Shown here piece by piece: positions 1 through 64,000 of a stretch of DNA of 64,000 bases (positions within the stretch are counted from its first letter, which is position 1; the number at the start of each line of letters is the position of its first letter). The notes below the pieces were generated by a model, which was not told where the DNA came from, did no database searches, and saw nothing but the letters and a program-made list of their open reading frames with translations. The position numbers and the translations under genes were made by a program. The stretch covers positions 124,001 to 188,000 of the forward strand of contig CACHOJ010000001.1 of NCBI GenBank assembly GCA_902581405.1. Direction: 5' to 3'. Source of the stretch: an uncultured Pelagibacteraceae bacterium. GTDB lineage: Bacteria; Pseudomonadota; Alphaproteobacteria; Pelagibacterales; Pelagibacteraceae.

Positions 1-443
1 ACCATCGGATATGCTGAATAATTATGAGTTAAAGCATACTTTATATTTTTATTTGATTTAATTTTTTTAAAAAGTTTTTTTGCTTGTGATAGATCACCTG
101 TAAATGGCTTGTCAGATATTATATGAATATTTTTGTCTATAAATTTTTCTGCAATAACTTGGTGACTTGAAGGAGGAGTCATAATCGCCACGACCTCAAT
201 ACCATCAAATCTTAGCGCCTCTTTATCAGCCATTTCTTTATAATTTGAGTAACATCTGTCTTTATCAATTCCTATTTTTTTGCCGAAAGTCTTTGAAATA
301 TTTGAATTTCTTGAAAAAACTCCTGAGACAATTTCATATTCGTCATCAAATCTTGAGGAAATTCTATGGACATGTCCTATCCATGATTTTGGACCACCGC
401 CAACAATGCCTAATTTAATTTTTTTGCCTTTAATTAATCTCAT
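1..443 (-). CDS. Gfo/Idh/MocA family NAD(P)-dependent oxidoreductase, N-terminal part (runs off left edge)
   Basis: The open frame begins at an ATG at 443 and continues off position 1 without a stop, so about 147 residues of a protein of perhaps 370-390 are present. The N-terminus carries a Rossmann motif (GIVGGGP near residue 13), followed by a substrate-loop sequence and the family's EKP-type motif as SDKPFTGDL near residue 115. Members of this family oxidise sugars or inositols. It is divergent from iolE with only 29 bp between the starts, so an inositol or inosose dehydrogenase role is plausible but not proven. Seen: Rossmann and DKP motifs. Inferred: substrate. Confidence 0.85.
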   Translation of the reverse strand, partial: MRLIKGKKIKLGIVGGGPKSWIGHVHRISSRFDDEYEIVSGVFSRNSNISKTFGKKIGIDKDRCYSNYKEMADKEALRFDGIEVVAIMTPPSSHQVIAEKFIDKNIHIISDKPFTGDLSQAKKLFKKIKSNKNIKYALTHNYSAYPM

Positions 444-472
444 GATCAAATATCTTAGCAAATATAAAAAAT

Positions 473-1375
473 ATGTCAGTAAAATTAGGGATAGCACCAA
501 TAGCGTGGAGCAATGATGACATGCCTGAACTAGGTGGAGACACTCCTCTTGAACAATGTTTATCGGAGGCAAGTCAGGCTGGATATATAGGTATAGAGTC
601 AGGTGGAAAATTTCCAAAAACATCCAAGGAATTATTACCAAAACTAGAAAAGTATAATTTAAAATTATGTTCTGGATGGTATAGTGGGAATCTTAGAAAA
701 AATTCTGTTGAAGAAGAAAAAAAATTAATTCAAAACCAACTTCAATTATTTAAAGACTGTGAGGCTCCATGTATTGTATTCGCTGAAGTTTTTGAATCAA
801 TACAAGGTAATCCAAAAAAAAAACTATCTAGTAGACCAAAAATGTCCAATGATGAATGGAAAGATTATTGTGTAAAAATATCTGAACTTGCAAGATATCT
901 TGAAGATGAAGGTATGCCATTAGCTTATCACCATCATATGGGCACAGTAATAGAAACGGAGGAAGAAACTATTAGGTTGTTAGAAAATACAGGTGACAGT
1001 GTAAAATTAACTTTAGATACTGGTCATATGCTATTTGCTCGGGGAAATTCTATTAATATAATCAATAAATTTAAAGAAAGAGTAATCCATATTCACTGCA
1101 AAGATATTAGAGAAGATGTATTAAAAAAAGCCCTTTCTGAGGATTTAAGTTTTAGAGATGCTTTTTTAGAAGGTGCTTTTACTGTGCCTGGCGATGGGTG
1201 TATCGACTATAAACCTCTGTTTGATATTTTGAAAAAAAATAATTACCAGGGTTGGCTGGTAGTGGAGGCTGAGCAAGATCCAAAAAAAGCAAATCCTCTT
1301 GAGTATGCAATTATGGGTTATAAATATATTACAGATACTTTAAAGAAATCAAATTTAGAGATTGATAAACTATAA
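473..1375 (+). CDS. iolE: Inosose dehydratase (IolE), TIM-barrel sugar isomerase family
   Basis: IolE dehydrates scyllo-inosose to the trihydroxycyclohexanedione that IolD then hydrolyses, in cytosolic myo-inositol catabolism. The 300-residue length is normal. The N-terminal signature GIAPIAWSNDDMPELGG (6-22) is nearly the IolE hallmark. The xylose-isomerase-like barrel shows HHHMGT (153-158), LDTGH (181-185), HIHCKD (206-211) and VEAEQDP (264-270), which supply the expected acidic and histidine metal ligands. Its 3' end overlaps the convergent hydroxyacid dehydrogenase by 6 bp. iolD lies 8 kb away, so the pathway is split here. An unrelated sugar epimerase of the same fold is the only alternative, and the signature argues against it. 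Confidence 0.87.
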   Translation: MSVKLGIAPIAWSNDDMPELGGDTPLEQCLSEASQAGYIGIESGGKFPKTSKELLPKLEKYNLKLCSGWYSGNLRKNSVEEEKKLIQNQLQLFKDCEAPCIVFAEVFESIQGNPKKKLSSRPKMSNDEWKDYCVKISELARYLEDEGMPLAYHHHMGTVIETEEETIRLLENTGDSVKLTLDTGHMLFARGNSINIINKFKERVIHIHCKDIREDVLKKALSEDLSFRDAFLEGAFTVPGDGCIDYKPLFDILKKNNYQGWLVVEAEQDPKKANPLEYAIMGYKYITDTLKKSNLEIDKL

Positions 1376-2326
1376 TTTTACTTTTTTACTATCTTCGAGT
1401 TTGCCATCAAAAAAATCGAAAATATTTTGTATAGTTTCTATTGCCATTCTAGTCATGCACTCTTCGGTAAACGCTGCTGCATGAGGGCTAAGGAAAACTT
1501 TTTCATTTTTTAATAATGGATTGTCACCTTCTGGAGGCTCTACTTCAAATACATCGATACCTGCTCCAAAAATTAGGTTCTCCTTTAATGCTCTATCTAA
1601 GTCTTTCTCATTTATAATTCCACCTCTTGCAGCATTTATGATGATGCAATTTTTTTTCATAGTTTTAAGAAGTTCATAATTTATGATATTTTTAGTTTGA
1701 TCAGTTAAAGGTATATGGAGTGACACAGCATCCATATCTTTTATAGTTTCTGATAAATCTTCAACTTTTTTTCCACCCATTTTGCTTATTGTTTCTGCAT
1801 CTACAAATGGATCATAAACAAAAACATTCATTTCAAATCCTAAACATCTTTTAATCAATGCTTTTCCAATTCTTCCAAAACCAGCTATAAGAATATTTTT
1901 GTTCCAAATCTCTATTGTTTTTGGAAGCTTATTTCTCTCGGTAAATTTTCCACTTTTGACTGATTGATCATACATACCTTTTCTTTTTGATATACTTAAA
2001 AGCATGAAAAGAACATGTTCTGCAACTGCTACAGCGTTTGCTGTTGCAGTTATCGCCACATCGATATTTTTTTTTTTACAGCTATCTAAATCAATATTGT
2101 CGTAACCAACTCCATGTCTAGAAATTATTTTAAGTTCTTTTGCATTTTCAATTGCTTCTGCAGGCAAAATTGATGTTCTTAAAGACACTGCATCAGCATC
2201 TATAATTTTTTGTTTAACGTTTTCAAGGCTTAAATCCTCAACCACCTCGTAAGTATAGTTATTATTACTTTTTAATAATTCCATACCTTTTTCATGAATT
2301 GGTTGGACAATGAGAATTTTTTTCAT
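1370..2326 (-). CDS. D-isomer-specific 2-hydroxyacid dehydrogenase
   Basis: This NAD-dependent reductase/dehydrogenase of 2-hydroxyacids and 2-ketoacids is 318 residues long, normal for the compact SerA/GyaR-type subgroup without an ACT domain. The Rossmann motif GFGRIG is at 149-154, and the catalytic triad is visible as Arg234 (NAARGG), Glu263 (EVEPP) and His282 (SPHAAAF). It is the first of three paralogues of this family in the window, all next to sugar-acid genes. It may act on phosphoglycerate, hydroxypyruvate, glyoxylate or another ketoacid; the sequence does not decide. The PhyH-family gene ends 15 bp upstream on the same strand, so the two are probably co-transcribed. Confidence 0.85.
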   Translation of the reverse strand: MKKILIVQPIHEKGMELLKSNNNYTYEVVEDLSLENVKQKIIDADAVSLRTSILPAEAIENAKELKIISRHGVGYDNIDLDSCKKKNIDVAITATANAVAVAEHVLFMLLSISKRKGMYDQSVKSGKFTERNKLPKTIEIWNKNILIAGFGRIGKALIKRCLGFEMNVFVYDPFVDAETISKMGGKKVEDLSETIKDMDAVSLHIPLTDQTKNIINYELLKTMKKNCIIINAARGGIINEKDLDRALKENLIFGAGIDVFEVEPPEGDNPLLKNEKVFLSPHAAAFTEECMTRMAIETIQNIFDFFDGKLEDSKKVKL

Positions 2327-2341
2327 AATTTAAAAATGAAA

Positions 2342-3331
2342 TTATATTAATCTAGCAAGATCTCTTTTACTATTTTTAAATGTAGGAAGTGGATATTTAA
2401 ATGCATATTTTCTTGGTATACATTTATTTTTAGCTTTCTCCCATAAAGAGATCCATTGCTTGTAATTATGAATAGTAATATTTTTTTTATTTCTACTTCT
2501 CACGTAAAAATTTGGTAGAGGTTTTCTACCTGATGGAGTCCCAGCTCTGTTATATCTTAAGTCAGCGCTTATTCTAAAATCGTTAGATCTATTAGGTAAA
2601 GAACAATGTATAGAGTGTTTGTGTAAAATAATTATATCACCCACATTTGCTTCCAGAAAAATTGGCTTAAATTTATCAAGTAATTTACTACCTTTTATCT
2701 CGACCTGACCTTTATATCCAGACACATGATTTAATAAACCCAGTTTGTTTATTTCTTTAACGGTAATCATGCATCCATTATTTTTGGTAGTTTTTGTAAA
2801 TGGTATCCAAACGGTCACCATATCTGTCAATCTTTGTCCAACAGATGATAATACTGCTGCGTCTTGGTGCCAAGGAGTTCTACCTGAAAGCCCATCATGA
2901 ACAGAGTGTCTAGGCAGTTTACTTTCCGGTTGTTTAATTCTTGTATTCTGAACAGGATTAGAAAGAATCTCAGATCCTAATAATTGTTCTACAACATCTA
3001 AAATTTTTTTATGGTTTATTAAGTTCCATAAAGATTGTGATGCAAAGTAATCACTATCTTTTTTCACATTATCTCTTGGCAGTCTGGTATTAAAATGTTG
3101 GTCAAGATCATCAATATTTAATTTTGATATATAGGTATATTTTTTTTTAAAATCATATTTAAAAACTTTTTCTCTCATATGTATGGGTGCAAACTTATTA
3201 ACTAGATTGTCCATTACATATTCCATATCGTTTAAGATAGGCTTTAAATCTTTGTTGAAATTAAGAATATTTTTTATTCTTAGGTATCCATCTCTGTCTA
3301 AAATTTTCTTTAATTTGCTACTAACTTGCAT
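2342..3331 (-). CDS. Phytanoyl-CoA dioxygenase (PhyH) family Fe(II)/2-oxoglutarate oxygenase
   Basis: This is a 329-residue double-stranded beta-helix oxygenase. The facial triad is visible as HQD (155-157) and His242 in SIHCS, followed by Arg253 in a DFRISADLRY strand, the usual 2-oxoglutarate-binding arginine. PhyH-family enzymes hydroxylate lipids, small acids, ectoine or natural-product substrates, so the substrate cannot be named. Its start overlaps the end of the preceding oxygenase gene by 11 bp, indicating translational coupling. The C-terminus is basic. Context (PanE-like reductase, hydroxyacid dehydrogenase) suggests small-molecule catabolism rather than lipid work, but that is inference. 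Confidence 0.8.
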   Translation of the reverse strand: MQVSSKLKKILDRDGYLRIKNILNFNKDLKPILNDMEYVMDNLVNKFAPIHMREKVFKYDFKKKYTYISKLNIDDLDQHFNTRLPRDNVKKDSDYFASQSLWNLINHKKILDVVEQLLGSEILSNPVQNTRIKQPESKLPRHSVHDGLSGRTPWHQDAAVLSSVGQRLTDMVTVWIPFTKTTKNNGCMITVKEINKLGLLNHVSGYKGQVEIKGSKLLDKFKPIFLEANVGDIIILHKHSIHCSLPNRSNDFRISADLRYNRAGTPSGRKPLPNFYVRSRNKKNITIHNYKQWISLWEKAKNKCIPRKYAFKYPLPTFKNSKRDLARLI

Positions 3332-4196
3332 GTTTACAAGATTTTAGCAGATAATTTGAATCATGAAAAGATGTAAGCATTCTTTTTTTCGTCGCAACTA
3401 TATGAGGGTGATATTCAAAATTTTTATATTTCCATATAACAGGTTTATTAAATGCATAACTTCCATAAATAAAAAATCTTTTTGGACAGTTTTTTTCCTT
3501 AAATCGTGTTACCCCATGATAAGAATTAGGAGTAGATTTAAAGAAAATTACGCTTCCCTTCTTTGGTGTAAACTCCATTAATTTATCAAGTTCATTAATT
3601 TTGGGAAATCTTCTAAAACTTTTTCTAAGGTTTCTGTTAGCTTTTTTTTTGTATAGAGTAAGAGACCCTCCATTTTTTTTTGGTATATCAGTTAAATATA
3701 TCAAAAAATTATATATTCTATTGATATCATCTCTATGCGGCCTCAATCTATACCCTCCTTTAGATACTGAAAAATCAATATCTAGATTTAAATTCGGGTT
3801 TTTATAATTTTTACCTAGCAATCTTTTTAGCTCTTTAGAATTTACTTTTCTTTTTAATGTATATTTTTTTTTATTAAATATTTTTGGTTTAAACAAACTT
3901 TCCCATGTATTTGCCTTAAACTCTGCTTTAAATTTCTTATCAATTTTCTTATAAAATGATTTTGTATTGAAAGTAGCAAAAAGTTTTTTTGAGATTTTAG
4001 AAGTTGAAATATATTTGTTGAAATTTTTTGACCCTTTGTTAATCCTATTTCTGCCACCCATAATCATATCATCGAAATTTTTTGAATTACTTATTTCTTT
4101 AATTAACGAATTGCAGACTTTTTTACTGATTATTTGTTCTCCAACAATGACCGGGAAGTTTGATTTAATTTTCTTTAGTTTGTTAATTTTCAGCAT
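3321..4196 (-). CDS. 2-oxoglutarate/Fe(II) oxygenase, prolyl-4-hydroxylase-like fold
   Basis: The 291-residue protein is very lysine-rich at its N-terminus. The core has an HRD iron motif (154-156) in YRLRPHRDD, then NGGSLTLYKK, a strand SVIFFKST, His227 in SYHGVTRF and Arg240, which together form the facial triad and oxoglutarate site of P4H-type 2OG oxygenases. Substrate is unknown; relatives act on proteins, sugars or amino acids. It starts directly at the end of the PanE-like gene (its ATG abuts that stop) and overlaps the PhyH gene by 11 bp, so four minus-strand genes read as one unit. It is not homologous at sequence level to its PhyH neighbour. Confidence 0.72.
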   Translation of the reverse strand: MLKINKLKKIKSNFPVIVGEQIISKKVCNSLIKEISNSKNFDDMIMGGRNRINKGSKNFNKYISTSKISKKLFATFNTKSFYKKIDKKFKAEFKANTWESLFKPKIFNKKKYTLKRKVNSKELKRLLGKNYKNPNLNLDIDFSVSKGGYRLRPHRDDINRIYNFLIYLTDIPKKNGGSLTLYKKKANRNLRKSFRRFPKINELDKLMEFTPKKGSVIFFKSTPNSYHGVTRFKEKNCPKRFFIYGSYAFNKPVIWKYKNFEYHPHIVATKKRMLTSFHDSNYLLKSCKHAS

Positions 4197-5141
4197 TTAG
4201 CTGTACATACCCTCTTTTACTCTAATCATTTTGTACATTAGATCATTCAAAGGTGTGGCTATTCCATGTTTTTTTCCTATTTTAGATACAGCTCCACTTA
4301 TGAAATCAATTTCAGTTTTTCTTTTGTAAAGTACATCAAAAGCCATTGAGGACTTGTTTGTTTGTTTTGAATCAACAATTTTATTAAACATAAATAAACA
4401 CTCATCTTCAGAAACATTAACGCCATCTGCTAAAGCAACTTCCCTTGTTTCTAAAATAATCTCTTTACCTAAACTTCTAGATACGTCATTGGCATTATTA
4501 TTTATGTAAAGATCAGTATGATGTAGATCAAAAATAGCTGAAAGTGGGCCAATTGCGGTTAAAGCAAAAAGTTTCATCCATTTTCTTTTTTTTACATCCT
4601 CAGCTGCAATCATTTCTAAATTATGCGCTGTAAATGTGTCTGCAATTTCTGTTATTCTATCTGTTATTCCGCCATCATATTCTCCAATCCAAGAAGGCAA
4701 AGCTGCATGATTCATAATATGACCAGGGCCTAAGATATTTGATGCTTGAGTTGTTGTTCCTCCAATTACTTTTTCATCGCCAACAATACTTTTAATTATA
4801 GCTTCATGTCCAATTCCATTTTGAAAAGACATAAAAACTGTTTTATCTCTAATAATGTTTTTAATACTTTTTAAAGCTGGTTCTAGAGCTGTTGCTTTAC
4901 ACATTACTATTACAGCATCAACTTTTCCAATTGTAGATGGATCTGATGTTGCAGGTATTCTTATAAATCTATCACCACCATGGCCATCCATTTTTAGACC
5001 ATTTTTATTAATTTCTTCAACATGCTCTTTCCAAACATCAATGAGCGTTACATCAAGACCTTTTTCTGCTAGAAGACCTCCAAATAGACAACCCATTGCT
5101 CCTGCACCAAGAACTGCAACTTTTAAATCTTTATTATTCAT
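4197..5141 (-). CDS. Ketopantoate reductase family protein (ApbA/PanE-like)
   Basis: This 314-residue NADP-dependent 2-ketoacid reductase has the N-terminal motif LGAGAMGCLFGG (11-22), Lys82 in CKATALEP, Asn108 in FQNGIG, Lys190 in KWMKL and Glu277 in KTEIDFISGA. These match the catalytic and substrate residues of PanE, so it should be active. PanE makes pantoate, but many paralogues reduce other branched 2-ketoacids. It heads a four-gene minus-strand run and is divergent, over 63 bp, from the DUF1907/PanB-like pair. Both classic pantoate-pathway folds therefore sit side by side, although the PanB-like partner has lost key residues. The family call is firm; the substrate is open. Confidence 0.82.
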   Translation of the reverse strand: MNNKDLKVAVLGAGAMGCLFGGLLAEKGLDVTLIDVWKEHVEEINKNGLKMDGHGGDRFIRIPATSDPSTIGKVDAVIVMCKATALEPALKSIKNIIRDKTVFMSFQNGIGHEAIIKSIVGDEKVIGGTTTQASNILGPGHIMNHAALPSWIGEYDGGITDRITEIADTFTAHNLEMIAAEDVKKRKWMKLFALTAIGPLSAIFDLHHTDLYINNNANDVSRSLGKEIILETREVALADGVNVSEDECLFMFNKIVDSKQTNKSSMAFDVLYKRKTEIDFISGAVSKIGKKHGIATPLNDLMYKMIRVKEGMYS

Positions 5142-5204
5142 ATTTAAAATCGAAATATATTTATGTAAAAAAATTATGCAATATATTATGTAACTAATTA
5201 ATAT

Positions 5205-6173
5205 ATGAAATTAAAAATAGAAAAAGGAATTTTCAAAAAATTTGAGTTAAAAGAAATATCAAACGCATTAGAAAAAGGTCTGTCAAAGAATTATGACAGC
5301 GTGAAAGCAGAAGTAATTGATTGCCCAAATTTAAGAAATTGGGATTGTCCGTCTGAAGGTATGAGTGGCAACCAAAGGATAATCGATGTCGGAGGAGAGC
5401 CCTACATGCACGATCCTAAATATCTTGGAACTGAATTTGATTATGCTGAAATCTCAAAAATGATTGGATCAGAAAAATCATATGCACTTGGAGCAGGATC
5501 TGGAGCAATGTCTTGCCTCGATGGACACTGTGGAGAACTAGTTATAAATGAAAACTTAATAACTAAAGAAAATAAGTCTTTAATTGCTAGGGTAGGGAAA
5601 GATAAAGAATGTATAGTAGAGGACTATACTGCAAGTAAACATGGTGGGCTTGGTAACATTTATTATTCAGATGGTGTTAAAGGAAAAGTTATTTATTTAA
5701 ACATAAAAAAAAGAACTGGAAATCAAGGTTCATTACCTCAATCAATTAGAACAGCACTTTCTGACAATCTTAAAATTGGGTATAAAAATCATATTGCTCT
5801 TGCTGGTGTATTTAGAGTTTTGAATGGAAAAATAAGATCACACGTACAACCAGATTATAAGGATATAAAACATGAATATTATGATCCACAATTGATGAAA
5901 TGCACAAAAGACTTTCTACAATTTTATGAGCCTGTTGGACCAAAATTACAATGCTATACTGTTTTATGGACTGGTGATCCAACGGGGGGAGAATTAAATT
6001 TAAGAGAGTCTGGAGAGCATACTCACTTCCACTCATATGAGCATAAAAATGACGCTGGACATTATCATTTTGACGTATCGCCTGATGAAATTGAATATGA
6101 AGGATACTTTAATATTGCACAAGAAGTACATAGAGTGAATAATATCTATAAAGAATTAAAAAATATAAAATGA
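5205..6173 (+). CDS. DUF1907 protein, C11orf54 (ester hydrolase-like) homologue
   Basis: The 322-residue protein aligns by eye along its whole length with the animal protein C11orf54 (PTD012). Shared blocks are VIDCPNL (37-43), GMSGNQRIIDVGGEPY (52-67), LGAGSGAMS (95-103), KKRTG (168-172), SHVQPDY (212-218), FYEPVGPKL (240-248) and the histidine cluster EHTHFHSYE (271-279) ... GHYHFDVSPDEIEYEGYF (285-302). In the human structure three of those histidines bind zinc, and ester-hydrolase activity has been reported. The physiological substrate is not settled. The stop overlaps the next start in an ATGA, so it is translationally coupled to the PanB-like gene. An enzymatic role on a carbonyl or ester intermediate is inference. 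Confidence 0.85.
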   Translation: MKLKIEKGIFKKFELKEISNALEKGLSKNYDSVKAEVIDCPNLRNWDCPSEGMSGNQRIIDVGGEPYMHDPKYLGTEFDYAEISKMIGSEKSYALGAGSGAMSCLDGHCGELVINENLITKENKSLIARVGKDKECIVEDYTASKHGGLGNIYYSDGVKGKVIYLNIKKRTGNQGSLPQSIRTALSDNLKIGYKNHIALAGVFRVLNGKIRSHVQPDYKDIKHEYYDPQLMKCTKDFLQFYEPVGPKLQCYTVLWTGDPTGGELNLRESGEHTHFHSYEHKNDAGHYHFDVSPDEIEYEGYFNIAQEVHRVNNIYKELKNIK

Positions 6174-6985
6174 AAAAGATTTATACTTGGGCTGCTCAAC
6201 CTGCCAACAGATCTCTCACAGTTGATGATCTTAAAAAGGCAAAAGGAAAAAAAAAATTTACTCAAGTCACAGCCAATACACTAGATGAAGCTGAGGCCGC
6301 AGAGATAGCTGGATTTGACATGGTAATCTGCAATGCTTTTAATGTAAAACAGGTGAGAGAGGGATCAAAGAATTTATTTTTAACTGCTGCACTAGTATTA
6401 AATAAGTTTGTCACTTCAGATGATATAATGAGAGGAGCGTTTGAAGCCTTAGAAAATGGAGCTGACGCTGTAATGACTCCTAGAAGCATGAAAATAGTAG
6501 AGATGTTGGCTAATGAAGATGTTCCAGTTATGGGGCATCTTGGTTTAGTTCCAAGAAAATCTACGTGGATTGGTGGATTAAGAGCAGTAGGAAAAAATAG
6601 TGAGGAGGCACACAACCTTTTTTTAAAATTTAAAAGATTGGAAAATGCGGGAGCCTTTTCTGCTGAATGTGAGGTTATCCCAGAAAATGTTATGGGAGAA
6701 ATCTCTAAAAGAACAAATATAGTTACAGTTTCTTTAGGTTCAGGAAAAAAAGCAGATGTAATGTATTTGTTCATGGAAGACATATGTGGAGATACTTTAA
6801 ACCCTCCAAGACATTCAAAAGCTTATGGGAATTTATTAAAATTAAAAAATGAAATAAAAATTGAGAGAATTCGAGCTCTCAAGGCATTTAAAAAAGATTC
6901 TATGGCTGGAAAATTTCCAGGAAAAAAACAGTCTTCAAATTTAAATAAAAAAGAGTTTGAGTCCTTTCTTGATAAACTAGATTAA
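6170..6985 (+). CDS. PanB-like (ketopantoate hydroxymethyltransferase fold) protein with altered active site
   Basis: The 271-residue protein keeps the PanB barrel landmarks: GHLGLVP (122-128) plus GGLRAVGK (135-142), AECEVIPENV (165-174), and the late segment SLGSGKKADVMYLFMEDICG. By eye, the PanB metal and catalytic positions are changed. The Asp of the VGDS motif corresponds to Asn55, the Asp of the LADLP motif to Ala74, and the Lys and Glu of the KIEGG motif to Met102 and Pro104. Glu166 is kept. It is therefore unlikely to be an ordinary ketopantoate synthase. It is coupled to the DUF1907 gene by a 4-bp overlap and converges on the aldolase gene with a 4-bp overlap. Function unknown; the fold assignment is good. 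Confidence 0.7.
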   Translation: MKKIYTWAAQPANRSLTVDDLKKAKGKKKFTQVTANTLDEAEAAEIAGFDMVICNAFNVKQVREGSKNLFLTAALVLNKFVTSDDIMRGAFEALENGADAVMTPRSMKIVEMLANEDVPVMGHLGLVPRKSTWIGGLRAVGKNSEEAHNLFLKFKRLENAGAFSAECEVIPENVMGEISKRTNIVTVSLGSGKKADVMYLFMEDICGDTLNPPRHSKAYGNLLKLKNEIKIERIRALKAFKKDSMAGKFPGKKQSSNLNKKEFESFLDKLD

Positions 6986-7773
6986 TAAGTTTCAGATTCT
7001 TTTTTATTTATTGAGCCCTTCATTTTTTCTACAATCGCTTTAGCACCAGCACTCATTGCTCTTTGATCAGCTCCTATAGTCACAAAATTAAAACCTTTAT
7101 CAATCATTTTTTGAGCATACTTAGTTGTTCCATTATGTATTCCTGCAAAGATATTATGTTTTTTAGCATGCTCTAATATTCTTAATATTTCAGAATATGC
7201 TTTTGTGTCCTCTGCTCTGTCAAAGCCAGGCTTTTCTCCAATCGCTAAACTTAAGTCAGCTGGACCAATATATATCCCATCCACACCGTCAGTAGACATA
7301 ATCTCATCTAATTTATCTAATGACTCCTTCGTTTCAATCATAGCTAACTTTAAAATTTCATCATTTGCATGATCAGCATAATCAGCCCCACCATAAATTA
7401 ATCCTCTAACTGGACCAAAACTTCTATATCCTCTTGGAGGATACATGCATGCTTGTACAAATCTTTCTGCCTCTTCTTTATTGCTTACCATAGGGCAAAT
7501 TATTCCATAACAACCAGCATCTAAAATTTTCATTATTTGTCCTGGTTCATTCCAATTTACTCTTGCAAGAGGCGTTACATCAGTTGAAGAAATTGTTTGA
7601 AGCATTGGAAGTGCGTTTGTGTAATCAACAAGTCCATGTTGCATATCTACAGTAAGGGAGTCCCAACCTTGATGCGCCATAACTTCTGCAGATACTGTAC
7701 TAGGTATTTGTAACCAGCCATTAACAACTGGCTTTCCCTCAGCCATCATTTGTTTAACTTTGTTTTTTCTCAT
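6982..7773 (-). CDS. HpcH/HpaI family class II aldolase (2-keto-3-deoxy acid aldolase)
   Basis: These metal-dependent pyruvate aldolases cleave 2-keto-3-deoxy sugar acids or 4-hydroxy-2-oxo acids to pyruvate plus an aldehyde. The length of 263 residues is normal. Visible are DMQHG with the catalytic His46, the YPPRGYRSFGP loop (111-121), metal-ligand Glu147 (MIETKE) and Asp173 (IGPADLS). It forms a pair with the aldehyde dehydrogenase, whose stop and this start share one base. The pair would give pyruvate plus an aldehyde that is then oxidised, as in RhmA-AldA pathways. A RhmD-like dehydratase occurs 10 kb downstream. The substrate is inferred, not shown. Confidence 0.86.
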   Translation of the reverse strand: MRKNKVKQMMAEGKPVVNGWLQIPSTVSAEVMAHQGWDSLTVDMQHGLVDYTNALPMLQTISSTDVTPLARVNWNEPGQIMKILDAGCYGIICPMVSNKEEAERFVQACMYPPRGYRSFGPVRGLIYGGADYADHANDEILKLAMIETKESLDKLDEIMSTDGVDGIYIGPADLSLAIGEKPGFDRAEDTKAYSEILRILEHAKKHNIFAGIHNGTTKYAQKMIDKGFNFVTIGADQRAMSAGAKAIVEKMKGSINKKESETY

Positions 7774-9215
7774 TAATAATTAAGACCAAAATGAGTATAT
7801 TTAATATTTAAATAATCCTTGATAGCCATTGATCCACCCTCTCTGCCATAACCTGTCTGTTTAATACCTCCAAAAGGAACTTCTGCAAACGCAATAGTAG
7901 GATGATTTACTGCACATGTTCCAGTTTCCATTTTTTCTGAGACTTTGTGAGCTTTTTCTAAAGAATTTGTATAAATATAGCTTGCCAAACCTAAGTCATT
8001 GTCGTTAGCTCTTTGAACAACTTCATCTGTATCTTTAAACGTTAGTAGTGGAACTAATGGTCCAAAAGGTTCTTCTTTTGCAATTGTAAAGCTATCTTGA
8101 ACATTATCAAAAACAGTAGGTTCATAAAAATATCCTTTATTAAAACCTGAAGGTCTCTTTCCGCCACATAAAACAGTTGCTCCTTCTTTTTTTGTTTTCT
8201 CGACTAATGCTTCTATTTCATTCAATCTCTTTTCTGTTGTTAATGGACCTAATATTGTGTCGTCATCCATTCCATTTCCAATTTTAAGTTTAGAAACTTT
8301 TTCAACTAATGTTTTTGCAAACTCATCTTTTTTCTTTTCATGGATATAAAATCTTGCTGGTGATATGCAAACTTGGCCGTTGTTTCTAAATTTTGCCGTT
8401 ATTGCCATATCTGTAACTTTGTTTATATCTACATCATCAAAAACTATAAAAGGTGAGTGACCACTTAATTCCATTGTTACTCTTTGAACTTTCTCAGCGG
8501 CTTGTTTTAAAATAAGTTTACCTACTCTAGTTGATCCAGTAATAGAAACTTTTTTTACTATATCAGATGATATAAGTTGTGATGAAATTTGTGCTGGATC
8601 ACCCGATAATAAATTAACAACACCTGGGGGAACTCCTGCATCATTTATAATATTCATTAACTCCATTACACTTCCTGGAGTAATGACATCTGGTTTGCAT
8701 ATAACTGAGCAACCAGCTGCTAAAGCTGTAGAAATTTTTCTAGAAGATAAAACTATTGGAAAATTCCATGGTATTAATCCTGCAACAACACCAACAGGCT
8801 CATATTTTACATACATTCTTGTGTGTTCAAATCTGCTTTCAACTATTTGACCATATATTCTTTTTGTTTCTTCAGAATTCCATTCAAAAATATCTGCTGC
8901 TCCACCTACTTCTCCTTTTGCTTCTGACAAAGGTTTTCCAACTTCTAATGTAAGCCATTTTGCTAGTACATCAGTTCTCTCTCTCATAAGATCGGCAATT
9001 TTTCTTATAATTTTTGATCTTTGCCAAGGTGGAGTATTTCTCCAAACTTCAAGACCTTTTTCAGCTGACTTAAGAGCTTTATTTACATCTTCTTCACCAG
9101 CTTTTGATGCTTTACCAATTACTTCTTCAGTTGCAGGATTTAACACATCGTAAGTTTCATTATTTTGAGATGGTTGCCATTTACCATCAATGAATTGTCC
9201 AAATTTGCTATACAT
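7773..9215 (-). CDS. NAD(P)-dependent aldehyde dehydrogenase (AldA/GabD type)
   Basis: This cytosolic aldehyde dehydrogenase is 480 residues, full length. It has PWNFP (149-153), the cofactor-binding segment SITGSTRVGK (224-233), general base Glu249 in TMELSGHSP and nucleophile Cys283 in NNGQVCISPARF, plus the C-terminal EVPFGGIKQTGYGREGG. It resembles succinate-semialdehyde and lactaldehyde/glycolaldehyde dehydrogenases more than the CoA-acylating IolA. Its end touches the HpaI-type aldolase gene, which suggests it oxidises the aldehyde released there. It is divergent from iolD across 55 bp. Specificity between glycolaldehyde, lactaldehyde and succinate semialdehyde cannot be decided by eye. 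Confidence 0.87.
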   Translation of the reverse strand: MYSKFGQFIDGKWQPSQNNETYDVLNPATEEVIGKASKAGEEDVNKALKSAEKGLEVWRNTPPWQRSKIIRKIADLMRERTDVLAKWLTLEVGKPLSEAKGEVGGAADIFEWNSEETKRIYGQIVESRFEHTRMYVKYEPVGVVAGLIPWNFPIVLSSRKISTALAAGCSVICKPDVITPGSVMELMNIINDAGVPPGVVNLLSGDPAQISSQLISSDIVKKVSITGSTRVGKLILKQAAEKVQRVTMELSGHSPFIVFDDVDINKVTDMAITAKFRNNGQVCISPARFYIHEKKKDEFAKTLVEKVSKLKIGNGMDDDTILGPLTTEKRLNEIEALVEKTKKEGATVLCGGKRPSGFNKGYFYEPTVFDNVQDSFTIAKEEPFGPLVPLLTFKDTDEVVQRANDNDLGLASYIYTNSLEKAHKVSEKMETGTCAVNHPTIAFAEVPFGGIKQTGYGREGGSMAIKDYLNIKYTHFGLNY

Positions 9216-9270
9216 AATTTTTATTTTATGGTTTATTAGTTGAATTTTTGAGGAGAATATAACTAGAAAA

Positions 9271-11115
9271 ATGAAAAAAATAAAGCTTACTTGCGCTCAT
9301 GCTTTAGTTAAACATCTAATAGCTCAAAAAATCTATATAGATGGTAAGGTTGAGCCTTTATTTCCAGGGGCATTTGGTATTTTTGGTCATGGGAATGTTG
9401 CGTGCATAGGTCAAGCATTAGAAGAAAATAAGGATAAACTTCCAACTTATAGAGGTCACCATGAACAAAATATGGCTTTAACAGGCATTGCTTTTGCAAG
9501 AGCTAAACGAAGAAAACAAATTTTTATTGCAACAAGTTCTGTTGGGCCTGGATCTACAAATTTAGTCACTGCGTCTGCAGTAGCGATGAGTAATAGATTG
9601 CCTATTTTATTTTTACCTGGAGATACTTATGCGAATAGAATGCCAGATCCTGTACTACAGCAAGTAGAACATTTTTCAAATCCAGGAATGACAGCAAACG
9701 ACTCTTTTAAACCAGTTACAAAATATTTTGATAGAATTACAAGACCTGAACAAATAATACAATCTCTTCCGCAAGCAATTCAAACAATGATTGATCCTGC
9801 AGATACTGGTCCAGCGTGTTTATCTTTATGTCAAGATGTGCAAGGAGAAATATTTGATTATCCAGAGGAATTTTTTAAAGAAAGAATACATAATATAAGA
9901 AGACCTAAACCAGATGATTTTCAAATTAAACAAGCAATGGAAAAAATTAAAAAATCAAAAAAACCAATTATTATTTCTGGGGGAGGTGTTTTCTATTCAG
10001 ATGCAATGGATGAATTAGGAAGTTTTGCCGTAAAACATAACATACCAGTTACACAAACAGTGATGGGATACTCAACAATGAAAAGAGATCATTCTCATTT
10101 TCTTGGACCAATAGGAGGCCTTGGTGGAAAAGCTGCAAATAACTTAGCAAAAGAAACTGATTTAGCTATTTGTGTTGGTACAAAATTGGCAGATTTTACA
10201 ACAGGTTCGTGGGCTAATTTTGAAAACCCTGAATTTAAATTGGTCTCAATTAATATTGCAAGACATGATGCAAACAAACATTTAGCCGAGGCAGTTATTG
10301 GAGATGCTAAAGTTTGTTTATCAGAGTTGTCAAATTCTTTAGGAAATTGGAAATCTCCTGACAGTTGGCATAAAAAATCACAAGACGAACTTAAATCTTG
10401 GAATGAGTATGTTGATAAAGAAAGCGGTCCAACAAACCAAGAAACTCCAAACTATGCACACGCCGTAGGGGCAATTTATCGAAATTCAGATCCAACAGAT
10501 ATAGCAGTTACTGCTGCTGGTGGATTGGTTGGTGAGGTAGTCCAAGTCTGGAGACCAAAAGAGCTAAATACCCATGAAACTGAATGGGGTTTTAGTTGCA
10601 TGAGTTATGAAATTTCTGGTGCGCTAGGAATTAAGATGGCAAATCCTGACAAAGACGTAATAGCTTTTGTGGGAGACGGTTCTTATTTGCTTAACAATTC
10701 AGACATCTATTCTTCAGTTTTAACAAATAACAAATTAATAATAATTGTTTGTGATAATGGAGGTCATGCAGTTATAAATAGACTTCAATTGTTTAAAGGT
10801 GGAAAAGAATTTAATTGCTTATTTAATTCATCTAATATTCAAAATTTTAAGGAAGTAAATTTTGCTCAACACGCAGCTAGCATGGGTGCAAAATCTGAAC
10901 ATGTTTTCACTATTTCAGAATTAGAGGAAGCATTTAAAAGAGCTAAAAAATCAGATGTAACATATGTAATATCAATAAAAACTCATAGTTACGAATGGCT
11001 TGAAGGTTCAGCTTACTGGGAAAGTCCTACGCTTGAAATACCAACAACGAAAGAAAACGAGGAAGCTTTAAAACTTCATAAAGAAGGTAAAGCAAAACAA
11101 AGACAAGGTATCTGA
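9271..11115 (+). CDS. iolD: 3D-(3,5/4)-trihydroxycyclohexane-1,2-dione hydrolase (IolD), ThDP-dependent
   Basis: IolD opens the ring of the IolE product to 5-deoxy-glucuronate. The protein is 614 residues, the normal IolD length, longer than acetolactate synthases. Visible are the ThDP glutamate Glu65 in RGHHEQNMA, the FPGAFGIFGHGN segment near 31-42, the IolD-like MPDPVLQQVEHF loop, and the ThDP/Mg motif GDGSYLLNNSD near 470-480. A Shine-Dalgarno (GAGGAG) precedes the ATG. The next gene, a Gfo/Idh/MocA oxidoreductase, starts 9 bp after the stop. Genes for IolB, IolC and IolJ are not in the window, so the lower pathway must be elsewhere or absent. Confidence 0.9.
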   Translation: MKKIKLTCAHALVKHLIAQKIYIDGKVEPLFPGAFGIFGHGNVACIGQALEENKDKLPTYRGHHEQNMALTGIAFARAKRRKQIFIATSSVGPGSTNLVTASAVAMSNRLPILFLPGDTYANRMPDPVLQQVEHFSNPGMTANDSFKPVTKYFDRITRPEQIIQSLPQAIQTMIDPADTGPACLSLCQDVQGEIFDYPEEFFKERIHNIRRPKPDDFQIKQAMEKIKKSKKPIIISGGGVFYSDAMDELGSFAVKHNIPVTQTVMGYSTMKRDHSHFLGPIGGLGGKAANNLAKETDLAICVGTKLADFTTGSWANFENPEFKLVSINIARHDANKHLAEAVIGDAKVCLSELSNSLGNWKSPDSWHKKSQDELKSWNEYVDKESGPTNQETPNYAHAVGAIYRNSDPTDIAVTAAGGLVGEVVQVWRPKELNTHETEWGFSCMSYEISGALGIKMANPDKDVIAFVGDGSYLLNNSDIYSSVLTNNKLIIIVCDNGGHAVINRLQLFKGGKEFNCLFNSSNIQNFKEVNFAQHAASMGAKSEHVFTISELEEAFKRAKKSDVTYVISIKTHSYEWLEGSAYWESPTLEIPTTKENEEALKLHKEGKAKQRQGI

Positions 11116-11124
11116 TTTCTTTAT

Positions 11125-12282
11125 ATGAATAAAGTTTTCAAAGTTGGTCTTATTGGTTGTGGACACATTGCAGAAACTTATTTTAGAGCAGAGAAATATT
11201 TTAATAATATCAAAATAATTAAATGCGCAGATATTAATTTAAAAGCTGCAAGAAAATGTTCTAAAGAGTATGGAGTCAAATTTTTAAGTGTAAATGAAAT
11301 TTTAAAAGATCAAGAAGTAGAAATTATTTTAAATTTAACTATCCCAAAAGCTCATTACGAAATTTCAAAGAAAGCTTTATTAAATGGTAAACATGTTTAC
11401 TCAGAGAAACCATTAGCAATTAATTTAAAGGATGGAAAAGAACTTTTAAAAATTTCTAGAAGGAAAAAGTTATATCTTGGTAATGCACCAGATACATTTT
11501 TAGGAGGTGGAATTCAAAAATCAAAAGAGCTAGTTGAAAAAAATATAATTGGAAAAATAAAATTAGGTAATGCTGTTTTTGCTTTTCCTGGAATTCAATC
11601 ATATCACCCCAATCCAGAACCATGGTTTGCAAAACTTGAAGGAGGTCCTGTAATTGATATGGGACCATATTACATTACAGCTTTAGTAAACCTTTTTGGA
11701 CCTGCAAAGAAAGTTAGTGGGAGAATAATAAATGGTCCAAAATACAGAACAATTGGAATTGGACCAAAAAAAGGGAGAAAATTTAAAGTTAATTGCCCAA
11801 CAACTTATCTATCAACAATCACCTTTAAAAATAAAACAGTAATTAGATTGACATTATCTTTTGATGTTATTGCTCACCAAAGAAATCATATTGAGCTATA
11901 TGGTGAAAAAGGTTCAATGATTGTCCCTGATCCAAATATGTTTGGAGGATCAGTGTTCACATGTAAAAAACTTGGAGATAATTGGAAAGAATTTAAAACT
12001 ACAAAAATGCATTTAGGTAAAATTAATATAAGAACACAAAGTTCAAGAGCAAATGAAGCTCCAACTAATGCAAATTATAGAGGTGCAGGACTTTCAGAAA
12101 TGGCTTATTCAATCGAAAAAAAAAGAAAACATTTATGCAATGGTGAAATTTCTTTGCATGTCCTTGATATAATTACCTCAATTATGAAAGCTTCAAAGTC
12201 TGGTGTTAATCAATCAATAAAAACTGAGTGTGTTAAGCCAAAAAAATTTACAAATATTGATATAAGAAAAATAATTAGATAG
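11125..12282 (+). CDS. Gfo/Idh/MocA family oxidoreductase
   Basis: This 385-residue NAD(P)-dependent sugar/inositol dehydrogenase-type enzyme has the N-terminal Rossmann motif VGLIGCGHIAETYF (7-20), and the signature SEKPLAINL near residue 93. The C-terminal beta-sheet domain includes GGPVIDMGPYY, the region that usually carries the catalytic histidine or aspartate. It lies between iolD and a hydroxyacid dehydrogenase, followed by an ABC importer, all on one strand with gaps of 9-22 bp. It could be the inositol dehydrogenase (IolG) of the pathway or act on a derivative; it is long for IolG. The family is sure, the substrate inferred. Confidence 0.85.
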   Translation: MNKVFKVGLIGCGHIAETYFRAEKYFNNIKIIKCADINLKAARKCSKEYGVKFLSVNEILKDQEVEIILNLTIPKAHYEISKKALLNGKHVYSEKPLAINLKDGKELLKISRRKKLYLGNAPDTFLGGGIQKSKELVEKNIIGKIKLGNAVFAFPGIQSYHPNPEPWFAKLEGGPVIDMGPYYITALVNLFGPAKKVSGRIINGPKYRTIGIGPKKGRKFKVNCPTTYLSTITFKNKTVIRLTLSFDVIAHQRNHIELYGEKGSMIVPDPNMFGGSVFTCKKLGDNWKEFKTTKMHLGKINIRTQSSRANEAPTNANYRGAGLSEMAYSIEKKRKHLCNGEISLHVLDIITSIMKASKSGVNQSIKTECVKPKKFTNIDIRKIIR

Positions 12283-12291
12283 AGCAAAGAT

Positions 12292-13314
12292 ATGATTAAA
12301 CCGATTATAATTTCTGACCCTTATCCAAGAACTTTGGATTTAATTTTTACTAAGACAAAATTAAAAGAACTTAAAACCAAATATAAAATAATAGTTGCTC
12401 CAAAAAAAAATAAAAAAAATTTTTATGAAAATAATATTGGCAAGGCAACATTTATTATGGGTCAACCGAATTTAGATAAATATTTGTTGTCTAAAGCATC
12501 AAAATTAAAATGTATTATAAATGTGGAAAGTAATTTTATGGATAATTTAGATTATGATTATTGTTTCAAAAAAAATATTCATGTTATTGCAACTTCGCCA
12601 GTATTTTCAAAGCCAGTAGCTGAAATTGCTTTAGGTATGACATTGTCTCTTTTAAGAAATATTCACAATGCACACTTTGATTTTATTAAATCTAAAGAGA
12701 AATATGGTTTAGAAAGTAATTTAAAAGCTTCACTTCTGACAAATAAAAAAATTGGTTTACTAGGGTTTGGGGACTTAGCAAAATCTTTATACCCTTTACT
12801 ATTGCCATTCTCAAAAAATATAAATGTATATGATCCATGGATACCTAAAGATAAAATAAAAAAAATTGGATTTAATCCAATTAATTTGAATAACATGTTT
12901 AGTAGTTGTGAAGTAATTTATGTATTAGCCACAATCACCAAAAAGAATAAACATTTAATTGATAAAAAATTATTAAATAAAATGAAATCTGGAACTGTTT
13001 TTATTTTAATGAGTAGAGCAGCAATAGTTAATTTTAAAGATCTGGTTAAGAGAATTAAAAAGGGAGATATTTATGTCGCAACTGATGTCTTTCCAGATGA
13101 ACCAGTAAAAAAAAATGATCCAGTAAGAAAGTTAAAAAATACACTATTTTCTGCTCATAGAGCTGGTGCTTTAAAGGAAGCTTTTTATAATATGGGTGAA
13201 ATAGTTTTGAAAGATATGAAGCTTATTTTAAAAAATATGCCACCTAAATTCTGTAAAAGAGCTCAAAGAAAAACTGTAAAACTCTTAGCCTCAAAACCTG
13301 TTGCAATTAACTGA
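12292..13314 (+). CDS. D-isomer-specific 2-hydroxyacid dehydrogenase, divergent
   Basis: The 340-residue protein has an NAD motif GLLGFGDLAKSL near residue 155 and the catalytic set Arg in MSRAAIV, Glu in VFPDEP and His in SAHRAG. The first glycine-rich motif ends GDLAKS rather than the usual GRIGxx, and the sequence is lysine-rich, so it is a divergent member. It lies in the iolD operon between the Gfo/Idh/MocA gene and the ABC ATPase, with 9 and 22 bp spacing. It may reduce or oxidise a ketoacid or ketosugar from the transported polyol. Substrate not determinable. Confidence 0.78.
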   Translation: MIKPIIISDPYPRTLDLIFTKTKLKELKTKYKIIVAPKKNKKNFYENNIGKATFIMGQPNLDKYLLSKASKLKCIINVESNFMDNLDYDYCFKKNIHVIATSPVFSKPVAEIALGMTLSLLRNIHNAHFDFIKSKEKYGLESNLKASLLTNKKIGLLGFGDLAKSLYPLLLPFSKNINVYDPWIPKDKIKKIGFNPINLNNMFSSCEVIYVLATITKKNKHLIDKKLLNKMKSGTVFILMSRAAIVNFKDLVKRIKKGDIYVATDVFPDEPVKKNDPVRKLKNTLFSAHRAGALKEAFYNMGEIVLKDMKLILKNMPPKFCKRAQRKTVKLLASKPVAIN

Positions 13315-13336
13315 TTTTTTTATATTTTCTTAGATT

Positions 13337-14086
13337 ATGTCATCTGCCAATCAATTATTATTAGAAGCTAAAAATGTTACAAAATACTTTGGTACAATTA
13401 CTGCTCTTGAAAATGTAAACCTTAAAATTCATGCAGGTGAATGCTTAGGAGTTGTAGGAGACAATGGAGCTGGAAAAACAACATTAATGAAGGTTTTATC
13501 TGGCCTATATAAACCAAGTGCAGGCTCCTTACATTTTGAAGGAAAAGAAAAAGTTTTAGAAAGCCCTAGGGACTCTCAAAACTTAGGTTTAGAAATGGTT
13601 TATCAAGATTTAGCTTTAGCAGGCAATCTTCCAATAGGCGAAAATATTTTTTTAGGCCGTGAACCAACGACTAATTTGGGATTATTAAAGTTTCTTGATT
13701 ATAAAAAAATAAAAGAACTTACAGAAGCACATCTTGGTAAACTTAAAATAAATGTAAAGAGTGCTGATCAAAAAGTTGAGGAACTTTCAGGTGGACAAAG
13801 ACAAGCAGTTGCAATTGCAAGATCAACGGCATTTAACGCAAAAGTAGTGATCATGGACGAACCAACAGCAGCATTAGCTATTAAAGAAGTTGGTAAAGTT
13901 TTGGATTTAATAAATGGTCTGAAAAAGACTGGGGTAGGTGTAATTGTGATCAGTCATAGAATGGATGATATTTTTGCAGTTTGTGATCGTGTCATGGCTT
14001 TGTTTCAAGGAACAAATTTTGCAGAATCTGAATTATCAAACACTTCAAGAGATGAAGTTATTGGATGGATAATGGGTAAAAAATAA
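13337..14086 (+). CDS. Sugar ABC transporter ATP-binding protein, single-domain (FrcA/IatA-type)
   Basis: This ATPase subunit of a monosaccharide/polyol importer (CUT2 family) is 249 residues. It is one nucleotide-binding domain rather than the tandem RbsA form, so it should act as a homodimer like FrcA. Walker A GDNGAGKTT (41-49), signature LSGGQRQAVAIARS (about 150-163), Walker B VVIMDEPTAAL and switch ISHRMDD are all intact. It is followed after 2 bp by the permease and then the binding protein. With iolD three genes upstream, myo-inositol or another inositol is a reasonable substrate; the FucU/PfkB genes downstream leave ribose, fucose or fructose open. Confidence 0.88.
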   Translation: MSSANQLLLEAKNVTKYFGTITALENVNLKIHAGECLGVVGDNGAGKTTLMKVLSGLYKPSAGSLHFEGKEKVLESPRDSQNLGLEMVYQDLALAGNLPIGENIFLGREPTTNLGLLKFLDYKKIKELTEAHLGKLKINVKSADQKVEELSGGQRQAVAIARSTAFNAKVVIMDEPTAALAIKEVGKVLDLINGLKKTGVGVIVISHRMDDIFAVCDRVMALFQGTNFAESELSNTSRDEVIGWIMGKK

Positions 14087-14088
14087 TC

Positions 14089-15102
14089 ATGGACTCAAAA
14101 GATCAAGATAAAGACTCTTTATATCTAAAACTCATTCCTTACTTTGAGAAATACGGAATATTATTATTATTAGTGATAATGATAGTTGTTATGCATTTTC
14201 TTCAACCTGATGTTTTTTTATCATGGAGAAATGTAACAAATGTTTTCAAACAAATATCTTGGCAATCAATGCTAGCTTTAGGAGTATTTATGGTGATTGT
14301 AACCGCTGGTATAGATCTTTCAGTCGGATCTATAATGATGTTGTCACTGATGATACTTGCAATTGTCGCTAAGGCTGGTGCTCCATGGTATATTGTTGTT
14401 ATCACACCTCTTATAGCTGGATTTTTATGTGGGTTATTTAATGGTTTAGGGATTACCTTACTAAGGATGCCCCATCCGTTTATAATGACATTAGGTACAT
14501 TATATATATTTAGAGGAACGGGTAATTTAATTTCTGGTGGAACTCCAATAAGCGGCTTCACAGATGAAGTGAGATACCTTGGGCATGGAAGAATTGATTT
14601 AACTTGGCTTGGTTTAGAAAAGTCGCAATACCTTCCTGTTAGTTTAGTTCTTATTGCAATTGTCTATATAATATTTTGGATATTCATGAACAAAACTCGG
14701 ACGGGTAAATGGATATATGCAATTGGTGGCAATCCAAATGCTGCAAGAGCTTCAGGTATTAATGTAAATAAAATCCTTGTAATAGTTTATTCGCTTTGTG
14801 GTTTCTTATCTGGTATTGGAGCTTTAATTTTAGCTGGTCGAACAGACTCAGGTTATCCAAATGCAGGATTACAGTCTGAATTGGATGCTATTGCAGCATG
14901 TATTATCGGAGGTGCTAGTTTTTTTGGAGGAAGAGGTACCGTTTTAGGCGTTTTTGCAGGAGTGATGATAATGGGAATTTTAAGAAATGGTCTTAATTTG
15001 ATGGATGTGAGTTCATTTTGGCAACAAGTATTAATTGGATCAATTATAGTACTAGCTGTTTATGTTGATGTATTAAGAAGAGATTTTGGGACAAGAAAAT
15101 AA
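14089..15102 (+). CDS. Sugar ABC transporter permease (RbsC/FrcC family)
   Basis: This inner-membrane permease is 337 residues with about eight to ten hydrophobic segments. The family's conserved GIDLSVGSIMMLSL motif is near 82-95, followed by the FIMTLGTLYIFRG segment and GNPNAARASGINV in a cytoplasmic loop. It forms the translocation path as a dimer with the FrcA-like ATPase encoded 2 bp upstream and the periplasmic binding protein encoded about 100 bp downstream. The gene is intact. Substrate is inherited from the operon context: inositol or a monosaccharide. Confidence 0.88.
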   Translation: MDSKDQDKDSLYLKLIPYFEKYGILLLLVIMIVVMHFLQPDVFLSWRNVTNVFKQISWQSMLALGVFMVIVTAGIDLSVGSIMMLSLMILAIVAKAGAPWYIVVITPLIAGFLCGLFNGLGITLLRMPHPFIMTLGTLYIFRGTGNLISGGTPISGFTDEVRYLGHGRIDLTWLGLEKSQYLPVSLVLIAIVYIIFWIFMNKTRTGKWIYAIGGNPNAARASGINVNKILVIVYSLCGFLSGIGALILAGRTDSGYPNAGLQSELDAIAACIIGGASFFGGRGTVLGVFAGVMIMGILRNGLNLMDVSSFWQQVLIGSIIVLAVYVDVLRRDFGTRK

Positions 15103-15131
15103 AAAACACGCCATAGTTGAAACAAAAAATA

Positions 15132-15145
15132 GTTACCATTGTAAC
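15132..15145. promoter_or_regulatory. Inverted repeat GTTAC-N4-GTAAC, candidate operator
   Basis: A perfect 5-bp inverted repeat spaced by CATT lies in the 105-bp gap before the binding-protein gene. It sits just upstream of a possible sigma-70 promoter, TTGAAT at 15148-15153 with TTAAAT at 15171-15176 (17-bp spacer). The position suits an operator or activator site controlling extra expression of the binding protein. Five-bp arms can occur by chance, so this is weak. Confidence 0.3.
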
Positions 15146-15207
15146 AGTTGAATTTTTTTAAAAAATTTTATTAAATTGAAGTTTAATAATTATTAAAGGG
15201 GATATTA

Positions 15208-16131
15208 ATGAGTAAATTGTTTAAATTAATAGGTGCTTTCACAGCATCTGTTTTTCTTCTTTTAAGCATTACAACAAGTGTTAGTGCTGAGAAGAAAATT
15301 TTATTTAGTATAAAAGGACCTGGTTCAGGAAACCCATTTTGGGCTTCTGTAACTAAAGGTGCAGAAGAGGAAGCTGCAAAATTAGGTGTAAAACTAATTT
15401 TGATTGCTCCACCACAAGAGGGAGATGTTCAAGCACAAATTAACCAAGTGGAAGATCAACTTGCAAAAGGTGTTGATGCACTAGCTCTTGCTCCAGGAGA
15501 TCCAAACGCTTTTGCTCCAATAGTAGATGATGCTATTAAAAGTGGAGTTCCAGTTGTATTTGTTGATACAAAAGGAATTAACGAAGGTGTTACTTTTATT
15601 GGAACAAATAATATGAATGGTGCAGAATTAGCTGCAAAATTTATTTGTGACAAAACTCCAAAAGGATCAGATGTTGCAATTCTTACAGGGATTGAATCTC
15701 AATCAACTGCATTATTAAGAAGAGATGGCGCAATTAAAGGATTTAAAAATTGTGGTTTAAATCTTGTTGCTACTCAAACAGCTGAGTGGGATACTGCAAA
15801 AGGTAGATCGGTCACCGAGTCAATCATTTTAAAAAATCCTAATATCAAAGCAATATTTGCTTCTAACGATAATATGGGTTTAGGTGCAATGCAAGCTCTT
15901 AAGGATGCTGATATGAATGATGTAATCGTTGTTGGTTTTGATGCTACTCCTGATGCTGCTACAAGTATCTTAAAAGGAGAGATGACTGCAACAATAGCTC
16001 AGTTCTCATACAATATGGGTGCATATGGAGTTAAGTATGCTCTTGAGTTAGCTAACGGTGGAAGTATCGATCCTAATATTGATACTGGTACACAATTAGT
16101 TACAACAGAAAACGCTAACGATTTTAAATAA
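15208..16131 (+). CDS. Periplasmic sugar/inositol-binding protein (RbsB/IbpA-type, Peripla_BP_4)
   Basis: The 307-residue solute-binding protein has a Sec signal peptide: a short basic start, a hydrophobic stretch, and cleavage expected after VSA near residue 27. The mature part begins with a strand KILFSIKGPGSGNPFWASV and shows the type I periplasmic-binding fold, with DALALAPGDPNAFAPIVDDA, GTNNMNGAELAA and AIFASNDNMGLGA, typical of ribose-, fructose- and inositol-binding proteins. A strong Shine-Dalgarno (AAAGGGGA) precedes the ATG and a canonical terminator-like hairpin follows the stop. It has the same orientation as the ATPase and permease. Inositol is the favoured ligand because of IolD/IolE, but it is unproven. 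Confidence 0.88.
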   Translation: MSKLFKLIGAFTASVFLLLSITTSVSAEKKILFSIKGPGSGNPFWASVTKGAEEEAAKLGVKLILIAPPQEGDVQAQINQVEDQLAKGVDALALAPGDPNAFAPIVDDAIKSGVPVVFVDTKGINEGVTFIGTNNMNGAELAAKFICDKTPKGSDVAILTGIESQSTALLRRDGAIKGFKNCGLNLVATQTAEWDTAKGRSVTESIILKNPNIKAIFASNDNMGLGAMQALKDADMNDVIVVGFDATPDAATSILKGEMTATIAQFSYNMGAYGVKYALELANGGSIDPNIDTGTQLVTTENANDFK

Positions 16132-16151
16132 TCTTTAGAATAATCAAAATT

Positions 16152-16185
16152 AAAAGGGTGGAATTTTATTTCACCCTTTTTTTTT
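16152..16185 (+). terminator. Intrinsic terminator/3' hairpin after the binding-protein gene
   Basis: AAAAGGGTG (16152-16160) pairs perfectly with CACCCTTTT (16172-16180). The interior loop sequence can extend the stem, and a T-run continues to 16185. It is a textbook rho-independent terminator. It separates the binding-protein gene from the mutarotase/kinase pair and may also protect the 3' end of the abundant message. Confidence 0.85.
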
Positions 16186-16203
16186 ATGTAATATAATAGT
16201 GTA

Positions 16204-16668
16204 ATGCTAATTAATATTAATCCAATTTTAAACCCTGAACTTTTGTATCAATTAAGAGCAATGGGTCATGGTGATAAATTAGTTTTAACAGATGCAAATT
16301 TTCCTGCTTATTCACATTCTATAAATAATAAAGTAATTAGATTAGATGGCGTTAATATCTATGAAGCTGCAAAAGCTATTCTTTCAGTTTTTCCATTAGA
16401 TAGTTTTATAGACTCTGCCGCAGAAAGAATGCAAGTTGATAATAAACCAGATGACTTAACAGATTGTCACAAAGATTTTATAAAAGCTGTGAAAGAGACC
16501 TCTGGAGAAAATTGGAAAGTTGGTTCAATTGAGAGGCAAGAATTTTATAAAGTAGCAAAAAAATCTCAATTAATCGTATCTACTTCTGAAACAAGGCCTT
16601 ATGGATGTTTTATACTAACAAAAGGAGTAATTAAACCAGATGGTAGCGTTTGGGTTCTTGATAAATAA
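16204..16668 (+). CDS. RbsD/FucU family sugar mutarotase
   Basis: This 154-residue pyranase/mutarotase interconverts anomers or ring forms of fucose or ribose. The family signature is visible as the RAMGHGDKLVLTDANFPA segment (18-35), whose histidine is the catalytic residue, and the C-terminal STSETRPYGCFILTKGVI stretch. The length fits FucU (about 140-154) better than RbsD (about 131-139). It shares one base with the following PfkB kinase, so a fucose/ribose-type sugar is mutarotated and then phosphorylated or otherwise used. It follows the terminator of the ABC binding-protein gene, so supply by that transporter is plausible. Confidence 0.86.
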   Translation: MLININPILNPELLYQLRAMGHGDKLVLTDANFPAYSHSINNKVIRLDGVNIYEAAKAILSVFPLDSFIDSAAERMQVDNKPDDLTDCHKDFIKAVKETSGENWKVGSIERQEFYKVAKKSQLIVSTSETRPYGCFILTKGVIKPDGSVWVLDK

Positions 16669-17582
16669 TGAACTCTATATGTATTTTTGGAGTATTCGTA
16701 GCTGACCTATGTTTCTTTGCTGAAAAAATTCCTGTTAAAGGAGAAACAGTTTTAGGTAAAAATCATATAATTGGACCGGGCGGCAAAGGATCTAATCAAG
16801 CGATTGCTGCTGCGAGACTTGGTGGAAATGTGAATTTTATTACCAAAATAGGAAATGATCAAAATGCCAAGATGGCTCTCAAGCTTTACGAAGAAGCTGG
16901 AATTAATACAGGTTCAATAATCCAAGACCCAAATCAGTCAACTGGCGTTGCGGGCATAATGATAAATGAAAAAACAGGGGATAATGCAATCAATATTGTA
17001 CCAGGAGCAGCTGGGTCGATATCTAATGAAGATATTGATAACAATATTGATTTTATTAAAAAATCAGAAATTTTTTTAACACAACTTGAAACACCTAATG
17101 AAGTAACTAGTTATGCACTAAATAGAGCAAAAGAGACAGGATCTATTACTATTTTTAATCCAGCTCCTGCCTCAGATATTAAAGAAAGTGATTTTAAATG
17201 TATTGATTATTTTACTCCTAATGAAACTGAAGCAAGTTTTTATTTAGGTAAAAAGGTTGAAAGTAAAACAGAAATTGAAGTAGCTGCAAAAACTTTTTTA
17301 ACAAAAGGAGTAAAAAATATAGTCATAACATTAGGCCCAAAAGGTCTTTACTTTGCAAATTCTGATGAAAGTTTTTTTATAGAAGTTTATAGTTTAAAGG
17401 ATAAAGTTATAGATACAACGGGAGCAGGTGATGCTTTTAATGGAGCATTTGCTTATGCTTTATCCAATAATTTAAAAATCAAAGATGCTTTAGAATTTTC
17501 AAATAAAGTAGCTGCAATTTCTACAACAAAAGCAGGCGCAGCAAATTCAATGCCTAGTATTAATGAAGTAGAAACTTACTAG
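16668..17582 (+). CDS. PfkB-family carbohydrate kinase, ribokinase-like
   Basis: The 304-residue sugar kinase shows the first PfkB signature, GPGGKGSNQAIAAARLGG (37-54), and the second, the anion hole DTTGAGDAFNGAFAYAL near 245-261 with the catalytic Asp. The GGKGxNQA form is typical of ribokinase. It overlaps the mutarotase gene by one base and ends immediately before the convergent RhmD-like gene with no spacer. Most likely it phosphorylates ribose or a related pentose/deoxy-sugar, or it could act as a ketodeoxy-acid kinase. Ribokinase is the best guess. Confidence 0.83.
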   Translation: MNSICIFGVFVADLCFFAEKIPVKGETVLGKNHIIGPGGKGSNQAIAAARLGGNVNFITKIGNDQNAKMALKLYEEAGINTGSIIQDPNQSTGVAGIMINEKTGDNAINIVPGAAGSISNEDIDNNIDFIKKSEIFLTQLETPNEVTSYALNRAKETGSITIFNPAPASDIKESDFKCIDYFTPNETEASFYLGKKVESKTEIEVAAKTFLTKGVKNIVITLGPKGLYFANSDESFFIEVYSLKDKVIDTTGAGDAFNGAFAYALSNNLKIKDALEFSNKVAAISTTKAGAANSMPSINEVETY

Positions 17583-18758
17583 TTATTCGATTATTTTGAA
17601 ATCTGATTTAAATTTATCAGTAATAGTTAAACCTAGGCCAGGTTTATTGTCGTCCAAGTTAATAAATCCGTTTTCAGGAGCTGGGTCACCTTCAAAAATA
17701 TAGTAAAATAGCTCATTACCAATTTCTACATCGTGCACAGGAAAAAATTCGGATATAGGACAATTAAAGTTAGACATTGTTAAATGATAATTATGCATTT
17801 GCCCAGCATGTGGAATAACTGGTACTTGATAAGCTTCCGCTAACGCATTTATTTTACTCGCAATAGTAAAACCACCAACTCTATTATTATCATATTGAAT
17901 ATAACTGACTGCTTTTAAATCTAACAATTGTTTAAATCCAAATAAGTTGAATTCATGTTCTCCACCAGATATTGGAATAGCATTCATATTATTTAGTTCA
18001 GCATAACCATGAATATCGTCTGCTATAACAGGTTCCTCTAGCCATCTAGGATTAAACTTTACTAATTTAGGAATCATTCTTTTAGAGTAGTCTAAATTCC
18101 ATCCCATATAACACTCCATCATAAGGTCTGTGTCATAGCCAATCACTTCTCTAACAGCCTCTGCTAGTTCCAAATTTTTCTTCATTCCATCAGGTCCGTC
18201 TTTTGGTCCCCATCCAAATCTCATTTTAAACATTTTAAAACCTTGATTAACGTAACTTTCAGCTTCTTTTTGTAGTTCTTTTATTGGTTGGCTATAAAGT
18301 TTTGAGGCATAAACTGGAATTTTTTCTTTAGTTCTTCCACCTAATAATTTGAAAACTGGTTTATTTGTAATTTTTCCCATTATATCCCACAGAGCAATAT
18401 CAATTGCTGAAATAGCGACCATTCCTAATCCTCTTCTTCCCCATGCATGAGTTCTTCTGTACATTTTTTCCCAAATATAAGCATAATCAAAAGGGTCCTC
18501 ACCAATAACTAAAGGAGTTAAATAAGTATCAATGGTTTTTTTTACTAATTGTGGTGCAAGCGCTGCATTTCCAATTCCAATAATTCCATCGTCTGTTTCA
18601 ACTTCACATATCAACCATTCATGAAATCTAAAAGATCCCATTGCATCAGATTTTTCAAATAAAAGGTCAGAAGCATTTGTACAAAAATTATTTTGTGGTG
18701 GAACAGTTTTACCATTCCATTGATAAACTTTTGTTCTTATGCTTTTAATCTTTGTCAT
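17583..18758 (-). CDS. Enolase-superfamily sugar-acid dehydratase, L-rhamnonate dehydratase-like
   Basis: This 391-residue MR/MLE-family enzyme has acidic metal ligands at about Glu215 (MMECYMGW), Glu241 (WLEEP) and Glu267 (GGEHEF), and a C-terminal segment with His317 and His322 in [15 protein letters not shown]. That segment, with [24 protein letters not shown] spread over 332-355, closely resembles RhmD, which turns L-rhamnonate into 2-keto-3-deoxy-L-rhamnonate. The first ligand is Glu where RhmD is normally Asp, if the alignment is right. It neighbours a PdxA homologue 21 bp upstream on the same strand. An HpaI-type aldolase and aldehyde dehydrogenase 10 kb away could complete the route. 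Substrate could be another aldonate. Confidence 0.78.
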
Positions 18759-18779
18759 TTTTTTTTAAATTTTTTAATT

Positions 18780-19778
18780 TCATAATCTATTTTTATTTTC
18801 AGCCATTGTAAGTGCAATTTTAAATGAATTCAAAGTTGGTTCTAAATTTGCTTTATTTTTACCAGCAATATCAAAAGCTGTACCATGGGCAGGAGTGGTT
18901 ATAGGGACTGGCAAACCTCCTTGTACAGTTACTCCTCTATCAAATCCAAATGCTTTTAAACCTGATTGCAAAGCATCATGATACATACCAACAATACAAT
19001 CATGATTTCCATTTTTATAAGCAGTAATAAAAGAAGTATCACATGGCAAAGGTCCATCAGCATCAATACCTAGTTTTTTTGCCTCCTCTATTGCAGGTAT
19101 AATTTCTTCTTTTTCTTCTGTTCCAAATTCAGCATGAGGATTTAATGCTTGAACTGCTACTCTTGGATTTTTAATACCATTTAATTTCATAGCTTCATTT
19201 ATAAGCTTAATTGGCTTAATAATTTTTTCCTTTTTTACATGTTCTGGTACTTCTTTTATTGGAATATGCGATGATACCCTTGCAGTCCAAAAATTATCAA
19301 TAACATTAAACTCACAAAAAAAATTTTTAACCTCTAACTTTTCAGCCATTAAATGTAATTCATCAGAATATTTATTTCCTCCAAGTTTAAGGCTTGTTTT
19401 GTTAAATGGTCCAAAGTTTATTGCATGAATTTTATTTTCCTTAGCAAGATCTAAAGCTAAATTCAAAGAAGCTAAAACACTTTCTCCTGCCTCTTTAGAG
19501 CACTCAGATAGTTTATAATTATAATTTTTACCTTCAGAGATATCTAGAAAAAATTTATTATCTTTTGCAAAATCAATACTATCAAAATTTTCAACAAAAT
19601 TTAAATTATGAGTTATACCTGAAATTTTATTTCCACTTTCTAAAATATTTTTTTCACCTATGATAATTATATTAGCCTTGTTTGTAATTTCCTCAGATAA
19701 TAGTTTTGAGACCAATTCGGGGCCTATACCAGAAGGATCCCCTAGAAGAACTGCTATGTTAATTTTATTTTGAGCCAT
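18780..19778 (-). CDS. PdxA family dehydrogenase (4-hydroxythreonine-4-phosphate dehydrogenase-like)
   Basis: The 332-residue NAD-dependent beta-hydroxyacid oxidative decarboxylase-like enzyme has LLGDPSGIGPE (11-21), the LKLGGNKYSDELHLMAE region whose histidine is a metal ligand, AVQALNPHAEFGTEE and the C-terminal GTAFDIAGKNKANLEPT, all PdxA landmarks. PdxA acts in vitamin B6 synthesis, but PdxA2 paralogues act on 4-phospho-D-threonate/erythronate in sugar-acid catabolism. Its position beside a RhmD-like dehydratase and divergent from a TctCBA transporter favours a catabolic paralogue. No DUF1537 kinase partner is visible. Either role remains possible. Confidence 0.8.
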   Translation of the reverse strand: MAQNKINIAVLLGDPSGIGPELVSKLLSEEITNKANIIIIGEKNILESGNKISGITHNLNFVENFDSIDFAKDNKFFLDISEGKNYNYKLSECSKEAGESVLASLNLALDLAKENKIHAINFGPFNKTSLKLGGNKYSDELHLMAEKLEVKNFFCEFNVIDNFWTARVSSHIPIKEVPEHVKKEKIIKPIKLINEAMKLNGIKNPRVAVQALNPHAEFGTEEKEEIIPAIEEAKKLGIDADGPLPCDTSFITAYKNGNHDCIVGMYHDALQSGLKAFGFDRGVTVQGGLPVPITTPAHGTAFDIAGKNKANLEPTLNSFKIALTMAENKNRL

Positions 19779-19850
19779 TTTTTACTTTACGCTATGTATC
19801 AGATTATGTTTATATATTTAAATATAAATTAACTAAAAAAGAGGGAAATA

Positions 19851-20825
19851 ATGAAAAAAAGTTTTAAATTATTTTTAGCTGCCGCATTTTTGGTAACTGA
19901 ATTTTTTATTGTTGCACTTCCACTTATGATTACTTCTGCAAAAGCAGATGGTCACCCAATTCAAGCTATTACACACGCTGGTTTTGGTGGTGGTACTGAC
20001 GTAACTACTAGAATGATGTTGTTAAGAACTAGAAGGTATCTAAAACAAGATATGCAATTAGTTAACAAAAAAGGTGGTGGTGGAGCTGCATCTATGGATT
20101 ACATGATGACTTTACCAGCAGACGGTCAACATACTTTAACTTGGACTACAGGACATGCTGTTTCTATGGCATTAGGAAAAACAAAAGTTAAACTAAGTGA
20201 TATGCAACCACTTGCTAGAGGAACTGATGATCCTCAGTTATTTGTCGTAAATTGTAAAAATGATATTAAAGATGCTAAAAAATTTATTAGTGCTCAAAAA
20301 TCAAAATCATTAAAATATGGTACTACTCATGTTGGTGGTATTGATGATGTAAGTGCGATTGCTTTTACAAAAAAAGGAAAATTAACAGACCCTACAATTG
20401 TTCCTTATAAAGGTGTTGGTCCAATTAAAACTAACCTTATCAAAGGAGATATTGATGTAGGTGTTTTAAACTTAGGTGAAGCAGTTACTGAAATTGAAGA
20501 TGGAACATTATGTGTTTCAGTTGTTCTTGCAAGTAATAGAATGGAAAAATTAAGTAATGTTCCTACTGCTACAGAGCTTGGAATACCAGTTGTGTTATCA
20601 ACTGTTAGAGGATTTGTAACAAGAAAAGGAGTTCCAGCTGACAGAAAAAAACAATTGGAAGATGCTATGATAAAAGCTATGGAGCATAAATATTTTCAAA
20701 GCTTTTTAACTGACATCGGACTTGATTCAACTAGTGTTGTTGGAGCTGATGAGTGGGGTAAGCAAATGGAAGTGATGCTTGCAGAAATGACTGCTCAACT
20801 TAAAGCTTTGGGTTACATTAATTAG
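19851..20825 (+). CDS. tctC: Tripartite tricarboxylate transporter substrate-binding protein (TctC family)
   Basis: This 324-residue periplasmic binding protein of the TTT family has a long Sec signal with cleavage likely after the AKA near residue 32. The mature protein has the TctC features THAGFGGGTDVTTRMM, PLARGTDDPQLFVV, KYGTTHVGGIDDVSAIAF and PYKGVGPIKTNLIKGDIDVGVL. TTT systems take up di/tricarboxylates, sugar acids and aromatics. A strong Shine-Dalgarno (GAGGGAAATA) precedes the ATG, and a terminator-like hairpin follows the stop. tctB and tctA complete the system. The neighbouring sugar-acid enzymes suggest an aldonate or similar acid; this is inference. Confidence 0.88.
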   Translation: MKKSFKLFLAAAFLVTEFFIVALPLMITSAKADGHPIQAITHAGFGGGTDVTTRMMLLRTRRYLKQDMQLVNKKGGGGAASMDYMMTLPADGQHTLTWTTGHAVSMALGKTKVKLSDMQPLARGTDDPQLFVVNCKNDIKDAKKFISAQKSKSLKYGTTHVGGIDDVSAIAFTKKGKLTDPTIVPYKGVGPIKTNLIKGDIDVGVLNLGEAVTEIEDGTLCVSVVLASNRMEKLSNVPTATELGIPVVLSTVRGFVTRKGVPADRKKQLEDAMIKAMEHKYFQSFLTDIGLDSTSVVGADEWGKQMEVMLAEMTAQLKALGYIN

Positions 20826-20835
20826 TCATAAGAAA

Positions 20836-20862
20836 GTACATTTTTTTTTATGAATAATGTAC
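20836..20862 (+). promoter_or_regulatory. Stem-loop enclosing the tctB start codon
   Basis: GTACATT (20836-20842) is complementary to AATGTAC (20856-20862), giving a 7-bp stem whose loop contains the tctB ATG at 20850. It lies just upstream of, and could stack on, the terminator-like hairpin. It may modulate initiation at tctB. The stem is AT-rich and its stability is uncertain. Confidence 0.35.
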
Positions 20863-21356
20863 AAAATAAAAAAAGGGCAAACAAAAGTTTGCCCTTTTTT
20901 TTTAAAGATGAATTTAAAGTATTTTTTGTAATAATTTTTTTTTCTACAATATTATTAATTTCTACTTTTACCTTTGATAAGGTCCCACCAATTTTAAACA
21001 GAGGTATTCAGCCTGCTACTTTTCCAAAAGGATTGTTAGTATTGATAATGTTTTTAACAACAATTATTTATTACCTGTCATTCAAAAATCCCTGGAAAAA
21101 AGAAAAAAAACTTCCAAAACCATTTTTTTTAACAATCTTAAGTTTTATTTTATTTGTAGTAATTTCTAAAACATTAGATTTTTTCTTAGCTATTTCAGTA
21201 CTTTCTATATTTGTTTCTTATAATTGGGGTGAAAGGAGAGTTTTTTATTTACTGCTGGTTGGAATTATATTTCCACTAGTTGTTTTTATATTTTTTGAAA
21301 TGATACTGGGTCTTAGATTTCCTCCAGGAATAATTACAAACCTTTATTACTACTAG
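20850..21356 (+). CDS. tctB: Tripartite tricarboxylate transporter small membrane subunit (TctB family)
   Basis: The 168-residue protein has four hydrophobic segments, at about 25-45, 65-85, 95-115 and 125-155, as expected for TctB. The conserved NRGIQPATFPKGLLVLIM stretch (near 52-69) resembles the family's first periplasmic loop. The start at 20850 is unusual because codons 7-18 overlap a strong hairpin with an oligo-T tail, but no alternative start codon is available downstream before the first membrane segment. It is followed one base later by tctA. The weak start context and the hairpin suggest lower expression than the binding protein. Confidence 0.8.
   Translation: MNNVQNKKRANKSLPFFFKDEFKVFFVIIFFSTILLISTFTFDKVPPILNRGIQPATFPKGLLVLIMFLTTIIYYLSFKNPWKKEKKLPKPFFLTILSFILFVVISKTLDFFLAISVLSIFVSYNWGERRVFYLLLVGIIFPLVVFIFFEMILGLRFPPGIITNLYYY
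20868..20903 (+). terminator. Terminator-like hairpin inside the 5' end of tctB
   Basis: A run of seven A plus GGGCAAAC (20868-20882) pairs with GTTTGCCC plus a T-run (20887-20901) around an AAAA loop. This is a perfect 15-bp stem ending in nine T, the form of an intrinsic terminator. It lies after tctC but within codons 7-18 of the tctB reading frame. No in-frame ATG, GTG or TTG follows for a long way, so the hairpin appears to be translated. It probably attenuates tctBA relative to tctC. Confidence 0.8.
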
Positions 21357-21357
21357 T

Positions 21358-22839
21358 ATGGACAATCTTTTATTAATGATGGCACCCTTGTTTAGTTCCA
21401 AGCTGTTAATCGTTTTACTTTTTGGAACTTTATTTGGACTAATACTAGGTGTTCTACCAGGATTAGGCCCTACAACTGGTGGAGCATTAATTTTACCATT
21501 TACTATGACTTTAGACCCTCTTTCAGCAATAGTACTATTAACATCAATTTATTGTGCTGGAACATACGGTGGTGCAATCACTGCGGTTTTAATTAATACA
21601 CCTGGAACTCCAGCAGCCGCCGCCACTTGTCTAGATGGTTATCCTTTAGCTCAAAAGGGAGAAGCAGGAAGAGCTTTAGGTATGGCAACAGTTTCAAGTA
21701 CAGTGGGTGGAATTTTTAGTGTAATAGTTTTGGTATTTTTTGCACCTGTATTAGCTAAACTTGCCTATGAATTTGGTCAACCAGAATATTTTGCATTAGC
21801 TATTTTTGGTTTAACAATGCTCGCATCAATTGGCGAAGGTAGTCCAATTAAAAATTTAATCGCTGGGGCATTTGGAATTTTAATTTCTACTATTGGAAAA
21901 GATTTTATGACTTCAATTGACAGATTTACTTATGGAATTAATGAGCTTTCGGTTGGAATTGGATTTATACCTGTAGTGGTAGGCTTATTTGCTATAAGCG
22001 AAATGTTAACCCAGTCTACACTTCTTGATCAAGTTTTTAAAAGAGTTGCACTAAAAGCTGTAAAGCTTCCATCTCTAGATGATTATAAAAAAACATGGAA
22101 AACAATTCTAAGATCGAGCGGTATAGGATCTTTTATTGGTGTTTTACCAGCTGAGGGAGGAACAGTTGCATCTTTAATTGGTTATTCAGAAGCAAAAAGA
22201 TTTTCTAAAGAACCAGAGGAATTTGGCAAAGGATCAATAGAGGGAATTGCTGGAGCAGAAGCTGCTAACAATGCTGCTACTGGAGGTGCAATGGTTCCAA
22301 CTTTAGCTCTTGGAATTCCTGGAAGTGCTACAACCGCAGTAATATTAACTGGTTTAATTATTCATGGTGTTAGGCCTGGTCCAGATTTATTTAGAGAACA
22401 GCCAGACTTTTTATATGGAATTTTTGGGGCCATGTTAATAGCAAATGTTTTATTTTTTATATTTGGATTTTTTGGTGCAAAATTATTTGCTAGGATAACT
22501 CTTGTTCCTAACAAAATTTTATGGCCTATGATATTTGCTGTATCTGTTTGTGGAACTTATTCTTTAAGTCAATCAATAATTGATGTTTGGATTATGTTAT
22601 TTTTTGGTGTGCTTGGATTTTTTATGAGAAGATTTGGTTTTTCGGTTGTACCTGTAATTATAGGATTAATTTTAGGAGAATTAGTGGAGGGAACTTTAAG
22701 ACAATCTTTAGTTATATTTGATGGAAATTGGCTAATGTTCTTAACAAGACCAATTGCTTTAACATTTTTTATTTTATCTTTAATTGCATTAGCTTTTCCT
22801 TTATTAAGATCAAAAAAACAAAAAAAAATAAATGATTAA
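21358..22839 (+). CDS. tctA: Tripartite tricarboxylate transporter large permease (TctA family)
   Basis: This 493-residue inner-membrane transporter has about 11-12 hydrophobic segments. The TctA repeat signatures are visible: GVLPGLGPTTGGALILPFT (32-50) and, in the second half, GVLPAEGGTVASLIGYSEAK near 260-279, plus VLINTPGTPAAAATCLDGYP, also duplicated as ALGIPGSATTAVILTG. The protein is complete. It starts one base after the tctB stop and overlaps the following SDR by 8 bp. It uses the ion gradient to import the ligand held by TctC. Confidence 0.92.
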   Translation: MDNLLLMMAPLFSSKLLIVLLFGTLFGLILGVLPGLGPTTGGALILPFTMTLDPLSAIVLLTSIYCAGTYGGAITAVLINTPGTPAAAATCLDGYPLAQKGEAGRALGMATVSSTVGGIFSVIVLVFFAPVLAKLAYEFGQPEYFALAIFGLTMLASIGEGSPIKNLIAGAFGILISTIGKDFMTSIDRFTYGINELSVGIGFIPVVVGLFAISEMLTQSTLLDQVFKRVALKAVKLPSLDDYKKTWKTILRSSGIGSFIGVLPAEGGTVASLIGYSEAKRFSKEPEEFGKGSIEGIAGAEAANNAATGGAMVPTLALGIPGSATTAVILTGLIIHGVRPGPDLFREQPDFLYGIFGAMLIANVLFFIFGFFGAKLFARITLVPNKILWPMIFAVSVCGTYSLSQSIIDVWIMLFFGVLGFFMRRFGFSVVPVIIGLILGELVEGTLRQSLVIFDGNWLMFLTRPIALTFFILSLIALAFPLLRSKKQKKIND

Positions 22840-23581
22840 TTTCGACTTAAAAAATAGAGTTGCAATAGTAACTGGAGGAGCTCAAGGTTTTGGATTGGCT
22901 ATAACTGAAAGGTTTATAGAATCTGGAGCAAGTGTAGTAATTTGGGATATAGATGAAGAAGCGATTAAAACGGCAATTAGCAAAATTAATTCTGATAAAG
23001 TCTCATATCAGATTGTTGATGTTGGAAATTATGAAAGTATCGAAAAAAATTTAACTGAAATTGAAAAAACACACAAAAAAATCGATATTTTTATCAACAA
23101 TGCTGGAGTTGCAGGAAAAAATACTACAGTAGTTGATTACCCACTTGAAGAATGGAAAAAGGTAATAGATTTAAATTTAAATGCAGTGTTTTATTGCTGT
23201 AAAGCGGTAACCCCATACATGATAAAGAATAATTATGGAAGAATTGTAAATATTGCCTCAATTGCTGGAAAAGAAGGTAATCCGAATGCAAGTGCTTACA
23301 GCACATCAAAAGCAGGAGTAATTGGATTAACTAAATCATTAGGAAAAGAATTAGCGCTAAAAAATATTGCAGTAAATTGCGTAACACCAGCAGCTGCAAA
23401 AACGCGAATTTTTGATCAAATGACTGAAGAGCATATCAATTACATGTTATCCAAAATTCCTAGAAATAAATTTGCAAAAGTAAATGAATTGGCATCTTTA
23501 GTTACTTGGTTATCAAGTGAGGAAAACTCTTTTTCAACAGCTGCAGTATTTGATTTAAGTGGTGGCAGAGCAACTTATTAA
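22832..23581 (+). CDS. SDR family oxidoreductase (FabG-like fold)
   Basis: The 249-residue classical short-chain dehydrogenase has cofactor motif TGGAQGFGLAI (14-24), NNAGVAG near 90, the serine of the IASIAGKEG segment, and the catalytic Tyr-Ser-Thr-Ser-Lys in SAYSTSKAGVIG. Asp after the second strand (VIWDIDE) suggests NAD preference. It overlaps tctA by 8 bp, so it belongs to the transporter operon and probably oxidises the imported compound or its product, such as an aldonate, rather than serving fatty-acid synthesis. Next comes a ROK kinase after 3 bp. Confidence 0.85.
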   Translation: MINFDLKNRVAIVTGGAQGFGLAITERFIESGASVVIWDIDEEAIKTAISKINSDKVSYQIVDVGNYESIEKNLTEIEKTHKKIDIFINNAGVAGKNTTVVDYPLEEWKKVIDLNLNAVFYCCKAVTPYMIKNNYGRIVNIASIAGKEGNPNASAYSTSKAGVIGLTKSLGKELALKNIAVNCVTPAAAKTRIFDQMTEEHINYMLSKIPRNKFAKVNELASLVTWLSSEENSFSTAAVFDLSGGRATY

Positions 23582-23584
23582 TTT

Positions 23585-24487
23585 ATGCAGATAGGTATAG
23601 ACGTTGGAGCAACAAAAATTGAGAGTGTGGTTCTTGATGAAAATGGTAACGAAAGTAATCGTGAAAGAACTGTTTGTCCCAAAGATTACAAAAAGATAAT
23701 TAAGACAATAAAAGAGATAAGTGATAAATTAGAAAAAGAATTAAAAAGAGAATTACCTATAGGTGTTTGTCATCCTGGAATTCATTCTCCTCAAACAGGA
23801 TTAGTTAAAAATGCACCAAATTGTCTCTGGTTAGAAAAAAAACCATTTCAAAAAGATCTAAGAAAAATACTAGGTAAGGAAGTATTTTGTGAAAATGATG
23901 CAAACTCCTTTGCTTTATCAGAAGCTATTGATGGATCTGGAAAACATTATAAAATAGTATATGGCATTATACTTGGTTCTGGTGCTGGCGGTGGTTTAGT
24001 AATTGACAAAAAAATTGTAACCGGCCCAAATGGTGTAGCAGGAGAGTGGGGTCACAATCAAATTACTCATTTAATAGCAAAAAAAGAAAATTTTCAATCT
24101 ACTAACTTAAGAGAAGGAGAAATTGAGAGTTTTATTTCAGGCTTAAGTTTAGCTAAAAAATTTAATAAGCAATATAAAAAAAATTTAAAAACTAATGAGA
24201 TCTTTGAGCTATATAGAAAACATGATTTAGATGCAGAAAATTTAATAGATAATTTTAAAGTAAATTTAGCAATGTCTTTAGCAAATATAATAAATATTCT
24301 TGATCCAGATTGTTTTGTTTTTGGTGGAGGTGTATCAAACGAAATTGATTTTTTAAGTGAAGTTGAAACTATTGTAAGAAAATTTGTAACTGGAAGAGAA
24401 TATGAAGGTGTTTTTCTTAAACCAAAATATGGAGATGCTAGTGGTGTAAGAGGTGCCGCAAGGTTGGGTAGGAAATCTATTTATTAA
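23585..24487 (+). CDS. ROK family sugar kinase lacking the zinc-binding cysteines
   Basis: The 300-residue actin-fold kinase has the N-terminal phosphate loop GIDVGATKIESVV (3-15), catalytic Asp in CENDANSFALSEA (near 100), ILGSGAGGGLVI, and GEWGHNQI with the substrate/zinc histidine. Most ROK kinases continue with a CxCGxxGCxExxxSG motif. Here the aligned stretch reads STNLREGEIESFISG, so the three structural cysteines are absent while the Glu and SG remain. It may phosphorylate glucose, fructose, N-acetylmannosamine or a similar sugar. It ends the tct-SDR unit, 186 bp before the next binding-protein gene. Confidence 0.82.
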   Translation: MQIGIDVGATKIESVVLDENGNESNRERTVCPKDYKKIIKTIKEISDKLEKELKRELPIGVCHPGIHSPQTGLVKNAPNCLWLEKKPFQKDLRKILGKEVFCENDANSFALSEAIDGSGKHYKIVYGIILGSGAGGGLVIDKKIVTGPNGVAGEWGHNQITHLIAKKENFQSTNLREGEIESFISGLSLAKKFNKQYKKNLKTNEIFELYRKHDLDAENLIDNFKVNLAMSLANIINILDPDCFVFGGGVSNEIDFLSEVETIVRKFVTGREYEGVFLKPKYGDASGVRGAARLGRKSIY

Positions 24488-24596
24488 AATACAATTTAGA
24501 ATTTAAAAAAATTTATAATAAAATTCCTTTAAATATCAATGCTTATAAATTTTATTAAATTTTTAGGAATCAATTCTAGGTTGTAATTTTTTTTTA

Positions 24597-24649
24597 TTGT
24601 AGACTAACCCTAAAACAATCTATACTTGATTTTTTTTAAGTTAACTTAA
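24597..24649 (+). promoter_or_regulatory. Candidate sigma-70 promoter with palindromic operator for the sugar ABC operon
   Basis: A TTGTAG (24597-24602) and TATACT (24621-24626) separated by 18 bp form a plausible promoter in the largest spacer of the window. Right at the expected transcription start lies TTAAGTTAACTTAA (24636-24649), a perfect 14-bp palindrome, where a repressor site would be expected. It is followed by a strong Shine-Dalgarno (AGAGGGAAA). The -35 is weak and AT-rich palindromes occur by chance, so moderate confidence. The rest of the 185-bp spacer (24488-24672) is T-rich with no recognisable RNA gene. Confidence 0.45.
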
Positions 24650-24672
24650 TTTAACAAATAAGAGGGAAATAT

Positions 24673-25929
24673 ATGAAAAAAATGTTAATTGCTTTAATAG
24701 CACTTGCATTCACGTCTACTTCTTCTTTTGCAGGACCAAAAATTGAAGTTCTGCACTGGTGGACATCAGGTGGTGAAGCTGCAGCTCTTAAAGTATTAAA
24801 AGACGATTTCGCTGCAAATGGTGGTGAATGGCTAGATATGCCAGTAACAGGTGGCGGTGGAGACGCTGCTAACGTTGCATTAAAAGCTAGAATAGTTGCA
24901 GGAGATCCTCCATCAGCTTCTCAAATTAAAGGACCAACAATTCAAGAATACGATCAAGAAGGTGTAGTTGCTCCTTATAATATTGATCCAATTGCACAGT
25001 CAGAAGGCTGGGATAGTTTATTAGATCCAATGATTGCTGCAGTTCACAAATGTCAAAATAATAGCGGTCCATATTGTGCAGCTCCAGTAAACATTCATAG
25101 AATTGACTGGATGTGGGCAAACAAAGCAGTATTTGATGCTAATGGAATTTCAGTTCCAACATCATGGGATGAATTAAATGCAGCTGCAGAAAAACTACAA
25201 GCAGCTGGTGTAATTCCATTTGCACATGGCGGTCAAGCTTGGCAAGATGCAACAGTATTCGAAGCAGTTGCTATGGGTATCGGTGGAAACAACTATTATA
25301 AAAACTGCTATGTTGATCTTAAAGAAACTTGTTTAAGAAGTGAAACAACTGTTAAAGTTTTTGATCAAATGAGAAAACTTCAAGGATTCACAGATGAGGG
25401 TAGCCCAGGAAGAGATTGGAACGTTGCGACTGGAATGGTTATCGAAGGTAAAGCAGGTTTTCAAATTATGGGAGATTGGGCAAAAGGTGAATTTACAGCT
25501 GCTGGCAAAGTTCCAGGTGTAGATTACTATTGTGCTCCAACACCTTCAAATAATGGTTACTTATACAATGTAGATAGTTTCATATTCTACAAAACTAGTG
25601 ATCCAGAAAAACAAGAAGGTCAAAAATTATTAGCTAAGTTAATGATGGGTAAAAACTTCCAAAAAGTTTTCAACTTATACAAAGGATCAATTCCAGCAAG
25701 ATTAGATGTTTCTATGGATGAGTTTGATAAGTGTGCAAAAACTTCAAATTCCGACATTAAAACTGCAGGTGCAAGCGGTGGTTTAGTACCAAGTTTTGCT
25801 CATGGAATGGCTCAAGGTAATACTATGAAAGCTGCTCTTCAAGATGTTATAACAGAACACTTTAATTCTGATATGTCATCTGTTGATGCTGCAAATGCTT
25901 TAGCTGATTCTGTATTAGATAATATGTAA
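24673..25929 (+). CDS. Sugar ABC transporter substrate-binding protein (extracellular family 1, glucose/mannose type)
   Basis: The 418-residue periplasmic protein has a Sec signal cleaved after the SFA near residue 20. The mature start is KIEVLHWWTSGGEAAALKVL, and there is a VTGGGGDAANVALKARIVAG segment, both typical of the GtsA/glucose-binding group of CUT1 proteins. It has cysteine pairs (CQNNSGPYC and others) that could form disulfides. A strong Shine-Dalgarno precedes it and a near-perfect terminator-like hairpin follows. Two permeases and an ATPase come next. A hexose or oligosaccharide ligand is likely; which one cannot be read from the sequence. Confidence 0.88.
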   Translation: MKKMLIALIALAFTSTSSFAGPKIEVLHWWTSGGEAAALKVLKDDFAANGGEWLDMPVTGGGGDAANVALKARIVAGDPPSASQIKGPTIQEYDQEGVVAPYNIDPIAQSEGWDSLLDPMIAAVHKCQNNSGPYCAAPVNIHRIDWMWANKAVFDANGISVPTSWDELNAAAEKLQAAGVIPFAHGGQAWQDATVFEAVAMGIGGNNYYKNCYVDLKETCLRSETTVKVFDQMRKLQGFTDEGSPGRDWNVATGMVIEGKAGFQIMGDWAKGEFTAAGKVPGVDYYCAPTPSNNGYLYNVDSFIFYKTSDPEKQEGQKLLAKLMMGKNFQKVFNLYKGSIPARLDVSMDEFDKCAKTSNSDIKTAGASGGLVPSFAHGMAQGNTMKAALQDVITEHFNSDMSSVDAANALADSVLDNM

Positions 25930-25942
25930 AAAATAAAAATTG

Positions 25943-25975
25943 AGGCCACCTAATTTTTAGGTGGCCTTTTTTTTT
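25943..25975 (+). terminator. Intrinsic terminator/attenuator between binding-protein and permease genes
   Basis: AGGCCACCTA (25943-25952) pairs perfectly with TAGGTGGCCT (25958-25967) around a 5-nt loop, followed by eight further T. It is a strong GC-rich hairpin in very AT-rich DNA, placed 14 bp after the binding-protein stop and 24 bp before the permease ATG. Readthrough must occur if the permeases share the promoter. Confidence 0.88.
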
Positions 25976-25999
25976 AATCAAAATTAAAAAATATTTATA

Positions 26000-26875
26000 A
26001 TGTTCAAGTGGCTGGAAAAAAACTTACCAAAAATTGTAATGGCGCCTGCTGTTGGATTAATTGGTTGGTTTGTATATGGTTTTGTGCTTTGGACTTTATA
26101 TATATCTTTTACAAATTCAAAAATTTTGCCCAAATATGAATTATGGGGTGTTGGTCAGTATGTTAAACTTTGGGGGTCAAGAAAGTGGCTGATAGCTGTA
26201 GATAATTTACTTATTTTTACTGCATTATTTTTAATCTTCTGTGTGGTTATTGGAATTATTCTTGCAATATTTTTGGATCAAAAAATTAGAGCAGAAGGTG
26301 TTTTAAGAACAATTTACCTATACCCTATGGCTTTATCTTTCATTGTAACAGGTACTGCATGGAAATGGATTTTAAATCCAACTCTTGGTATCCAAAAAAT
26401 GTTTATTGATTGGGGATTTGAAAACTTTACATTTGATTGGTTGGTTAATCGGGAAATGGCCATTTATACCATCGTAATTGCGGGTGTCTGGCAATCTGCT
26501 GGTTTTGTAATGGCATTATTTTTAGCTGGATTGAGATCGGTTGAAGATGAAATTGTTAAAGCAGCTAAAATAGATGGAGCAAATCTGTTCACAGTTTATT
26601 GGAAAATATTACTTCCAATGATGAGACCAGTATTTTTTACAAGTTTTGTAATTTTAGTTCATATATCAATTAAAAGTTATGATCTAATAGTTGCGTTAAC
26701 ACAAGGTGGTCCAGGAATATCCACAACTATGCCTGCATTATATATGACTCAAACTGCTTTTCATAAAAGTCAAGTTGGTTTATCAGCTGCAAGTGCAATG
26801 ATGATGTTTATGGCAGTAGCAGCGGTAATAATACCATATTTATATTCTGAGTTGAGGAGAGAAAATGCAAGATAA
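26000..26875 (+). CDS. Sugar ABC transporter permease, MalF-like
   Basis: This 291-residue inner-membrane protein has six hydrophobic segments. The EAA loop, the ATPase contact, is visible as VKAAKIDGANLFTVYWKILLPMMRP near 190-214. It pairs with the second permease, whose start overlaps this gene by 11 bp, and with the MalK-type ATPase downstream. The arrangement binding protein, permease, permease, ATPase is standard for CUT1 sugar importers. There is no obvious Shine-Dalgarno before its ATG, in contrast with the binding-protein gene. Confidence 0.88.
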   Translation: MFKWLEKNLPKIVMAPAVGLIGWFVYGFVLWTLYISFTNSKILPKYELWGVGQYVKLWGSRKWLIAVDNLLIFTALFLIFCVVIGIILAIFLDQKIRAEGVLRTIYLYPMALSFIVTGTAWKWILNPTLGIQKMFIDWGFENFTFDWLVNREMAIYTIVIAGVWQSAGFVMALFLAGLRSVEDEIVKAAKIDGANLFTVYWKILLPMMRPVFFTSFVILVHISIKSYDLIVALTQGGPGISTTMPALYMTQTAFHKSQVGLSAASAMMMFMAVAAVIIPYLYSELRRENAR

Positions 26876-27767
26876 TATTCATACTTCTTATAAACAACTT
26901 GAGCAGAGATCTAAATATACAAACATGTTCTTAAGATGGTTTTTATACTTAGTGCTAATACTTTTTGCTTTGTATTTTATATTTCCATTATACGTAATGA
27001 TCGTAACTTCATTAAAAACAATGGAGGAAATTCGCCAAGGTACATTATTAACTTGGCCAAGTGGATTAAACTTTGACTCTTGGGCTGTTGCTTGGGGAGG
27101 TAGAGGATATGGAGCTGGTGATACATTTTTAAAACCATACTTTTGGAATTCAATTAAGATGGTTGTTCCAGCTGTATTTTTTTCAACATTTATTGGAGCA
27201 ATGACAGGATATGTTTTAACAAAATGGAGATTTAAAGGAGATCAATGGGTATTTCTTTTTTTATTATTTGGATGCTTCATTCCATTCCAAGCAATCTTAT
27301 TACCAATGGCTAGAACTCTTGGAGTTTTAGGAATATCTAACTCAGTAATTGGACTTGTGTTAGTCCACACAGTTTACGGAATTCCATTTACAACTTTATT
27401 TTTTAGAAATTATTATATTTCTGTTCCAACAGAATTAGTAAAAGCTGCAAGAATAGATGGAGCTGGTTTTTTTAAAATATTTTTCAAAATTTTGCTTCCT
27501 ATATCAGCGCCAATTATAGTAGTAACAGTTATTTGGCAATTTACTCAAATATGGAATGACTTTTTATTCGGATCAACTTTTTCATTTGGAGAGGCCGCAC
27601 CAATTCAAGTTGCATTAAATAATATGGTTTTATCAAGTACAAGTGTTAAGGAATATAATGTAGATATGGCTTCAGCAATAATTGCAGGTGTTCCTACACT
27701 TATTGTTTACGTATTAGCAGGTAAATATTTTATTAGAGGATTAACTTCAGGAGCAGTGAAAGGATAA
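26865..27767 (+). CDS. Sugar ABC transporter permease, MalG-like
   Basis: The 300-residue membrane protein has six hydrophobic segments and the EAA loop ELVKAARIDGAGFFKIFFKI near 190-209. The N-terminus (MQDNIHTSYKQLEQRSKY) is polar, then a first helix. A GAGGAG Shine-Dalgarno within the end of the preceding permease supports this start at 26865. It ends 2 bp before the ATPase gene. Together with the MalF-like protein it forms the heterodimeric channel. Confidence 0.88.
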   Translation: MQDNIHTSYKQLEQRSKYTNMFLRWFLYLVLILFALYFIFPLYVMIVTSLKTMEEIRQGTLLTWPSGLNFDSWAVAWGGRGYGAGDTFLKPYFWNSIKMVVPAVFFSTFIGAMTGYVLTKWRFKGDQWVFLFLLFGCFIPFQAILLPMARTLGVLGISNSVIGLVLVHTVYGIPFTTLFFRNYYISVPTELVKAARIDGAGFFKIFFKILLPISAPIIVVTVIWQFTQIWNDFLFGSTFSFGEAAPIQVALNNMVLSSTSVKEYNVDMASAIIAGVPTLIVYVLAGKYFIRGLTSGAVKG

Positions 27768-27769
27768 AG

Positions 27770-28864
27770 ATGAAAACGTTAAAAATTGATGAATTATCAA
27801 AAAATTTTGGAACAACAGAAGTTTTAAGAAAAATTAATTTAGAAATAGACGAAGGAAATTTCTTAGTACTTTTAGGTCCTTCGGGCTGTGGAAAGTCAAC
27901 GTTATTAAATATTATAGCTGGTTTAGAAACAATAAATGAGGGAAATGTTTATATAGATGATTACAATGTAAGCAAAGTAGAACCAAAAGACCGAAATATT
28001 GCAATGGTATTTCAGTCTTATGCTTTGTACCCATCCATGAATGTCAGAGAAAATATGATATTTGGCCTTAAACAAGCTAAAGTATCAAAAGAAAAAATAG
28101 AGGAACAGTTACAAAAAGTTTCAAAATTTTTGCAAGTAGATGCTTTACTAGAAAGGAAACCTTCGCAACTTTCAGGAGGTCAAAGACAACGTGTTGCTAT
28201 TGGAAGAGCATTAGTAAGGGAGCCTAGAATATTTTTATTTGATGAACCATTATCTAATTTGGATGCAAAATTAAGAGTTGAAATGAGAAGAGAGATTAAA
28301 AAACTTCATCAACAGCTTAAAACAACTGTAGTTTATGTTACTCATGACCAAACTGAGGCTATGAGTTTAGGTACCAATATTGCAATAATGAATCATGGTG
28401 TAATCCAACAAAATGATACGCCAGAAAATATTTACAACAAGCCTAGCAATACATTTGTCGCAGATTTTATTGGTTCACCATCAATGAATTTGATTAAAGG
28501 CAATCTAAAACAAAGTTCAAATCAAATTTCATTTGTTGCAAATGGCTCAAATTTTGAAATCCCAATAAATGGATATGAATTTAAAGAAAAATCTAATTTA
28601 GAAAACAAAGAAGTTTATTTTGGTATTAGACCAGAGCATATATTCTCTAAAAAATCTAATGAGGGAGATTTTGAAATTAATCTAAGAGCTGACTTAAGTG
28701 AGTATATTGGTCATGAGCAAATAATGACATTTGATTATGAAAATCAAGAAGTTTTAGCTAAATTTCCTTCTACAATAAAAATTGAATTATCAAAAAACAC
28801 GAAATTATATTTTGATTTAACACAAATTTCATTATTTGATGCTAAAACTGAGGAAAGGATTTAA
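27770..28864 (+). CDS. Sugar ABC transporter ATP-binding protein (MalK/UgpC/MsmX type)
   Basis: The 364-residue ATPase has Walker A GPSGCGKST (36-44), Q-loop VFQSYALYPSMNVRENM, signature LSGGQRQRVAIGRALVREP, Walker B IFLFDEPLSNLDAK and switch VTHDQTEAMSL. The C-terminal 120 residues form the TOBE/OB regulatory domain (YFGIRPEHI). It is complete and normal length for MalK-type subunits. The stop is directly followed by the SDR gene start, so the catabolic enzymes belong to the same unit. Confidence 0.92.
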   Translation: MKTLKIDELSKNFGTTEVLRKINLEIDEGNFLVLLGPSGCGKSTLLNIIAGLETINEGNVYIDDYNVSKVEPKDRNIAMVFQSYALYPSMNVRENMIFGLKQAKVSKEKIEEQLQKVSKFLQVDALLERKPSQLSGGQRQRVAIGRALVREPRIFLFDEPLSNLDAKLRVEMRREIKKLHQQLKTTVVYVTHDQTEAMSLGTNIAIMNHGVIQQNDTPENIYNKPSNTFVADFIGSPSMNLIKGNLKQSSNQISFVANGSNFEIPINGYEFKEKSNLENKEVYFGIRPEHIFSKKSNEGDFEINLRADLSEYIGHEQIMTFDYENQEVLAKFPSTIKIELSKNTKLYFDLTQISLFDAKTEERI

Positions 28865-29626
28865 ATGAAAGTAAAATATTTTGATCTTAAAAATAAAAGA
28901 GTTTTTATTACAGGAGGAGGGTCTGGAATAGGTGCTTCTATAGTGGAGCATTTTTGTGAGCAAGAATGCGAAGTTTATTTTGTGGATATAAATATAAAAG
29001 AATCCAAAAAATTAATTTCAAATTTAAAAAAAAAAAAGATTAAAGCTCCACACTTTATTGAATGTAATCTTTTAAAAATTAAAAAATTAGAAAATATAAT
29101 TAAAAAAATAATAAAATCAAAAGGACCTATTGATATTTTAATAAATAATGCAGCCAATGATGATAGGCATTCAACTAAACAGGTAGATGAAAAATATTGG
29201 AACAATAGAATGGATGTAAACTTAAAACATTTTTTCTTTACAATTAAAGCTGTTTTGAGAGGAATGATTCAAAAAAAAGGTGGAGCTATTATAAATTTGA
29301 GTTCAGTTTCTTGGATGTTAGGGGAAGGTGACAAGGTTGCTTACGAAACAGCAAAATCAGCTGTTATTGGTTTAACTAGATCTTTTGCAAGAGAATTTGG
29401 TAAATATAATATTAGGTGCAACTCTGTTACTCCAGGATCAATTGCTACTGAACGCCAAATAAAGCATTGGTTAACACCTAAATATAAAAAGTTTATTCTT
29501 GATAAACAATGTTTGAAAAGGCAATTAAAACCAGCTGATGTAGCTAGTTTAGTTGTTCATCTCTCTTCTGATGTGTCCTCAGGATGTACCAAACAGAACT
29601 TTATTATAGATGCTGGTATCACCTAA
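28865..29626 (+). CDS. SDR family oxidoreductase
   Basis: The 253-residue classical SDR has the cofactor motif TGGGSGIGASI (15-25), NNAAND near 95, the serine in NLSSVSWML, and catalytic Tyr in VAYETAKSAVIGL with the Lys. A long lysine-rich insertion-like run follows the second strand. Asp in YFVDINI suggests NAD. It begins at the base after the MalK-type stop. A sugar dehydrogenase making a lactone from the imported sugar is plausible, consistent with the Gfo/Idh/MocA partner that follows. Its 3' end overlaps the upstream extension of that frame, but not if the GTG start is used. Confidence 0.83.
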   Translation: MKVKYFDLKNKRVFITGGGSGIGASIVEHFCEQECEVYFVDINIKESKKLISNLKKKKIKAPHFIECNLLKIKKLENIIKKIIKSKGPIDILINNAANDDRHSTKQVDEKYWNNRMDVNLKHFFFTIKAVLRGMIQKKGGAIINLSSVSWMLGEGDKVAYETAKSAVIGLTRSFAREFGKYNIRCNSVTPGSIATERQIKHWLTPKYKKFILDKQCLKRQLKPADVASLVVHLSSDVSSGCTKQNFIIDAGIT

Positions 29627-29637
29627 GATATAGATTT

Positions 29638-30687
29638 GTGCCAAAGAAAGTAAAAATCTCAGTTATCGGAATTGGTTTAATGGGATTGCAGCATATTAAA
29701 GCAATCCAAAGATCTAAAAATGCTTCTCTTCACTCAATTGTAGAAATAAAAAAAACAGGCAATGAATTAGCGAAAAAATTCAAAGTTCCACTATATAAAA
29801 ATACTAAAATACTATTAGAAAGTGATAAGCCTGATGCAGTTGTAGTTGCAACTCCAAATGTTTTACATGAAACGGATACTGTAAAATTTTTAAATTCAAA
29901 AATACCTGTTTTGTTAGAAAAACCTATTTCGGATAATATAAAATCAGCAAAAAAAATTATAATTAGTGCAAATAAAAACAAAACATCTTTATTAATAGGA
30001 TATCATAGACGACATAATTCTATCGTTAATAAAGTTAAAAAAATAATAGAAGGTAAAAAACTTGGCAAAATTGTATCTGCAAATATTTTATGTTGGCTTT
30101 ATAAACACAAAAACTATTTTAATGAAAAATGGAGAATAAGTGATGGTGGTGGTCCATTGGGTATTAATTTAGTTCATGATATTGATATGATTTGTTATTT
30201 ACTTGGCCCAGTAAAACATGTTCAGGCTTTTAAATCTAATAGTATAAGAAAATACAAGGTTGAAGATACAGCTTCAGTAAATCTATTTTTTAAGTCTGGT
30301 GCTTTATGTACTTTAAATATATCTGACACTATTGCTTCTCCTTGGAGTTACGAGTTAACCGCTGGTGAAAATCCTGCTTATCCAATTACTGATCAATCAT
30401 CTTATTTTATAGGAGGAACAAAAGGCTCTATTCAATTTCCGAATTTAAAATTTTGGTATTATCAAAAAGAAAGAAGTTGGTGGAATAGAATTCATAATAA
30501 TAAAATAAATGTTCAAAAGAGTAATGAAACTTTAATTAATCAAATTGATCATTTCTCTCAAGTCGTAGTAAAAAAAGAAAAACCTAAAGTTACAGGTAAT
30601 GATGGTCTAAATTCTCTTATTATTTTTGATGCAATAAATAAAAGTTCAAAATCAGGAAAAAAAATAAAAATTAAACAACTTTTTTAA
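29638..30687 (+). CDS. Gfo/Idh/MocA family oxidoreductase (GTG start)
   Basis: The frame is open from 29584, but the extra 18 residues are aromatic-rich and lie over the end of the SDR gene. The family's N-terminus (PKKVKISVIGIGLMGLQHIK) begins right after a GTG at 29638, which I take as the start, giving 349 residues. The EKPIS signature is near residue 98, and the GGPLGINLVHDIDM segment carries the catalytic His/Asp region. It belongs to the sugar ABC operon and is likely a sugar dehydrogenase or reductase. Its 3' end overlaps the convergent EamA gene by 17 bp. Confidence 0.82.
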   Translation: MPKKVKISVIGIGLMGLQHIKAIQRSKNASLHSIVEIKKTGNELAKKFKVPLYKNTKILLESDKPDAVVVATPNVLHETDTVKFLNSKIPVLLEKPISDNIKSAKKIIISANKNKTSLLIGYHRRHNSIVNKVKKIIEGKKLGKIVSANILCWLYKHKNYFNEKWRISDGGGPLGINLVHDIDMICYLLGPVKHVQAFKSNSIRKYKVEDTASVNLFFKSGALCTLNISDTIASPWSYELTAGENPAYPITDQSSYFIGGTKGSIQFPNLKFWYYQKERSWWNRIHNNKINVQKSNETLINQIDHFSQVVVKKEKPKVTGNDGLNSLIIFDAINKSSKSGKKIKIKQLF

Positions 30688-31555
30688 CCTTTTTTGATCC
30701 TTCAACTCTAATAAACATAACTCCAAAAATAATAATACCTATAAGACCTATTATTTTGCTTATATCTGCAGGTACACCAAAAATTAAAAAATTAATTATG
30801 GTTGACCATAATAACTGTGAATATTGAAAGTTAGTTACAAAAGATAAATTTGATAATTGAATCGCATAAATAATTATAAAGTGACTTATGAAACCAAAAA
30901 TACCCATTGCCACTAATCCTATCCAATAAAAATTATTCTCAATTGGTGTCCAATTAAAAGAAATATAAATAGTAAAAATTAAAGCACCAGTAACAGCGGT
31001 ATAAAAAACTGCAGAAAAAGGTTCATTGTTCCCAGAAATAAGTTTGGTGAAGAATTGATAAAGCGCCCAACATAATGGAGGAACTATTGGAAAGATTAGC
31101 TCAGGTGATAATATTTTCATACTAGGACCTAAAGCGTAAATAATTGATCCAAAACTTAACAACATTAAAACTATACCTTTGGAAGATAAAATATCTTTTA
31201 AAAAGTATGCTGATAATAATGAAACAATTAATGGTGCACTAAAAAAAACCACGTATATATCAACTAAATCAAATCTTTGTAATGAGTTAAACATAAAGAA
31301 TGTTGCTGTCACCATTAATAATGATCTAACAATTTGAATTTTAAAGTTTCTTGTTAAATTTAGTTTTGGCTTAAAAAGTAAAAAATAAATACAAAGTGCG
31401 ATAAAATGGAAAAAAAATCTGCCCCATACTGCTTGAGTAACAGGCATAACACTTCCTAAATATTTTGCTGTAGAGTCCATGCATACAAATAAAAAAAAAC
31501 CTGAAGCAGATAGAAAAATTACTTTAAACAAGGAAGCTTTTGGATTTTTAGACAT
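30671..31555 (-). CDS. EamA/DMT-superfamily transporter
   Basis: The 294-residue protein has ten hydrophobic segments in two EamA repeats. A positively charged C-terminus (RVEGSKKVKKVV) follows the last helix. DMT transporters export or import metabolites such as amino acids, rhamnose or nucleotides. Nothing here fixes the substrate. It lies 27 bp after uxaA on the same strand, so it could move a uronate or related metabolite. It overlaps the convergent oxidoreductase gene by 17 bp. Confidence 0.85.
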   Translation of the reverse strand: MSKNPKASLFKVIFLSASGFFLFVCMDSTAKYLGSVMPVTQAVWGRFFFHFIALCIYFLLFKPKLNLTRNFKIQIVRSLLMVTATFFMFNSLQRFDLVDIYVVFFSAPLIVSLLSAYFLKDILSSKGIVLMLLSFGSIIYALGPSMKILSPELIFPIVPPLCWALYQFFTKLISGNNEPFSAVFYTAVTGALIFTIYISFNWTPIENNFYWIGLVAMGIFGFISHFIIIYAIQLSNLSFVTNFQYSQLLWSTIINFLIFGVPADISKIIGLIGIIIFGVMFIRVEGSKKVKKVV

Positions 31556-31582
31556 GTGAGGTTTTTATCAATCAATCAAAAG

Positions 31583-33088
31583 CTACATTACAACGCCAAC
31601 TTGCCAAGGATTAAATTCCTCATCACCGTAGCCATTAATTTCACTTTTTGATTTATTTCCTGAAGCGGTATTTACAACAAGATCAAATATCTTACTTCCA
31701 ACTTTTTCAATATCTTCTTTTCCTTCAGCTATTGTTCCACAATTAATATCCATATCTTCCTCCATTTTTTCATACATTGCAGAATTGGTTGACAATTTTA
31801 AACTTGGTACCGGCTTACATCCAAAGCAAGAACCTCTACCTGTAGTAAAACATATAACATTTGCACCGGAGGCAACTTGACCTGTCACAGAAACTGGATC
31901 ATACCCAGGAGAGTCCATAAAATTAAAGCCCTTATTTTTTAATGGTTCTGCATATTCCAATACATCTTCTAAAATTGATTTACCGCCCTTTGCAACAGCA
32001 CCAAGAGATTTTTCTAGAATTGTAGTTAAGCCACCTCTTTTATTTCCTGGTGCAGGATTGTTGTCCATTGTACTATTGTTTATTGAAGTATAATGCTTCC
32101 ACCATTCTAATCTTTTCATAAGTTTATCTGCAGTTTCTTGGCTGTTTGCTCTATTGATTAAAAGGTGTTCTGCACCATAAATCTCAGGAGTTTCTGATAA
32201 TATAGAACTTCCCCCTTTTTTTACCAACATATCAGCTGCTACACCCAAAGCTGGATTTGCAGTTATACCCGAATATCCATCTGAGCCACCACATTGAAGA
32301 GCTAAAGTTAAATGACTAACTGACTCTGGAGTTCTTTTAATATTATTAGCTTCTGATAACAGATTTTTAATTTGAGATAAGACTTTCTCTACAATTTTTT
32401 TTGTGCCACCTTCATCCTGAATTGTTAAAAAATGTATCCTATTATGTTTTTTGACAGACTCATCAAATAAACTTACTTGTGCGCATTCGCAACCTAAGCC
32501 AATGACAAAAACATGTGAAAAATTTGGATGATTTTTAAAACCATCAATTGTTCTTTGAAACATTTGCATTCCTTCACTAACTGTATTCATACCACATCCA
32601 GTAGAATGCGTAATTGGAACGATTCCATCTATATTAGGGTAATCATTTAAAATGTTTGAATATTTTATCTTTTCAACAATCATCTTTGTTACAGTTGCTG
32701 AACAATTAACTGTACTTACAATTCCTATATAGTTTCTTGTAGCAACTTGGCCATTTTCTCTCAAAATTCCGTTGAAAAAAGTATCTGCATTTTCATCAAC
32801 AATTGTTTTTTTATTATTTACTTTAAAGGCTCTTTCAAATTCTTTGAATTCTAAATTATGCGTGTGAACATGCTCGCCTGCGCTTATATTTTTAGAGGCA
32901 AATCCTATTATTTGGTCATATTTGATTATTGGATCACCTTTTTTTATTGGTTTTAAACAAACTTTATGTCCAAAAGGTATTGGATCAATAGTGCTAATAC
33001 CCTGTCCATTAATTTTTGTTTTTTCTGGCATAATGAATTGACTTACACCAACATTGTCATTTTTATTTAGAACAATTAGACTATTCAT
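31583..33088 (-). CDS. uxaA: Altronate/galactarate dehydratase family protein (UxaA-like)
   Basis: The 501-residue UxaA/GarD-family dehydratase has an N-terminal SAF domain (about 1-85, ending GEHVHTHNLEF) and a large catalytic domain with VNCSATVT, HSTGCGMN, GLGCECAQ, LQCGGSDGYSGITANPALG and GRGSCFGCKP, the conserved cysteine/histidine positions. The length fits altronate dehydratase (about 495) rather than the longer galactarate enzyme (about 520). UxaA turns altronate into 2-keto-3-deoxygluconate in galacturonate use. It is divergent, over 65 bp, from the IlvD/Edd-type dehydratase, so two dehydratase families share one control region. Confidence 0.85.
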   Translation of the reverse strand: MNSLIVLNKNDNVGVSQFIMPEKTKINGQGISTIDPIPFGHKVCLKPIKKGDPIIKYDQIIGFASKNISAGEHVHTHNLEFKEFERAFKVNNKKTIVDENADTFFNGILRENGQVATRNYIGIVSTVNCSATVTKMIVEKIKYSNILNDYPNIDGIVPITHSTGCGMNTVSEGMQMFQRTIDGFKNHPNFSHVFVIGLGCECAQVSLFDESVKKHNRIHFLTIQDEGGTKKIVEKVLSQIKNLLSEANNIKRTPESVSHLTLALQCGGSDGYSGITANPALGVAADMLVKKGGSSILSETPEIYGAEHLLINRANSQETADKLMKRLEWWKHYTSINNSTMDNNPAPGNKRGGLTTILEKSLGAVAKGGKSILEDVLEYAEPLKNKGFNFMDSPGYDPVSVTGQVASGANVICFTTGRGSCFGCKPVPSLKLSTNSAMYEKMEEDMDINCGTIAEGKEDIEKVGSKIFDLVVNTASGNKSKSEINGYGDEEFNPWQVGVVM

Positions 33089-33153
33089 TTTTTAATATAA
33101 GTTTTATAAAACATTATAAATTAATTTAATTTAAATAAAATATTTATAATTTG

Positions 33154-34929
33154 ATGAAAAAAAAGAATTTAAGAAGCAAACAATGGTTTGATGATCCTAA
33201 AGATCCAGGCATGACAGCCATGTATTTAGAAAGATATCTAAATTATGGACTTACAAGAGAAGAACTTCAATCAGGCAATCCAATAATAGGTATTGCACAG
33301 TCAGGTAGTGATTTGTCACCATGCAATAGACATTTTTTATCTTTGAGCAAAAGAATTAAAGATGGAATTAGAAGAGCAGGTGGTATTCCGATGGAATTTC
33401 CTACTCACCCAATCCAAGAAACTGGAAAAAAGCCTACTGCAATGTTGGATCGAAATTTATCTTACTTATCATTGGTCGAAGTTCTTTACGGTTATCCAAT
33501 AGATGGAGTAATACTTACAACTGGTTGTGATAAAACTACTCCGGCAGCTTTAATGGCAGCTGCTACAGTAAATATTCCTGCAATTGTTTTATCTGGTGGC
33601 CCAATGCTTGATGGAAATTATAAGGGCAAAAAAGCTGGAGCAGGAACCATTATTTGGGAGGCAAGAAGATTGCATGCTAAAGGAGAAATTAATTACGACG
33701 AATTTATGGATATGGCAGCTGCATCTTCACCAAGTCCTGGTCATTGTAATACAATGGGAACTGCTTCATCAATGAATTCAGTGGCGGAAGCGTTGGGAAT
33801 GTCTTTACCTGGATGTGCTGTGATACCGGCACCTTATCGAGAAAGAGAACAAATTTCTTTTGAGACAGGATCGAGAATTGTAAATATGGTCCATGAAGAT
33901 CTTACACCCTCTAAAATAATGACAAAGAAAGCTTTTGAAAATGCAGTTGTGGTTGCTAGTGCTATAGGTGCATCAAGTAATTGTACTACTCATCTAATTG
34001 CAATTGCGAAACACATGGGTGTAAAATTTGATTTATCTAATTGGCAAAAATTAGGTCATAAAATTCCTTTATTGGCGAACTGCCAACCTGCTGGAGAACA
34101 TTTAATGGAGGGTTTTTACAGAGCAGGCGGTATACCTGCAATCATGAAAGAATTAATGAAGCATAAAAAAATTCACCAAAACTTAATTACTGTAACAGGT
34201 AAAACAGTTGCTCAAAACTTAAGAAAAAAAATCAATGTCGATAGAGATGTAATAAAAACTTTCAAAGATAATTTAACTGATAAGGCTGGTTTTTTAGTTA
34301 TGAAAGGTAATTTCTTTTCATCAGCAATCATGAAAACTTCAGTTATTAGCAAAGAATTTAGGGAAAGATATTTGTCAAATCCTAAACATCCAAATGTCTT
34401 TAAAGGTAAAGCTGTAGTTTTTGAAGGTCCTGAAGATTATCATAAAAGAATAAATAGCAAAAAGTTAAAGATTGACGAAAATTCAATCTTAATAATAAGA
34501 GGATGTGGACCTGTTGGATACCCAGGGTCTGCTGAAGTGGTGAACATGCAACCACCAGATAGATTATTAAAAAAGGGCATAAATGCTTTACCAACCCTTG
34601 GTGACGGTAGACAGAGCGGTACCTCAGAAAGTCCATCAATACTTCATGTATCACCAGAATCTGCAGTAGGTGGAGATTTAGCAATTGTTAAGACTGGTGA
34701 TAAAATGACAATAGATTTAAAAAAAAGAAGAGTAGACCTTCAAATAACAAAATTAGAATTTACAAAAAGAAGAAAAAAGAAAAAAATAAAAAAACTTACT
34801 AATCAGACTCCTTGGCAAGAAATTTCTAGATCAAATGTTGGCCAACTCGAAGATGGTGCATGTATAATTTCAAGAGATCAATATTTAGATATTACTAAAA
34901 CTAAGGGTATTTTAAGAAACTCCCATTAG
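33154..34929 (+). CDS. IlvD/Edd family sugar-acid dehydratase (L-arabinonate/D-xylonate dehydratase-like)
   Basis: The 591-residue iron-sulfur dehydratase has three cluster cysteines visible in SDLSPCNRHF, TTGCDKTTPAAL and PGHCNTMGTASSMN. The length and the start SKQWFDDPKDPGMTAMYLERY are those of the pentonate-dehydratase subgroup, not of dihydroxyacid dehydratase. It would convert L-arabinonate, D-xylonate, D-fuconate or similar to the 2-keto-3-deoxy acid. I chose the ATG at 33154 over a TTG three bases earlier. The hydroxyacid dehydrogenase begins on the base after its stop. Confidence 0.87.
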   Translation: MKKKNLRSKQWFDDPKDPGMTAMYLERYLNYGLTREELQSGNPIIGIAQSGSDLSPCNRHFLSLSKRIKDGIRRAGGIPMEFPTHPIQETGKKPTAMLDRNLSYLSLVEVLYGYPIDGVILTTGCDKTTPAALMAAATVNIPAIVLSGGPMLDGNYKGKKAGAGTIIWEARRLHAKGEINYDEFMDMAAASSPSPGHCNTMGTASSMNSVAEALGMSLPGCAVIPAPYREREQISFETGSRIVNMVHEDLTPSKIMTKKAFENAVVVASAIGASSNCTTHLIAIAKHMGVKFDLSNWQKLGHKIPLLANCQPAGEHLMEGFYRAGGIPAIMKELMKHKKIHQNLITVTGKTVAQNLRKKINVDRDVIKTFKDNLTDKAGFLVMKGNFFSSAIMKTSVISKEFRERYLSNPKHPNVFKGKAVVFEGPEDYHKRINSKKLKIDENSILIIRGCGPVGYPGSAEVVNMQPPDRLLKKGINALPTLGDGRQSGTSESPSILHVSPESAVGGDLAIVKTGDKMTIDLKKRRVDLQITKLEFTKRRKKKKIKKLTNQTPWQEISRSNVGQLEDGACIISRDQYLDITKTKGILRNSH

Positions 34930-35898
34930 ATGAAACCAAAAATACTAGTTTCTAGAAAAATCTCTGATGGAGCAGAGGAAATATTAAAACAAGAATTCGA
35001 TGTTACTTTAAATTTGAATGACAAACCTTATCCGTATGAGGAATTAATTAAACTTGTAAATAATTATGATGGATTAATTTCAACAAGTTTTGACAAATTA
35101 GATAAGAATTTCTTTGAAAGTTTGACAGGTAGGTTAAAAGTAATTGGCCATGTTGGAGTTGGATATGATAATATAAATACTCAATCAGCTAAGGAAAAAA
35201 ACATAAAAGTATCGAATACACCGAATGTATTAAATGATGCTGTAGCAGAAATAACTATTCTACTAATTTTAGCATCTTCAAGAAGAATTGGAGAAGCTTA
35301 CAATTTAGTAAAGACGAATACCTGGAAAGATCACAGACCAGATATTACTAAATTAATGGTTGGTAATGAAATCACAGGAAAAACTTTAGGCATCATAGGA
35401 ATGGGAAGAATTGGTCAGATTGTTGCTGATAGAGCAAGAGCTTTTAATATGAAAATAATTTACTTCAATAGAAATAAATTATCTAAAGATCTTGAAAAAG
35501 ATGCTGCTTATTACTCAGATTTAAAATCTATGTTACCTAATTGTGATTATGTAAGTTTACATACTCCTGCTACTCCGGAAACAAAAAATATAATCAATCC
35601 AGAAACCTTAAAATTATTTCCAAAACATTCAGTGTTTATAAATACATCAAGAGGATCAACTGTAGATGACGATGCATTAATAGAGGCTTTGAAAAACAAA
35701 AAAATTTATGGTGCTGGACTTGATGTATTTAATAATGAACCAAATCTTGATAAAAGATATTTAGAATTAGATAATTGTTTTGTCTTACCTCATGTTGGTA
35801 GTGCGACACATGAAACTAGATTAGCAATGAGTATGTTAGCAGTTAATAATTTAAAGTGTTTTTTTTCAAATAAACCACTGCTTTCAGAAGTGGTTTAA
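34930..35898 (+). CDS. D-isomer-specific 2-hydroxyacid dehydrogenase (glyoxylate/hydroxypyruvate reductase-like)
   Basis: The 322-residue protein has the NAD motif GIIGMGRIGQIVADRA near 155-170, Arg in NTSRGSTVDDDAL, Glu in VFNNEPN and His in LPHVGSATHETR, the complete catalytic triad. The sequence is close to glyoxylate/hydroxypyruvate reductases (GyaR/GhrB). It starts immediately after the dehydratase stop and is 123 bp before the TRAP binding protein. In this setting it may reduce or oxidise glyoxylate, glycolate or the small hydroxyacid released from a deoxy-ketoacid. Confidence 0.87.
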   Translation: MKPKILVSRKISDGAEEILKQEFDVTLNLNDKPYPYEELIKLVNNYDGLISTSFDKLDKNFFESLTGRLKVIGHVGVGYDNINTQSAKEKNIKVSNTPNVLNDAVAEITILLILASSRRIGEAYNLVKTNTWKDHRPDITKLMVGNEITGKTLGIIGMGRIGQIVADRARAFNMKIIYFNRNKLSKDLEKDAAYYSDLKSMLPNCDYVSLHTPATPETKNIINPETLKLFPKHSVFINTSRGSTVDDDALIEALKNKKIYGAGLDVFNNEPNLDKRYLELDNCFVLPHVGSATHETRLAMSMLAVNNLKCFFSNKPLLSEVV

Positions 35899-36021
35899 TA
35901 TTCGACTAAAGGTTGTACCATTAAAATTATATATATTATATATAAACAAATTCTTTCTTTTATTTGAAATCTTTTTCTCTTTGTGTTTAAATTTAGGTAA
36001 TAACACAACTGAGAGGAAATA

Positions 36022-37038
36022 ATGTTAAAATTAATAACAAAACTAACAGCTGCTATTGCCGTAGTATCTATTGCTTTATTTGGTTCTGCTCACGCAAAAA
36101 CTCTTAAAATAGAAACTCACTTCACAGCAAGCTCACCAAATGGTGAAGTTGCAGCTCAATTTGCTAAAAACGTTGAAATGTTTTCTGGCGGAAGTTTGAA
36201 AATACAAATGTTTTACTCGTCATCTGTAACAGGTAAGTCTGCTGAGGTATTTAACTCTGCACAAACCGGAATTATTGACTGTGATATGACAGGTGCTGGT
36301 TATCAAACTGGTAAAAATGCTGCATTCCAATTTGCAGGAGATGTAATGGGTGGATATGATAACCCATATCAACAATACGAATTCTTGAATTTCCCGGGAG
36401 CTCAAGAAGCTGTAGATGCACTTTATAATAAATATGGAATGACATTAATTGGTTGGTGGATACCAGGACATGAGTCTTTAATTTCTAGCAGACCAATTCC
36501 AGATGTTGCTTCACTAAAAGACTTTAAATTTAGATCACCTCCAGGAATGGAAAGTATGATCTTTACAGCATTAGGAGCTAAACCAATCGTTATGGATTTC
36601 GGTGAAGTTCCAACTGCTTTACAAACTGGTCTAATCGATGGTGCTGACTATTCATCGTTAGCTACAAACTATGCTGGTGGACACTATGAGCAAAACAAAT
36701 ATGCTACATATCCAGGTTTCCACTCTATGCCAGCTGATCACTTAGCTTGTAACACAAAAGTTTGGAACAAGTTAAAACCTCATGAACAAGGTGCAATGAA
36801 AGCAGGAATAGAAATAGCAGGAAGAACTATTACTAGCTTAGTTGAGAGAAAAAATGCTGAAGCTGTAAAAGCTTTGAATGAAATGGGCGTTACTCTTCAT
36901 GACTGGTCAAGAGAGGATAGACTTAAGTTCAGAAATGCTGCACTTGGCGCATGGGAAGAATGGAAGACTAAATCTCCAGAAGCTGCTGCTCTTATAGAGA
37001 TACATAAAGCTTATATGAAAGCTAACGGTATCCTATAA
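36022..37038 (+). CDS. dctP: TRAP transporter substrate-binding protein (DctP family)
   Basis: The 338-residue periplasmic protein has a Sec signal with cleavage after the AHA near residue 25. The mature start is KTLKIETHFTASSPNGEVAAQFA. The core has KFRSPPG with the conserved ligand-binding arginine, then the GEVPTALQTGLIDGADYSS segment, both typical of DctP. A strong Shine-Dalgarno (GAGAGGAAATA) precedes the ATG, and a hairpin plus T-run follows. DctQ and DctM complete the carrier. The downstream genes suggest a sugar acid or uronate ligand. Confidence 0.9.
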   Translation: MLKLITKLTAAIAVVSIALFGSAHAKTLKIETHFTASSPNGEVAAQFAKNVEMFSGGSLKIQMFYSSSVTGKSAEVFNSAQTGIIDCDMTGAGYQTGKNAAFQFAGDVMGGYDNPYQQYEFLNFPGAQEAVDALYNKYGMTLIGWWIPGHESLISSRPIPDVASLKDFKFRSPPGMESMIFTALGAKPIVMDFGEVPTALQTGLIDGADYSSLATNYAGGHYEQNKYATYPGFHSMPADHLACNTKVWNKLKPHEQGAMKAGIEIAGRTITSLVERKNAEAVKALNEMGVTLHDWSREDRLKFRNAALGAWEEWKTKSPEAAALIEIHKAYMKANGIL

Positions 37039-37060
37039 TAAAAAACACATAACAAAATAT

Positions 37061-37100
37061 AGAGGGGCCTGAAATAGGCCCTTCTTATAAATTTTTTTTT
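37061..37100 (+). terminator. Hairpin plus T-run between dctP and dctQ
   Basis: Positions 37061-37070 pair with 37076-37085 (core GGGCCT/AGGCCC, one G-T wobble), with a GAAAT loop. A tract of nine T follows at 37092-37100, five bases before the dctQ ATG. The 6-nt spacer before the T-run makes it a weaker terminator than the others. It most likely lowers dctQM expression or stabilises dctP mRNA. Confidence 0.7.
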
Positions 37101-37104
37101 GCAA

Positions 37105-37689
37105 ATGAGTGATAAAGAATTACAAGACAAGCAATTACAAGAGCAAAATGAGAAGGTTGCAAGTAAAGACGATTTTCCAATAAATTGGATTGATAGAATT
37201 TCATTATTTTTAAGCCACACTATAAAATATTTAATACCCATAATTGTTATTGTAATGATGTATGAAATTTTTATGAGGTATGTTTTATTTAAACCAACAT
37301 TATGGGCTAATGAATTATGTTTATGGTTAGCTGGTGTTTGTTATTTAGTTGGTGGAATATATGCCACAAGACTTAGAAGTCATATCAGAATTGTCTTATT
37401 ATATGACTATGTAAGCAGGCCAACTCAGCGTATTTTTGATCTAATTAGTACTGTAATTATTGTCACTTTTGCAGCTGCCGTAATTTATGGAGGAATGGAG
37501 GATGCATATAGATCATTTATAAATTGGGAGAGATTTGCAACTTATTGGGATCCACCAATTCCTGCAACCATGAAGCCACTGACGCTTATTTGTATATTTC
37601 TTATAGCACTACAATCAATAAATAACTTAATTATTGACTGGAAAAATCCTAAAGAAAAACAGTACCAACCTGCCAAAGATTTAAAATAA
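37105..37689 (+). CDS. dctQ: TRAP transporter small permease (DctQ family)
   Basis: The 194-residue membrane protein has four hydrophobic segments after a charged 30-residue N-terminus. TRAP small-subunit features are the segment FKPTLWANELCLWLAGVCYLVGG and the RLRSHIRI loop. I took the ATG at 37105; a TTG two codons earlier is in frame but lies in the T-run. It ends one base before dctM. Its role is scaffold for the large subunit. Confidence 0.87.
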   Translation: MSDKELQDKQLQEQNEKVASKDDFPINWIDRISLFLSHTIKYLIPIIVIVMMYEIFMRYVLFKPTLWANELCLWLAGVCYLVGGIYATRLRSHIRIVLLYDYVSRPTQRIFDLISTVIIVTFAAAVIYGGMEDAYRSFINWERFATYWDPPIPATMKPLTLICIFLIALQSINNLIIDWKNPKEKQYQPAKDLK

Positions 37690-37690
37690 A

Positions 37691-39013
37691 ATGGAATTTG
37701 AGATAGGGACACTTTCGATAATACTAATAGTAGGACTATTAGCATTGATATCAATAGGTGTGCCTATGGGTTTTGCTTCAGGTTTTATGGGAGCAGTGCT
37801 TGTATTTTTATATATAGGTGAACATGCTTTAGGAATTTTGCTTTCAAGATATTATTCTCTTGTTGTAACTTACTCATTCTTATCGGTACCATTATTTATA
37901 TTCATGGCCTCCTTACTTGAACGCTCGAATATTGCAAGAGACTTATATGATGCGCTAAATGCTTGGTTAAGAAAAACTAGAGGTGGAGTAGGTGTAGTAA
38001 CAGCAATCATGGCAACAATCATGGCAGCGATGAGTGGAATTATTGGAGGAGAGATAGTTTTATTGGGGCTGATTGCACTACCCCAGATGTTAAGATTGAA
38101 ATATGATCAAGATATGTCGATAGGTATTATTTGTGCATCAGGTTCTTTAGGCACAATGATCCCACCATCGATTGTTTTAATTATTTATGGTTTAACAACA
38201 GAAACTTCAATTACAATGTTGTTCCAAGAGGCAATCGTTCCTGGCTTAATGATCTCAGGTTTAATAATTACTTACATTCTTATTCGAACAAGATTACAAC
38301 CACATCTTGCACCATTAAGTGATGAACCAGCTTTAACTTTGAAAGAAAAGATGTCATACCTTCCTGGTCTTTTACCACCAATTGGTATCGTTATAATTGT
38401 CCTGGGTTCAATCTATTCTGGTATGACTGGTATTACAGAAGCAGCTGGTATGGGTGTGGTCGCAACACTAATTATTATCGCCGCTAGAAAAGAGCTTACA
38501 TGGTTTTTGTTTAAAGATGCGCTTGTAAGAACTTTTAAAGCGTCAGGAACAATTTTAACAATTACTTTTGGTGCTACAGTTTTAGCAGGAGCTTATTCTC
38601 TTGCTGGAGGACCTACTTATGTTGCTGAAACAATTTTAGCCTACGATTTAAAGCCAATGTATCTAATTTTTATGATGCAAATAATGTTTTTAATAATGGG
38701 TGCATTCATGGATTGGGTTGGAATAGTTCTATTAGCAATGCCAGTTTTTTTACCAATAGTACTAGCTCTTGGTTTTGATCCTATTTGGTTTGGAATATTA
38801 TTTTGTGTAAATATGCAAGTTTCATTTTTAAGCCCTCCATTTGGTCCTGCAGCATTCTATTTAAAATCAGTTGCTCCACCACACATTTCGCTAACTGATA
38901 TTTTCAGAGGTTTTGCACCATTTATAGTAATTCAATTGATTGTTTTGGCTTGTGTTATGTTCTTTCCAGAAGCAATGACGCAAAACTTCCACGATTTTGT
39001 CCCTAGAAAATAA
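37691..39013 (+). CDS. dctM: TRAP transporter large permease (DctM family)
   Basis: The 440-residue protein has about eleven to twelve hydrophobic segments. DctM hallmarks are GVPMGFASGFMGAVLVFLY near residue 20, SVPLFIFMASLLERSNIARDLYDA, SGIIGGEIVLLGLIALPQM, ASGSLGTMIPPSIVLIIYG and the C-terminal SFLSPPFGPAAFYLKSVAPP. It is complete and uses a sodium gradient in characterised relatives. It shares one base with the following GarR-like gene, so transporter and enzymes are one operon. Confidence 0.93.
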   Translation: MEFEIGTLSIILIVGLLALISIGVPMGFASGFMGAVLVFLYIGEHALGILLSRYYSLVVTYSFLSVPLFIFMASLLERSNIARDLYDALNAWLRKTRGGVGVVTAIMATIMAAMSGIIGGEIVLLGLIALPQMLRLKYDQDMSIGIICASGSLGTMIPPSIVLIIYGLTTETSITMLFQEAIVPGLMISGLIITYILIRTRLQPHLAPLSDEPALTLKEKMSYLPGLLPPIGIVIIVLGSIYSGMTGITEAAGMGVVATLIIIAARKELTWFLFKDALVRTFKASGTILTITFGATVLAGAYSLAGGPTYVAETILAYDLKPMYLIFMMQIMFLIMGAFMDWVGIVLLAMPVFLPIVLALGFDPIWFGILFCVNMQVSFLSPPFGPAAFYLKSVAPPHISLTDIFRGFAPFIVIQLIVLACVMFFPEAMTQNFHDFVPRK

Positions 39014-39888
39014 TGCAAAATATAGGTTTTATTGGTACTGGCCTTATGGGCTTTCCGATGGCAAAAAACATATTGAAAGCTGGATACAAAGTTAGAGCAT
39101 TTAATAGATCCAAAAATAAAGCGGAGCCACTAAAAGACTTTGGTGCTGAAATTTCAAATTCAATAGGAGAACTTGTTAAAGAAAGTCATGTGGTAATTAC
39201 AATGTTAACTAACGATGATGCGGTCAATCAAGTTATAGGTAGTGACGAATTTTTAAATAATTTAAAACCTAATTCAACTGTAATTGATATGAGTTCTGTA
39301 AAACAAACTACAGCAGTTAATCATGGAAAAAATTTCAAATCTCGAAAAATAAATTACCTAGATGCTCCAGTTTCAGGTGGAACGATTGGAGCTGAAGAAG
39401 CATCTCTTGCTATAATGATTGGGGGAGAACAGATAGTTTTTGAGTCAGTTAAAGATATTTTAAAATCAATGGGAAACCCAACTCTTGTTGGGCCAGTAGG
39501 ATGTGGCCAGGTTTCTAAATTAGCAAACCAAATTATCGTTGGATTAGCTATTGGTGCTGTTGCTGAAGCAGTTACCCTTTGTGAAAAGGCTGGAGCTGAC
39601 CCAAATAGAATGATTAAGGCTTTATCTGGTGGTTGGGCTGATAGTAAAGTTCTTAGAACACATGGAAAAAGAATGATAGATAAAGATTTTAGTCCGAAAG
39701 GTAAAACTTCAAGTCAGCTAAAAGATATGAATAATATCTTAGAATGTGCAAATAATTATAATACTCAATTACCTATTTCAAATTTAGTTAAAGAAATGTA
39801 TAAATCACTAGTTGAGAATGGACATGGTGAAACAGATCATAGTTCACTATATAAAGAAATTGAAAGGATAAATAATGGGAAGACTTGA
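39013..39888 (+). CDS. Beta-hydroxyacid dehydrogenase, tartronate-semialdehyde reductase-like (GarR/GlxR family)
   Basis: The 291-residue protein has the N-terminal NAD(P) motif GFIGTGLMGFPMAKNI (5-20), substrate motif DAPVSGGTIGAE with its serine, and catalytic Lys in KLANQIIVG near 175. The family includes tartronate semialdehyde reductase and 3-hydroxyisobutyrate dehydrogenase. In a uronate/aldarate setting the GarR role is most plausible. It overlaps dctM by one base and the next SDR by 14 bp, indicating coupling across the whole run. Confidence 0.85.
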   Translation: MQNIGFIGTGLMGFPMAKNILKAGYKVRAFNRSKNKAEPLKDFGAEISNSIGELVKESHVVITMLTNDDAVNQVIGSDEFLNNLKPNSTVIDMSSVKQTTAVNHGKNFKSRKINYLDAPVSGGTIGAEEASLAIMIGGEQIVFESVKDILKSMGNPTLVGPVGCGQVSKLANQIIVGLAIGAVAEAVTLCEKAGADPNRMIKALSGGWADSKVLRTHGKRMIDKDFSPKGKTSSQLKDMNNILECANNYNTQLPISNLVKEMYKSLVENGHGETDHSSLYKEIERINNGKT

Positions 39889-40615
39889 CGGAAAAGAAGT
39901 AATCATTACTGCAGCTGGACAAGGGATAGGAAAAGCAACAGCTATAACTTTTCATAACGAAGGTGCAAATGTCACTGCTACAGACATTAATGAAAATACT
40001 TTAAGTGAACTAAATAAAGAATACCCAAAAATTAAAGTAAAAAAATTAGACTCAACAAAAAATGAAGATATAAAAGAATTCATAAATACATTTAGTAATA
40101 TAGATGTATTATTTAATGCCGTAGGATTTGTCCATCACGGAACAATTTTAGATTGCGAGGAGAAAGATTGGGATTTCTCTTTCGATACTAATATTAAATC
40201 TATGTACTTTATGTGTAAAGCTACATTGCCAACGATGATAAATAATAATGGAGGTAGCATTATTAATGTTGCTTCTGTTGCGTCAAGTATTAAGGGGCTG
40301 CCAAACAGATTTGTTTATGGAGCAAGTAAAGCAGCTATTATTGGGCTAACAAAATCAATCGCATCTGATTTTGTTAAGCAAAAAATTAGATGTAATGCAA
40401 TTGCACCTGGAACCGTATTTACACCTTCTTGGGAAGATAGAGTAAAACAAAGCCCAGATCCAGTTAAGGCAAAAAAGGATTTCATAGCAAGACAACCAAT
40501 GGAAAGACTAGGAACTGCGCAAGAAATAGCTGATTTTGCTATTTATTTAGCTAGTGATGAGTCAACATTTACTACAGGAAATACATTTTCCGTAGACGGT
40601 GGTATGACAATTTAA
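39875..40615 (+). CDS. SDR, DHRS6-like 2-keto-3-deoxy sugar-acid dehydrogenase
   Basis: The 246-residue SDR closely resembles the DHRS6/BDH2 group by eye: MGRLDGKEVIITAAGQGIGK at the start, VGFVHHGTILDCEEKDWDF near 87-105, INVASVASSIKG with catalytic Ser, VYGASKAAIIGLTKS with Tyr and Lys, and LASDESTFTTGN near the end. Bacterial members of this group include the 2-keto-3-deoxy-L-fuconate dehydrogenase of Xanthomonas. Placement directly before an FAH-family hydrolase repeats that pathway's gene pair, supporting oxidation of a 2-keto-3-deoxy acid to its 2,4-diketo form. It overlaps the GarR-like gene by 14 bp. Confidence 0.85.
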   Translation: MGRLDGKEVIITAAGQGIGKATAITFHNEGANVTATDINENTLSELNKEYPKIKVKKLDSTKNEDIKEFINTFSNIDVLFNAVGFVHHGTILDCEEKDWDFSFDTNIKSMYFMCKATLPTMINNNGGSIINVASVASSIKGLPNRFVYGASKAAIIGLTKSIASDFVKQKIRCNAIAPGTVFTPSWEDRVKQSPDPVKAKKDFIARQPMERLGTAQEIADFAIYLASDESTFTTGNTFSVDGGMTI

Positions 40616-40631
40616 ATATAAAGGAGAAACA

Positions 40632-41474
40632 ATGAAACTATTAAGAGTAGGTGAAAAGGGAAAAGAAAAACCAGCTATACTAGATGGTGATGGAAAAATA
40701 AGAGATATTAGCTCACATGTAAGTGATTTAAACCCACACAATTTAAATTTTGAAACAATTTCAAAAATTCAAAGTGTAGATACATCAAGACTTCCTGAAA
40801 TTTCATCAGATCAAAGAATAGGTTCTTGCATTACAAGTCCAGGAAAGTTTGTTGCAATAGGGCTTAATTATTCAGACCATGCTGCTGAAGTTGGTGCTGA
40901 TATTCCAAAAGAACCAATTATGTTTATGAAGGCTACTAGTTCAATGTGTGGTCCTAATGATGATGTGGAAATAGTTTCAGGATCAAAAAAACTAGATTGG
41001 GAAGTTGAACTTGGAATTGTAATAGGAAAAGAGGCTAAACATATTTCAGAAGACCAATCACAAGATCATATTTTAGGATATTGTTTAGTAAACGATGTTA
41101 GTGAAAGAGAATGGCAAATTGAGAAAATGGGACAATGGGTTAAAGGTAAATCTCACGATACTTATGGCCCCACTGGACCTTACCTAGTAACTAAGGATGA
41201 GATTAAAGACATAAATAATTTAAAAATGATGTTGGATGTAAATGGTGAGAGAATGCAAACGGGAAATACAAGTACTATGATCTTTAACGTCGATATCATT
41301 GTATCTTATGTAAGTAAATTTATGTCATTACAACCAGGGGATATAATCACAACTGGAACACCTCCAGGAGTCGGAATGGGTAGAAAACCACAAGTATTTC
41401 TGAAAGCAGGTGACCAAATGAAACTATCAATAGAGAACTTAGGAGAACAGAACTCTAAAGTAGTTGCTGTTTAA
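40632..41474 (+). CDS. FAH-family hydrolase, 2,4-diketo-3-deoxy-L-fuconate hydrolase-like
   Basis: The 280-residue protein has an FAH C-terminal barrel. Landmarks are IGLNYSDHAAEVG near 77, PIMFMKATSSMCGPND, metal-ligand glutamates in LDWEVELGIVIG, the Asp of VNDVSERE, KSHDTYGPTGPYLV and ITTGTPPGVGMG. Such enzymes hydrolyse a C-C bond of diketoacids, giving pyruvate plus a hydroxyacid (lactate or glycolate). A good Shine-Dalgarno (AAGGAGA) stands before the ATG. The preceding SDR would make the substrate. Ureidoglycolate lyase and acylpyruvase relatives are alternatives, less favoured by context. Confidence 0.85.
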   Translation: MKLLRVGEKGKEKPAILDGDGKIRDISSHVSDLNPHNLNFETISKIQSVDTSRLPEISSDQRIGSCITSPGKFVAIGLNYSDHAAEVGADIPKEPIMFMKATSSMCGPNDDVEIVSGSKKLDWEVELGIVIGKEAKHISEDQSQDHILGYCLVNDVSEREWQIEKMGQWVKGKSHDTYGPTGPYLVTKDEIKDINNLKMMLDVNGERMQTGNTSTMIFNVDIIVSYVSKFMSLQPGDIITTGTPPGVGMGRKPQVFLKAGDQMKLSIENLGEQNSKVVAV

Positions 41475-41479
41475 AATTT

Positions 41480-42652
41480 GTGAAAATAACCTCAATCAAA
41501 AGTCATGTACTTAGATATGAGTTAGACAAAGAACTAGGATACTCACAACAATATTACAAACATAGAACTGCCCACTTGGTTGAAGTAGAGACTGATGAAG
41601 GAATCACAGGCTGGGGAGAGTGTTTTGGACCTGGAAATATAGCTCTTGCAAATAAATATATTGTAGAAAAAGTTATTCAACCTTTAATAAAAGGAGATGA
41701 TCCACTTAAAAAAGAATATATTTGGCACAAAGTATACAATTTACTCAGAGACAGTGGTCAAAAGGGAATGCCAATTCAAGCATTGTCAGGAATTGATATA
41801 GCATTGTGGGATATATTGGCAAAAAAATCTAATTTACCTCTTTATCAACTACTAGGAGGTAAAACTAATGATAAAATTCCAGTTTATGGATATGGCATGA
41901 TGTTGCAAAAAAAAACAGTCGATGAACTTTGTGATTTGTTCAAAAATGAGGCTAATCAGATAAAAGAAAAGAATTTTAAAGCTATGAAAATGAAAATCGG
42001 CATGGGTCCTAAAGAAGATTTAAAGTTAGTTAGTTCTGTAAGAGATACAATTGGATCTGAATTTAAATTGATGGTGGATGCTAATCATGCTTATAATAAA
42101 AATGATGCCTTGTATGTTGGAAAAGGACTAGATGAAATGAATATTTACTGGTTTGAAGAACCTGTTGCTCCAGAAGATTATGATAGTTACAAAGAACTTA
42201 AACAAAAATTAAAGACTAATATTGCTGGAGGTGAGGCAGAGTTTACAAAATATGGTTGGAACCAACTTATAAAAAATAATTGTATTGATATAGCTCAACC
42301 TGAGGTTTGTGGTTTAGGTGGAATTACTGAATATTTAAAAGTATCAGCGTTAGCGCAGTCTAATTTTATTCCAATCGTAAATCATGTATGGGGTTCAGCT
42401 ATAAGTGTGGCAGTTAATCTTCATTTGCTAACAACATTACCCGATATGCCAGGTGGACTATTTCCAACAAAGTCTATGTTAGAGTTTGATACAACAGAAA
42501 AAAATATTTTCATAACTGATTTAGCAGAGGAAAAATTTTCAATTTTAGATCAAGTTAAAAATAAAAATGGGTTCGCATCTCCATTAGAAAATATAGGGAT
42601 TGGAATTAATCCAAATAAAGATTTCATTAAAAAATACGAATACAATGGTTAA
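41480..42652 (+). CDS. Enolase-superfamily sugar-acid dehydratase (MR/MLE family), GTG start
   Basis: The 390-residue protein has the general-base pair Lys170-x-Lys172 (KMKIG), metal ligands Asp200 (VDANHAY), Glu226 (WFEEP) and Glu252 (GGEAE), Asp270 and His302 (NHVWGS), the mandelate-racemase-type active site with both a Lys and a His base. It probably dehydrates an aldonate such as fuconate, galactonate or arabinonate to the 2-keto-3-deoxy acid that the SDR/FAH pair then processes. The start is GTG, 5 bp after the FAH stop, with no clear Shine-Dalgarno. Exact substrate unknown. Confidence 0.84.
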   Translation: MKITSIKSHVLRYELDKELGYSQQYYKHRTAHLVEVETDEGITGWGECFGPGNIALANKYIVEKVIQPLIKGDDPLKKEYIWHKVYNLLRDSGQKGMPIQALSGIDIALWDILAKKSNLPLYQLLGGKTNDKIPVYGYGMMLQKKTVDELCDLFKNEANQIKEKNFKAMKMKIGMGPKEDLKLVSSVRDTIGSEFKLMVDANHAYNKNDALYVGKGLDEMNIYWFEEPVAPEDYDSYKELKQKLKTNIAGGEAEFTKYGWNQLIKNNCIDIAQPEVCGLGGITEYLKVSALAQSNFIPIVNHVWGSAISVAVNLHLLTTLPDMPGGLFPTKSMLEFDTTEKNIFITDLAEEKFSILDQVKNKNGFASPLENIGIGINPNKDFIKKYEYNG

Positions 42653-43580
42653 AATAAAAACCTCAAAACCTGAAGTTTTGTGGAACGCTAAATGTATATT
42701 AGGCGAGGGAACATTATGGGTAAAAGAACATAAATCGATTTATTTTACTGATATAAAAAAAAAAAGAATACATATTTTAAATATAAAAAATAATAAAAGC
42801 AAAGTAATTAAAATTAATAAAGAGGTAGGTTTTCTAGCACATATAAAAAATAACATTTTTATATTAGGTCTTCAGGGTGAATTAAGAATTTTAAACTTAA
42901 AAACAAGAAAAATTTTAAAATCAATTTATATAGAAAAAGATATTAAAACAAATCGTATTAATGACGGTAAGACAGATCCATCAGGTAGATTATGGTTTGG
43001 CACTATGGATAATCCTGAAAGAAATTTGACAAATGGATCGTTATATTGCCTTGATAAAAAATTAAATTTAAAAAAAGTTGATACCACCTATTACATAACA
43101 AATGGTCCAGCATTTATAGATAGCAATAATTTTTATCATACAGATAGTAGGAAAAAAACTATTTATAAAATTAAAATAAATAAAAATTTAAATATTACAA
43201 AAAAAATTGTATTTAAAAAATTTACAAAGAATCAAGGTGTACCTGATGGAATGACTTTAGACAAAAATAAAAATCTTTGGGTTTGTCATTTTCACGGAGC
43301 ATGTATTTCAATTTTTAGCAAATCTGGAAAAATACTACATAAAGTAAAATTACCCGCAAAAAATATAACAAACTGTGCATTTGGTGGTAAAAATAACTCA
43401 GAATTATTTGTAACTTCAGCCTTAAAAGGTATGAAAAAAAGTGAAATTAAAAAATTTAAATTCTCAGGAAGTTTATTTAAAATAGAAACAAATACGAAAG
43501 GTATAAATCAAAAAAAATTTAATTTTAATCATGTTAAAACGAGATCTTTATTACGAAAGAATTCCAACCAAATCACTTAG
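42645..43580 (+). CDS. SMP-30/gluconolactonase family lactonase
   Basis: The six-bladed propeller lactonase shows metal-ligand motifs GEGTLWV (near 20), RINDGKTDPSGRLWFGTMD, YITNGPAF and VPDGMTLDKNKNLWV. I chose the ATG at 42645, overlapping the previous stop by 8 bp, because the 15 residues upstream in frame are not family-like; this gives 311 residues. It would open the sugar lactone made by a sugar dehydrogenase, feeding the dehydratase encoded just upstream. The 3' end overlaps ppc by 50 bp, unusually long for this window; the last 15-17 residues may be an extension beyond the fold. Confidence 0.83.
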   Translation: MVKIKTSKPEVLWNAKCILGEGTLWVKEHKSIYFTDIKKKRIHILNIKNNKSKVIKINKEVGFLAHIKNNIFILGLQGELRILNLKTRKILKSIYIEKDIKTNRINDGKTDPSGRLWFGTMDNPERNLTNGSLYCLDKKLNLKKVDTTYYITNGPAFIDSNNFYHTDSRKKTIYKIKINKNLNITKKIVFKKFTKNQGVPDGMTLDKNKNLWVCHFHGACISIFSKSGKILHKVKLPAKNITNCAFGGKNNSELFVTSALKGMKKSEIKKFKFSGSLFKIETNTKGINQKKFNFNHVKTRSLLRKNSNQIT

Positions 43581-46218
43581 GGATGACGTCAGACATTTAG
43601 GTAATATTCTTGGAAAAGTAATAAAAAAACAGGAGGGCTCTAACTTTTTTAACTTAGTTGAAAAAATTAGACTTTTGTCAAAGGCAAATGTTGCAAATAA
43701 AAGCAGAAAAGAACCATTTAAGAAAATTCTAAAAGAAGTTAATAAACTTAGTCCACAGTCTTTATTTAAATTAACAAGAGCATTTAATCATTTCATGAAT
43801 TTTTATAATTTAGCAGAGTCAATAGATGCATCTAGAACTTTAGATCAATATGAAAATATAAAATCAAATAAAAAATTCCAAAATATATTTATAGAAGAAA
43901 TTTTCGAAAATTTTTTTAAAAATAAAAAAATTTCAAATAATAAAATTTATAATATTGCAAAAAGTTTAAATATTGGAATAGTTTTAACAGCTCATCCTAC
44001 AGAAGTTAAACGAAGAACTTTGATTCAAAAATATCATACATTAACAGAAATTCTTGAGCAAAGAATTCTTCTAAATAACTATCCATCAAAATTAAAAATT
44101 TTAGATAAAAAACTATACGATGAAATCACAATTATTTGGAACACAGATGAAATTAAAAGATCTAGACCTACTCCTCCAGAGGAGGCTAGATGGGGATTAG
44201 CAATTATTGAGGATAGTTTATGGGATACAATACCTAAAGTTTACAGAAGATTAAATCAAATTTTTGAAAAAAATATGGGCAAAGGACTTCCAAAAAATTT
44301 TAATCCAATTGAATTTGGGTCCTGGATGGGAGGCGACAGGGATGGGAATCCTTTTGTAACTTCCGAGGTGACCAAAAGAGTTATTCTTTTATCAAGATGG
44401 GAAGCCGCTAAACTTTATGAAAAGTCTTTAACGAAATTAATAAGATCTTATTCTATGGAAAAATGCTCAAATAAAATATTAAAAGCTACAGGAAAAACCT
44501 TTGAACCATATAGAGTTTATTTAAGACCATTAAGAGATAAACTCAGAACAACCCACAGAGAAATAGAACAACATCTTAATTATGGTAAACCATTAAATGA
44601 GAAGAAATTACTTTCTGAAAGAGAAGAAATTTTAAAACCCTTAAGAGTTGTTAGAGAATCTTTAGAGCAAAATCAGAACGAAAATATAGCTAGCGGTGAT
44701 TTACTTGATTTAATGAGAAGAGCAAAATGTTTTGGAATTAATCTTGCAAGACTGGATATAAGACAAGAGTCATCTAGACATTCAAAATTACTTAATGAAT
44801 TTATAAAAAGAAAATCTAGGCAAAATTATAATTCTTGGAGTGAGACAGAAAAAATAAAGTATTTATCAGATAAAATTAGAGGTAAAAATTCAATTAATAA
44901 ATTTATTTTTAAAAATAAGGAAAATAAAGAAGTTTGGTCAACTTTTAAAGCTTTGTCTAGTCAACCAAAAGAGTGTTTAGGAGCGTACGTAATATCAATG
45001 ACTTCATCTGCCTCAGATATTTTATCTGTAATGTATTTGCAAAAAGAGGCTAATATCAAAAGCAAGTTAAGAGTAGTTCCTTTATTTGAGACTTTAGATG
45101 ATTTGATAAATGGTAAAAAAATAATGGAAAAATTATTCTCATTAAAATGGTACCGGAAATACATACTAAATATGCAAGAAATTATGATTGGGTATTCAGA
45201 CTCTAGTAAAGATGCAGGTAAATTATCAGCGAGTTGGCATCAATATAAATTACAAGAAGAAATTATTAAACTAGCAAAAAAATATAAAATTAACGTCACA
45301 TTTTTTCATGGTAGAGGTGGTTCTGCTGGTAGAGGAGGAGGGCCTATTCAAGCAACTTTAAGATCACAGCCACCTTATTCTGTTAACGGAAAAATAAGAA
45401 TTACAGACCAAGGTGAAGTAATACAACAAAAATATGGATATGAGCCATTAGCAAAGTATAACCTGTGTAGTTATATTGGTTCTGTCATGGAAGCAACTCT
45501 AAATCCACCTCCAAATCCAAAAAAAGAATGGAGAAATCTTATTCAAAACATGTCAAATGTCTCAACTAGTTCTTATAGAAAAAATATAAATCAAACCTCT
45601 GACTTCATCAGATATTTTAAAACTGTTACGCCACATATGGCTCTCGGTAAGTTATCGATAGGATCGAGACCATCCAAAAGAAAGAATGTAGATAACATTA
45701 ATAGTTTAAGAGCCATACCATGGGTTTTCGCTTGGACACAAATAAGACTGATGTTGCCTGCCTGGTTAGGAACCGCTGAAGCTTTAAGGTACTCATCAAT
45801 TAAAAAATTTAAAAAAACTTTAACAGATATGGAAAAAAATTGGCCATATTTTAATTCTACAATGGATTTACTAGACATGGTCTTATCAAAAGTTGATCCT
45901 GAAATTTCAAAAATTTATGAAAAAAATTTAGCAGACCAAAAATTAGTTAGAGTAGGAGATAAACTAAGATATCAGTTTAATGCAGTAAAAAAATTAAATC
46001 ATGATATTACTCCCAGAGAAATACTTAAACAAAGAAAAGCTTTCCGGGGACCTGCAATTATTAGAAATATCTACTCAGAAATACTCAATGTTTTACAAGT
46101 AACCGTGATGAAAAAGCAAAAACAAAAGAAATTAGATAAAAAAAGCAAAAAGTTACTTGATGATGCGATGATGACATCTATTGCAGGAATTTCTGCAGCG
46201 ATTAAAAATACAGGATAA
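43531..46218 (+). CDS. ppc: Phosphoenolpyruvate carboxylase
   Basis: PEP carboxylase adds bicarbonate to PEP to make oxaloacetate, refilling the TCA cycle. The protein is 895 residues, complete. Signatures are LTAHPTEVKRR with the catalytic His near 153, SWMGGDRDGNPFVTSEV near 265, IGYSDSSKDAGKLSASW near 553, FHGRGGSAGRGGGP near 590 and the C-terminal segment ending ISAAIKNTG. The ATG at 43531 places LRDDVRHLGNILGKVI where other PEPCs have their N-terminal helix, so the 50-bp overlap with the lactonase gene seems real. It shares its last base with ccdA. Confidence 0.94.
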   Translation: MLKRDLYYERIPTKSLRDDVRHLGNILGKVIKKQEGSNFFNLVEKIRLLSKANVANKSRKEPFKKILKEVNKLSPQSLFKLTRAFNHFMNFYNLAESIDASRTLDQYENIKSNKKFQNIFIEEIFENFFKNKKISNNKIYNIAKSLNIGIVLTAHPTEVKRRTLIQKYHTLTEILEQRILLNNYPSKLKILDKKLYDEITIIWNTDEIKRSRPTPPEEARWGLAIIEDSLWDTIPKVYRRLNQIFEKNMGKGLPKNFNPIEFGSWMGGDRDGNPFVTSEVTKRVILLSRWEAAKLYEKSLTKLIRSYSMEKCSNKILKATGKTFEPYRVYLRPLRDKLRTTHREIEQHLNYGKPLNEKKLLSEREEILKPLRVVRESLEQNQNENIASGDLLDLMRRAKCFGINLARLDIRQESSRHSKLLNEFIKRKSRQNYNSWSETEKIKYLSDKIRGKNSINKFIFKNKENKEVWSTFKALSSQPKECLGAYVISMTSSASDILSVMYLQKEANIKSKLRVVPLFETLDDLINGKKIMEKLFSLKWYRKYILNMQEIMIGYSDSSKDAGKLSASWHQYKLQEEIIKLAKKYKINVTFFHGRGGSAGRGGGPIQATLRSQPPYSVNGKIRITDQGEVIQQKYGYEPLAKYNLCSYIGSVMEATLNPPPNPKKEWRNLIQNMSNVSTSSYRKNINQTSDFIRYFKTVTPHMALGKLSIGSRPSKRKNVDNINSLRAIPWVFAWTQIRLMLPAWLGTAEALRYSSIKKFKKTLTDMEKNWPYFNSTMDLLDMVLSKVDPEISKIYEKNLADQKLVRVGDKLRYQFNAVKKLNHDITPREILKQRKAFRGPAIIRNIYSEILNVLQVTVMKKQKQKKLDKKSKKLLDDAMMTSIAGISAAIKNTG

Positions 46219-46925
46219 TGATTGAAATATTTCTTGCATTTAGCGCAGGTTTGATAAGTTTTTTATCTCCATGTGTATTACCACTTATTCCAGGATACAT
46301 TTCTTATATATCTGGCTCAACTCTTAACGAACTTCTTGAAAAAAAGAGTATAAATTTATTTCCAATAGTTCTTTTTACTGTTGGATTTTCAATTGTTTTT
46401 ATTAGTTTTGGAGCAACAGCAACATTTTTAGGATCATTAGTCTTAGATAACTCAAACACTCTAAGAATTGTAGCTGGTACAATTATAATAATTTTCTCAC
46501 TTCAAATTATAGGCTTGATAAATTTAAAGTTTTTAAATTATGAGAAACGGTTCCAAGCAGATAAAAAATCAGGTGTATTTAGCTCAATTTTAGTTGGTAT
46601 GGCATTTGGTTTTGGTTGGACACCTTGCATTGGACCTATTCTTGGATCAATATTGGCAATCGCATCTACAGAGGAAAGCATAAATAAAGGAATTTTACTT
46701 TTATCATTTTATTCATTAGGTCTTGCATTACCATTTATTTTATCAGGATATTTAATTCAAAAATTTATGATTTTTTCTAAAAATTTAAAAACAAAAATGA
46801 ATGTTATAAATAAAACAGGTGGTTCTCTCCTTTTGATTACTGGAGTATTAATGATTACAAATCAACTTCAAGCTTTAGGATATTACCTTCTAGAATATAT
46901 TCCATTCATGCAAAATCTTGGATAA
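46218..46925 (+). CDS. ccdA: Cytochrome c biogenesis protein CcdA
   Basis: This 235-residue inner-membrane protein has six hydrophobic segments. The two redox cysteines are in FLSPCVLPLIPGY (helix 1) and GWTPCIGPILGS (helix 4), as in CcdA/DsbD-beta. It passes electrons from cytosolic thioredoxin to periplasmic thiols for cytochrome c maturation. It overlaps ppc by one base and meets the convergent dioxygenase gene with a single base between. No other ccm gene is present here. Confidence 0.9.
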   Translation: MIEIFLAFSAGLISFLSPCVLPLIPGYISYISGSTLNELLEKKSINLFPIVLFTVGFSIVFISFGATATFLGSLVLDNSNTLRIVAGTIIIIFSLQIIGLINLKFLNYEKRFQADKKSGVFSSILVGMAFGFGWTPCIGPILGSILAIASTEESINKGILLLSFYSLGLALPFILSGYLIQKFMIFSKNLKTKMNVINKTGGSLLLITGVLMITNQLQALGYYLLEYIPFMQNLG

Positions 46926-46926
46926 G

Positions 46927-48030
46927 TTAGATTTTAAATTTTCTTTTAAGATGTCTAATTTTTCCCTCTGTACTATCATAATCAATGTAGCACCCTTGAA
47001 GAAATCTGTTTCCTTCATTTGAATCGAAACTAGTTCTACCATGAAGTAATCTATAATTATCCATCATTAATAAGTCGCCACGATTTAATTTAAATTCTAT
47101 TCTATATTTATCTGAATTATAAAATTCTGAAAGTTTGTTCCTTGCTTTGTAATATAAATCTAAATCTTCTTTATTTAATATTGGCACATAATCTAATCTA
47201 GGACTAAATCTTACTTGCTTAAACTCTCTTTTTTCATCTAACTTAATAAGTTCAGACCAATCTTCTAATATGACTTCTTTATCAATAAATTTGAATTTAA
47301 CTTTTATCTTAGTAAGAATTTCATAGTACTCTTTAAATTCTTTTTTTAAATCTTCAGTAACAGTATAACCATCTACAAGAGTTGACAGTCCACCAGATAC
47401 CTCATTTTCAATACAATGAAGAAGCTGAATACATGGTACTGGTATTCTGTAAGGATTATCTGTATGAGGAGCCAAATTATAAGATGTGTATGCTAAATCA
47501 TTAGGATTAGGTATTGATCTTACATTAAAAAACTCTCCAAAATTCGTCCTTCTTACGCTTCCAATTGAATTAGCAAAATTTATAATGAAATTATCTTGAG
47601 TTGGAACATTTTTAATAATCACAAATCCGTATTGATAAAAAGAAACAAGCAAGTCATACATTTCCTTAGTTTCACTAATATCAGCATTGTAGATGAAGTT
47701 TTTTAAATTCTTTAAGTTAGAGTCCCATTTAACTTTTTCTATGGAGCTCATAACCATTTTTTGATCGGAATACTCGTTAATAATATTGCTTACTTTTAGA
47801 TATGATTTGACACCATCATTGAAATTTATTTCTAATTCATCATTTTCCAATTTTACCTTATCTATTAAAATATTGGTCTGTAAATTGCTGGGATCGAATA
47901 ATCTTTGTTGTGTGATTTCGTCTAAGAATTCTTTATTTTCAACTCTTTCTCTAAGCCAGAAAGGGTGAATTTCTTGTCTATTATTACCATCGTTAAAAAA
48001 TATTCTATTTTTTTCAACTTCTATATTCAT
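46927..48030 (-). CDS. Gamma-butyrobetaine dioxygenase-like TauD/TfdA-family oxygenase
   Basis: The 367-residue Fe(II)/2OG oxygenase has an N-terminal DUF971-type domain (about 1-90: HPFWLRERVEN ... RLFDPSNL) and a TauD domain with iron ligands in PHTDNPYRIPVP and HGRTSFD, then RFLQGCYIDYDS. In canonical BBOX enzymes the N-terminal domain binds zinc through cysteines after WLRDN. Here those positions lack cysteine, so zinc is probably not bound. The substrate may be a betaine or other trimethylammonium acid; this is inference. It is divergent from the HisN-like gene across 67 bp. Confidence 0.82.
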   Translation of the reverse strand: MNIEVEKNRIFFNDGNNRQEIHPFWLRERVENKEFLDEITQQRLFDPSNLQTNILIDKVKLENDELEINFNDGVKSYLKVSNIINEYSDQKMVMSSIEKVKWDSNLKNLKNFIYNADISETKEMYDLLVSFYQYGFVIIKNVPTQDNFIINFANSIGSVRRTNFGEFFNVRSIPNPNDLAYTSYNLAPHTDNPYRIPVPCIQLLHCIENEVSGGLSTLVDGYTVTEDLKKEFKEYYEILTKIKVKFKFIDKEVILEDWSELIKLDEKREFKQVRFSPRLDYVPILNKEDLDLYYKARNKLSEFYNSDKYRIEFKLNRGDLLMMDNYRLLHGRTSFDSNEGNRFLQGCYIDYDSTEGKIRHLKRKFKI

Positions 48031-48097
48031 GAGGTATTCTATAAAAATAATTTAAATTTATCTTTAATCAAGATAAATAAAATAGTAATTCCTTTTA

Positions 48098-48901
48098 ATG
48101 AAAAAAAAAATTATTCCAAATAATAATGAATTTCCTAGATTTTTAAACCAGTTGGCTAAAGATCTGTCTAAGTTTTATTACAATAAGTTAAGTAAGAAAT
48201 TTAAAGTTCAAAATAAAATAAAGGGGCAAGGATATGATCCAGTTACTACAGCAGATAGAGCATTTGAGAAATTCATTAGATTTAAAATAAATAAAAAGTT
48301 TCCAGATCATGAAATTATTGGTGAGGAATACGGATATAAAAAATCAAAAAGTGATTTTTCATGGGTTATTGATCCAATTGATGGAACACGATCATTCGTC
48401 ATTGGAAGTCCAACTTGGAGTAATTTAATTTCATTAAATTATAAAGGCAATCCAATATTTGGTTTGGCTAATTTTCCAATACTTAAAAAATATTATTACA
48501 ACCAATCTGATAAAGTTGCATATGTGGTTGAAAATAATAAAAGAAAAAAAATTAATGCTAATAAAAAAGTAAAATATAAAGATTTGAAATTAGCAGCAGG
48601 ATTACATGGAGCTATTTCATTAAATAAACAAAAAAAAATTACTAAATTTTTAAATTTAATGCAATTTCCTTGTTCTGATGCCTTGTCTTACGCACAGGTT
48701 TGTGAAGGTAAGCTCGATGTTGTATTTCAATGCAGTAATAAAATTTGGGATATTCATCCCTTAATACCTATTATCAAAGCATCAGGTGGAATTGTTTCAA
48801 CAATTGATAATAGAGATGCAAAATATGCAGGTAATATTCTTGCATCATCAAATAAAAATATTCATATTAAAATTCAGAGTTTGTTAAAACCAATAGCCTA
48901 A
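48098..48901 (+). CDS. Inositol-monophosphatase-fold phosphatase, HisN (histidinol-phosphatase)-like
   Basis: The 267-residue lithium-sensitive phosphatase-type enzyme has metal motifs GEEYGY near 76, WVIDPIDGTRSFVIGSPTW near 90-108 and IWDIHPLIPIIKASGG near 225. The IWDIHPLIPII form, instead of the usual WDxAA, matches alphaproteobacterial histidinol-phosphatases. It may complete histidine synthesis; inositol-phosphate phosphatase is an alternative, noteworthy because inositol genes occur in the window. It is 2 bp upstream of the amidotransferase gene. Confidence 0.8.
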   Translation: MKKKIIPNNNEFPRFLNQLAKDLSKFYYNKLSKKFKVQNKIKGQGYDPVTTADRAFEKFIRFKINKKFPDHEIIGEEYGYKKSKSDFSWVIDPIDGTRSFVIGSPTWSNLISLNYKGNPIFGLANFPILKKYYYNQSDKVAYVVENNKRKKINANKKVKYKDLKLAAGLHGAISLNKQKKITKFLNLMQFPCSDALSYAQVCEGKLDVVFQCSNKIWDIHPLIPIIKASGGIVSTIDNRDAKYAGNILASSNKNIHIKIQSLLKPIA

Positions 48902-48903
48902 AG

Positions 48904-49635
48904 ATGGAAATTATTGTTCTTCAACATATTAAAATTGAAGATCCCGGTTATATAAAAGATTTGATGATTAAAGATGGGGTAAACTTAACCACGATTGAAC
49001 TAGATGAAGGAGAGAAAATACCTAATGATCTAAATAAATTTGATGCAATGTTTTGTATGGGAGGCCCAATGGATACATGGATGGAGCAAGAATATCCATG
49101 GTTAGTTGAAGAAAAAAATAAAATTAAAGAATTTGTTGTTAATTTAGAAAAACCTTATTTAGGCTTTTGTCTTGGGTGTCAATTACTCGGAGAAGTAGTA
49201 GGCGGAAGTGTTGTTAGAACAAAAAATCCCGAAATAGGAATGTTAAATATAAATTTCTCAGAAGAAAAAGAGAACGATACTCTTTTTTCGGAATTTCCAG
49301 AAAAGTTAACATCATTACAATGGCATTCTTATGAAGTTCAAAATTTAGAAAATAATAAGGATGTTACACATATTGCATCATCGGATGAAACGAAATACCA
49401 AATATTTAGGTACAAAAATCATGCTTATGGTATCCAATTTCATATTGAAATAAAGGATACAACTGTAAATGATTGGGGGTGTGTGCCAGAGTATAAAATG
49501 GCTTTGGAAAAGCAATTAGGTAAAGGAGCGCTCGAAAAATTTGATCTTGAAGCGAAAAAAAATATGCAAAAAATGAATAATTATTCAGAAATTTTGTATA
49601 CCAAGTTCAAAAATGAGATCATTCTTAACAACTAA
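48904..49635 (+). CDS. Class I glutamine amidotransferase-like protein
   Basis: The 243-residue stand-alone GATase domain has a nucleophile elbow GFCLGCQLLGEVVGG with Cys near 87, an oxyanion region FCMGGPMDTWMEQEYPWL and a His-Glu pair in GIQFHIEI, so the triad is complete. The family (GuaA-N-like, YfeJ-type) hydrolyses glutamine or gamma-glutamyl compounds; no synthetase partner is adjacent. It starts 2 bp after the HisN-like stop. The 71-bp spacer after it precedes the peptide-binding protein and contains a possible promoter (TTGTAG 49652-49657, TTTAAT 49675-49680). Confidence 0.82.
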   Translation: MEIIVLQHIKIEDPGYIKDLMIKDGVNLTTIELDEGEKIPNDLNKFDAMFCMGGPMDTWMEQEYPWLVEEKNKIKEFVVNLEKPYLGFCLGCQLLGEVVGGSVVRTKNPEIGMLNINFSEEKENDTLFSEFPEKLTSLQWHSYEVQNLENNKDVTHIASSDETKYQIFRYKNHAYGIQFHIEIKDTTVNDWGCVPEYKMALEKQLGKGALEKFDLEAKKNMQKMNNYSEILYTKFKNEIILNN

Positions 49636-49706
49636 AGCAATTATTTTGCACTTGTAGTTGTCCCATTAATCAGGTTTAATTTTATTTGTAATAATTAGGA
49701 GGAAAA

Positions 49707-51269
49707 ATGAAATTTAAAAATTTTATTAAAATTTTCTTTGCAATTTTATTTGTTTTAGTATCAACAAATTCATACGCGAAAACAATTAAATGGTCTATGC
49801 AAGGTGATAGTTTAACTTTGGATCCTCACGCGCAAAATGAAGGTCCTACCACTCAAGTTTCAAGACAAGTTTATGAGGCGCTTGTAACAAGAGGTTTAGA
49901 TATGAGTATTGAACCTCAACTTGCCACCGATTGGAAAACAACAGATCCAAATACATGGATATTTAATTTAAGAAAAGACGTAAAATTTTCTGATGGTAGC
50001 AATATGACAGCGAAAGATGTTGTATTTAGTATATTAAGAGCAAAACAACCTACATCAGATTTTAAAGAGTACATTAGTACAATTTCAGATGTTAAAGAAA
50101 TTGATAATTATACTGTGCAGATTAGTACCAGCAAACCAAATCCAATTCTTTTAAACCAGTTATCAAATATATTTATAATGTCTAAAAAATGGTCTATTGA
50201 TTTTGGAGCTACAGTGTCACAAAACTGGGATGGTGGAGAAGAAACATTCTCAGCGACTAATGCAATGGGAACTGGACCATTCAAAATTACTTTAAGAGAG
50301 CCAAATACTAAGACAGTATTTGAGAGAAATAGTAATTGGTGGGGTTCGATGAAAGATAATAGTGTTACTGAAATACACTTATTACCAATTAAAAACTCAG
50401 CTACAAGAGTTGCAGCATTATTGTCTGGCGAAGTTGATTTAGTTACTGATGCACCAGTTCAAGACTTGGCTAGAATTGGAAATTCTTCAGATCATGAAGT
50501 AGTTAGCACTGCTCAAATGCGTACAATCTTTTTAGGTATGGACCAAGCAGCAGATAAACTAAGATCTGGAAATACTGGAGACAATCCATTTAAGAAAAAA
50601 GAGGTAAGACAAGCTCTTTATCAAGCAATAGATATTGAGGCGATAAAGAAAAAAGTAATGAGAGGTCTTAGTGAACCTGCAGGAATTATAACTTTTCCTG
50701 GTGTAAATGGATATACAAAAGAGTTAGATAAAAGATTACCTTACGATGTTGATGCTGCGAAAAAATTGTTAGCTGACGCAGGATATCCTAAAGGTTTTGA
50801 TGTTGAGTTAAGATGCCCTAACGATAGATATGTCAACGACGAAGCAATTTGTACAGCTGTTGTGGGTATGTTAGGCAAAATCGGCGTCAATGTTAATTTA
50901 TTTGCTCAAACAAAAAGTAAGCACTTTAAGGAATTAAAAGAAGATAAAGGTGATTTCTATATGTTAGGTTGGGGAGTTCCAACTTTGGATAGTCACTACG
51001 TATTCCATTACTTATACGAGTCTGGTGCTAGCTGGAATAAAGTAAACTTTAGTAACAGTGAAGTTGACGCTGCAATTAGAGTTATGGAAGGCGAAGTTGA
51101 CTTGGATAAAAGAAATGCTGCTATTGCAAATGCTTGGAAAATTGTAAAAGACGATATCTCGTATCTTCCTCTACATCACCAAGTAATTTCTTGGGCAACT
51201 AAAAAAAATGTAGATGTTCCAATTAGACCGAATAATGAACCATTATTCCGTTTTGCAAGTTTTAAATAA
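49707..51269 (+). CDS. Peptide/nickel-type ABC transporter substrate-binding protein (family 5)
   Basis: The 520-residue periplasmic protein has a Sec signal cleaved after the SYA near residue 24. Mature features are LDPHAQNEGPTTQVSRQVYEAL, the family-5 signature WIFNLRKDVKFSDGSNMTAKDVVFS, and AMGTGPFKI. Ligand is probably a di/oligopeptide or other small polar compound; related proteins also bind glutathione, opines or sugars. A near-perfect Shine-Dalgarno (AGGAGGAAAA) precedes it. A 13-bp perfect hairpin follows, before the permease gene that uses a TTG start. Confidence 0.9.
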   Translation: MKFKNFIKIFFAILFVLVSTNSYAKTIKWSMQGDSLTLDPHAQNEGPTTQVSRQVYEALVTRGLDMSIEPQLATDWKTTDPNTWIFNLRKDVKFSDGSNMTAKDVVFSILRAKQPTSDFKEYISTISDVKEIDNYTVQISTSKPNPILLNQLSNIFIMSKKWSIDFGATVSQNWDGGEETFSATNAMGTGPFKITLREPNTKTVFERNSNWWGSMKDNSVTEIHLLPIKNSATRVAALLSGEVDLVTDAPVQDLARIGNSSDHEVVSTAQMRTIFLGMDQAADKLRSGNTGDNPFKKKEVRQALYQAIDIEAIKKKVMRGLSEPAGIITFPGVNGYTKELDKRLPYDVDAAKKLLADAGYPKGFDVELRCPNDRYVNDEAICTAVVGMLGKIGVNVNLFAQTKSKHFKELKEDKGDFYMLGWGVPTLDSHYVFHYLYESGASWNKVNFSNSEVDAAIRVMEGEVDLDKRNAAIANAWKIVKDDISYLPLHHQVISWATKKNVDVPIRPNNEPLFRFASFK

Positions 51270-51280
51270 ATAACTTTCTT

Positions 51281-51312
51281 TACAAGCCCTTTAATTTAAT
51301 AAAGGGCTTGTA
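51281..51312 (+). repeat. Perfect 13-bp hairpin between binding-protein and permease genes
   Basis: TACAAGCCCTTTA (51281-51293) is exactly complementary to TAAAGGGCTTGTA (51300-51312), with a 6-nt loop. There is no T-run after it, so it is more likely an mRNA stabiliser or processing barrier than an intrinsic terminator. It lies 11 bp after the binding-protein stop and 19 bp before the permease start. Confidence 0.75.
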
Positions 51313-51331
51313 ATTATAAAAATTTCTTAAA

Positions 51332-52315
51332 TTGATTAATTATTTTTTCAAACGTCTGATTCAGTCTGTAATAGTGATGCTTGTCGTATCATTTGTTTCT
51401 TTTTCTTTATTTAATTTTGTGGGAGATCCAATTAACAACATGGTTGGTGAAGAAACTTCAGATGAAGAAAGAGCTGAATTAAGAGAAACACTTGGATTAA
51501 CCGACCCTATACATATTCAATTTTCAAGATTCGTAGTTAACGCTTCTAAGGGAGAGTTTGGAATATCATACCAACTTAGAAGACCAGTTTCAGAATTAAT
51601 AATTGAAAGACTTCCAGCAACTATTGAGCTAGTTTTAATTTCTGCGCTAATTGCATTAGTTTCGGGTACTTTATTAGGAGTTTATACAGGTATTAACAGA
51701 AAAGGTTTTTTAAGTGACTTTATTTTAGCAGTATCTCTTCTAGGGGTATCTCTGCCAACGTTTGTAATTGGAATACTGTTTATTTATCTTTTTGCAGTAA
51801 TATTAGGTGTGCTTCCATCTTTTGGAAGAGGAGAGGTGATAGATCTTGGTTTTTGGTCTACAGGACTTTTAACTATTTCAGGATTGAAAGCAATCATACT
51901 CCCATCTGTAACATTAAGCCTTTTTCAAATGACCTATATAATTAGATTGGTAAGAGCAGAGATGATGGAAATCTTACAAACTGATTATATAAAGTTTGCA
52001 AGAGCAAGGGGAATAAGTGAAAAAAGTATAAATTATAAACATGCATTAAAAAATGGATTAATTCCCGTAATTACTATTGCTGGAATAAATATTGGAACTT
52101 TGGTAGCTTTTTCAATTATCACTGAAACAGTATTTCAATGGCCTGGTATGGGTTTTCTTTTTATTCAAGCAGTCCAATTTGTAGATATTCCAATAATGTC
52201 AGCTTATTTGGTTTTTATAGCTTTTGTTTTTGTGATGATAAATTTTATAGTAGATATTTTATATTATTTTATTGATCCTAGAATAAGAGTTAAAGGAGAT
52301 GTTACTAGTGGATAA
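51332..52315 (+). CDS. Peptide-type ABC transporter permease (DppB/OppB family), TTG start
   Basis: The 327-residue membrane protein has six hydrophobic segments. The N-terminus YFFKRLIQSVIVMLVVSFVSF is typical of DppB, and the EAA loop is YIKFARARGISEKSINYKHALKNG near 220-243. No ATG is available; a TTG at 51332 follows the in-frame stop 15 bp upstream and gives the family N-terminus, so I accept it. A weak start would keep permease levels below the binding protein. It overlaps the DppC-like gene by 17 bp. Confidence 0.88.
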   Translation: MINYFFKRLIQSVIVMLVVSFVSFSLFNFVGDPINNMVGEETSDEERAELRETLGLTDPIHIQFSRFVVNASKGEFGISYQLRRPVSELIIERLPATIELVLISALIALVSGTLLGVYTGINRKGFLSDFILAVSLLGVSLPTFVIGILFIYLFAVILGVLPSFGRGEVIDLGFWSTGLLTISGLKAIILPSVTLSLFQMTYIIRLVRAEMMEILQTDYIKFARARGISEKSINYKHALKNGLIPVITIAGINIGTLVAFSIITETVFQWPGMGFLFIQAVQFVDIPIMSAYLVFIAFVFVMINFIVDILYYFIDPRIRVKGDVTSG

Positions 52316-53237
52316 TAGAACATTAAATTCTTGGGAAAAATTCAAGGATAGTGATATTTACTTTAGTTTTATAAAATCTCCAACTGCAATTGTATCTTCG
52401 ATAATACTATTAATAATTTTCTTCTGCTCTTTTTTTGTTGAATTTGTTACCCCACATAATCCATTTGATCCAGCATCACTATCATTAATGGAAGCATTCA
52501 CACCTCCATCATGGACAGATGAAGGTATGGCAAAGTTTATTTTAGGTACAGATGGACAAGGAAGAGATATGCTCTCTACTATACTTTATGGTTCACGAAT
52601 TTCATTAATAGTTGGATTTTCAGCAATTATTTTCAGTCTAATTCTAGGTGTCTCACTAGGTCTAACTGCAGGATACTTTGGTGGAAAATATGAAATGATA
52701 GTTATGAGATTAACCGATGTTCAGTTAACTGTTCCTAGTATATTGATGGCTCTATTAGTAGATGGAATTGCAAGGGGTATCATTTCAAGAGAAATGCACG
52801 ATGAGATGGCAATTTATGTTTTAATTTTTGCTATAGGAATTTCAGAGTGGCCACAATTTGCAAGAGTTTCTCGTGCAGCAACCTTAGTAGAAAAAAATAA
52901 AGATTATGTTTCAGCTTCATCCATTATAGGAGTTTCAAATTTACTGATAATGTTTAAACATATTTTACCAAATATTATGAGACCTGTTCTAGTTATAGGA
53001 ACTATTGGTCTAGCACTTGCAATAATAGCCGAGTCAACATTAAGTTTTTTAGGAGTAGGAGTTCCTCCAACAACACCATCATTAGGTACATTAATTAGAT
53101 TAGGAAATGACTTTTTATTTTCAGGTGAGTGGTGGATAACTTTTTTTCCAGCAATATTTTTAGTTATCCTTGCATTCTCAATTAATTTATTAGGAGATTG
53201 GATGAGAGACACACTTAATCCAAAGCTTAAAAAATGA
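52299..53237 (+). CDS. Peptide-type ABC transporter permease (DppC/OppC family)
   Basis: The 312-residue membrane protein has five to six hydrophobic segments and the DppC-type N-terminal domain before LGTDGQGRDMLSTILYGSRISLIVG, the conserved TDxxGRD segment. The EAA loop is YVSASSIIGVSNLLIMFKHILPN near 210-232. The start at 52299 overlaps dppB by 17 bp; a GTG three codons later is an alternative. It overlaps the ATPase gene by 4 bp, giving a tightly coupled transporter operon. Confidence 0.88.
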   Translation: MLLVDNRTLNSWEKFKDSDIYFSFIKSPTAIVSSIILLIIFFCSFFVEFVTPHNPFDPASLSLMEAFTPPSWTDEGMAKFILGTDGQGRDMLSTILYGSRISLIVGFSAIIFSLILGVSLGLTAGYFGGKYEMIVMRLTDVQLTVPSILMALLVDGIARGIISREMHDEMAIYVLIFAIGISEWPQFARVSRAATLVEKNKDYVSASSIIGVSNLLIMFKHILPNIMRPVLVIGTIGLALAIIAESTLSFLGVGVPPTTPSLGTLIRLGNDFLFSGEWWITFFPAIFLVILAFSINLLGDWMRDTLNPKLKK

Positions 53238-54916
53238 CCTTTTTAAAAATAAATAACTTAAGCATTGATTACAAAATGAGGAAAGAAACAGTTAATGCAG
53301 CTAAAAATATAAATATAGATATTAATAAAGGTGAAATAGTTGGATTAGTTGGGGAGTCCGGGTCGGGTAAAAGCACTGTTGCTAACGCTATAGTAAATTT
53401 GATTGATGAACCAGGTAAAATTTCAAATGGATCAATATTTATGGGCGACACAAATATAAGTGAAAATCAAGAAACTATCGTCCAATACAGAGGAAAAAAA
53501 ATAGGATTGATATTTCAAGATCCTCAAACTTCCTTAAATCCAATTTTAACAATTGGTGAACAGCTTATAGAAACAATACAGACTCATTTAAATATTAATA
53601 CAGATGAGGCAAAAAATAGAGCAATCAATTTATTAAAAGAGGTGGGTATAAAAGAAGCAGAGAAAAGATTTAACAATTACCCTCATCAATTTTCTGGTGG
53701 TATGAGACAAAGAGTTGTTATTTCTCTTGCTTTATGTTGTGAGCCCGAATTATTAATTGCAGACGAACCAACAACAGCACTAGACGTTTCTATTCAGTCT
53801 CAAATTCTAGAATTAATTAAAAGATTAACAAAAGAGAGAAATTTAGCTGTAATACTTATTACTCACGATATGGGTGTTATCGCTGAAACTACAGATAGAG
53901 TGGCTGTAATGAAAAATGGAGACTTAATTGAAATAGGTTTAACCAAACAGATATTGGTTGAGCCTAAGGAAAAATACACAAAAAGCTTAGTTAGCTCTGT
54001 ACCACCAACAAATAAAAAAATATCAAGGTTTACAATTATTGAAAAAGAGAATTTAAATATTCAAAATAATAATATTAAAATATTAAACAGATGGTCTAAA
54101 AAAAGTATTGTAGATCAAAACTTAGTTAAAATCCAAAATTTGAGTAAATCTTTCGATGATAGTTTTTTCACAGAAAATACAAAAAATTCAGTGATGGCAG
54201 TAGATGATGTTTCTTTTGATATTAAGGAAGGTAAATCATTTGGTCTAGTTGGTGAGAGTGGTAGTGGTAAAACTACTATAGCAAAAATGGTAGTGAATTT
54301 ATTTAAACCAAGTTCTGGGGATATATTTTTTGACAATGTAAATGTTACTAAGATCAAAAAAAATAAAGATTTATTAAAATTTAGAAGACAAATTCAAATG
54401 ATATTTCAGGATCCATTTTCTTCATTAAATGGAAGACTAAAAGTAAATGAAATTATTGCAGAACCTATTAAACTTCATAATCCAGATATAAAATCTAGTG
54501 ATTTAGATAGTTATATTCATGATTTATTAGAGTCTGTTGAATTAACTCAACAGTCTGCAATCAGATATCCCCATGAATTTTCAGGGGGTCAAAGACAAAG
54601 AATATCAATAGCAAGGGCACTAGCAACCCAACCAAGACTTCTTGTGTGCGATGAACCTACATCAGCATTAGACGTGAGTATTCAAGCTCAAATATTAAAC
54701 TTACTAAAAGATCTTCAAGAACAGTTAAATCTCACAATTTTATTTATAAGCCATGATTTACCAGTTGTAAGACAAATGTGTGATAAAATAGCTGTGCTTA
54801 AAGATGGGAAATTATGTGAAGTGTCAGAAACAGAAGAGTTGTTTAAAAATCCTAAACATAATTATACTAAAGAACTACTAAAATTAATGCCAAAAATTGA
54901 GTCAATTTATAACTAA
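53234..54916 (+). CDS. Fused double-domain peptide ABC transporter ATPase (DppD-DppF/GsiA type)
   Basis: The 560-residue protein has two nucleotide-binding domains. The first has Walker A GESGSGKST near 38-46, signature FSGGMRQRVVISLAL and Walker B LLIADEPTTALD. The second has Walker A GESGSGKTT near 339-347, signature FSGGQRQRISIARAL and Walker B LLVCDEPTSALD. Both are intact, so it is a DppD-DppF fusion as in GsiA/YejF. Each half ends with the oligopeptide-type C-terminal extension. The AhpD-like gene follows after 12 bp with its own Shine-Dalgarno. Confidence 0.92.
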   Translation: MTFLKINNLSIDYKMRKETVNAAKNINIDINKGEIVGLVGESGSGKSTVANAIVNLIDEPGKISNGSIFMGDTNISENQETIVQYRGKKIGLIFQDPQTSLNPILTIGEQLIETIQTHLNINTDEAKNRAINLLKEVGIKEAEKRFNNYPHQFSGGMRQRVVISLALCCEPELLIADEPTTALDVSIQSQILELIKRLTKERNLAVILITHDMGVIAETTDRVAVMKNGDLIEIGLTKQILVEPKEKYTKSLVSSVPPTNKKISRFTIIEKENLNIQNNNIKILNRWSKKSIVDQNLVKIQNLSKSFDDSFFTENTKNSVMAVDDVSFDIKEGKSFGLVGESGSGKTTIAKMVVNLFKPSSGDIFFDNVNVTKIKKNKDLLKFRRQIQMIFQDPFSSLNGRLKVNEIIAEPIKLHNPDIKSSDLDSYIHDLLESVELTQQSAIRYPHEFSGGQRQRISIARALATQPRLLVCDEPTSALDVSIQAQILNLLKDLQEQLNLTILFISHDLPVVRQMCDKIAVLKDGKLCEVSETEELFKNPKHNYTKELLKLMPKIESIYN

Positions 54917-54928
54917 AAGGAGAAAACC

Positions 54929-55321
54929 ATGACAATATTTAAAAAAATTTCTGAAAACGAAGCTACTGGAAAAGTAAAAGAAATTTTTGAAGAAATAAAA
55001 GAAGCAAGACAAATAACTGAAATTCCGAATTTTTGGAAAACAATGGCTAATAGTCCAGATACATTAGAAAGAACTTGGAGATCATTACAACAAGTAATGG
55101 GAAAAGGTGAATTAGACCCTGCTGTAAAGGAACTTATTTATGTTGCAGTTTCAATTACTAACAATTGTGAATATTGTATTAAATCTCATTCTCTAGCTGC
55201 CAGAAAAAAAGGTGCGACAGATGGAATGATTAACGAAATGATCGCAATTGTAGGAATGGCTAACGAAACAAATCGTTTAGTTGAAGGTTATCAAGTAGAA
55301 GTAGACGACTTTTTAAAATAA
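54929..55321 (+). CDS. AhpD-like/carboxymuconolactone decarboxylase family protein
   Basis: The 130-residue all-helical protein has the CxxC-histidine motif CEYCIKSHSLAARKKG (about 88-103), which in AhpD-like proteins forms the redox or peroxidase centre. A strong AAAGGAGA Shine-Dalgarno stands before the ATG. Members act as alkylhydroperoxidases or in unknown redox steps. It follows the peptide ABC operon by 12 bp and precedes the DUF952 gene by one base. Physiological role not clear. Confidence 0.82.
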   Translation: MTIFKKISENEATGKVKEIFEEIKEARQITEIPNFWKTMANSPDTLERTWRSLQQVMGKGELDPAVKELIYVAVSITNNCEYCIKSHSLAARKKGATDGMINEMIAIVGMANETNRLVEGYQVEVDDFLK

Positions 55322-55322
55322 A

Positions 55323-55667
55323 ATGAATTTTGATTTTGTTTACAAGATATGTACAAAATCTGAGTGGAGTGAGGCAAAACAAAATAATGTTTTTAAAGGC
55401 ACTGCATTAGATTTAAAAGATGGTTATATCCATTTTTCAGATAAAGATCAGGTCAAGCAAACACTAAATAAGTTTTATATTAATCAAACTAATTTAATAA
55501 TTCTTAAAGTTGATGCTCTAAAATTAAAAAATCTAGTTTGGGAGCAATCGACGGATGGCAACATGTTTCCACATTTATACTCAGATCTAGATTTAGATTT
55601 TGTAGTTAAAGAATATATTATTGATTTAAAAGATGATGGTAAGCATAATCTGCCAGATGAACTTTAA
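55323..55667 (+). CDS. DUF952 family protein
   Basis: The 114-residue small protein shows the DUF952 pattern: VYKICTKSEWSEAKQNNVFKG near the start, DLKDGYIHFSDKDQVKQTL near 30-48, and MFPHLYSDLDLDFV near 88-101. This resembles an ADP-ribosyltransferase-related fold of unknown function. It is complete, begins one base after the AhpD-like stop and converges on the SMR-type gene with a 3-bp gap. No function can be assigned. Confidence 0.78.
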   Translation: MNFDFVYKICTKSEWSEAKQNNVFKGTALDLKDGYIHFSDKDQVKQTLNKFYINQTNLIILKVDALKLKNLVWEQSTDGNMFPHLYSDLDLDFVVKEYIIDLKDDGKHNLPDEL

Positions 55668-55670
55668 TAG

Positions 55671-56006
55671 TTAATTTGATTTTCCAACTAAATTAACAAT
55701 TAAAACTCCAGATATAATTAATATTAGACCTATAATTGTAAAAAAGTCCGGAATTTGGTTAAATTTATAAATACCAACAACTGAAGTAGCTATTATACAT
55801 AAGCCTGCAAATGAAGCATAAGTTACGCCAACAGGAATATTTTTCATAACTAAAGAAAGCGTATACATGCAAGCAACTATTGTTATTGCTGTAAAGACAC
55901 TTGGTAAAAATATTGTAAAACCATTTGCAGCTTTGGCAAAACCATTTGATGCTGTACCAAGGGCAACTGCAATAATTAAAATTATATAAGCAGTAAAATT
56001 ACTCAT
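55671..56006 (-). CDS. SMR (small multidrug resistance) family membrane protein without the conserved glutamate
   Basis: The 111-residue protein has four hydrophobic helices. The SMR pattern is visible as GFT at 29-31, IPVGVTYASFAGLCIIATSVVGI in helix 3 and IIGLILIISGVLIVNLVGKS in helix 4. The membrane glutamate essential for proton/drug exchange in EmrE (Glu14) aligns with Gly17 here. In fact the whole protein contains no glutamate; its only acidic residue is one Asp in a loop. It may have another role or partner. It is 48 bp downstream of the cupredoxin gene on the same strand. Confidence 0.75.
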   Translation of the reverse strand: MSNFTAYIILIIAVALGTASNGFAKAANGFTIFLPSVFTAITIVACMYTLSLVMKNIPVGVTYASFAGLCIIATSVVGIYKFNQIPDFFTIIGLILIISGVLIVNLVGKSN

Positions 56007-56054
56007 AATTAAAGAATAATATATCCTTAATTAATATCTACAAACTTTTCTAAT

Positions 56055-56552
56055 TTATTTAATTGTTATAGGACCGACCATTCCACTTTCGTAGTGACCA
56101 GGAATGTTACATGCCATTTCTAAAGAAATATCTTTTGAAAACTTCCAAATAATTTCTCCTGATTTATTTGGTTCTAACATTACACTATTTGCGTGTTTGT
56201 GGCCCAATGAATGATCTTTTTTAGACATTTCTTTCATCTTTTTATGATCAATTCGGTCGCCTAAAAGAATATCGTGTTCAATTAATCTTGCCATTTCGGG
56301 TTGGTGATCTATATGCATCTTTTTAGTTCCAATATTATATTCATGCACCAGTTCACCTAGATTTTTAACAATTATTTTTACTGTTTCACCTTTTTTAACT
56401 TGAATTGAACTTGGCTCATAATAATTGTCATACATCTTTACTTCTATTACTCTTGTAACATCATTTGGATCACCCTTAGACCCAATCATCTTCATTGAAG
56501 CTGCATTTGAATTAAAGGCGATAAAAATAAATAAAAGTATTAGTTTTTTCAT
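56055..56552 (-). CDS. Secreted cupredoxin-family copper protein with His/Met-rich insert
   Basis: The 165-residue protein has a signal peptide cleaved after the SNA near residue 17. The cupredoxin fold shows type 1 copper ligands His70 (LVHEYNIG), Cys148, His153 and Met158 (ACNIPGHYESGM). Between the two halves (about 76-121) is a stretch with His80, His83, Met87, His93, His103, Met106, Met109, His114, His118 and His120, suited to binding extra copper. Similar loops occur in periplasmic copper-tolerance cupredoxins. It shares one base with the upstream NTF2-like gene, the last member of the small-protein run. Confidence 0.85.
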   Translation of the reverse strand: MKKLILLFIFIAFNSNAASMKMIGSKGDPNDVTRVIEVKMYDNYYEPSSIQVKKGETVKIIVKNLGELVHEYNIGTKKMHIDHQPEMARLIEHDILLGDRIDHKKMKEMSKKDHSLGHKHANSVMLEPNKSGEIIWKFSKDISLEMACNIPGHYESGMVGPITIK

Positions 56553-56872
56553 TATTTAGGCATTGGTGTTGCGCCAGTCTCTAAACTCATGATTTTTCCA
56601 TTATCATATTTATAGACTGCCATTACTGCTTCTGTATTTCCGTCATCAAATGTTACAAATGCGTGGTGTACACCAACTTCATCATTTTCATATACAACTC
56701 GTGTATCTCTTTGATTAATATCACCACTCATCGCCCATTTGATCACTTCAGCTTTACCTAAAGTATTTCCTGATTTATGCATTGTGAATTTAAAGTCATC
56801 ATGCAAAAGCTCATTCATAGCTGCTTCATCTTTATTTTTTAATGCAGCACTGTATTTTTCTAATATTGACAT
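56552..56872 (-). CDS. NTF2-like (SnoaL/DUF4440-type) small protein A
   Basis: The protein starts at the ATG at 56872, because a strong Shine-Dalgarno (AAAGGAGA) lies 6 bp before it; the open frame extends 8 codons further. About 106 residues. It is a clear paralogue of the protein at 58649-58975: both begin MSILEK and share HDD, ENDEVG/ENDEIG, DGNTEA and LETGAT..PK. The fold is the cone-shaped NTF2-like barrel, used by enzymes and ligand-binding proteins. Function unknown. It is followed with a one-base overlap by the cupredoxin gene. Confidence 0.72.
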   Translation of the reverse strand: MSILEKYSAALKNKDEAAMNELLHDDFKFTMHKSGNTLGKAEVIKWAMSGDINQRDTRVVYENDEVGVHHAFVTFDDGNTEAVMAVYKYDNGKIMSLETGATPMPK

Positions 56873-56882
56873 TTTATCTCCT

Positions 56883-57170
56883 TTATACTCCTTCAACTAT
56901 TATTCCATTAGTATCTGCGTTATCTAATCGAATTTGTTTTATTGGTTTATATTCTTCAGAATTATACCATTCTTTCGCTTTCTCGTAACTTGGAAATTTT
57001 ATCACAACTGTCCTTGGATGCTGCCATGACCCTTCAATAGTCTCGCTGCTACCACCTCTTACAAGATACTCCCCACCAAATTTTTCTGCAGTGGGTTTAA
57101 CTTTGTCTATGTATTCCTTATAATTTTCAGGATTGTTAACATTAAGGTTAAAGATCGCATAACCACTCAT
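56883..57170 (-). CDS. DUF1330 family protein
   Basis: The 95-residue dimeric alpha/beta-barrel-type protein has DUF1330 landmarks: NLNVNNPENYKEYIDKVKPT near 7-26, GGEYLVRGGSSETIEGSW near 32-49, VVIKFPSYEKAKEWYNSEEY near 55-74. Good Shine-Dalgarno (AGGAGAA) before the ATG. Function of the family is not established. It lies 2 bp after the GYD-domain gene and 10 bp before NTF2-like protein A, within the small-protein run. Confidence 0.82.
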   Translation of the reverse strand: MSGYAIFNLNVNNPENYKEYIDKVKPTAEKFGGEYLVRGGSSETIEGSWQHPRTVVIKFPSYEKAKEWYNSEEYKPIKQIRLDNADTNGIIVEGV

Positions 57171-57172
57171 AA

Positions 57173-57496
57173 TTATTCTCCTGGTTTAATAACAGACTTT
57201 GTGGCATCTGCAGCATTTTGAAAAGCTTTATTGTAGTCAATAACTTCATGTACCATCAAATCATCCATTAGTCCTGAATTTTTAAAAGCAATCTTCAAGG
57301 CTAGTGCTTGTTCATAATCTCCTTCTACACATGAGATAACATCAAATCTACCTCTTACCCATTCATAGCTGATCAATTTTAAACCAGCAGCCTCGGTAAC
57401 TTTCTTAGTCGATGCATATCTATCCGCAGAAGGATCATTTTGCATTCTTTTCATTAATTCTGCACTTATTTTGCCAATCAAATAAAATCTTGCCAT
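57173..57496 (-). CDS. GYD-domain family protein
   Basis: The 107-residue protein starts at the ATG at 57496 (the frame is open 4 codons further, but this start gives the family N-terminus ARFYLIGKISAELMKRM and abuts the previous stop). The alternating strand-helix pattern with VTEAAGLKLISYEWVRGRFDVISCVEG resembles GYD-domain proteins, a ferredoxin-like fold of unknown function that may be regulatory or bind ligand. One base separates it from the upstream gene's stop. No catalytic residues can be named. Confidence 0.7.
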   Translation of the reverse strand: MARFYLIGKISAELMKRMQNDPSADRYASTKKVTEAAGLKLISYEWVRGRFDVISCVEGDYEQALALKIAFKNSGLMDDLMVHEVIDYNKAFQNAADATKSVIKPGE

Positions 57497-57497
57497 A

Positions 57498-57788
57498 TTA
57501 CATTTCAACTTTCGTTAAATCCCAAGCAGTCATTTTGATAACACATTCATCGTAAATTTCTTTTCCAACTGGATGTGTACCAGATATTAGTTCTTTCATT
57601 TTTTCCATATTATGAACAAATACCTTAAACATTACGCCACTTTTATCTGGCTTTACTGCTCCTATAGTTTTTTCTGGATGAGCTGCAGATTTTCTCACAC
57701 TCATACCTTCATCTGATTGCATCCATCCCATAAATTTTTCAAGCTTTCCTTCTTTCAAATCTACGATTACTAACACTTCTTTTTCCAT
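57498..57788 (-). CDS. Small alpha/beta protein of unknown function
   Basis: I do not recognise this 96-residue protein with certainty. It reads as beta-alpha-beta-beta-alpha-beta (EVLVIVDLKEG ... GVMFKVFVHNMEKMKELISGTHPVG ... CVIKMTAWDL), compatible with the dimeric alpha/beta-barrel fold of its neighbours. It has a strong Shine-Dalgarno (AAAGGAGA). It contains one cysteine and a conserved-looking HPVGKEIYDE stretch. It lies between the secreted barrel-like protein and the GYD protein, clearly part of the same transcription unit. Confidence 0.68.
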   Translation of the reverse strand: MEKEVLVIVDLKEGKLEKFMGWMQSDEGMSVRKSAAHPEKTIGAVKPDKSGVMFKVFVHNMEKMKELISGTHPVGKEIYDECVIKMTAWDLTKVEM

Positions 57789-57832
57789 ATTTTTCTCCTT
57801 TTTTTGTATGATATTTTAATTCAATTAAATGA

Positions 57833-58261
57833 TTATTCAATTGTTTCAATGGTTGTTCCAGGAAAAGCATATCCAACTTGATATGTGAATAACATCGTCT
57901 GAAATTCTTGTATTTCAGACCATTGTGAACCAAGTTGTTGATGATTTGCAAATCCAGCAGGATTTTCATAAAATTCATTTAATACATAGAAAATATTACC
58001 AGTTGTCCCTTGTGATGGGTCACCAGCATTTTTCCACTCAGGACCTTTCATGATTGAATATGAGTTTAGTTTTTTTTCACCTGTTAATGGATGTGTTTCT
58101 TTCATCCATTTTGCATGTTTCATAAGCATTTCCTCAACTTTTGCTGCATCAGCCATAGGCACTTTAAGAGTTATTGAAAAACCGTTTGCATTTGCATGAC
58201 CATCGGCAAAAGAGTTTGTTGTGAACAGACTTAATATTAAAATTAAAAAAATTTTTTTCAT
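57833..58261 (-). CDS. Secreted dimeric alpha/beta-barrel-like protein
   Basis: The 142-residue protein has a clean Sec signal (MKKIFLILILSLFTTNSFA, cleavage after residue 19). The mature part has a strand (FSITLKVPM), a helix (AKVEEMLMKHAKWMKET), strands and FYENPAGFANHQQL, a pattern resembling antibiotic-biosynthesis-monooxygenase-type domains. The HxxH near NHQQLGSQW is notable, but no active site can be assigned. It is the only exported member of the small-protein run besides the cupredoxin, so periplasmic partners are possible. Confidence 0.7.
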   Translation of the reverse strand: MKKIFLILILSLFTTNSFADGHANANGFSITLKVPMADAAKVEEMLMKHAKWMKETHPLTGEKKLNSYSIMKGPEWKNAGDPSQGTTGNIFYVLNEFYENPAGFANHQQLGSQWSEIQEFQTMLFTYQVGYAFPGTTIETIE

Positions 58262-58287
58262 TTATTTACATCCTTTTTTTTATTTAT

Positions 58288-58557
58288 CTAATCTGAGCAA
58301 ACACTCATTACTGTTGTCTCTTGTTTATGTCCAGATTCCGCAATTACTTTAGCATTCTCTGGGCTCTGCATAAATTTTTGCATAGTGTCTGCTGCTGGTG
58401 TTTCCATAACAATATGTACCTTATTTGGATTTTCTAATTCATTACCAACATAAATCGTTTTGATACCTGCCGCTTCTCTTGGGCCAGAATGTTCATCAAA
58501 CATTTTTTTCCAGTGAGCCCAGTCTTTTACTTCAAAGTTACCAACCATTTTTACCAT
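58288..58557 (-). CDS. Small dimeric alpha/beta-barrel-like protein
   Basis: The 89-residue protein starts at the ATG at 58557, one base after the stop of the micro-ORF; the open frame continues upstream to 58614 but without family-like sequence. The sequence MVGNFEVKDWAHWKKMFDEH then IKTIYVGNELENPNKVHIVM and a C-terminal TTVMSVCSD suggests a ferredoxin-like monomer of the ABM kind. Function unknown. A run of six G just upstream could shift the frame and fuse it to the micro-ORF. Confidence 0.68.
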   Translation of the reverse strand: MVKMVGNFEVKDWAHWKKMFDEHSGPREAAGIKTIYVGNELENPNKVHIVMETPAADTMQKFMQSPENAKVIAESGHKQETTVMSVCSD

Positions 58558-58558
58558 T

Positions 58559-58624
58559 TTATTCCCCCCAAACCCCAGCAAATTCATATACTTTATCAAA
58601 AGCTTTAAACTCAATGCTGGCCAT
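58559..58624 (-). CDS. Micro-ORF of 21 codons with a strong Shine-Dalgarno
   Basis: The ATG at 58624 is preceded by AAAGGAG at ideal distance, as good as any in the run. The peptide starts MASIEFKAFDK and ends at a TAA one base before the next ATG, so it is placed for translational coupling. Near its 3' end is a GGGGGG run. Losing one G would read through into the following gene in frame, adding about 21 residues to it. It may be a real microprotein, a coupling leader, or the N-terminus of a frameshifted gene. Confidence 0.5.
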   Translation of the reverse strand: MASIEFKAFDKVYEFAGVWGE

Positions 58625-58648
58625 ATTAACTCCTTTGTAAGTTTATAG

Positions 58649-58975
58649 TTATTTTGGTATTTTTGTTGCTCCAGTTTCTAATTCAATGATTTTACCGTCT
58701 TTAAACTTCCAACAGCACATCAAAGCTTCTGTATTTCCATCTTGATAAGTAACATATGAATGATCAAAACCAATTTCATCATTTTCAAAAAGGATCCTGT
58801 ATTTTGCAGGACTCATCATACCTTTACTTACGGCTTCAACCATACCTGCCTTACCCATATGCACATATTCTCCTTTAAGATGGGAAAACATTTTGTAGTC
58901 ATCGTGCACCAGCTCACCAGCTGCTGCACCATCTTTTTCCATGATTGCTTTATTAAGTTTTTCTAAAATTGACAT
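58649..58975 (-). CDS. NTF2-like (SnoaL/DUF4440-type) small protein B
   Basis: This 108-residue paralogue of the protein at 56552-56872 shares MSILEK at the start, HDDYK, ENDEIGFDHSYVTYQDGNTEA and LETGATKIPK at the end. The predicted order (helices, then a curved sheet) fits an NTF2-like fold. There is a weak Shine-Dalgarno (AAGGAA). It sits 8 bp after the first gene of the run and 24 bp before the micro-ORF. Two copies in one operon suggest either a heterodimer or sub-functionalised partners. Function unknown. Confidence 0.72.
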   Translation of the reverse strand: MSILEKLNKAIMEKDGAAAGELVHDDYKMFSHLKGEYVHMGKAGMVEAVSKGMMSPAKYRILFENDEIGFDHSYVTYQDGNTEALMCCWKFKDGKIIELETGATKIPK

Positions 58976-58983
58976 ATTGTTCC

Positions 58984-59367
58984 TTACTTCTTCATTGCAT
59001 TGAACATGCTAAGCGTATCATCAAAAGTCATCATAACTTTAGTTTTTCCCTCATCACTTACTTCAAAATAGTGACCAAACATAGTATCCATGTTATCCGC
59101 AGTTGCATGAACTCTTGCAAAAACTTTATTTCCTTCACTTATCATATCTAAAACTTTTAAATGGAAATTTGGCCAAGTAGCTGGGATTTTAGACATTGCA
59201 GCCATCATAGCTTGTTTTCCTTTGTGAACTCCAGAAAGTGGATGTACACCTTCTTTACCTGGAAAAGTCCAAACGATTTCATCATCGATCATATCGTTAA
59301 AAAATGTTTCCATATCTCCAGAACCAAAAAGTTCATATGCTTTTTTAGTTTGTTCTTTTACGTCCAT
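58984..59367 (-). CDS. SnoaL-like/ketosteroid-isomerase-type NTF2-fold protein
   Basis: The 127-residue protein has the pattern AYELFGSGDMETFFNDMIDDEIVWTFPG near 10-37, then GVHKGKQAMMAAMSKIP, matching SnoaL-like proteins. A strong Shine-Dalgarno (AAAGGAGA) precedes its ATG, and a TATAAT plus palindrome lie just upstream, so it is the first gene of the small-protein run. Relatives are isomerases, epoxide hydrolases or ligand-binding proteins. No active-site assignment is possible from the sequence alone. Confidence 0.8.
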   Translation of the reverse strand: MDVKEQTKKAYELFGSGDMETFFNDMIDDEIVWTFPGKEGVHPLSGVHKGKQAMMAAMSKIPATWPNFHLKVLDMISEGNKVFARVHATADNMDTMFGHYFEVSDEGKTKVMMTFDDTLSMFNAMKK

Positions 59368-59403
59368 AGTTTCTCCTTTAAATTAATTGACATATTAGAG
59401 TTT

Positions 59404-59436
59404 ATTATAATATAGAAATGTAATGAATTTATTACA
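59404..59436 (-). promoter_or_regulatory. Promoter -10 and near-perfect palindrome before the small-protein operon
   Basis: On the minus strand a TATAAT (59404-59409) lies 37 bp before the first ATG. Immediately upstream, over the -35 region, is TGTAATGAATTTATTACA (59419-59436), an 18-bp palindrome with one non-complementary base pair of positions (16 of 18 symmetric). Its placement and symmetry look like a transcription-factor site. The factor cannot be named. Confidence 0.55.
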
Positions 59437-59452
59437 GTACTGCTATGCGTGA

Positions 59453-60454
59453 TTATATCCAGTGAGGATAGGGAAGACCTTTTTCTTTTAAAAAAGATTT
59501 ATTAAACATCTTAGAGTTGTATTTATCAGATTTATCACAAAGAATCGTAACAATTGTTTTACCTGGACCTAAAAGTTTACCCAACCTTATTGCTCCAGCA
59601 ATGTTTACTCCACAACTTGTACCTAAACTTAAACCTTCTTTCTCAATTAAATCAAATAAAACAGGCAAAGACTCATGATCACTTATTGAAAATGCTCCAT
59701 CAATTTTTGCTTTTGCAAAATTTGCAGTAACTCTACTAGATCCAATACCTTCAGTTATTGAACCACCTTCACTCTTTAATTCACCATTTTCAATGTAACT
59801 ATAAAGAGAGGAACCTGTTGGATCTGATAAATATATTTTAATATCTTTATTCTTTTCTTTTAAAAAACTACTTACACCTGCAATTGTACCACCAGTGCCA
59901 GATGAACATACAAAACCATCTATTTTGCCATCAGTCTGTTCCCATATTTCTGGTCCAGTTGTTTCATAATGACCTTTAGAATTGGCTGTATTGTCAAATT
60001 GATTAGCCCAAACTACACCGTGATTGTTACTACTTTTCAATTCATCAGCCAATCTTCCTGCATATTTAACAAAGTTATTTTCATCTTTATAAGGTTTTGG
60101 TGGAACCAATCTTAAATCAGCTCCAATATTTCTTAATAAATCTTTTTTTTCTTGTGTTTGATTATCGTTCATCACGATAATAGTTTTATAACCAATAGAA
60201 TTTCCTAATAGACATAATCCAATTCCAGTATTACCAGCTGTTCCTTCAACAATTGTTCCACCTTTTGAAATTAGTTTTTTTTCTTCAGCATCTCTTATCA
60301 AAGCTAAAGCTGCTCTATCTTTTACAGAGCCACCTGGATTAAGGTACTCTGCTTTTCCATAAATATTACAACCAGTAATTTCTGATGCGGCTTTTAATTT
60401 AAATAAAGGAGTATTTCCTATTGCTTGGACAAAATTATTTTGTAAAATTTTCAT
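59453..60454 (-). CDS. cysK: Cysteine synthase A (O-acetylserine sulfhydrylase)
   Basis: This 333-residue PLP enzyme has the PLP lysine Lys45 in [11 protein letters not shown], the phosphate/substrate loop [11 protein letters not shown] near 69-79, [11 protein letters not shown] near 190 and [11 protein letters not shown] near 285. It makes cysteine from O-acetylserine and sulfide. Its start overlaps the end of cysE by 4 bp, so both enzymes of the pathway are coupled and may form the cysteine synthase complex. The slightly long C-terminus (ending [11 protein letters not shown]) is typical of alphaproteobacterial CysK2-type proteins. Confidence 0.9.
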
Positions 60455-61032
60455 ATATCAAGCTTTGTATCACCCCCTGGTGCAACACCATAGGGTTTAA
60501 ATTCTTCAGATGCAGTTCCAACATTTTTTGCAGGAATCCCAACCATTACTGCATTTTCTGGAACATCTTTTGTAACAACAGCGTTAGCTCCAATTTTTGC
60601 ATTTTTTCCAACTACAACTGGTCCAAGTATTTGTGCACCTGATCCTACAACTACATTTTCTTTTAATGTTGGATGTCTCTTAACATTTCTTTGATTGTCT
60701 GAATTTATACTTGGAGCAATTCCGCCTAATGTTGCCATGTGATAAATGGTAACGTTATCTCCAATATCAGATGTTTCTCCAATAACTACTCCCATGCCAT
60801 GATCTATAAAAAGATTTTTTCCAATTTTAGCATTTGGATGGATTTCTATACCTGTTAAAAATCTTGAGAACTGAGAAATTATTCTTGCAACAAGATGAAA
60901 TTTTGCAATTGAAAAAAAATTTGCAATTCTATGAAAAAATACAGCTTTAACACCAGGATAAGTTAGTATTAAACTTAACTTTGATCTTGCAGCAGGATCT
61001 CTTTTAATTATCGACTCTAAAAAATCATTCAT
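60451..61032 (-). CDS. cysE: Serine O-acetyltransferase (CysE/EpsC type)
   Basis: The 193-residue protein is the short form with an N-terminal helical domain and a left-handed beta-helix of hexapeptide repeats ([53 protein letters not shown]). Catalytic residues are in [11 protein letters not shown]. The C-terminus ends KLDI, with Ile last as in CysE tails that insert into CysK. It is coupled to cysK by 4 bp. The metallothionein-like gene ends 30 bp upstream. Confidence 0.91.
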
Positions 61033-61062
61033 GTTTGTTTAAGATTAGTTATTAAAATTTAA

Positions 61063-61173
61063 CTACTTGTTACAACAGCAGTTTTCTGATGATGGTTTGC
61101 AATCACAATTTTTACAAACGCATCTGTCACAAGAACAGTTCTTACATTTACAGTGTGTATTATTGCATACCAT
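61063..61173 (-). CDS. Metallothionein-like 36-residue cysteine-rich protein
   Basis: A minus-strand frame from ATG at 61173 to TAG at 61063 encodes 36 residues with 12 cysteines, at 3, 8, 10, 13, 15, 18, 20, 23, 25, 32, 33 and 34. The centre is a repeated CxCxxCxCxxCxCxxCxC pattern and the end is CCC; there is one histidine (7) and no aromatic residue. That composition is unlike random DNA and is the signature of a metal-thiolate protein. It lies between cysE and the persulfide dioxygenase, on the same strand. Binding of zinc or copper is expected by analogy; family membership needs a database search. No clear Shine-Dalgarno. Confidence 0.75.
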   Translation of the reverse strand: MVCNNTHCKCKNCSCDRCVCKNCDCKPSSENCCCNK

Positions 61174-61177
61174 AAGA

Positions 61178-61207
61178 GTTATATAATTGTATATTTTTTA
61201 AAAACAA
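61178..61207 (-). promoter_or_regulatory. Candidate promoter directly abutting the metallothionein-like gene
   Basis: On the minus strand TTGTTT (61202-61207) and TATAAC (61178-61183) are separated by 18 bp, and the -10 ends 4 bp before the ATG. Transcription would start at or within a few bases of the start codon, giving a leaderless or near-leaderless mRNA, consistent with the missing Shine-Dalgarno. Weak evidence in AT-rich DNA. Confidence 0.3.
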
Positions 61208-61227
61208 TACTAATAATAACCCTGATT

Positions 61228-61920
61228 TTAGAGTTCTTTAAGTGTTAATCCCTTTAGATTTGCAGGGACTGCAATATCCATCATTTTTGGGTTAGCAAGA
61301 TTAAGATTATCCATTATTTCAGCATATTCCTCTTTTGAGCTGACTTGTAATCGAGGGTTATTGTTCTTCTCACTACCAATTGTTGAATTTTTTTTTCCAT
61401 TATAATCATGAGCAGGATAAACAAGTGTTTCTTCTGGCAGTTTTAAAAGTTTACCAAACAATGAATCATAAGCCTGATGAGCACTACCATTTTGAAAATC
61501 TGTTCTACCTGTCCCATTAATTAGAAGTGTATCTCCTGTAAAAACTCTATCATTCATTAAGTAACTATATGAACAATCAGTATGACCTGGAGTATATATA
61601 GCTTTAAGCTCTATACTCTCAATATTTATATTTTCTTCATCTTTTAATTTTATATCAATTACCTCAGATTTAGAGTTTTCACCCATTATGCGAATACAAT
61701 TTGTTCGTTGATTAAGTTCATTTAAGCCAGTTACATGATCTGCGTGAATATGAGTATCAATTACTTTAACAAGTTTTAATTCTAAATTTTCTAAAATTTT
61801 TATGTATTCATCAGTATGTTCAATTACAGGATCTATTATTAATGCTTCACGTCCTTTTCCACTAGAAATTATATAGGTGTAAGTTGAGGATTTAGTATCA
61901 AATAGTTGTTCGAAAATCAT
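61228..61920 (-). CDS. Persulfide dioxygenase (ETHE1-like MBL-fold protein)
   Basis: The 230-residue protein has the metallo-beta-lactamase motif THIHADH (56-62), His113 in TPGHTDCSYSY, Asp130 in FTGDTLLINGTGRTDFQ and His171 in PAHDYNG, the mononuclear iron site plus the ETHE1-type RTDFQ motif. ETHE1 oxidises glutathione persulfide to sulfite and glutathione. It lies 35 bp after the sulfide:quinone oxidoreductase gene, the classical pairing for sulfide detoxification. No rhodanese domain is attached. Confidence 0.89.
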   Translation of the reverse strand: MIFEQLFDTKSSTYTYIISSGKGREALIIDPVIEHTDEYIKILENLELKLVKVIDTHIHADHVTGLNELNQRTNCIRIMGENSKSEVIDIKLKDEENINIESIELKAIYTPGHTDCSYSYLMNDRVFTGDTLLINGTGRTDFQNGSAHQAYDSLFGKLLKLPEETLVYPAHDYNGKKNSTIGSEKNNNPRLQVSSKEEYAEIMDNLNLANPKMMDIAVPANLKGLTLKEL

Positions 61921-61955
61921 AATTACAAAATAATTAAAATTTTATAAAATTGATA

Positions 61956-63197
61956 CTAATTTTCAATAGCTTTATGATTAGGCTTACTCCATTCTTTTCC
62001 TTTAAACATTACATTCCATTGCAACCAAGGAAAAAGCTTTGATTTCATTTGCCAATATAGAGAACTAGGTTTTGTTGGATCAAAGGGTAAACTTGGAGTC
62101 ACTTTTCCACCATAACAAAATTCTGCTAACATAACTTTACCGTATGCAACTGTAAGAGGGCAGGCTCCATATCCATCATAAAGTCTATATGCTTCAGATG
62201 ACTTATTGATATCTTTAATAATATTGTGAGCCACTATTGGAGTTTGTTTTCTAACTGCTGCACCTGTTTTTGCATTAGGTGCATTCATTACATCACCTAA
62301 ACTGTAAATATTTTCATATTTAGTATGTCTTAATGTTCCTTCTTTATGATCTACATCGACCCATCCACCAGCATCAGCTAATGGACTATTCTTAATAAAG
62401 TCTGGAGAAGTTTGAGGAGGCGTTACATGAATAAAATCAAATTTCTTTGTAACTTCTTTAGAATTTCCGTCTTTATCTGATTGTTTGAATACAGCCTCTT
62501 TGGCATCGCCATTTACTGAAATTAAATTATGTTGGAAGCTTCTTTTAATACCATATGAGTCGCATATTTCATTTAGTGGACCTTGAAAATGAGGTACACC
62601 AAAAATAACTGGCTTTGCACATAAAAATTCTAAATTACTATCTTTAAGAGCTCCTTTTTTCTTTAAGTGATCAGCAGCTAAGTAAGCAATTTTTTGAGGT
62701 GCTCCTGCACACTTAATTGGCATTGGAGGTTCAGTAAATAATAAATTTCCTCCCTGTAAATTCTTTAAACATTCCCAAGTATAAACAGCCATATCTGAAC
62801 TATAGTTTGTACAAACATTATTTTTTCCTAAAGTTTCTTTTAAACCAGCCACTCCATCAAAGTTAATTTTTAAACCAGGACAAACTACTAAGTAGTCATA
62901 TGAATATTCACCACCTGAAGTTTTGACTGAATTAGATTCAGGAGAAAAGCTTTCTGCATATTCTTTTATCCAATTAACATAATTAGGCATTACAGATGAC
63001 ATTGGTTTTATGGTGCTATTTACATCATAAGCACCTGCACCAACTAACGTCCATGCTGCTTGATATAAAGATTTTTCTGAAGGTTCTATAATTGATATTG
63101 ATAAGTCAGACTTTAAACTTTTAAGTCTTGTAGCAACTGATATACCAGCGCATCCGCCACCGATAATCAAAATATTTGAGTGATTAGAGTTGTTCAT
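61956..63197 (-). CDS. sqr: Sulfide:quinone oxidoreductase, type II (SQOR-like)
   Basis: The 413-residue flavoprotein starts at the ATG at 63197, because the family N-terminus with FAD motif ILIIGGGCAG follows within 18 residues; the frame is open 13 codons further. Close resemblance to mitochondrial SQOR: EPPMPIKCAGAPQK with the first redox cysteine, HVTPPQTSPD, DAGGWVDVD and YDGYGACPLTVAYGKVMLAEF with the second. It oxidises sulfide at the membrane, passes electrons to quinone and gives a persulfide for the ETHE1-type enzyme. It is divergent from the peroxiredoxin gene across 130 bp. Confidence 0.88.
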   Translation of the reverse strand: MNNSNHSNILIIGGGCAGISVATRLKSLKSDLSISIIEPSEKSLYQAAWTLVGAGAYDVNSTIKPMSSVMPNYVNWIKEYAESFSPESNSVKTSGGEYSYDYLVVCPGLKINFDGVAGLKETLGKNNVCTNYSSDMAVYTWECLKNLQGGNLLFTEPPMPIKCAGAPQKIAYLAADHLKKKGALKDSNLEFLCAKPVIFGVPHFQGPLNEICDSYGIKRSFQHNLISVNGDAKEAVFKQSDKDGNSKEVTKKFDFIHVTPPQTSPDFIKNSPLADAGGWVDVDHKEGTLRHTKYENIYSLGDVMNAPNAKTGAAVRKQTPIVAHNIIKDINKSSEAYRLYDGYGACPLTVAYGKVMLAEFCYGGKVTPSLPFDPTKPSSLYWQMKSKLFPWLQWNVMFKGKEWSKPNHKAIEN

Positions 63198-63270
63198 ATT
63201 AAAAAATCTAACACTTATAATTTGCTTAAGATACACGTCTTATAAGTTGTTTTTTCAAAGTTAAATATCG

Positions 63271-63298
63271 TTGATAAACCTCATCAATAATTTATAAT
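63271..63298 (+). promoter_or_regulatory. Sigma-70-type promoter for the peroxiredoxin gene
   Basis: TTGATA (63271-63276) and TATAAT (63293-63298) are separated by 16 bp, nearly consensus. An AAAGGAG Shine-Dalgarno at 63313-63319 and ATG at 63328 follow at normal distances. It is the clearest promoter in the window. The remainder of the 130-bp divergent region holds no other obvious element; a -10-like TATAAG on the opposite strand could serve sqr. Confidence 0.6.
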
Positions 63299-63327
63299 AG
63301 TTCTAATTAATTAAAGGAGAGTAAAGA

Positions 63328-63987
63328 ATGTTAAAAATAAACAGTATGTGTCCTGACTTTCAATGCAAAACTACTGAAGGAGATATCTCTTTTCATGAGT
63401 GGCTTGGAGATAGTTGGGGTGTTTTATTTTCTCACCCAAAAGATTTTACACCAGTTTGTACAACAGAATTAGGTTCATTAGGACAAATGAAAGCTGAGTT
63501 TGATGCAAGAAATGTAAAAGTTATTGGACTAAGTGTTGATGGGGTAGAGGATCATAAAAAATGGTTAAATGATATTAAAGATGTATCTGGAACAATGCCT
63601 GATTATCCTATAATCGCTGACGAAGATTTAAAAGTTGCAAAACTTTTTAATATGTTAGAAGCTGATGCAGGAACAACATCAATGGGTCGTACTGCAGTTG
63701 ATAATGAGACGGTAAGAACTATTTTTGTTGTAAGACCAGATAAAAGAATTGGTCTATATTTAACTTATCCTATGGCAACAGGAAGAAATTTCCATGAAAT
63801 TTTAAGAGCCATAGACTCTATGCAGCTGACTGCAAAACATAAAGTTGCAACACCAGCTAATTGGAAAAAAGGTGAAGATGTAGTTATTCTTCCAGCAGTT
63901 AAAGATGAAGAGGCTAAGAAAATTTATCCAGATGGTTGGGAAACTGTTAAACCATATTTAAGAAAAGTACCTGACCCTTCAAAATAA
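63328..63987 (+). CDS. 1-Cys peroxiredoxin (Prx6 family)
   Basis: This 219-residue peroxiredoxin has peroxidatic Cys44 in HPKDFTPVCTTELG, followed by GLSVDGVEDHKKW and the C-terminal extension typical of Prx6 (YPMATGRNFHEILRAID and WKKGEDVVILPAVKDEEAKKIYPDGW). No resolving cysteine is seen beyond Cys8 and Cys13, so it probably relies on an external thiol. It reduces hydroperoxides in the cytosol. Strong promoter and Shine-Dalgarno. Divergent from sqr, so a shared redox or sulfide signal may control both. Only 13 bp follow to the window edge. Confidence 0.93.
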   Translation: MLKINSMCPDFQCKTTEGDISFHEWLGDSWGVLFSHPKDFTPVCTTELGSLGQMKAEFDARNVKVIGLSVDGVEDHKKWLNDIKDVSGTMPDYPIIADEDLKVAKLFNMLEADAGTTSMGRTAVDNETVRTIFVVRPDKRIGLYLTYPMATGRNFHEILRAIDSMQLTAKHKVATPANWKKGEDVVILPAVKDEEAKKIYPDGWETVKPYLRKVPDPSK

Positions 63988-64000
63988 AGGGTTAAAAAAG

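Follow-up and report, generated by a model that had tools for sequence, protein, structure and literature searches.

On the minus strand of the window, by which we mean the whole 64,000-nucleotide stretch of Pelagibacteraceae DNA that was analyzed, genes coding for a sulfide:quinone reductase (SQR)-like protein, a persulfide dioxygenase (PDO)-like hydrolase, a short cysteine-rich protein, CysE, and CysK follow one another in that order, and a peroxiredoxin gene at 63328 is divergent (table 1). The short ORF translates to MVCNNTHCKCKNCSCDRCVCKNCDCKPSSENCCCNK followed by a stop codon; 12 of its 36 residues are Cys and none is Phe, Trp, or Tyr. This is the composition claimed in an earlier reading of the window (hereafter, the sequence-only reading), and the PDO-like gene and cysE are indeed the neighbors that it had named. 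We infer the name PDO for the product of the upstream neighbor. Behind cysK, the minus strand encodes approximately eight small proteins of 95–142 amino acids (56552–59367), several of which are similar to each other in length and motifs.

Table 1. Features at the locus of the cysteine-rich ORF, ordered by position in the window.
Feature	Position	Strand	Basis
cysK, cysteine synthase; 4-nt overlap with cysE	59453..60454	minus	NF007989 above cut-off
cysE, serine O-acetyltransferase	60451..61032	minus	TIGR01172 and NF041874 above cut-off
Hairpin over Cys codons and stop, arms 61077-61083 and 61061-61067	61061..61083	minus	-6.4 kcal/mol, z -2.2
Metallothionein-like ORF, 36 residues, 12 Cys	61063..61173	minus	Sequence; conservation in 101 distinct loci
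Run of three Cys codons (C32-C34), two codons ahead of the stop	61072..61080	minus	Sequence
N-terminal module C3-C20, CxNxxCxCxxCxCxxCxC	61114..61167	minus	Pattern common to viral-contig peptides and CopZ tails
Predicted -10 element TATATA, 6 nt before the ATG	61180..61185	minus	TATA-like element near -12 in relatives
Predicted -35 element TTGTTT	61202..61207	minus	TTG at -37 to -29 in 72/72 unique upstream sequences
PDO-like metallo-beta-lactamase	61228..61920	minus	PF00753; NF040641, TIGR03413 below cut-off
SQR-like protein, optional in relatives	61956..63236	minus	NF049943, E 5.3e-61, below cut-off

The ORF is very short and matches no annotated family, as a functionless chance reading frame might, but other evidence argues strongly against chance. 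When the entire 64-kb window was shuffled 60 times with its dinucleotide content preserved, the maximum number of Cys per 36 open residues was 9, versus 12 in the window. Across relatives, dN/dS calculated by length class is 0.14–0.21, and 101 distinct copies are intact. We reject a chance frame on these grounds, as the sequence-only reading had done on composition, and consider its probability negligible.

The 101 distinct loci constitute the family set, from which duplicates identical in the ORF and in 60 bases on each side were excluded. The set was pooled from single-sequence, profile, and pattern searches, hence the family has at least 101 loci; all loci that carry a taxon label belong to Pelagibacteraceae. 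Members have 11–13 Cys in 36–44 amino acids and, summed over the 101 members, only 12 Tyr and 3 Phe with no Trp. Nearly all have a run of three or more consecutive Cys. Members with an extra module also occur (L076 and P0028). In the class of 39 residues, every one of 11 core Cys is present in 41 of 41 distinct coding sequences while their codons alternate between TGT and TGC, and four other residues are also kept in most (N5 in 39, K7 in 38, N12 in 40, and P30 in 35). Across the non-Cys residues of the body of the protein, dN/dS is 0.24–0.42, indicative of purifying selection. The sequence-only reading had named conservation of the ORF in related genomes as a check on itself, and the result is favorable: the frame is intact in all 101 loci and Cys are kept while codons drift, with the exception of four members, all of the 36-residue class, that have each lost one Cys. 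The metallothionein-like ORF is thus confirmed as a conserved protein-coding gene of Pelagibacteraceae.

The gene is patchily distributed. A single-sequence search of 201 genomes of the genus yielded matches in 39 at E ≤ 10 and in 24 at E < 1e-3. One of the weak matches (genome G112) is probably false because the cysE junction of this genome holds no such ORF. A profile search of 297 genomes of the family identified 22 strong matches, which span four genera, and one weak match. In the genus, clear profile matches were found in 23 of 144 genomes, all of which are at least 88% complete except for the window's own genome (78%); nine weak matches (E of 0.1–0.5, partial, eight with a stop) were left uncounted. 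Since 121 of the 144 genomes have no clear match, the gene is dispensable, and it is absent from a complete (100%) genome consisting of a single contig (G012). A pattern scan of named genomes found at least 119 stretches, of which at least 71 are labeled Pelagibacteraceae among the matches listed. When 5.8 billion predicted proteins were searched using an alignment headed by a member of 44 residues, 60 relatives were recovered, all of them unnamed and without a Pfam domain. On a tree of cysE thinned to 57 rows, two changes in presence are needed to explain the distribution (two to three in bootstraps), and the gene occurs in deep branches. This pattern fits a gene that is old and has been lost at least twice, provided that the midpoint root of the tree is correct.

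The gene product has the composition by which metallothioneins are broadly recognized: small size, a very high content of Cys arranged in CxC and CxxC motifs, and few or no aromatic residues. It could not be assigned to a named family. The window peptide matched zero Pfam families at E ≤ 1, including PF02069, which we take to be the family of the bacterial metallothioneins SmtA, BmtA, and PmtA. NCBIfam and PHROG profiles, with which peptides from relatives and viral contigs were also scanned, likewise had no match to the window peptide, and a profile search of the PDB returned no metallothionein chain at E ≤ 10. The PDB matches that did appear are LDL-receptor repeats at E of 1.1 and worse, and we took them as chance. 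Family profiles, proposed in the sequence-only reading as a check, therefore assigned the window peptide to no family of Pfam, NCBIfam, PHROG, or the PDB, and the gene appears to represent a metallothionein-like family that is unnamed in all libraries searched. The earlier assignment as metallothionein-like is supported by the conserved spacing of Cys, purifying selection on the body residues, a module pattern shared with viral contigs and CopZ-like tails, and persistence in loci lacking cysE; no known metallothionein family matches. We consider the gene product likely to be a metallothionein-like metal-thiolate protein.

SmtA, BmtA, and PmtA resemble the gene product in being small and cysteine-rich, and SmtA and PmtA have CxCxxCxC motifs, but SmtA-type bacterial metallothioneins have roughly 50–56 residues, compared to 36–39 in peptides of this gene family. 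Bacterial metallothioneins are described as having a GATA-type zinc-finger fold in the available text of one source (PMC10612145). Such a fold is not expected in the product of this gene because a 36-mer is short and this one is without aromatic residues. In the parts of the literature on metallothioneins in SAR11 or Pelagibacter that were available to us, we found no description of such a gene.

The genomic context for metal handling is sparse. No E1-E2 P-type ATPase was detected in the window's genome or in 24 chosen relatives of the genus, 13 with the gene and 11 without, in a search in which 14 of 14 controls were positive; nor was there a match to the HMA domain in the window's genome, which is 78% complete. 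With or without the gene, the cells appear to have none of the usual P-type exporters of soft metals, and P-type ATPases therefore do not explain the distribution of the gene. In Ca. P. ubique, most detoxification systems are described as low or absent (PMC4161860, in the text available).

The N-terminal module of the gene occurs in other contexts. In a sample of viral contigs (IMG/VR), the pattern is present in 86 of 120 fetched contigs, and thus in at least 86, where it is in 68 distinct short peptides. The viral-contig ORFs have 20–50 residues, such as one beginning MCNNEECKCENCTCDPCEC, and the median G+C of the contigs is 0.35 (loci between L171 and L290; for example, L196 at 6131 and L229 at 5278). 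A fifth Cys (Cys13) is present in 68 of 68 viral peptides although the search pattern did not require it, and is followed by Asp or Glu in 58. A profile comparison between the family and one viral-contig peptide gave a probability of 95%, a score of a kind that Cys-rich sequences inflate. The module is also the C-terminal tail of a CopZ-like metallochaperone domain in two loci (L075, 4622–4918; L106, 2193–2543) and seemingly in a third (L110, around 3357). Viral-contig peptides and CopZ tails share with the gene the pattern CxNxxCxCxxCxCxxCxC, its conserved Asn, and mostly an Asp or Glu after the fifth Cys, but differ from it in that the second half of the gene, CxCKP...CCC, is absent. None of the fetched viral loci has a match to cysE, cysK, PDO, or SQR, and neither PHROGs nor NCBIfam has a name for the few viral-contig peptides that were scanned. 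A protein search of named phage records with two of the peptides yielded no match, in a search where the low-complexity filter of BLAST may remove such queries. Within the accessible portions of the literature on metallothioneins in phages or viral contigs (e.g., PMC7558416) and on CopZ fusions, nothing was recognized as this module. We suggest that the viral-contig peptides may represent a phage-borne metallothionein-like module.

Directly behind the gene is cysE in 97 of 101 loci. The other four consist of two with msrB instead, one at the end of its stretch, and one whose match to cysE starts late. PDO is in front in 95 of 101 loci. Among 90 loci that could be classified, PDO is preceded by SQR in 31 and by a divergent peroxiredoxin gene in 59. 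Viewed from the side of cysE, 47 of 128 genomes with cysE have a PDO (≥76% identity) directly in front of it. In 23 of the 47 PDO-cysE junctions, the metallothionein-like gene is in between, with a gap of 193–215 nt, and in 24, it is absent, with a gap of 26–49 nt; this count used 50 PDO matches with ≥76% identity and left out 77 divergent ones (60–69%). In a sister genus (g4), three loci have the order gene-cysE-msrB (L031, L033, and L036) and two have gene-msrB with no cysE (L043 and L046). No PDO adjoins the gene in any of the five, and all 11 core Cys are present in the two without cysE. We presume, from motifs, that the msrB of these two loci codes for methionine sulfoxide reductase B. 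As an alternative partner, msrB is of interest because thionein reportedly serves as a reductant for methionine sulfoxide reductases. In a group of other loci (L303, L305–L320, and L329), cysE-cysK has neither PDO nor a metallothionein-like ORF in front, and many genomes with this alternative arrangement hold a PDO of 60–69% identity elsewhere.

These counts bear on ties that the sequence-only reading had drawn between the gene and its surroundings. The tie to cysteine synthesis is supported by the position of cysE. The tie to sulfide oxidation is not constant, and we reject the idea that the gene belongs to a fixed sulfide-oxidation unit given the 24 junctions without it, the optional SQR, and a sister genus where no PDO adjoins. 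The related suggestion, that the protein stores reduced sulfur or persulfide for the SQR-PDO pathway, has in its favor that PDO is so commonly upstream. But the same junctions, the presence of SQR in just 31 of the 90 classifiable loci, the five sister-genus loci, and a promoter-like element of the gene's own make it very improbable. A tie to a nearby cupredoxin, also suggested, found no support: its gene is 4.5 kb away and turned up in 11 of the 101 loci, in a set where many loci end short of that distance. Neighborhood counts together with the sister genus therefore indicate that the gene is bound more closely to cysE than to sulfide oxidation, and that the protein outlives both.

The promoter-like element, overlooked by the sequence-only reading, lies immediately upstream of the gene. 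Across the 72 unique upstream sequences of relatives, the TTG is mostly at -34. With a promoter matrix evaluated by leave-one-out, 89% of 28 representatives score above 99% of shuffles, whereas a strict consensus scan called neither a promoter nor a terminator for the gene. Because the -10-like element is so near to the ATG, the transcript is predicted to start at or beside the ATG, yielding a leaderless mRNA. Before cysE, the matrix found a site in 1 of 78 cases where cysE is behind the gene, in 5 of 8 where it is directly behind PDO (the 8 of 24 gene-less junctions that were fetched for this comparison), and in 2 of 18 with the type-B arrangement. We infer from this pattern that cysE-cysK may be read from the promoter-like element before the gene. 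The lack of a site between the gene and cysE is only limited evidence of cotranscription because cysE in the type-B arrangement mostly fails the matrix too.

The sequence-only reading also overlooked a hairpin at the 3' end of the gene, as well as the leader role that it might have. In relatives, the predicted hairpin spans the Cys-Cys-Cys codons and the two after them, and it continues through the stop to end a few bases past it. Its strength was expressed as a z-score of the fold relative to the same residues recoded at random with synonymous codons. For 48 unique 3' ends of the class ending in three Cys (CCC), the mean z is -3.0, and 44 are below -1.5. As a class, CCC-ended relatives have a hairpin whose strength exceeds what encoding the protein would by itself require. 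The hairpin is lacking from 16 unique 3' ends of the class with four Cys (CCCC), nearly all of which are before cysE (mean z of -0.38; 1 of 16 below -1.5), and it is absent from the two loci without cysE (z of +0.23). In the 36-residue class of the window, it is weak and in a register that differs from that of the 39-residue class, with z from -0.4 to -2.5 and only -0.4 to -0.8 in several members; the two representatives of this class are too few for an analysis of covariation.

The 39/44-residue class, represented by 26 sequences that include the two cysE-less loci, was used to measure covariation in a 14-pair stem, in comparison to 500 shuffles. Three measures exceed all shuffles: cells with a double-sided change (36 vs. 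19.7, SD 2.9), paired cells (80.5% vs. 71.3), and the covariation score (0.317 vs. 0.207), each reached by 0 of 500. Two others, which the tool rates as least fooled by relatedness, are at the level of shuffles: there are 7 pairs with a double-sided change (vs. 6.1; reached by 152 of 500 shuffles) and 19 further pair types (vs. 18.6; reached by 266 of 500). The odds of a leader role are slightly lower because these two of five measures do not exceed shuffles. When the stem was slid, 3 to 17 cells had a double-sided change. One inner pair of the stem is C-G in 11 representatives and G-C in 10, and RNAalifold predicted the inner seven pairs for the class. For the last non-Cys residues, dN/dS is 1.06 in the 39-residue class and 1.78 in the 38-residue class, which has no hairpin, and 0.07 and 0.15 in the 36- and 37-residue classes, respectively. 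These values do not support RNA constraint because the pattern does not track the hairpin. At the loci of relatives, neither a regular U-tract nor an antiterminator was found; in some clades, short T-runs follow or join the hairpin (e.g., L025, L029, and L037). Larger RNA folds that include the whole ORF, calculated for 24 chosen loci, are mostly near those of dinucleotide shuffles, with a few at z of -2 to -3. An Rfam scan of positions 58000–64000 of the window identified no family at E ≤ 1.

The organization of the gene is reminiscent of leader peptides: it is a short ORF in which consecutive Cys codons lie close to the stop, and the next gene is one for cysteine synthesis. In Actinobacteria, leader peptides with runs of Cys near the stop precede cys operons, and those of Mycobacterium are described as having no conserved terminator hairpin (available text of PMC1262725). 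Mycobacterial polycysteine ORFs, described as short and leaderless (Canestrari et al. 2020, as presented in parts of PMC9031893 and PMC9094748), are, as far as those parts describe them, similar to the gene in size, in leaderlessness (predicted here), and in having a Cys run near the stop before cysteine-metabolism genes. The gene is unlike them in that its peptide is metallothionein-like throughout, conservation is not confined to the run, and a hairpin covers the run. Closer in phylogeny is uORFC-8-2, located before cysS in Rhodobacterales, in which tandem Cys codons are in a stem and ribosome-mediated attenuation has been proposed (accessible text of PMC8632094). It shares with the gene an alphaproteobacterial host and tandem Cys codons inside an RNA stem, but differs in preceding cysS, in having two Cys codons, and in its U-run terminator. 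The Rfam scan had no match to uORFC-8-2 in positions 58000–64000 of the window, with presence of this motif in the library unconfirmed. Structured RNAs have been studied in Ca. P. ubique (PMC2704228), and the main text of that work does not mention cysE, cysK, or cysteine.

The likeness to leaders raises the possibility that the ORF serves cysteine sensing alone and that the peptide itself has no function. A predicted leaderless ORF, a Cys run near the stop under a hairpin, and cysteine genes behind it would all suit this explanation, as would the plan that it shares with the mycobacterial polycysteine ORFs, judged from the available text of PMC9031893. But a leader needs neither another eight or nine Cys whose spacing is fixed nor the conserved Asn, Lys, and Pro residues. 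All 11 core Cys survive before msrB in loci with neither cysE nor a hairpin, and the module pattern is shared by stand-alone viral-contig peptides and CopZ tails. We regard an exclusive role as a leader peptide as unlikely.

At the other extreme, the gene may encode a metallothionein-like protein and nothing else, with the hairpin being a plain intercistronic or terminator-like element that leads to more metallothionein than cysE mRNA and involves no sensing. The Cys spacing, the conservation of residues, and the spread of the module require no regulation, and the CCCC class lacking a hairpin, the two covariation measures at shuffle level, and the short T-runs in some clades are all compatible with this explanation. 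It does not account for the resemblance to Cys leaders (PMC1262725 and PMC8632094, in the parts available) of a Cys run in a hairpin, by the stop, and before a cysteine-synthesis gene, nor for the hairpin missing in both loci without cysE; there, the start of msrB is so close that a terminator would be excluded anyway. We consider this explanation plausible though on balance improbable.

The explanation that we favor combines the two roles: the gene would encode a metallothionein-like protein, and its 3' end would serve in addition as a leader that senses cysteine for cysE-cysK. We assign it a probability of roughly 0.47, slightly short of even odds. Transcription would start at or beside the ATG and run on into cysE-cysK, and cysteine thiolates of the peptide would form clusters around soft metals (Zn(II), Cu(I), or Cd(II)), in cells where the search for P-type ATPases detected no such exporter. 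With less certainty, when charged tRNA-Cys is low, ribosomes might pause at the Cys-Cys-Cys codons such that the hairpin stays open, and an open hairpin might allow more RNA polymerase or more translation to pass to cysE-cysK. With plentiful cysteine, the hairpin might form and restrain the operon. The outcome could be that a cysteine-hungry protein and the synthesis of cysteine are balanced on one mRNA. The leader half of the proposal is in doubt because the CCCC class keeps cysE without the hairpin, covariation is mixed, and a regular U-tract and an antiterminator are lacking. In addition, Cys codons located upstream would also slow a starved ribosome, which could reverse the logic of attenuation.

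Taken more broadly, this approximately 110-base gene may have two jobs: it would represent a new family of metallothioneins in ocean bacteria, its hairpin-folded Cys codons would gauge the cysteine operon, and its module would seemingly be widespread in marine viruses. We offer this wider picture tentatively, as possible rather than probable. In cultured Ca. P. ubique, cysK and cysE are not raised under sulfur stress, according to the accessible text of PMC5069961, and strains with the gene are predicted to differ from it in the response of cysK and cysE to sulfur stress. A dedicated metal-thiolate protein in about one sixth of the genomes of the genus (23 of 144) would extend what is understood of how metals are handled in the surface ocean. 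If the combined role is true, the metal-thiolate sink of the cell regulates the supply of the material from which it is made, and a metallothionein that is the cysteine sensor of its own operon joins metal homeostasis and ribosome-mediated regulation.
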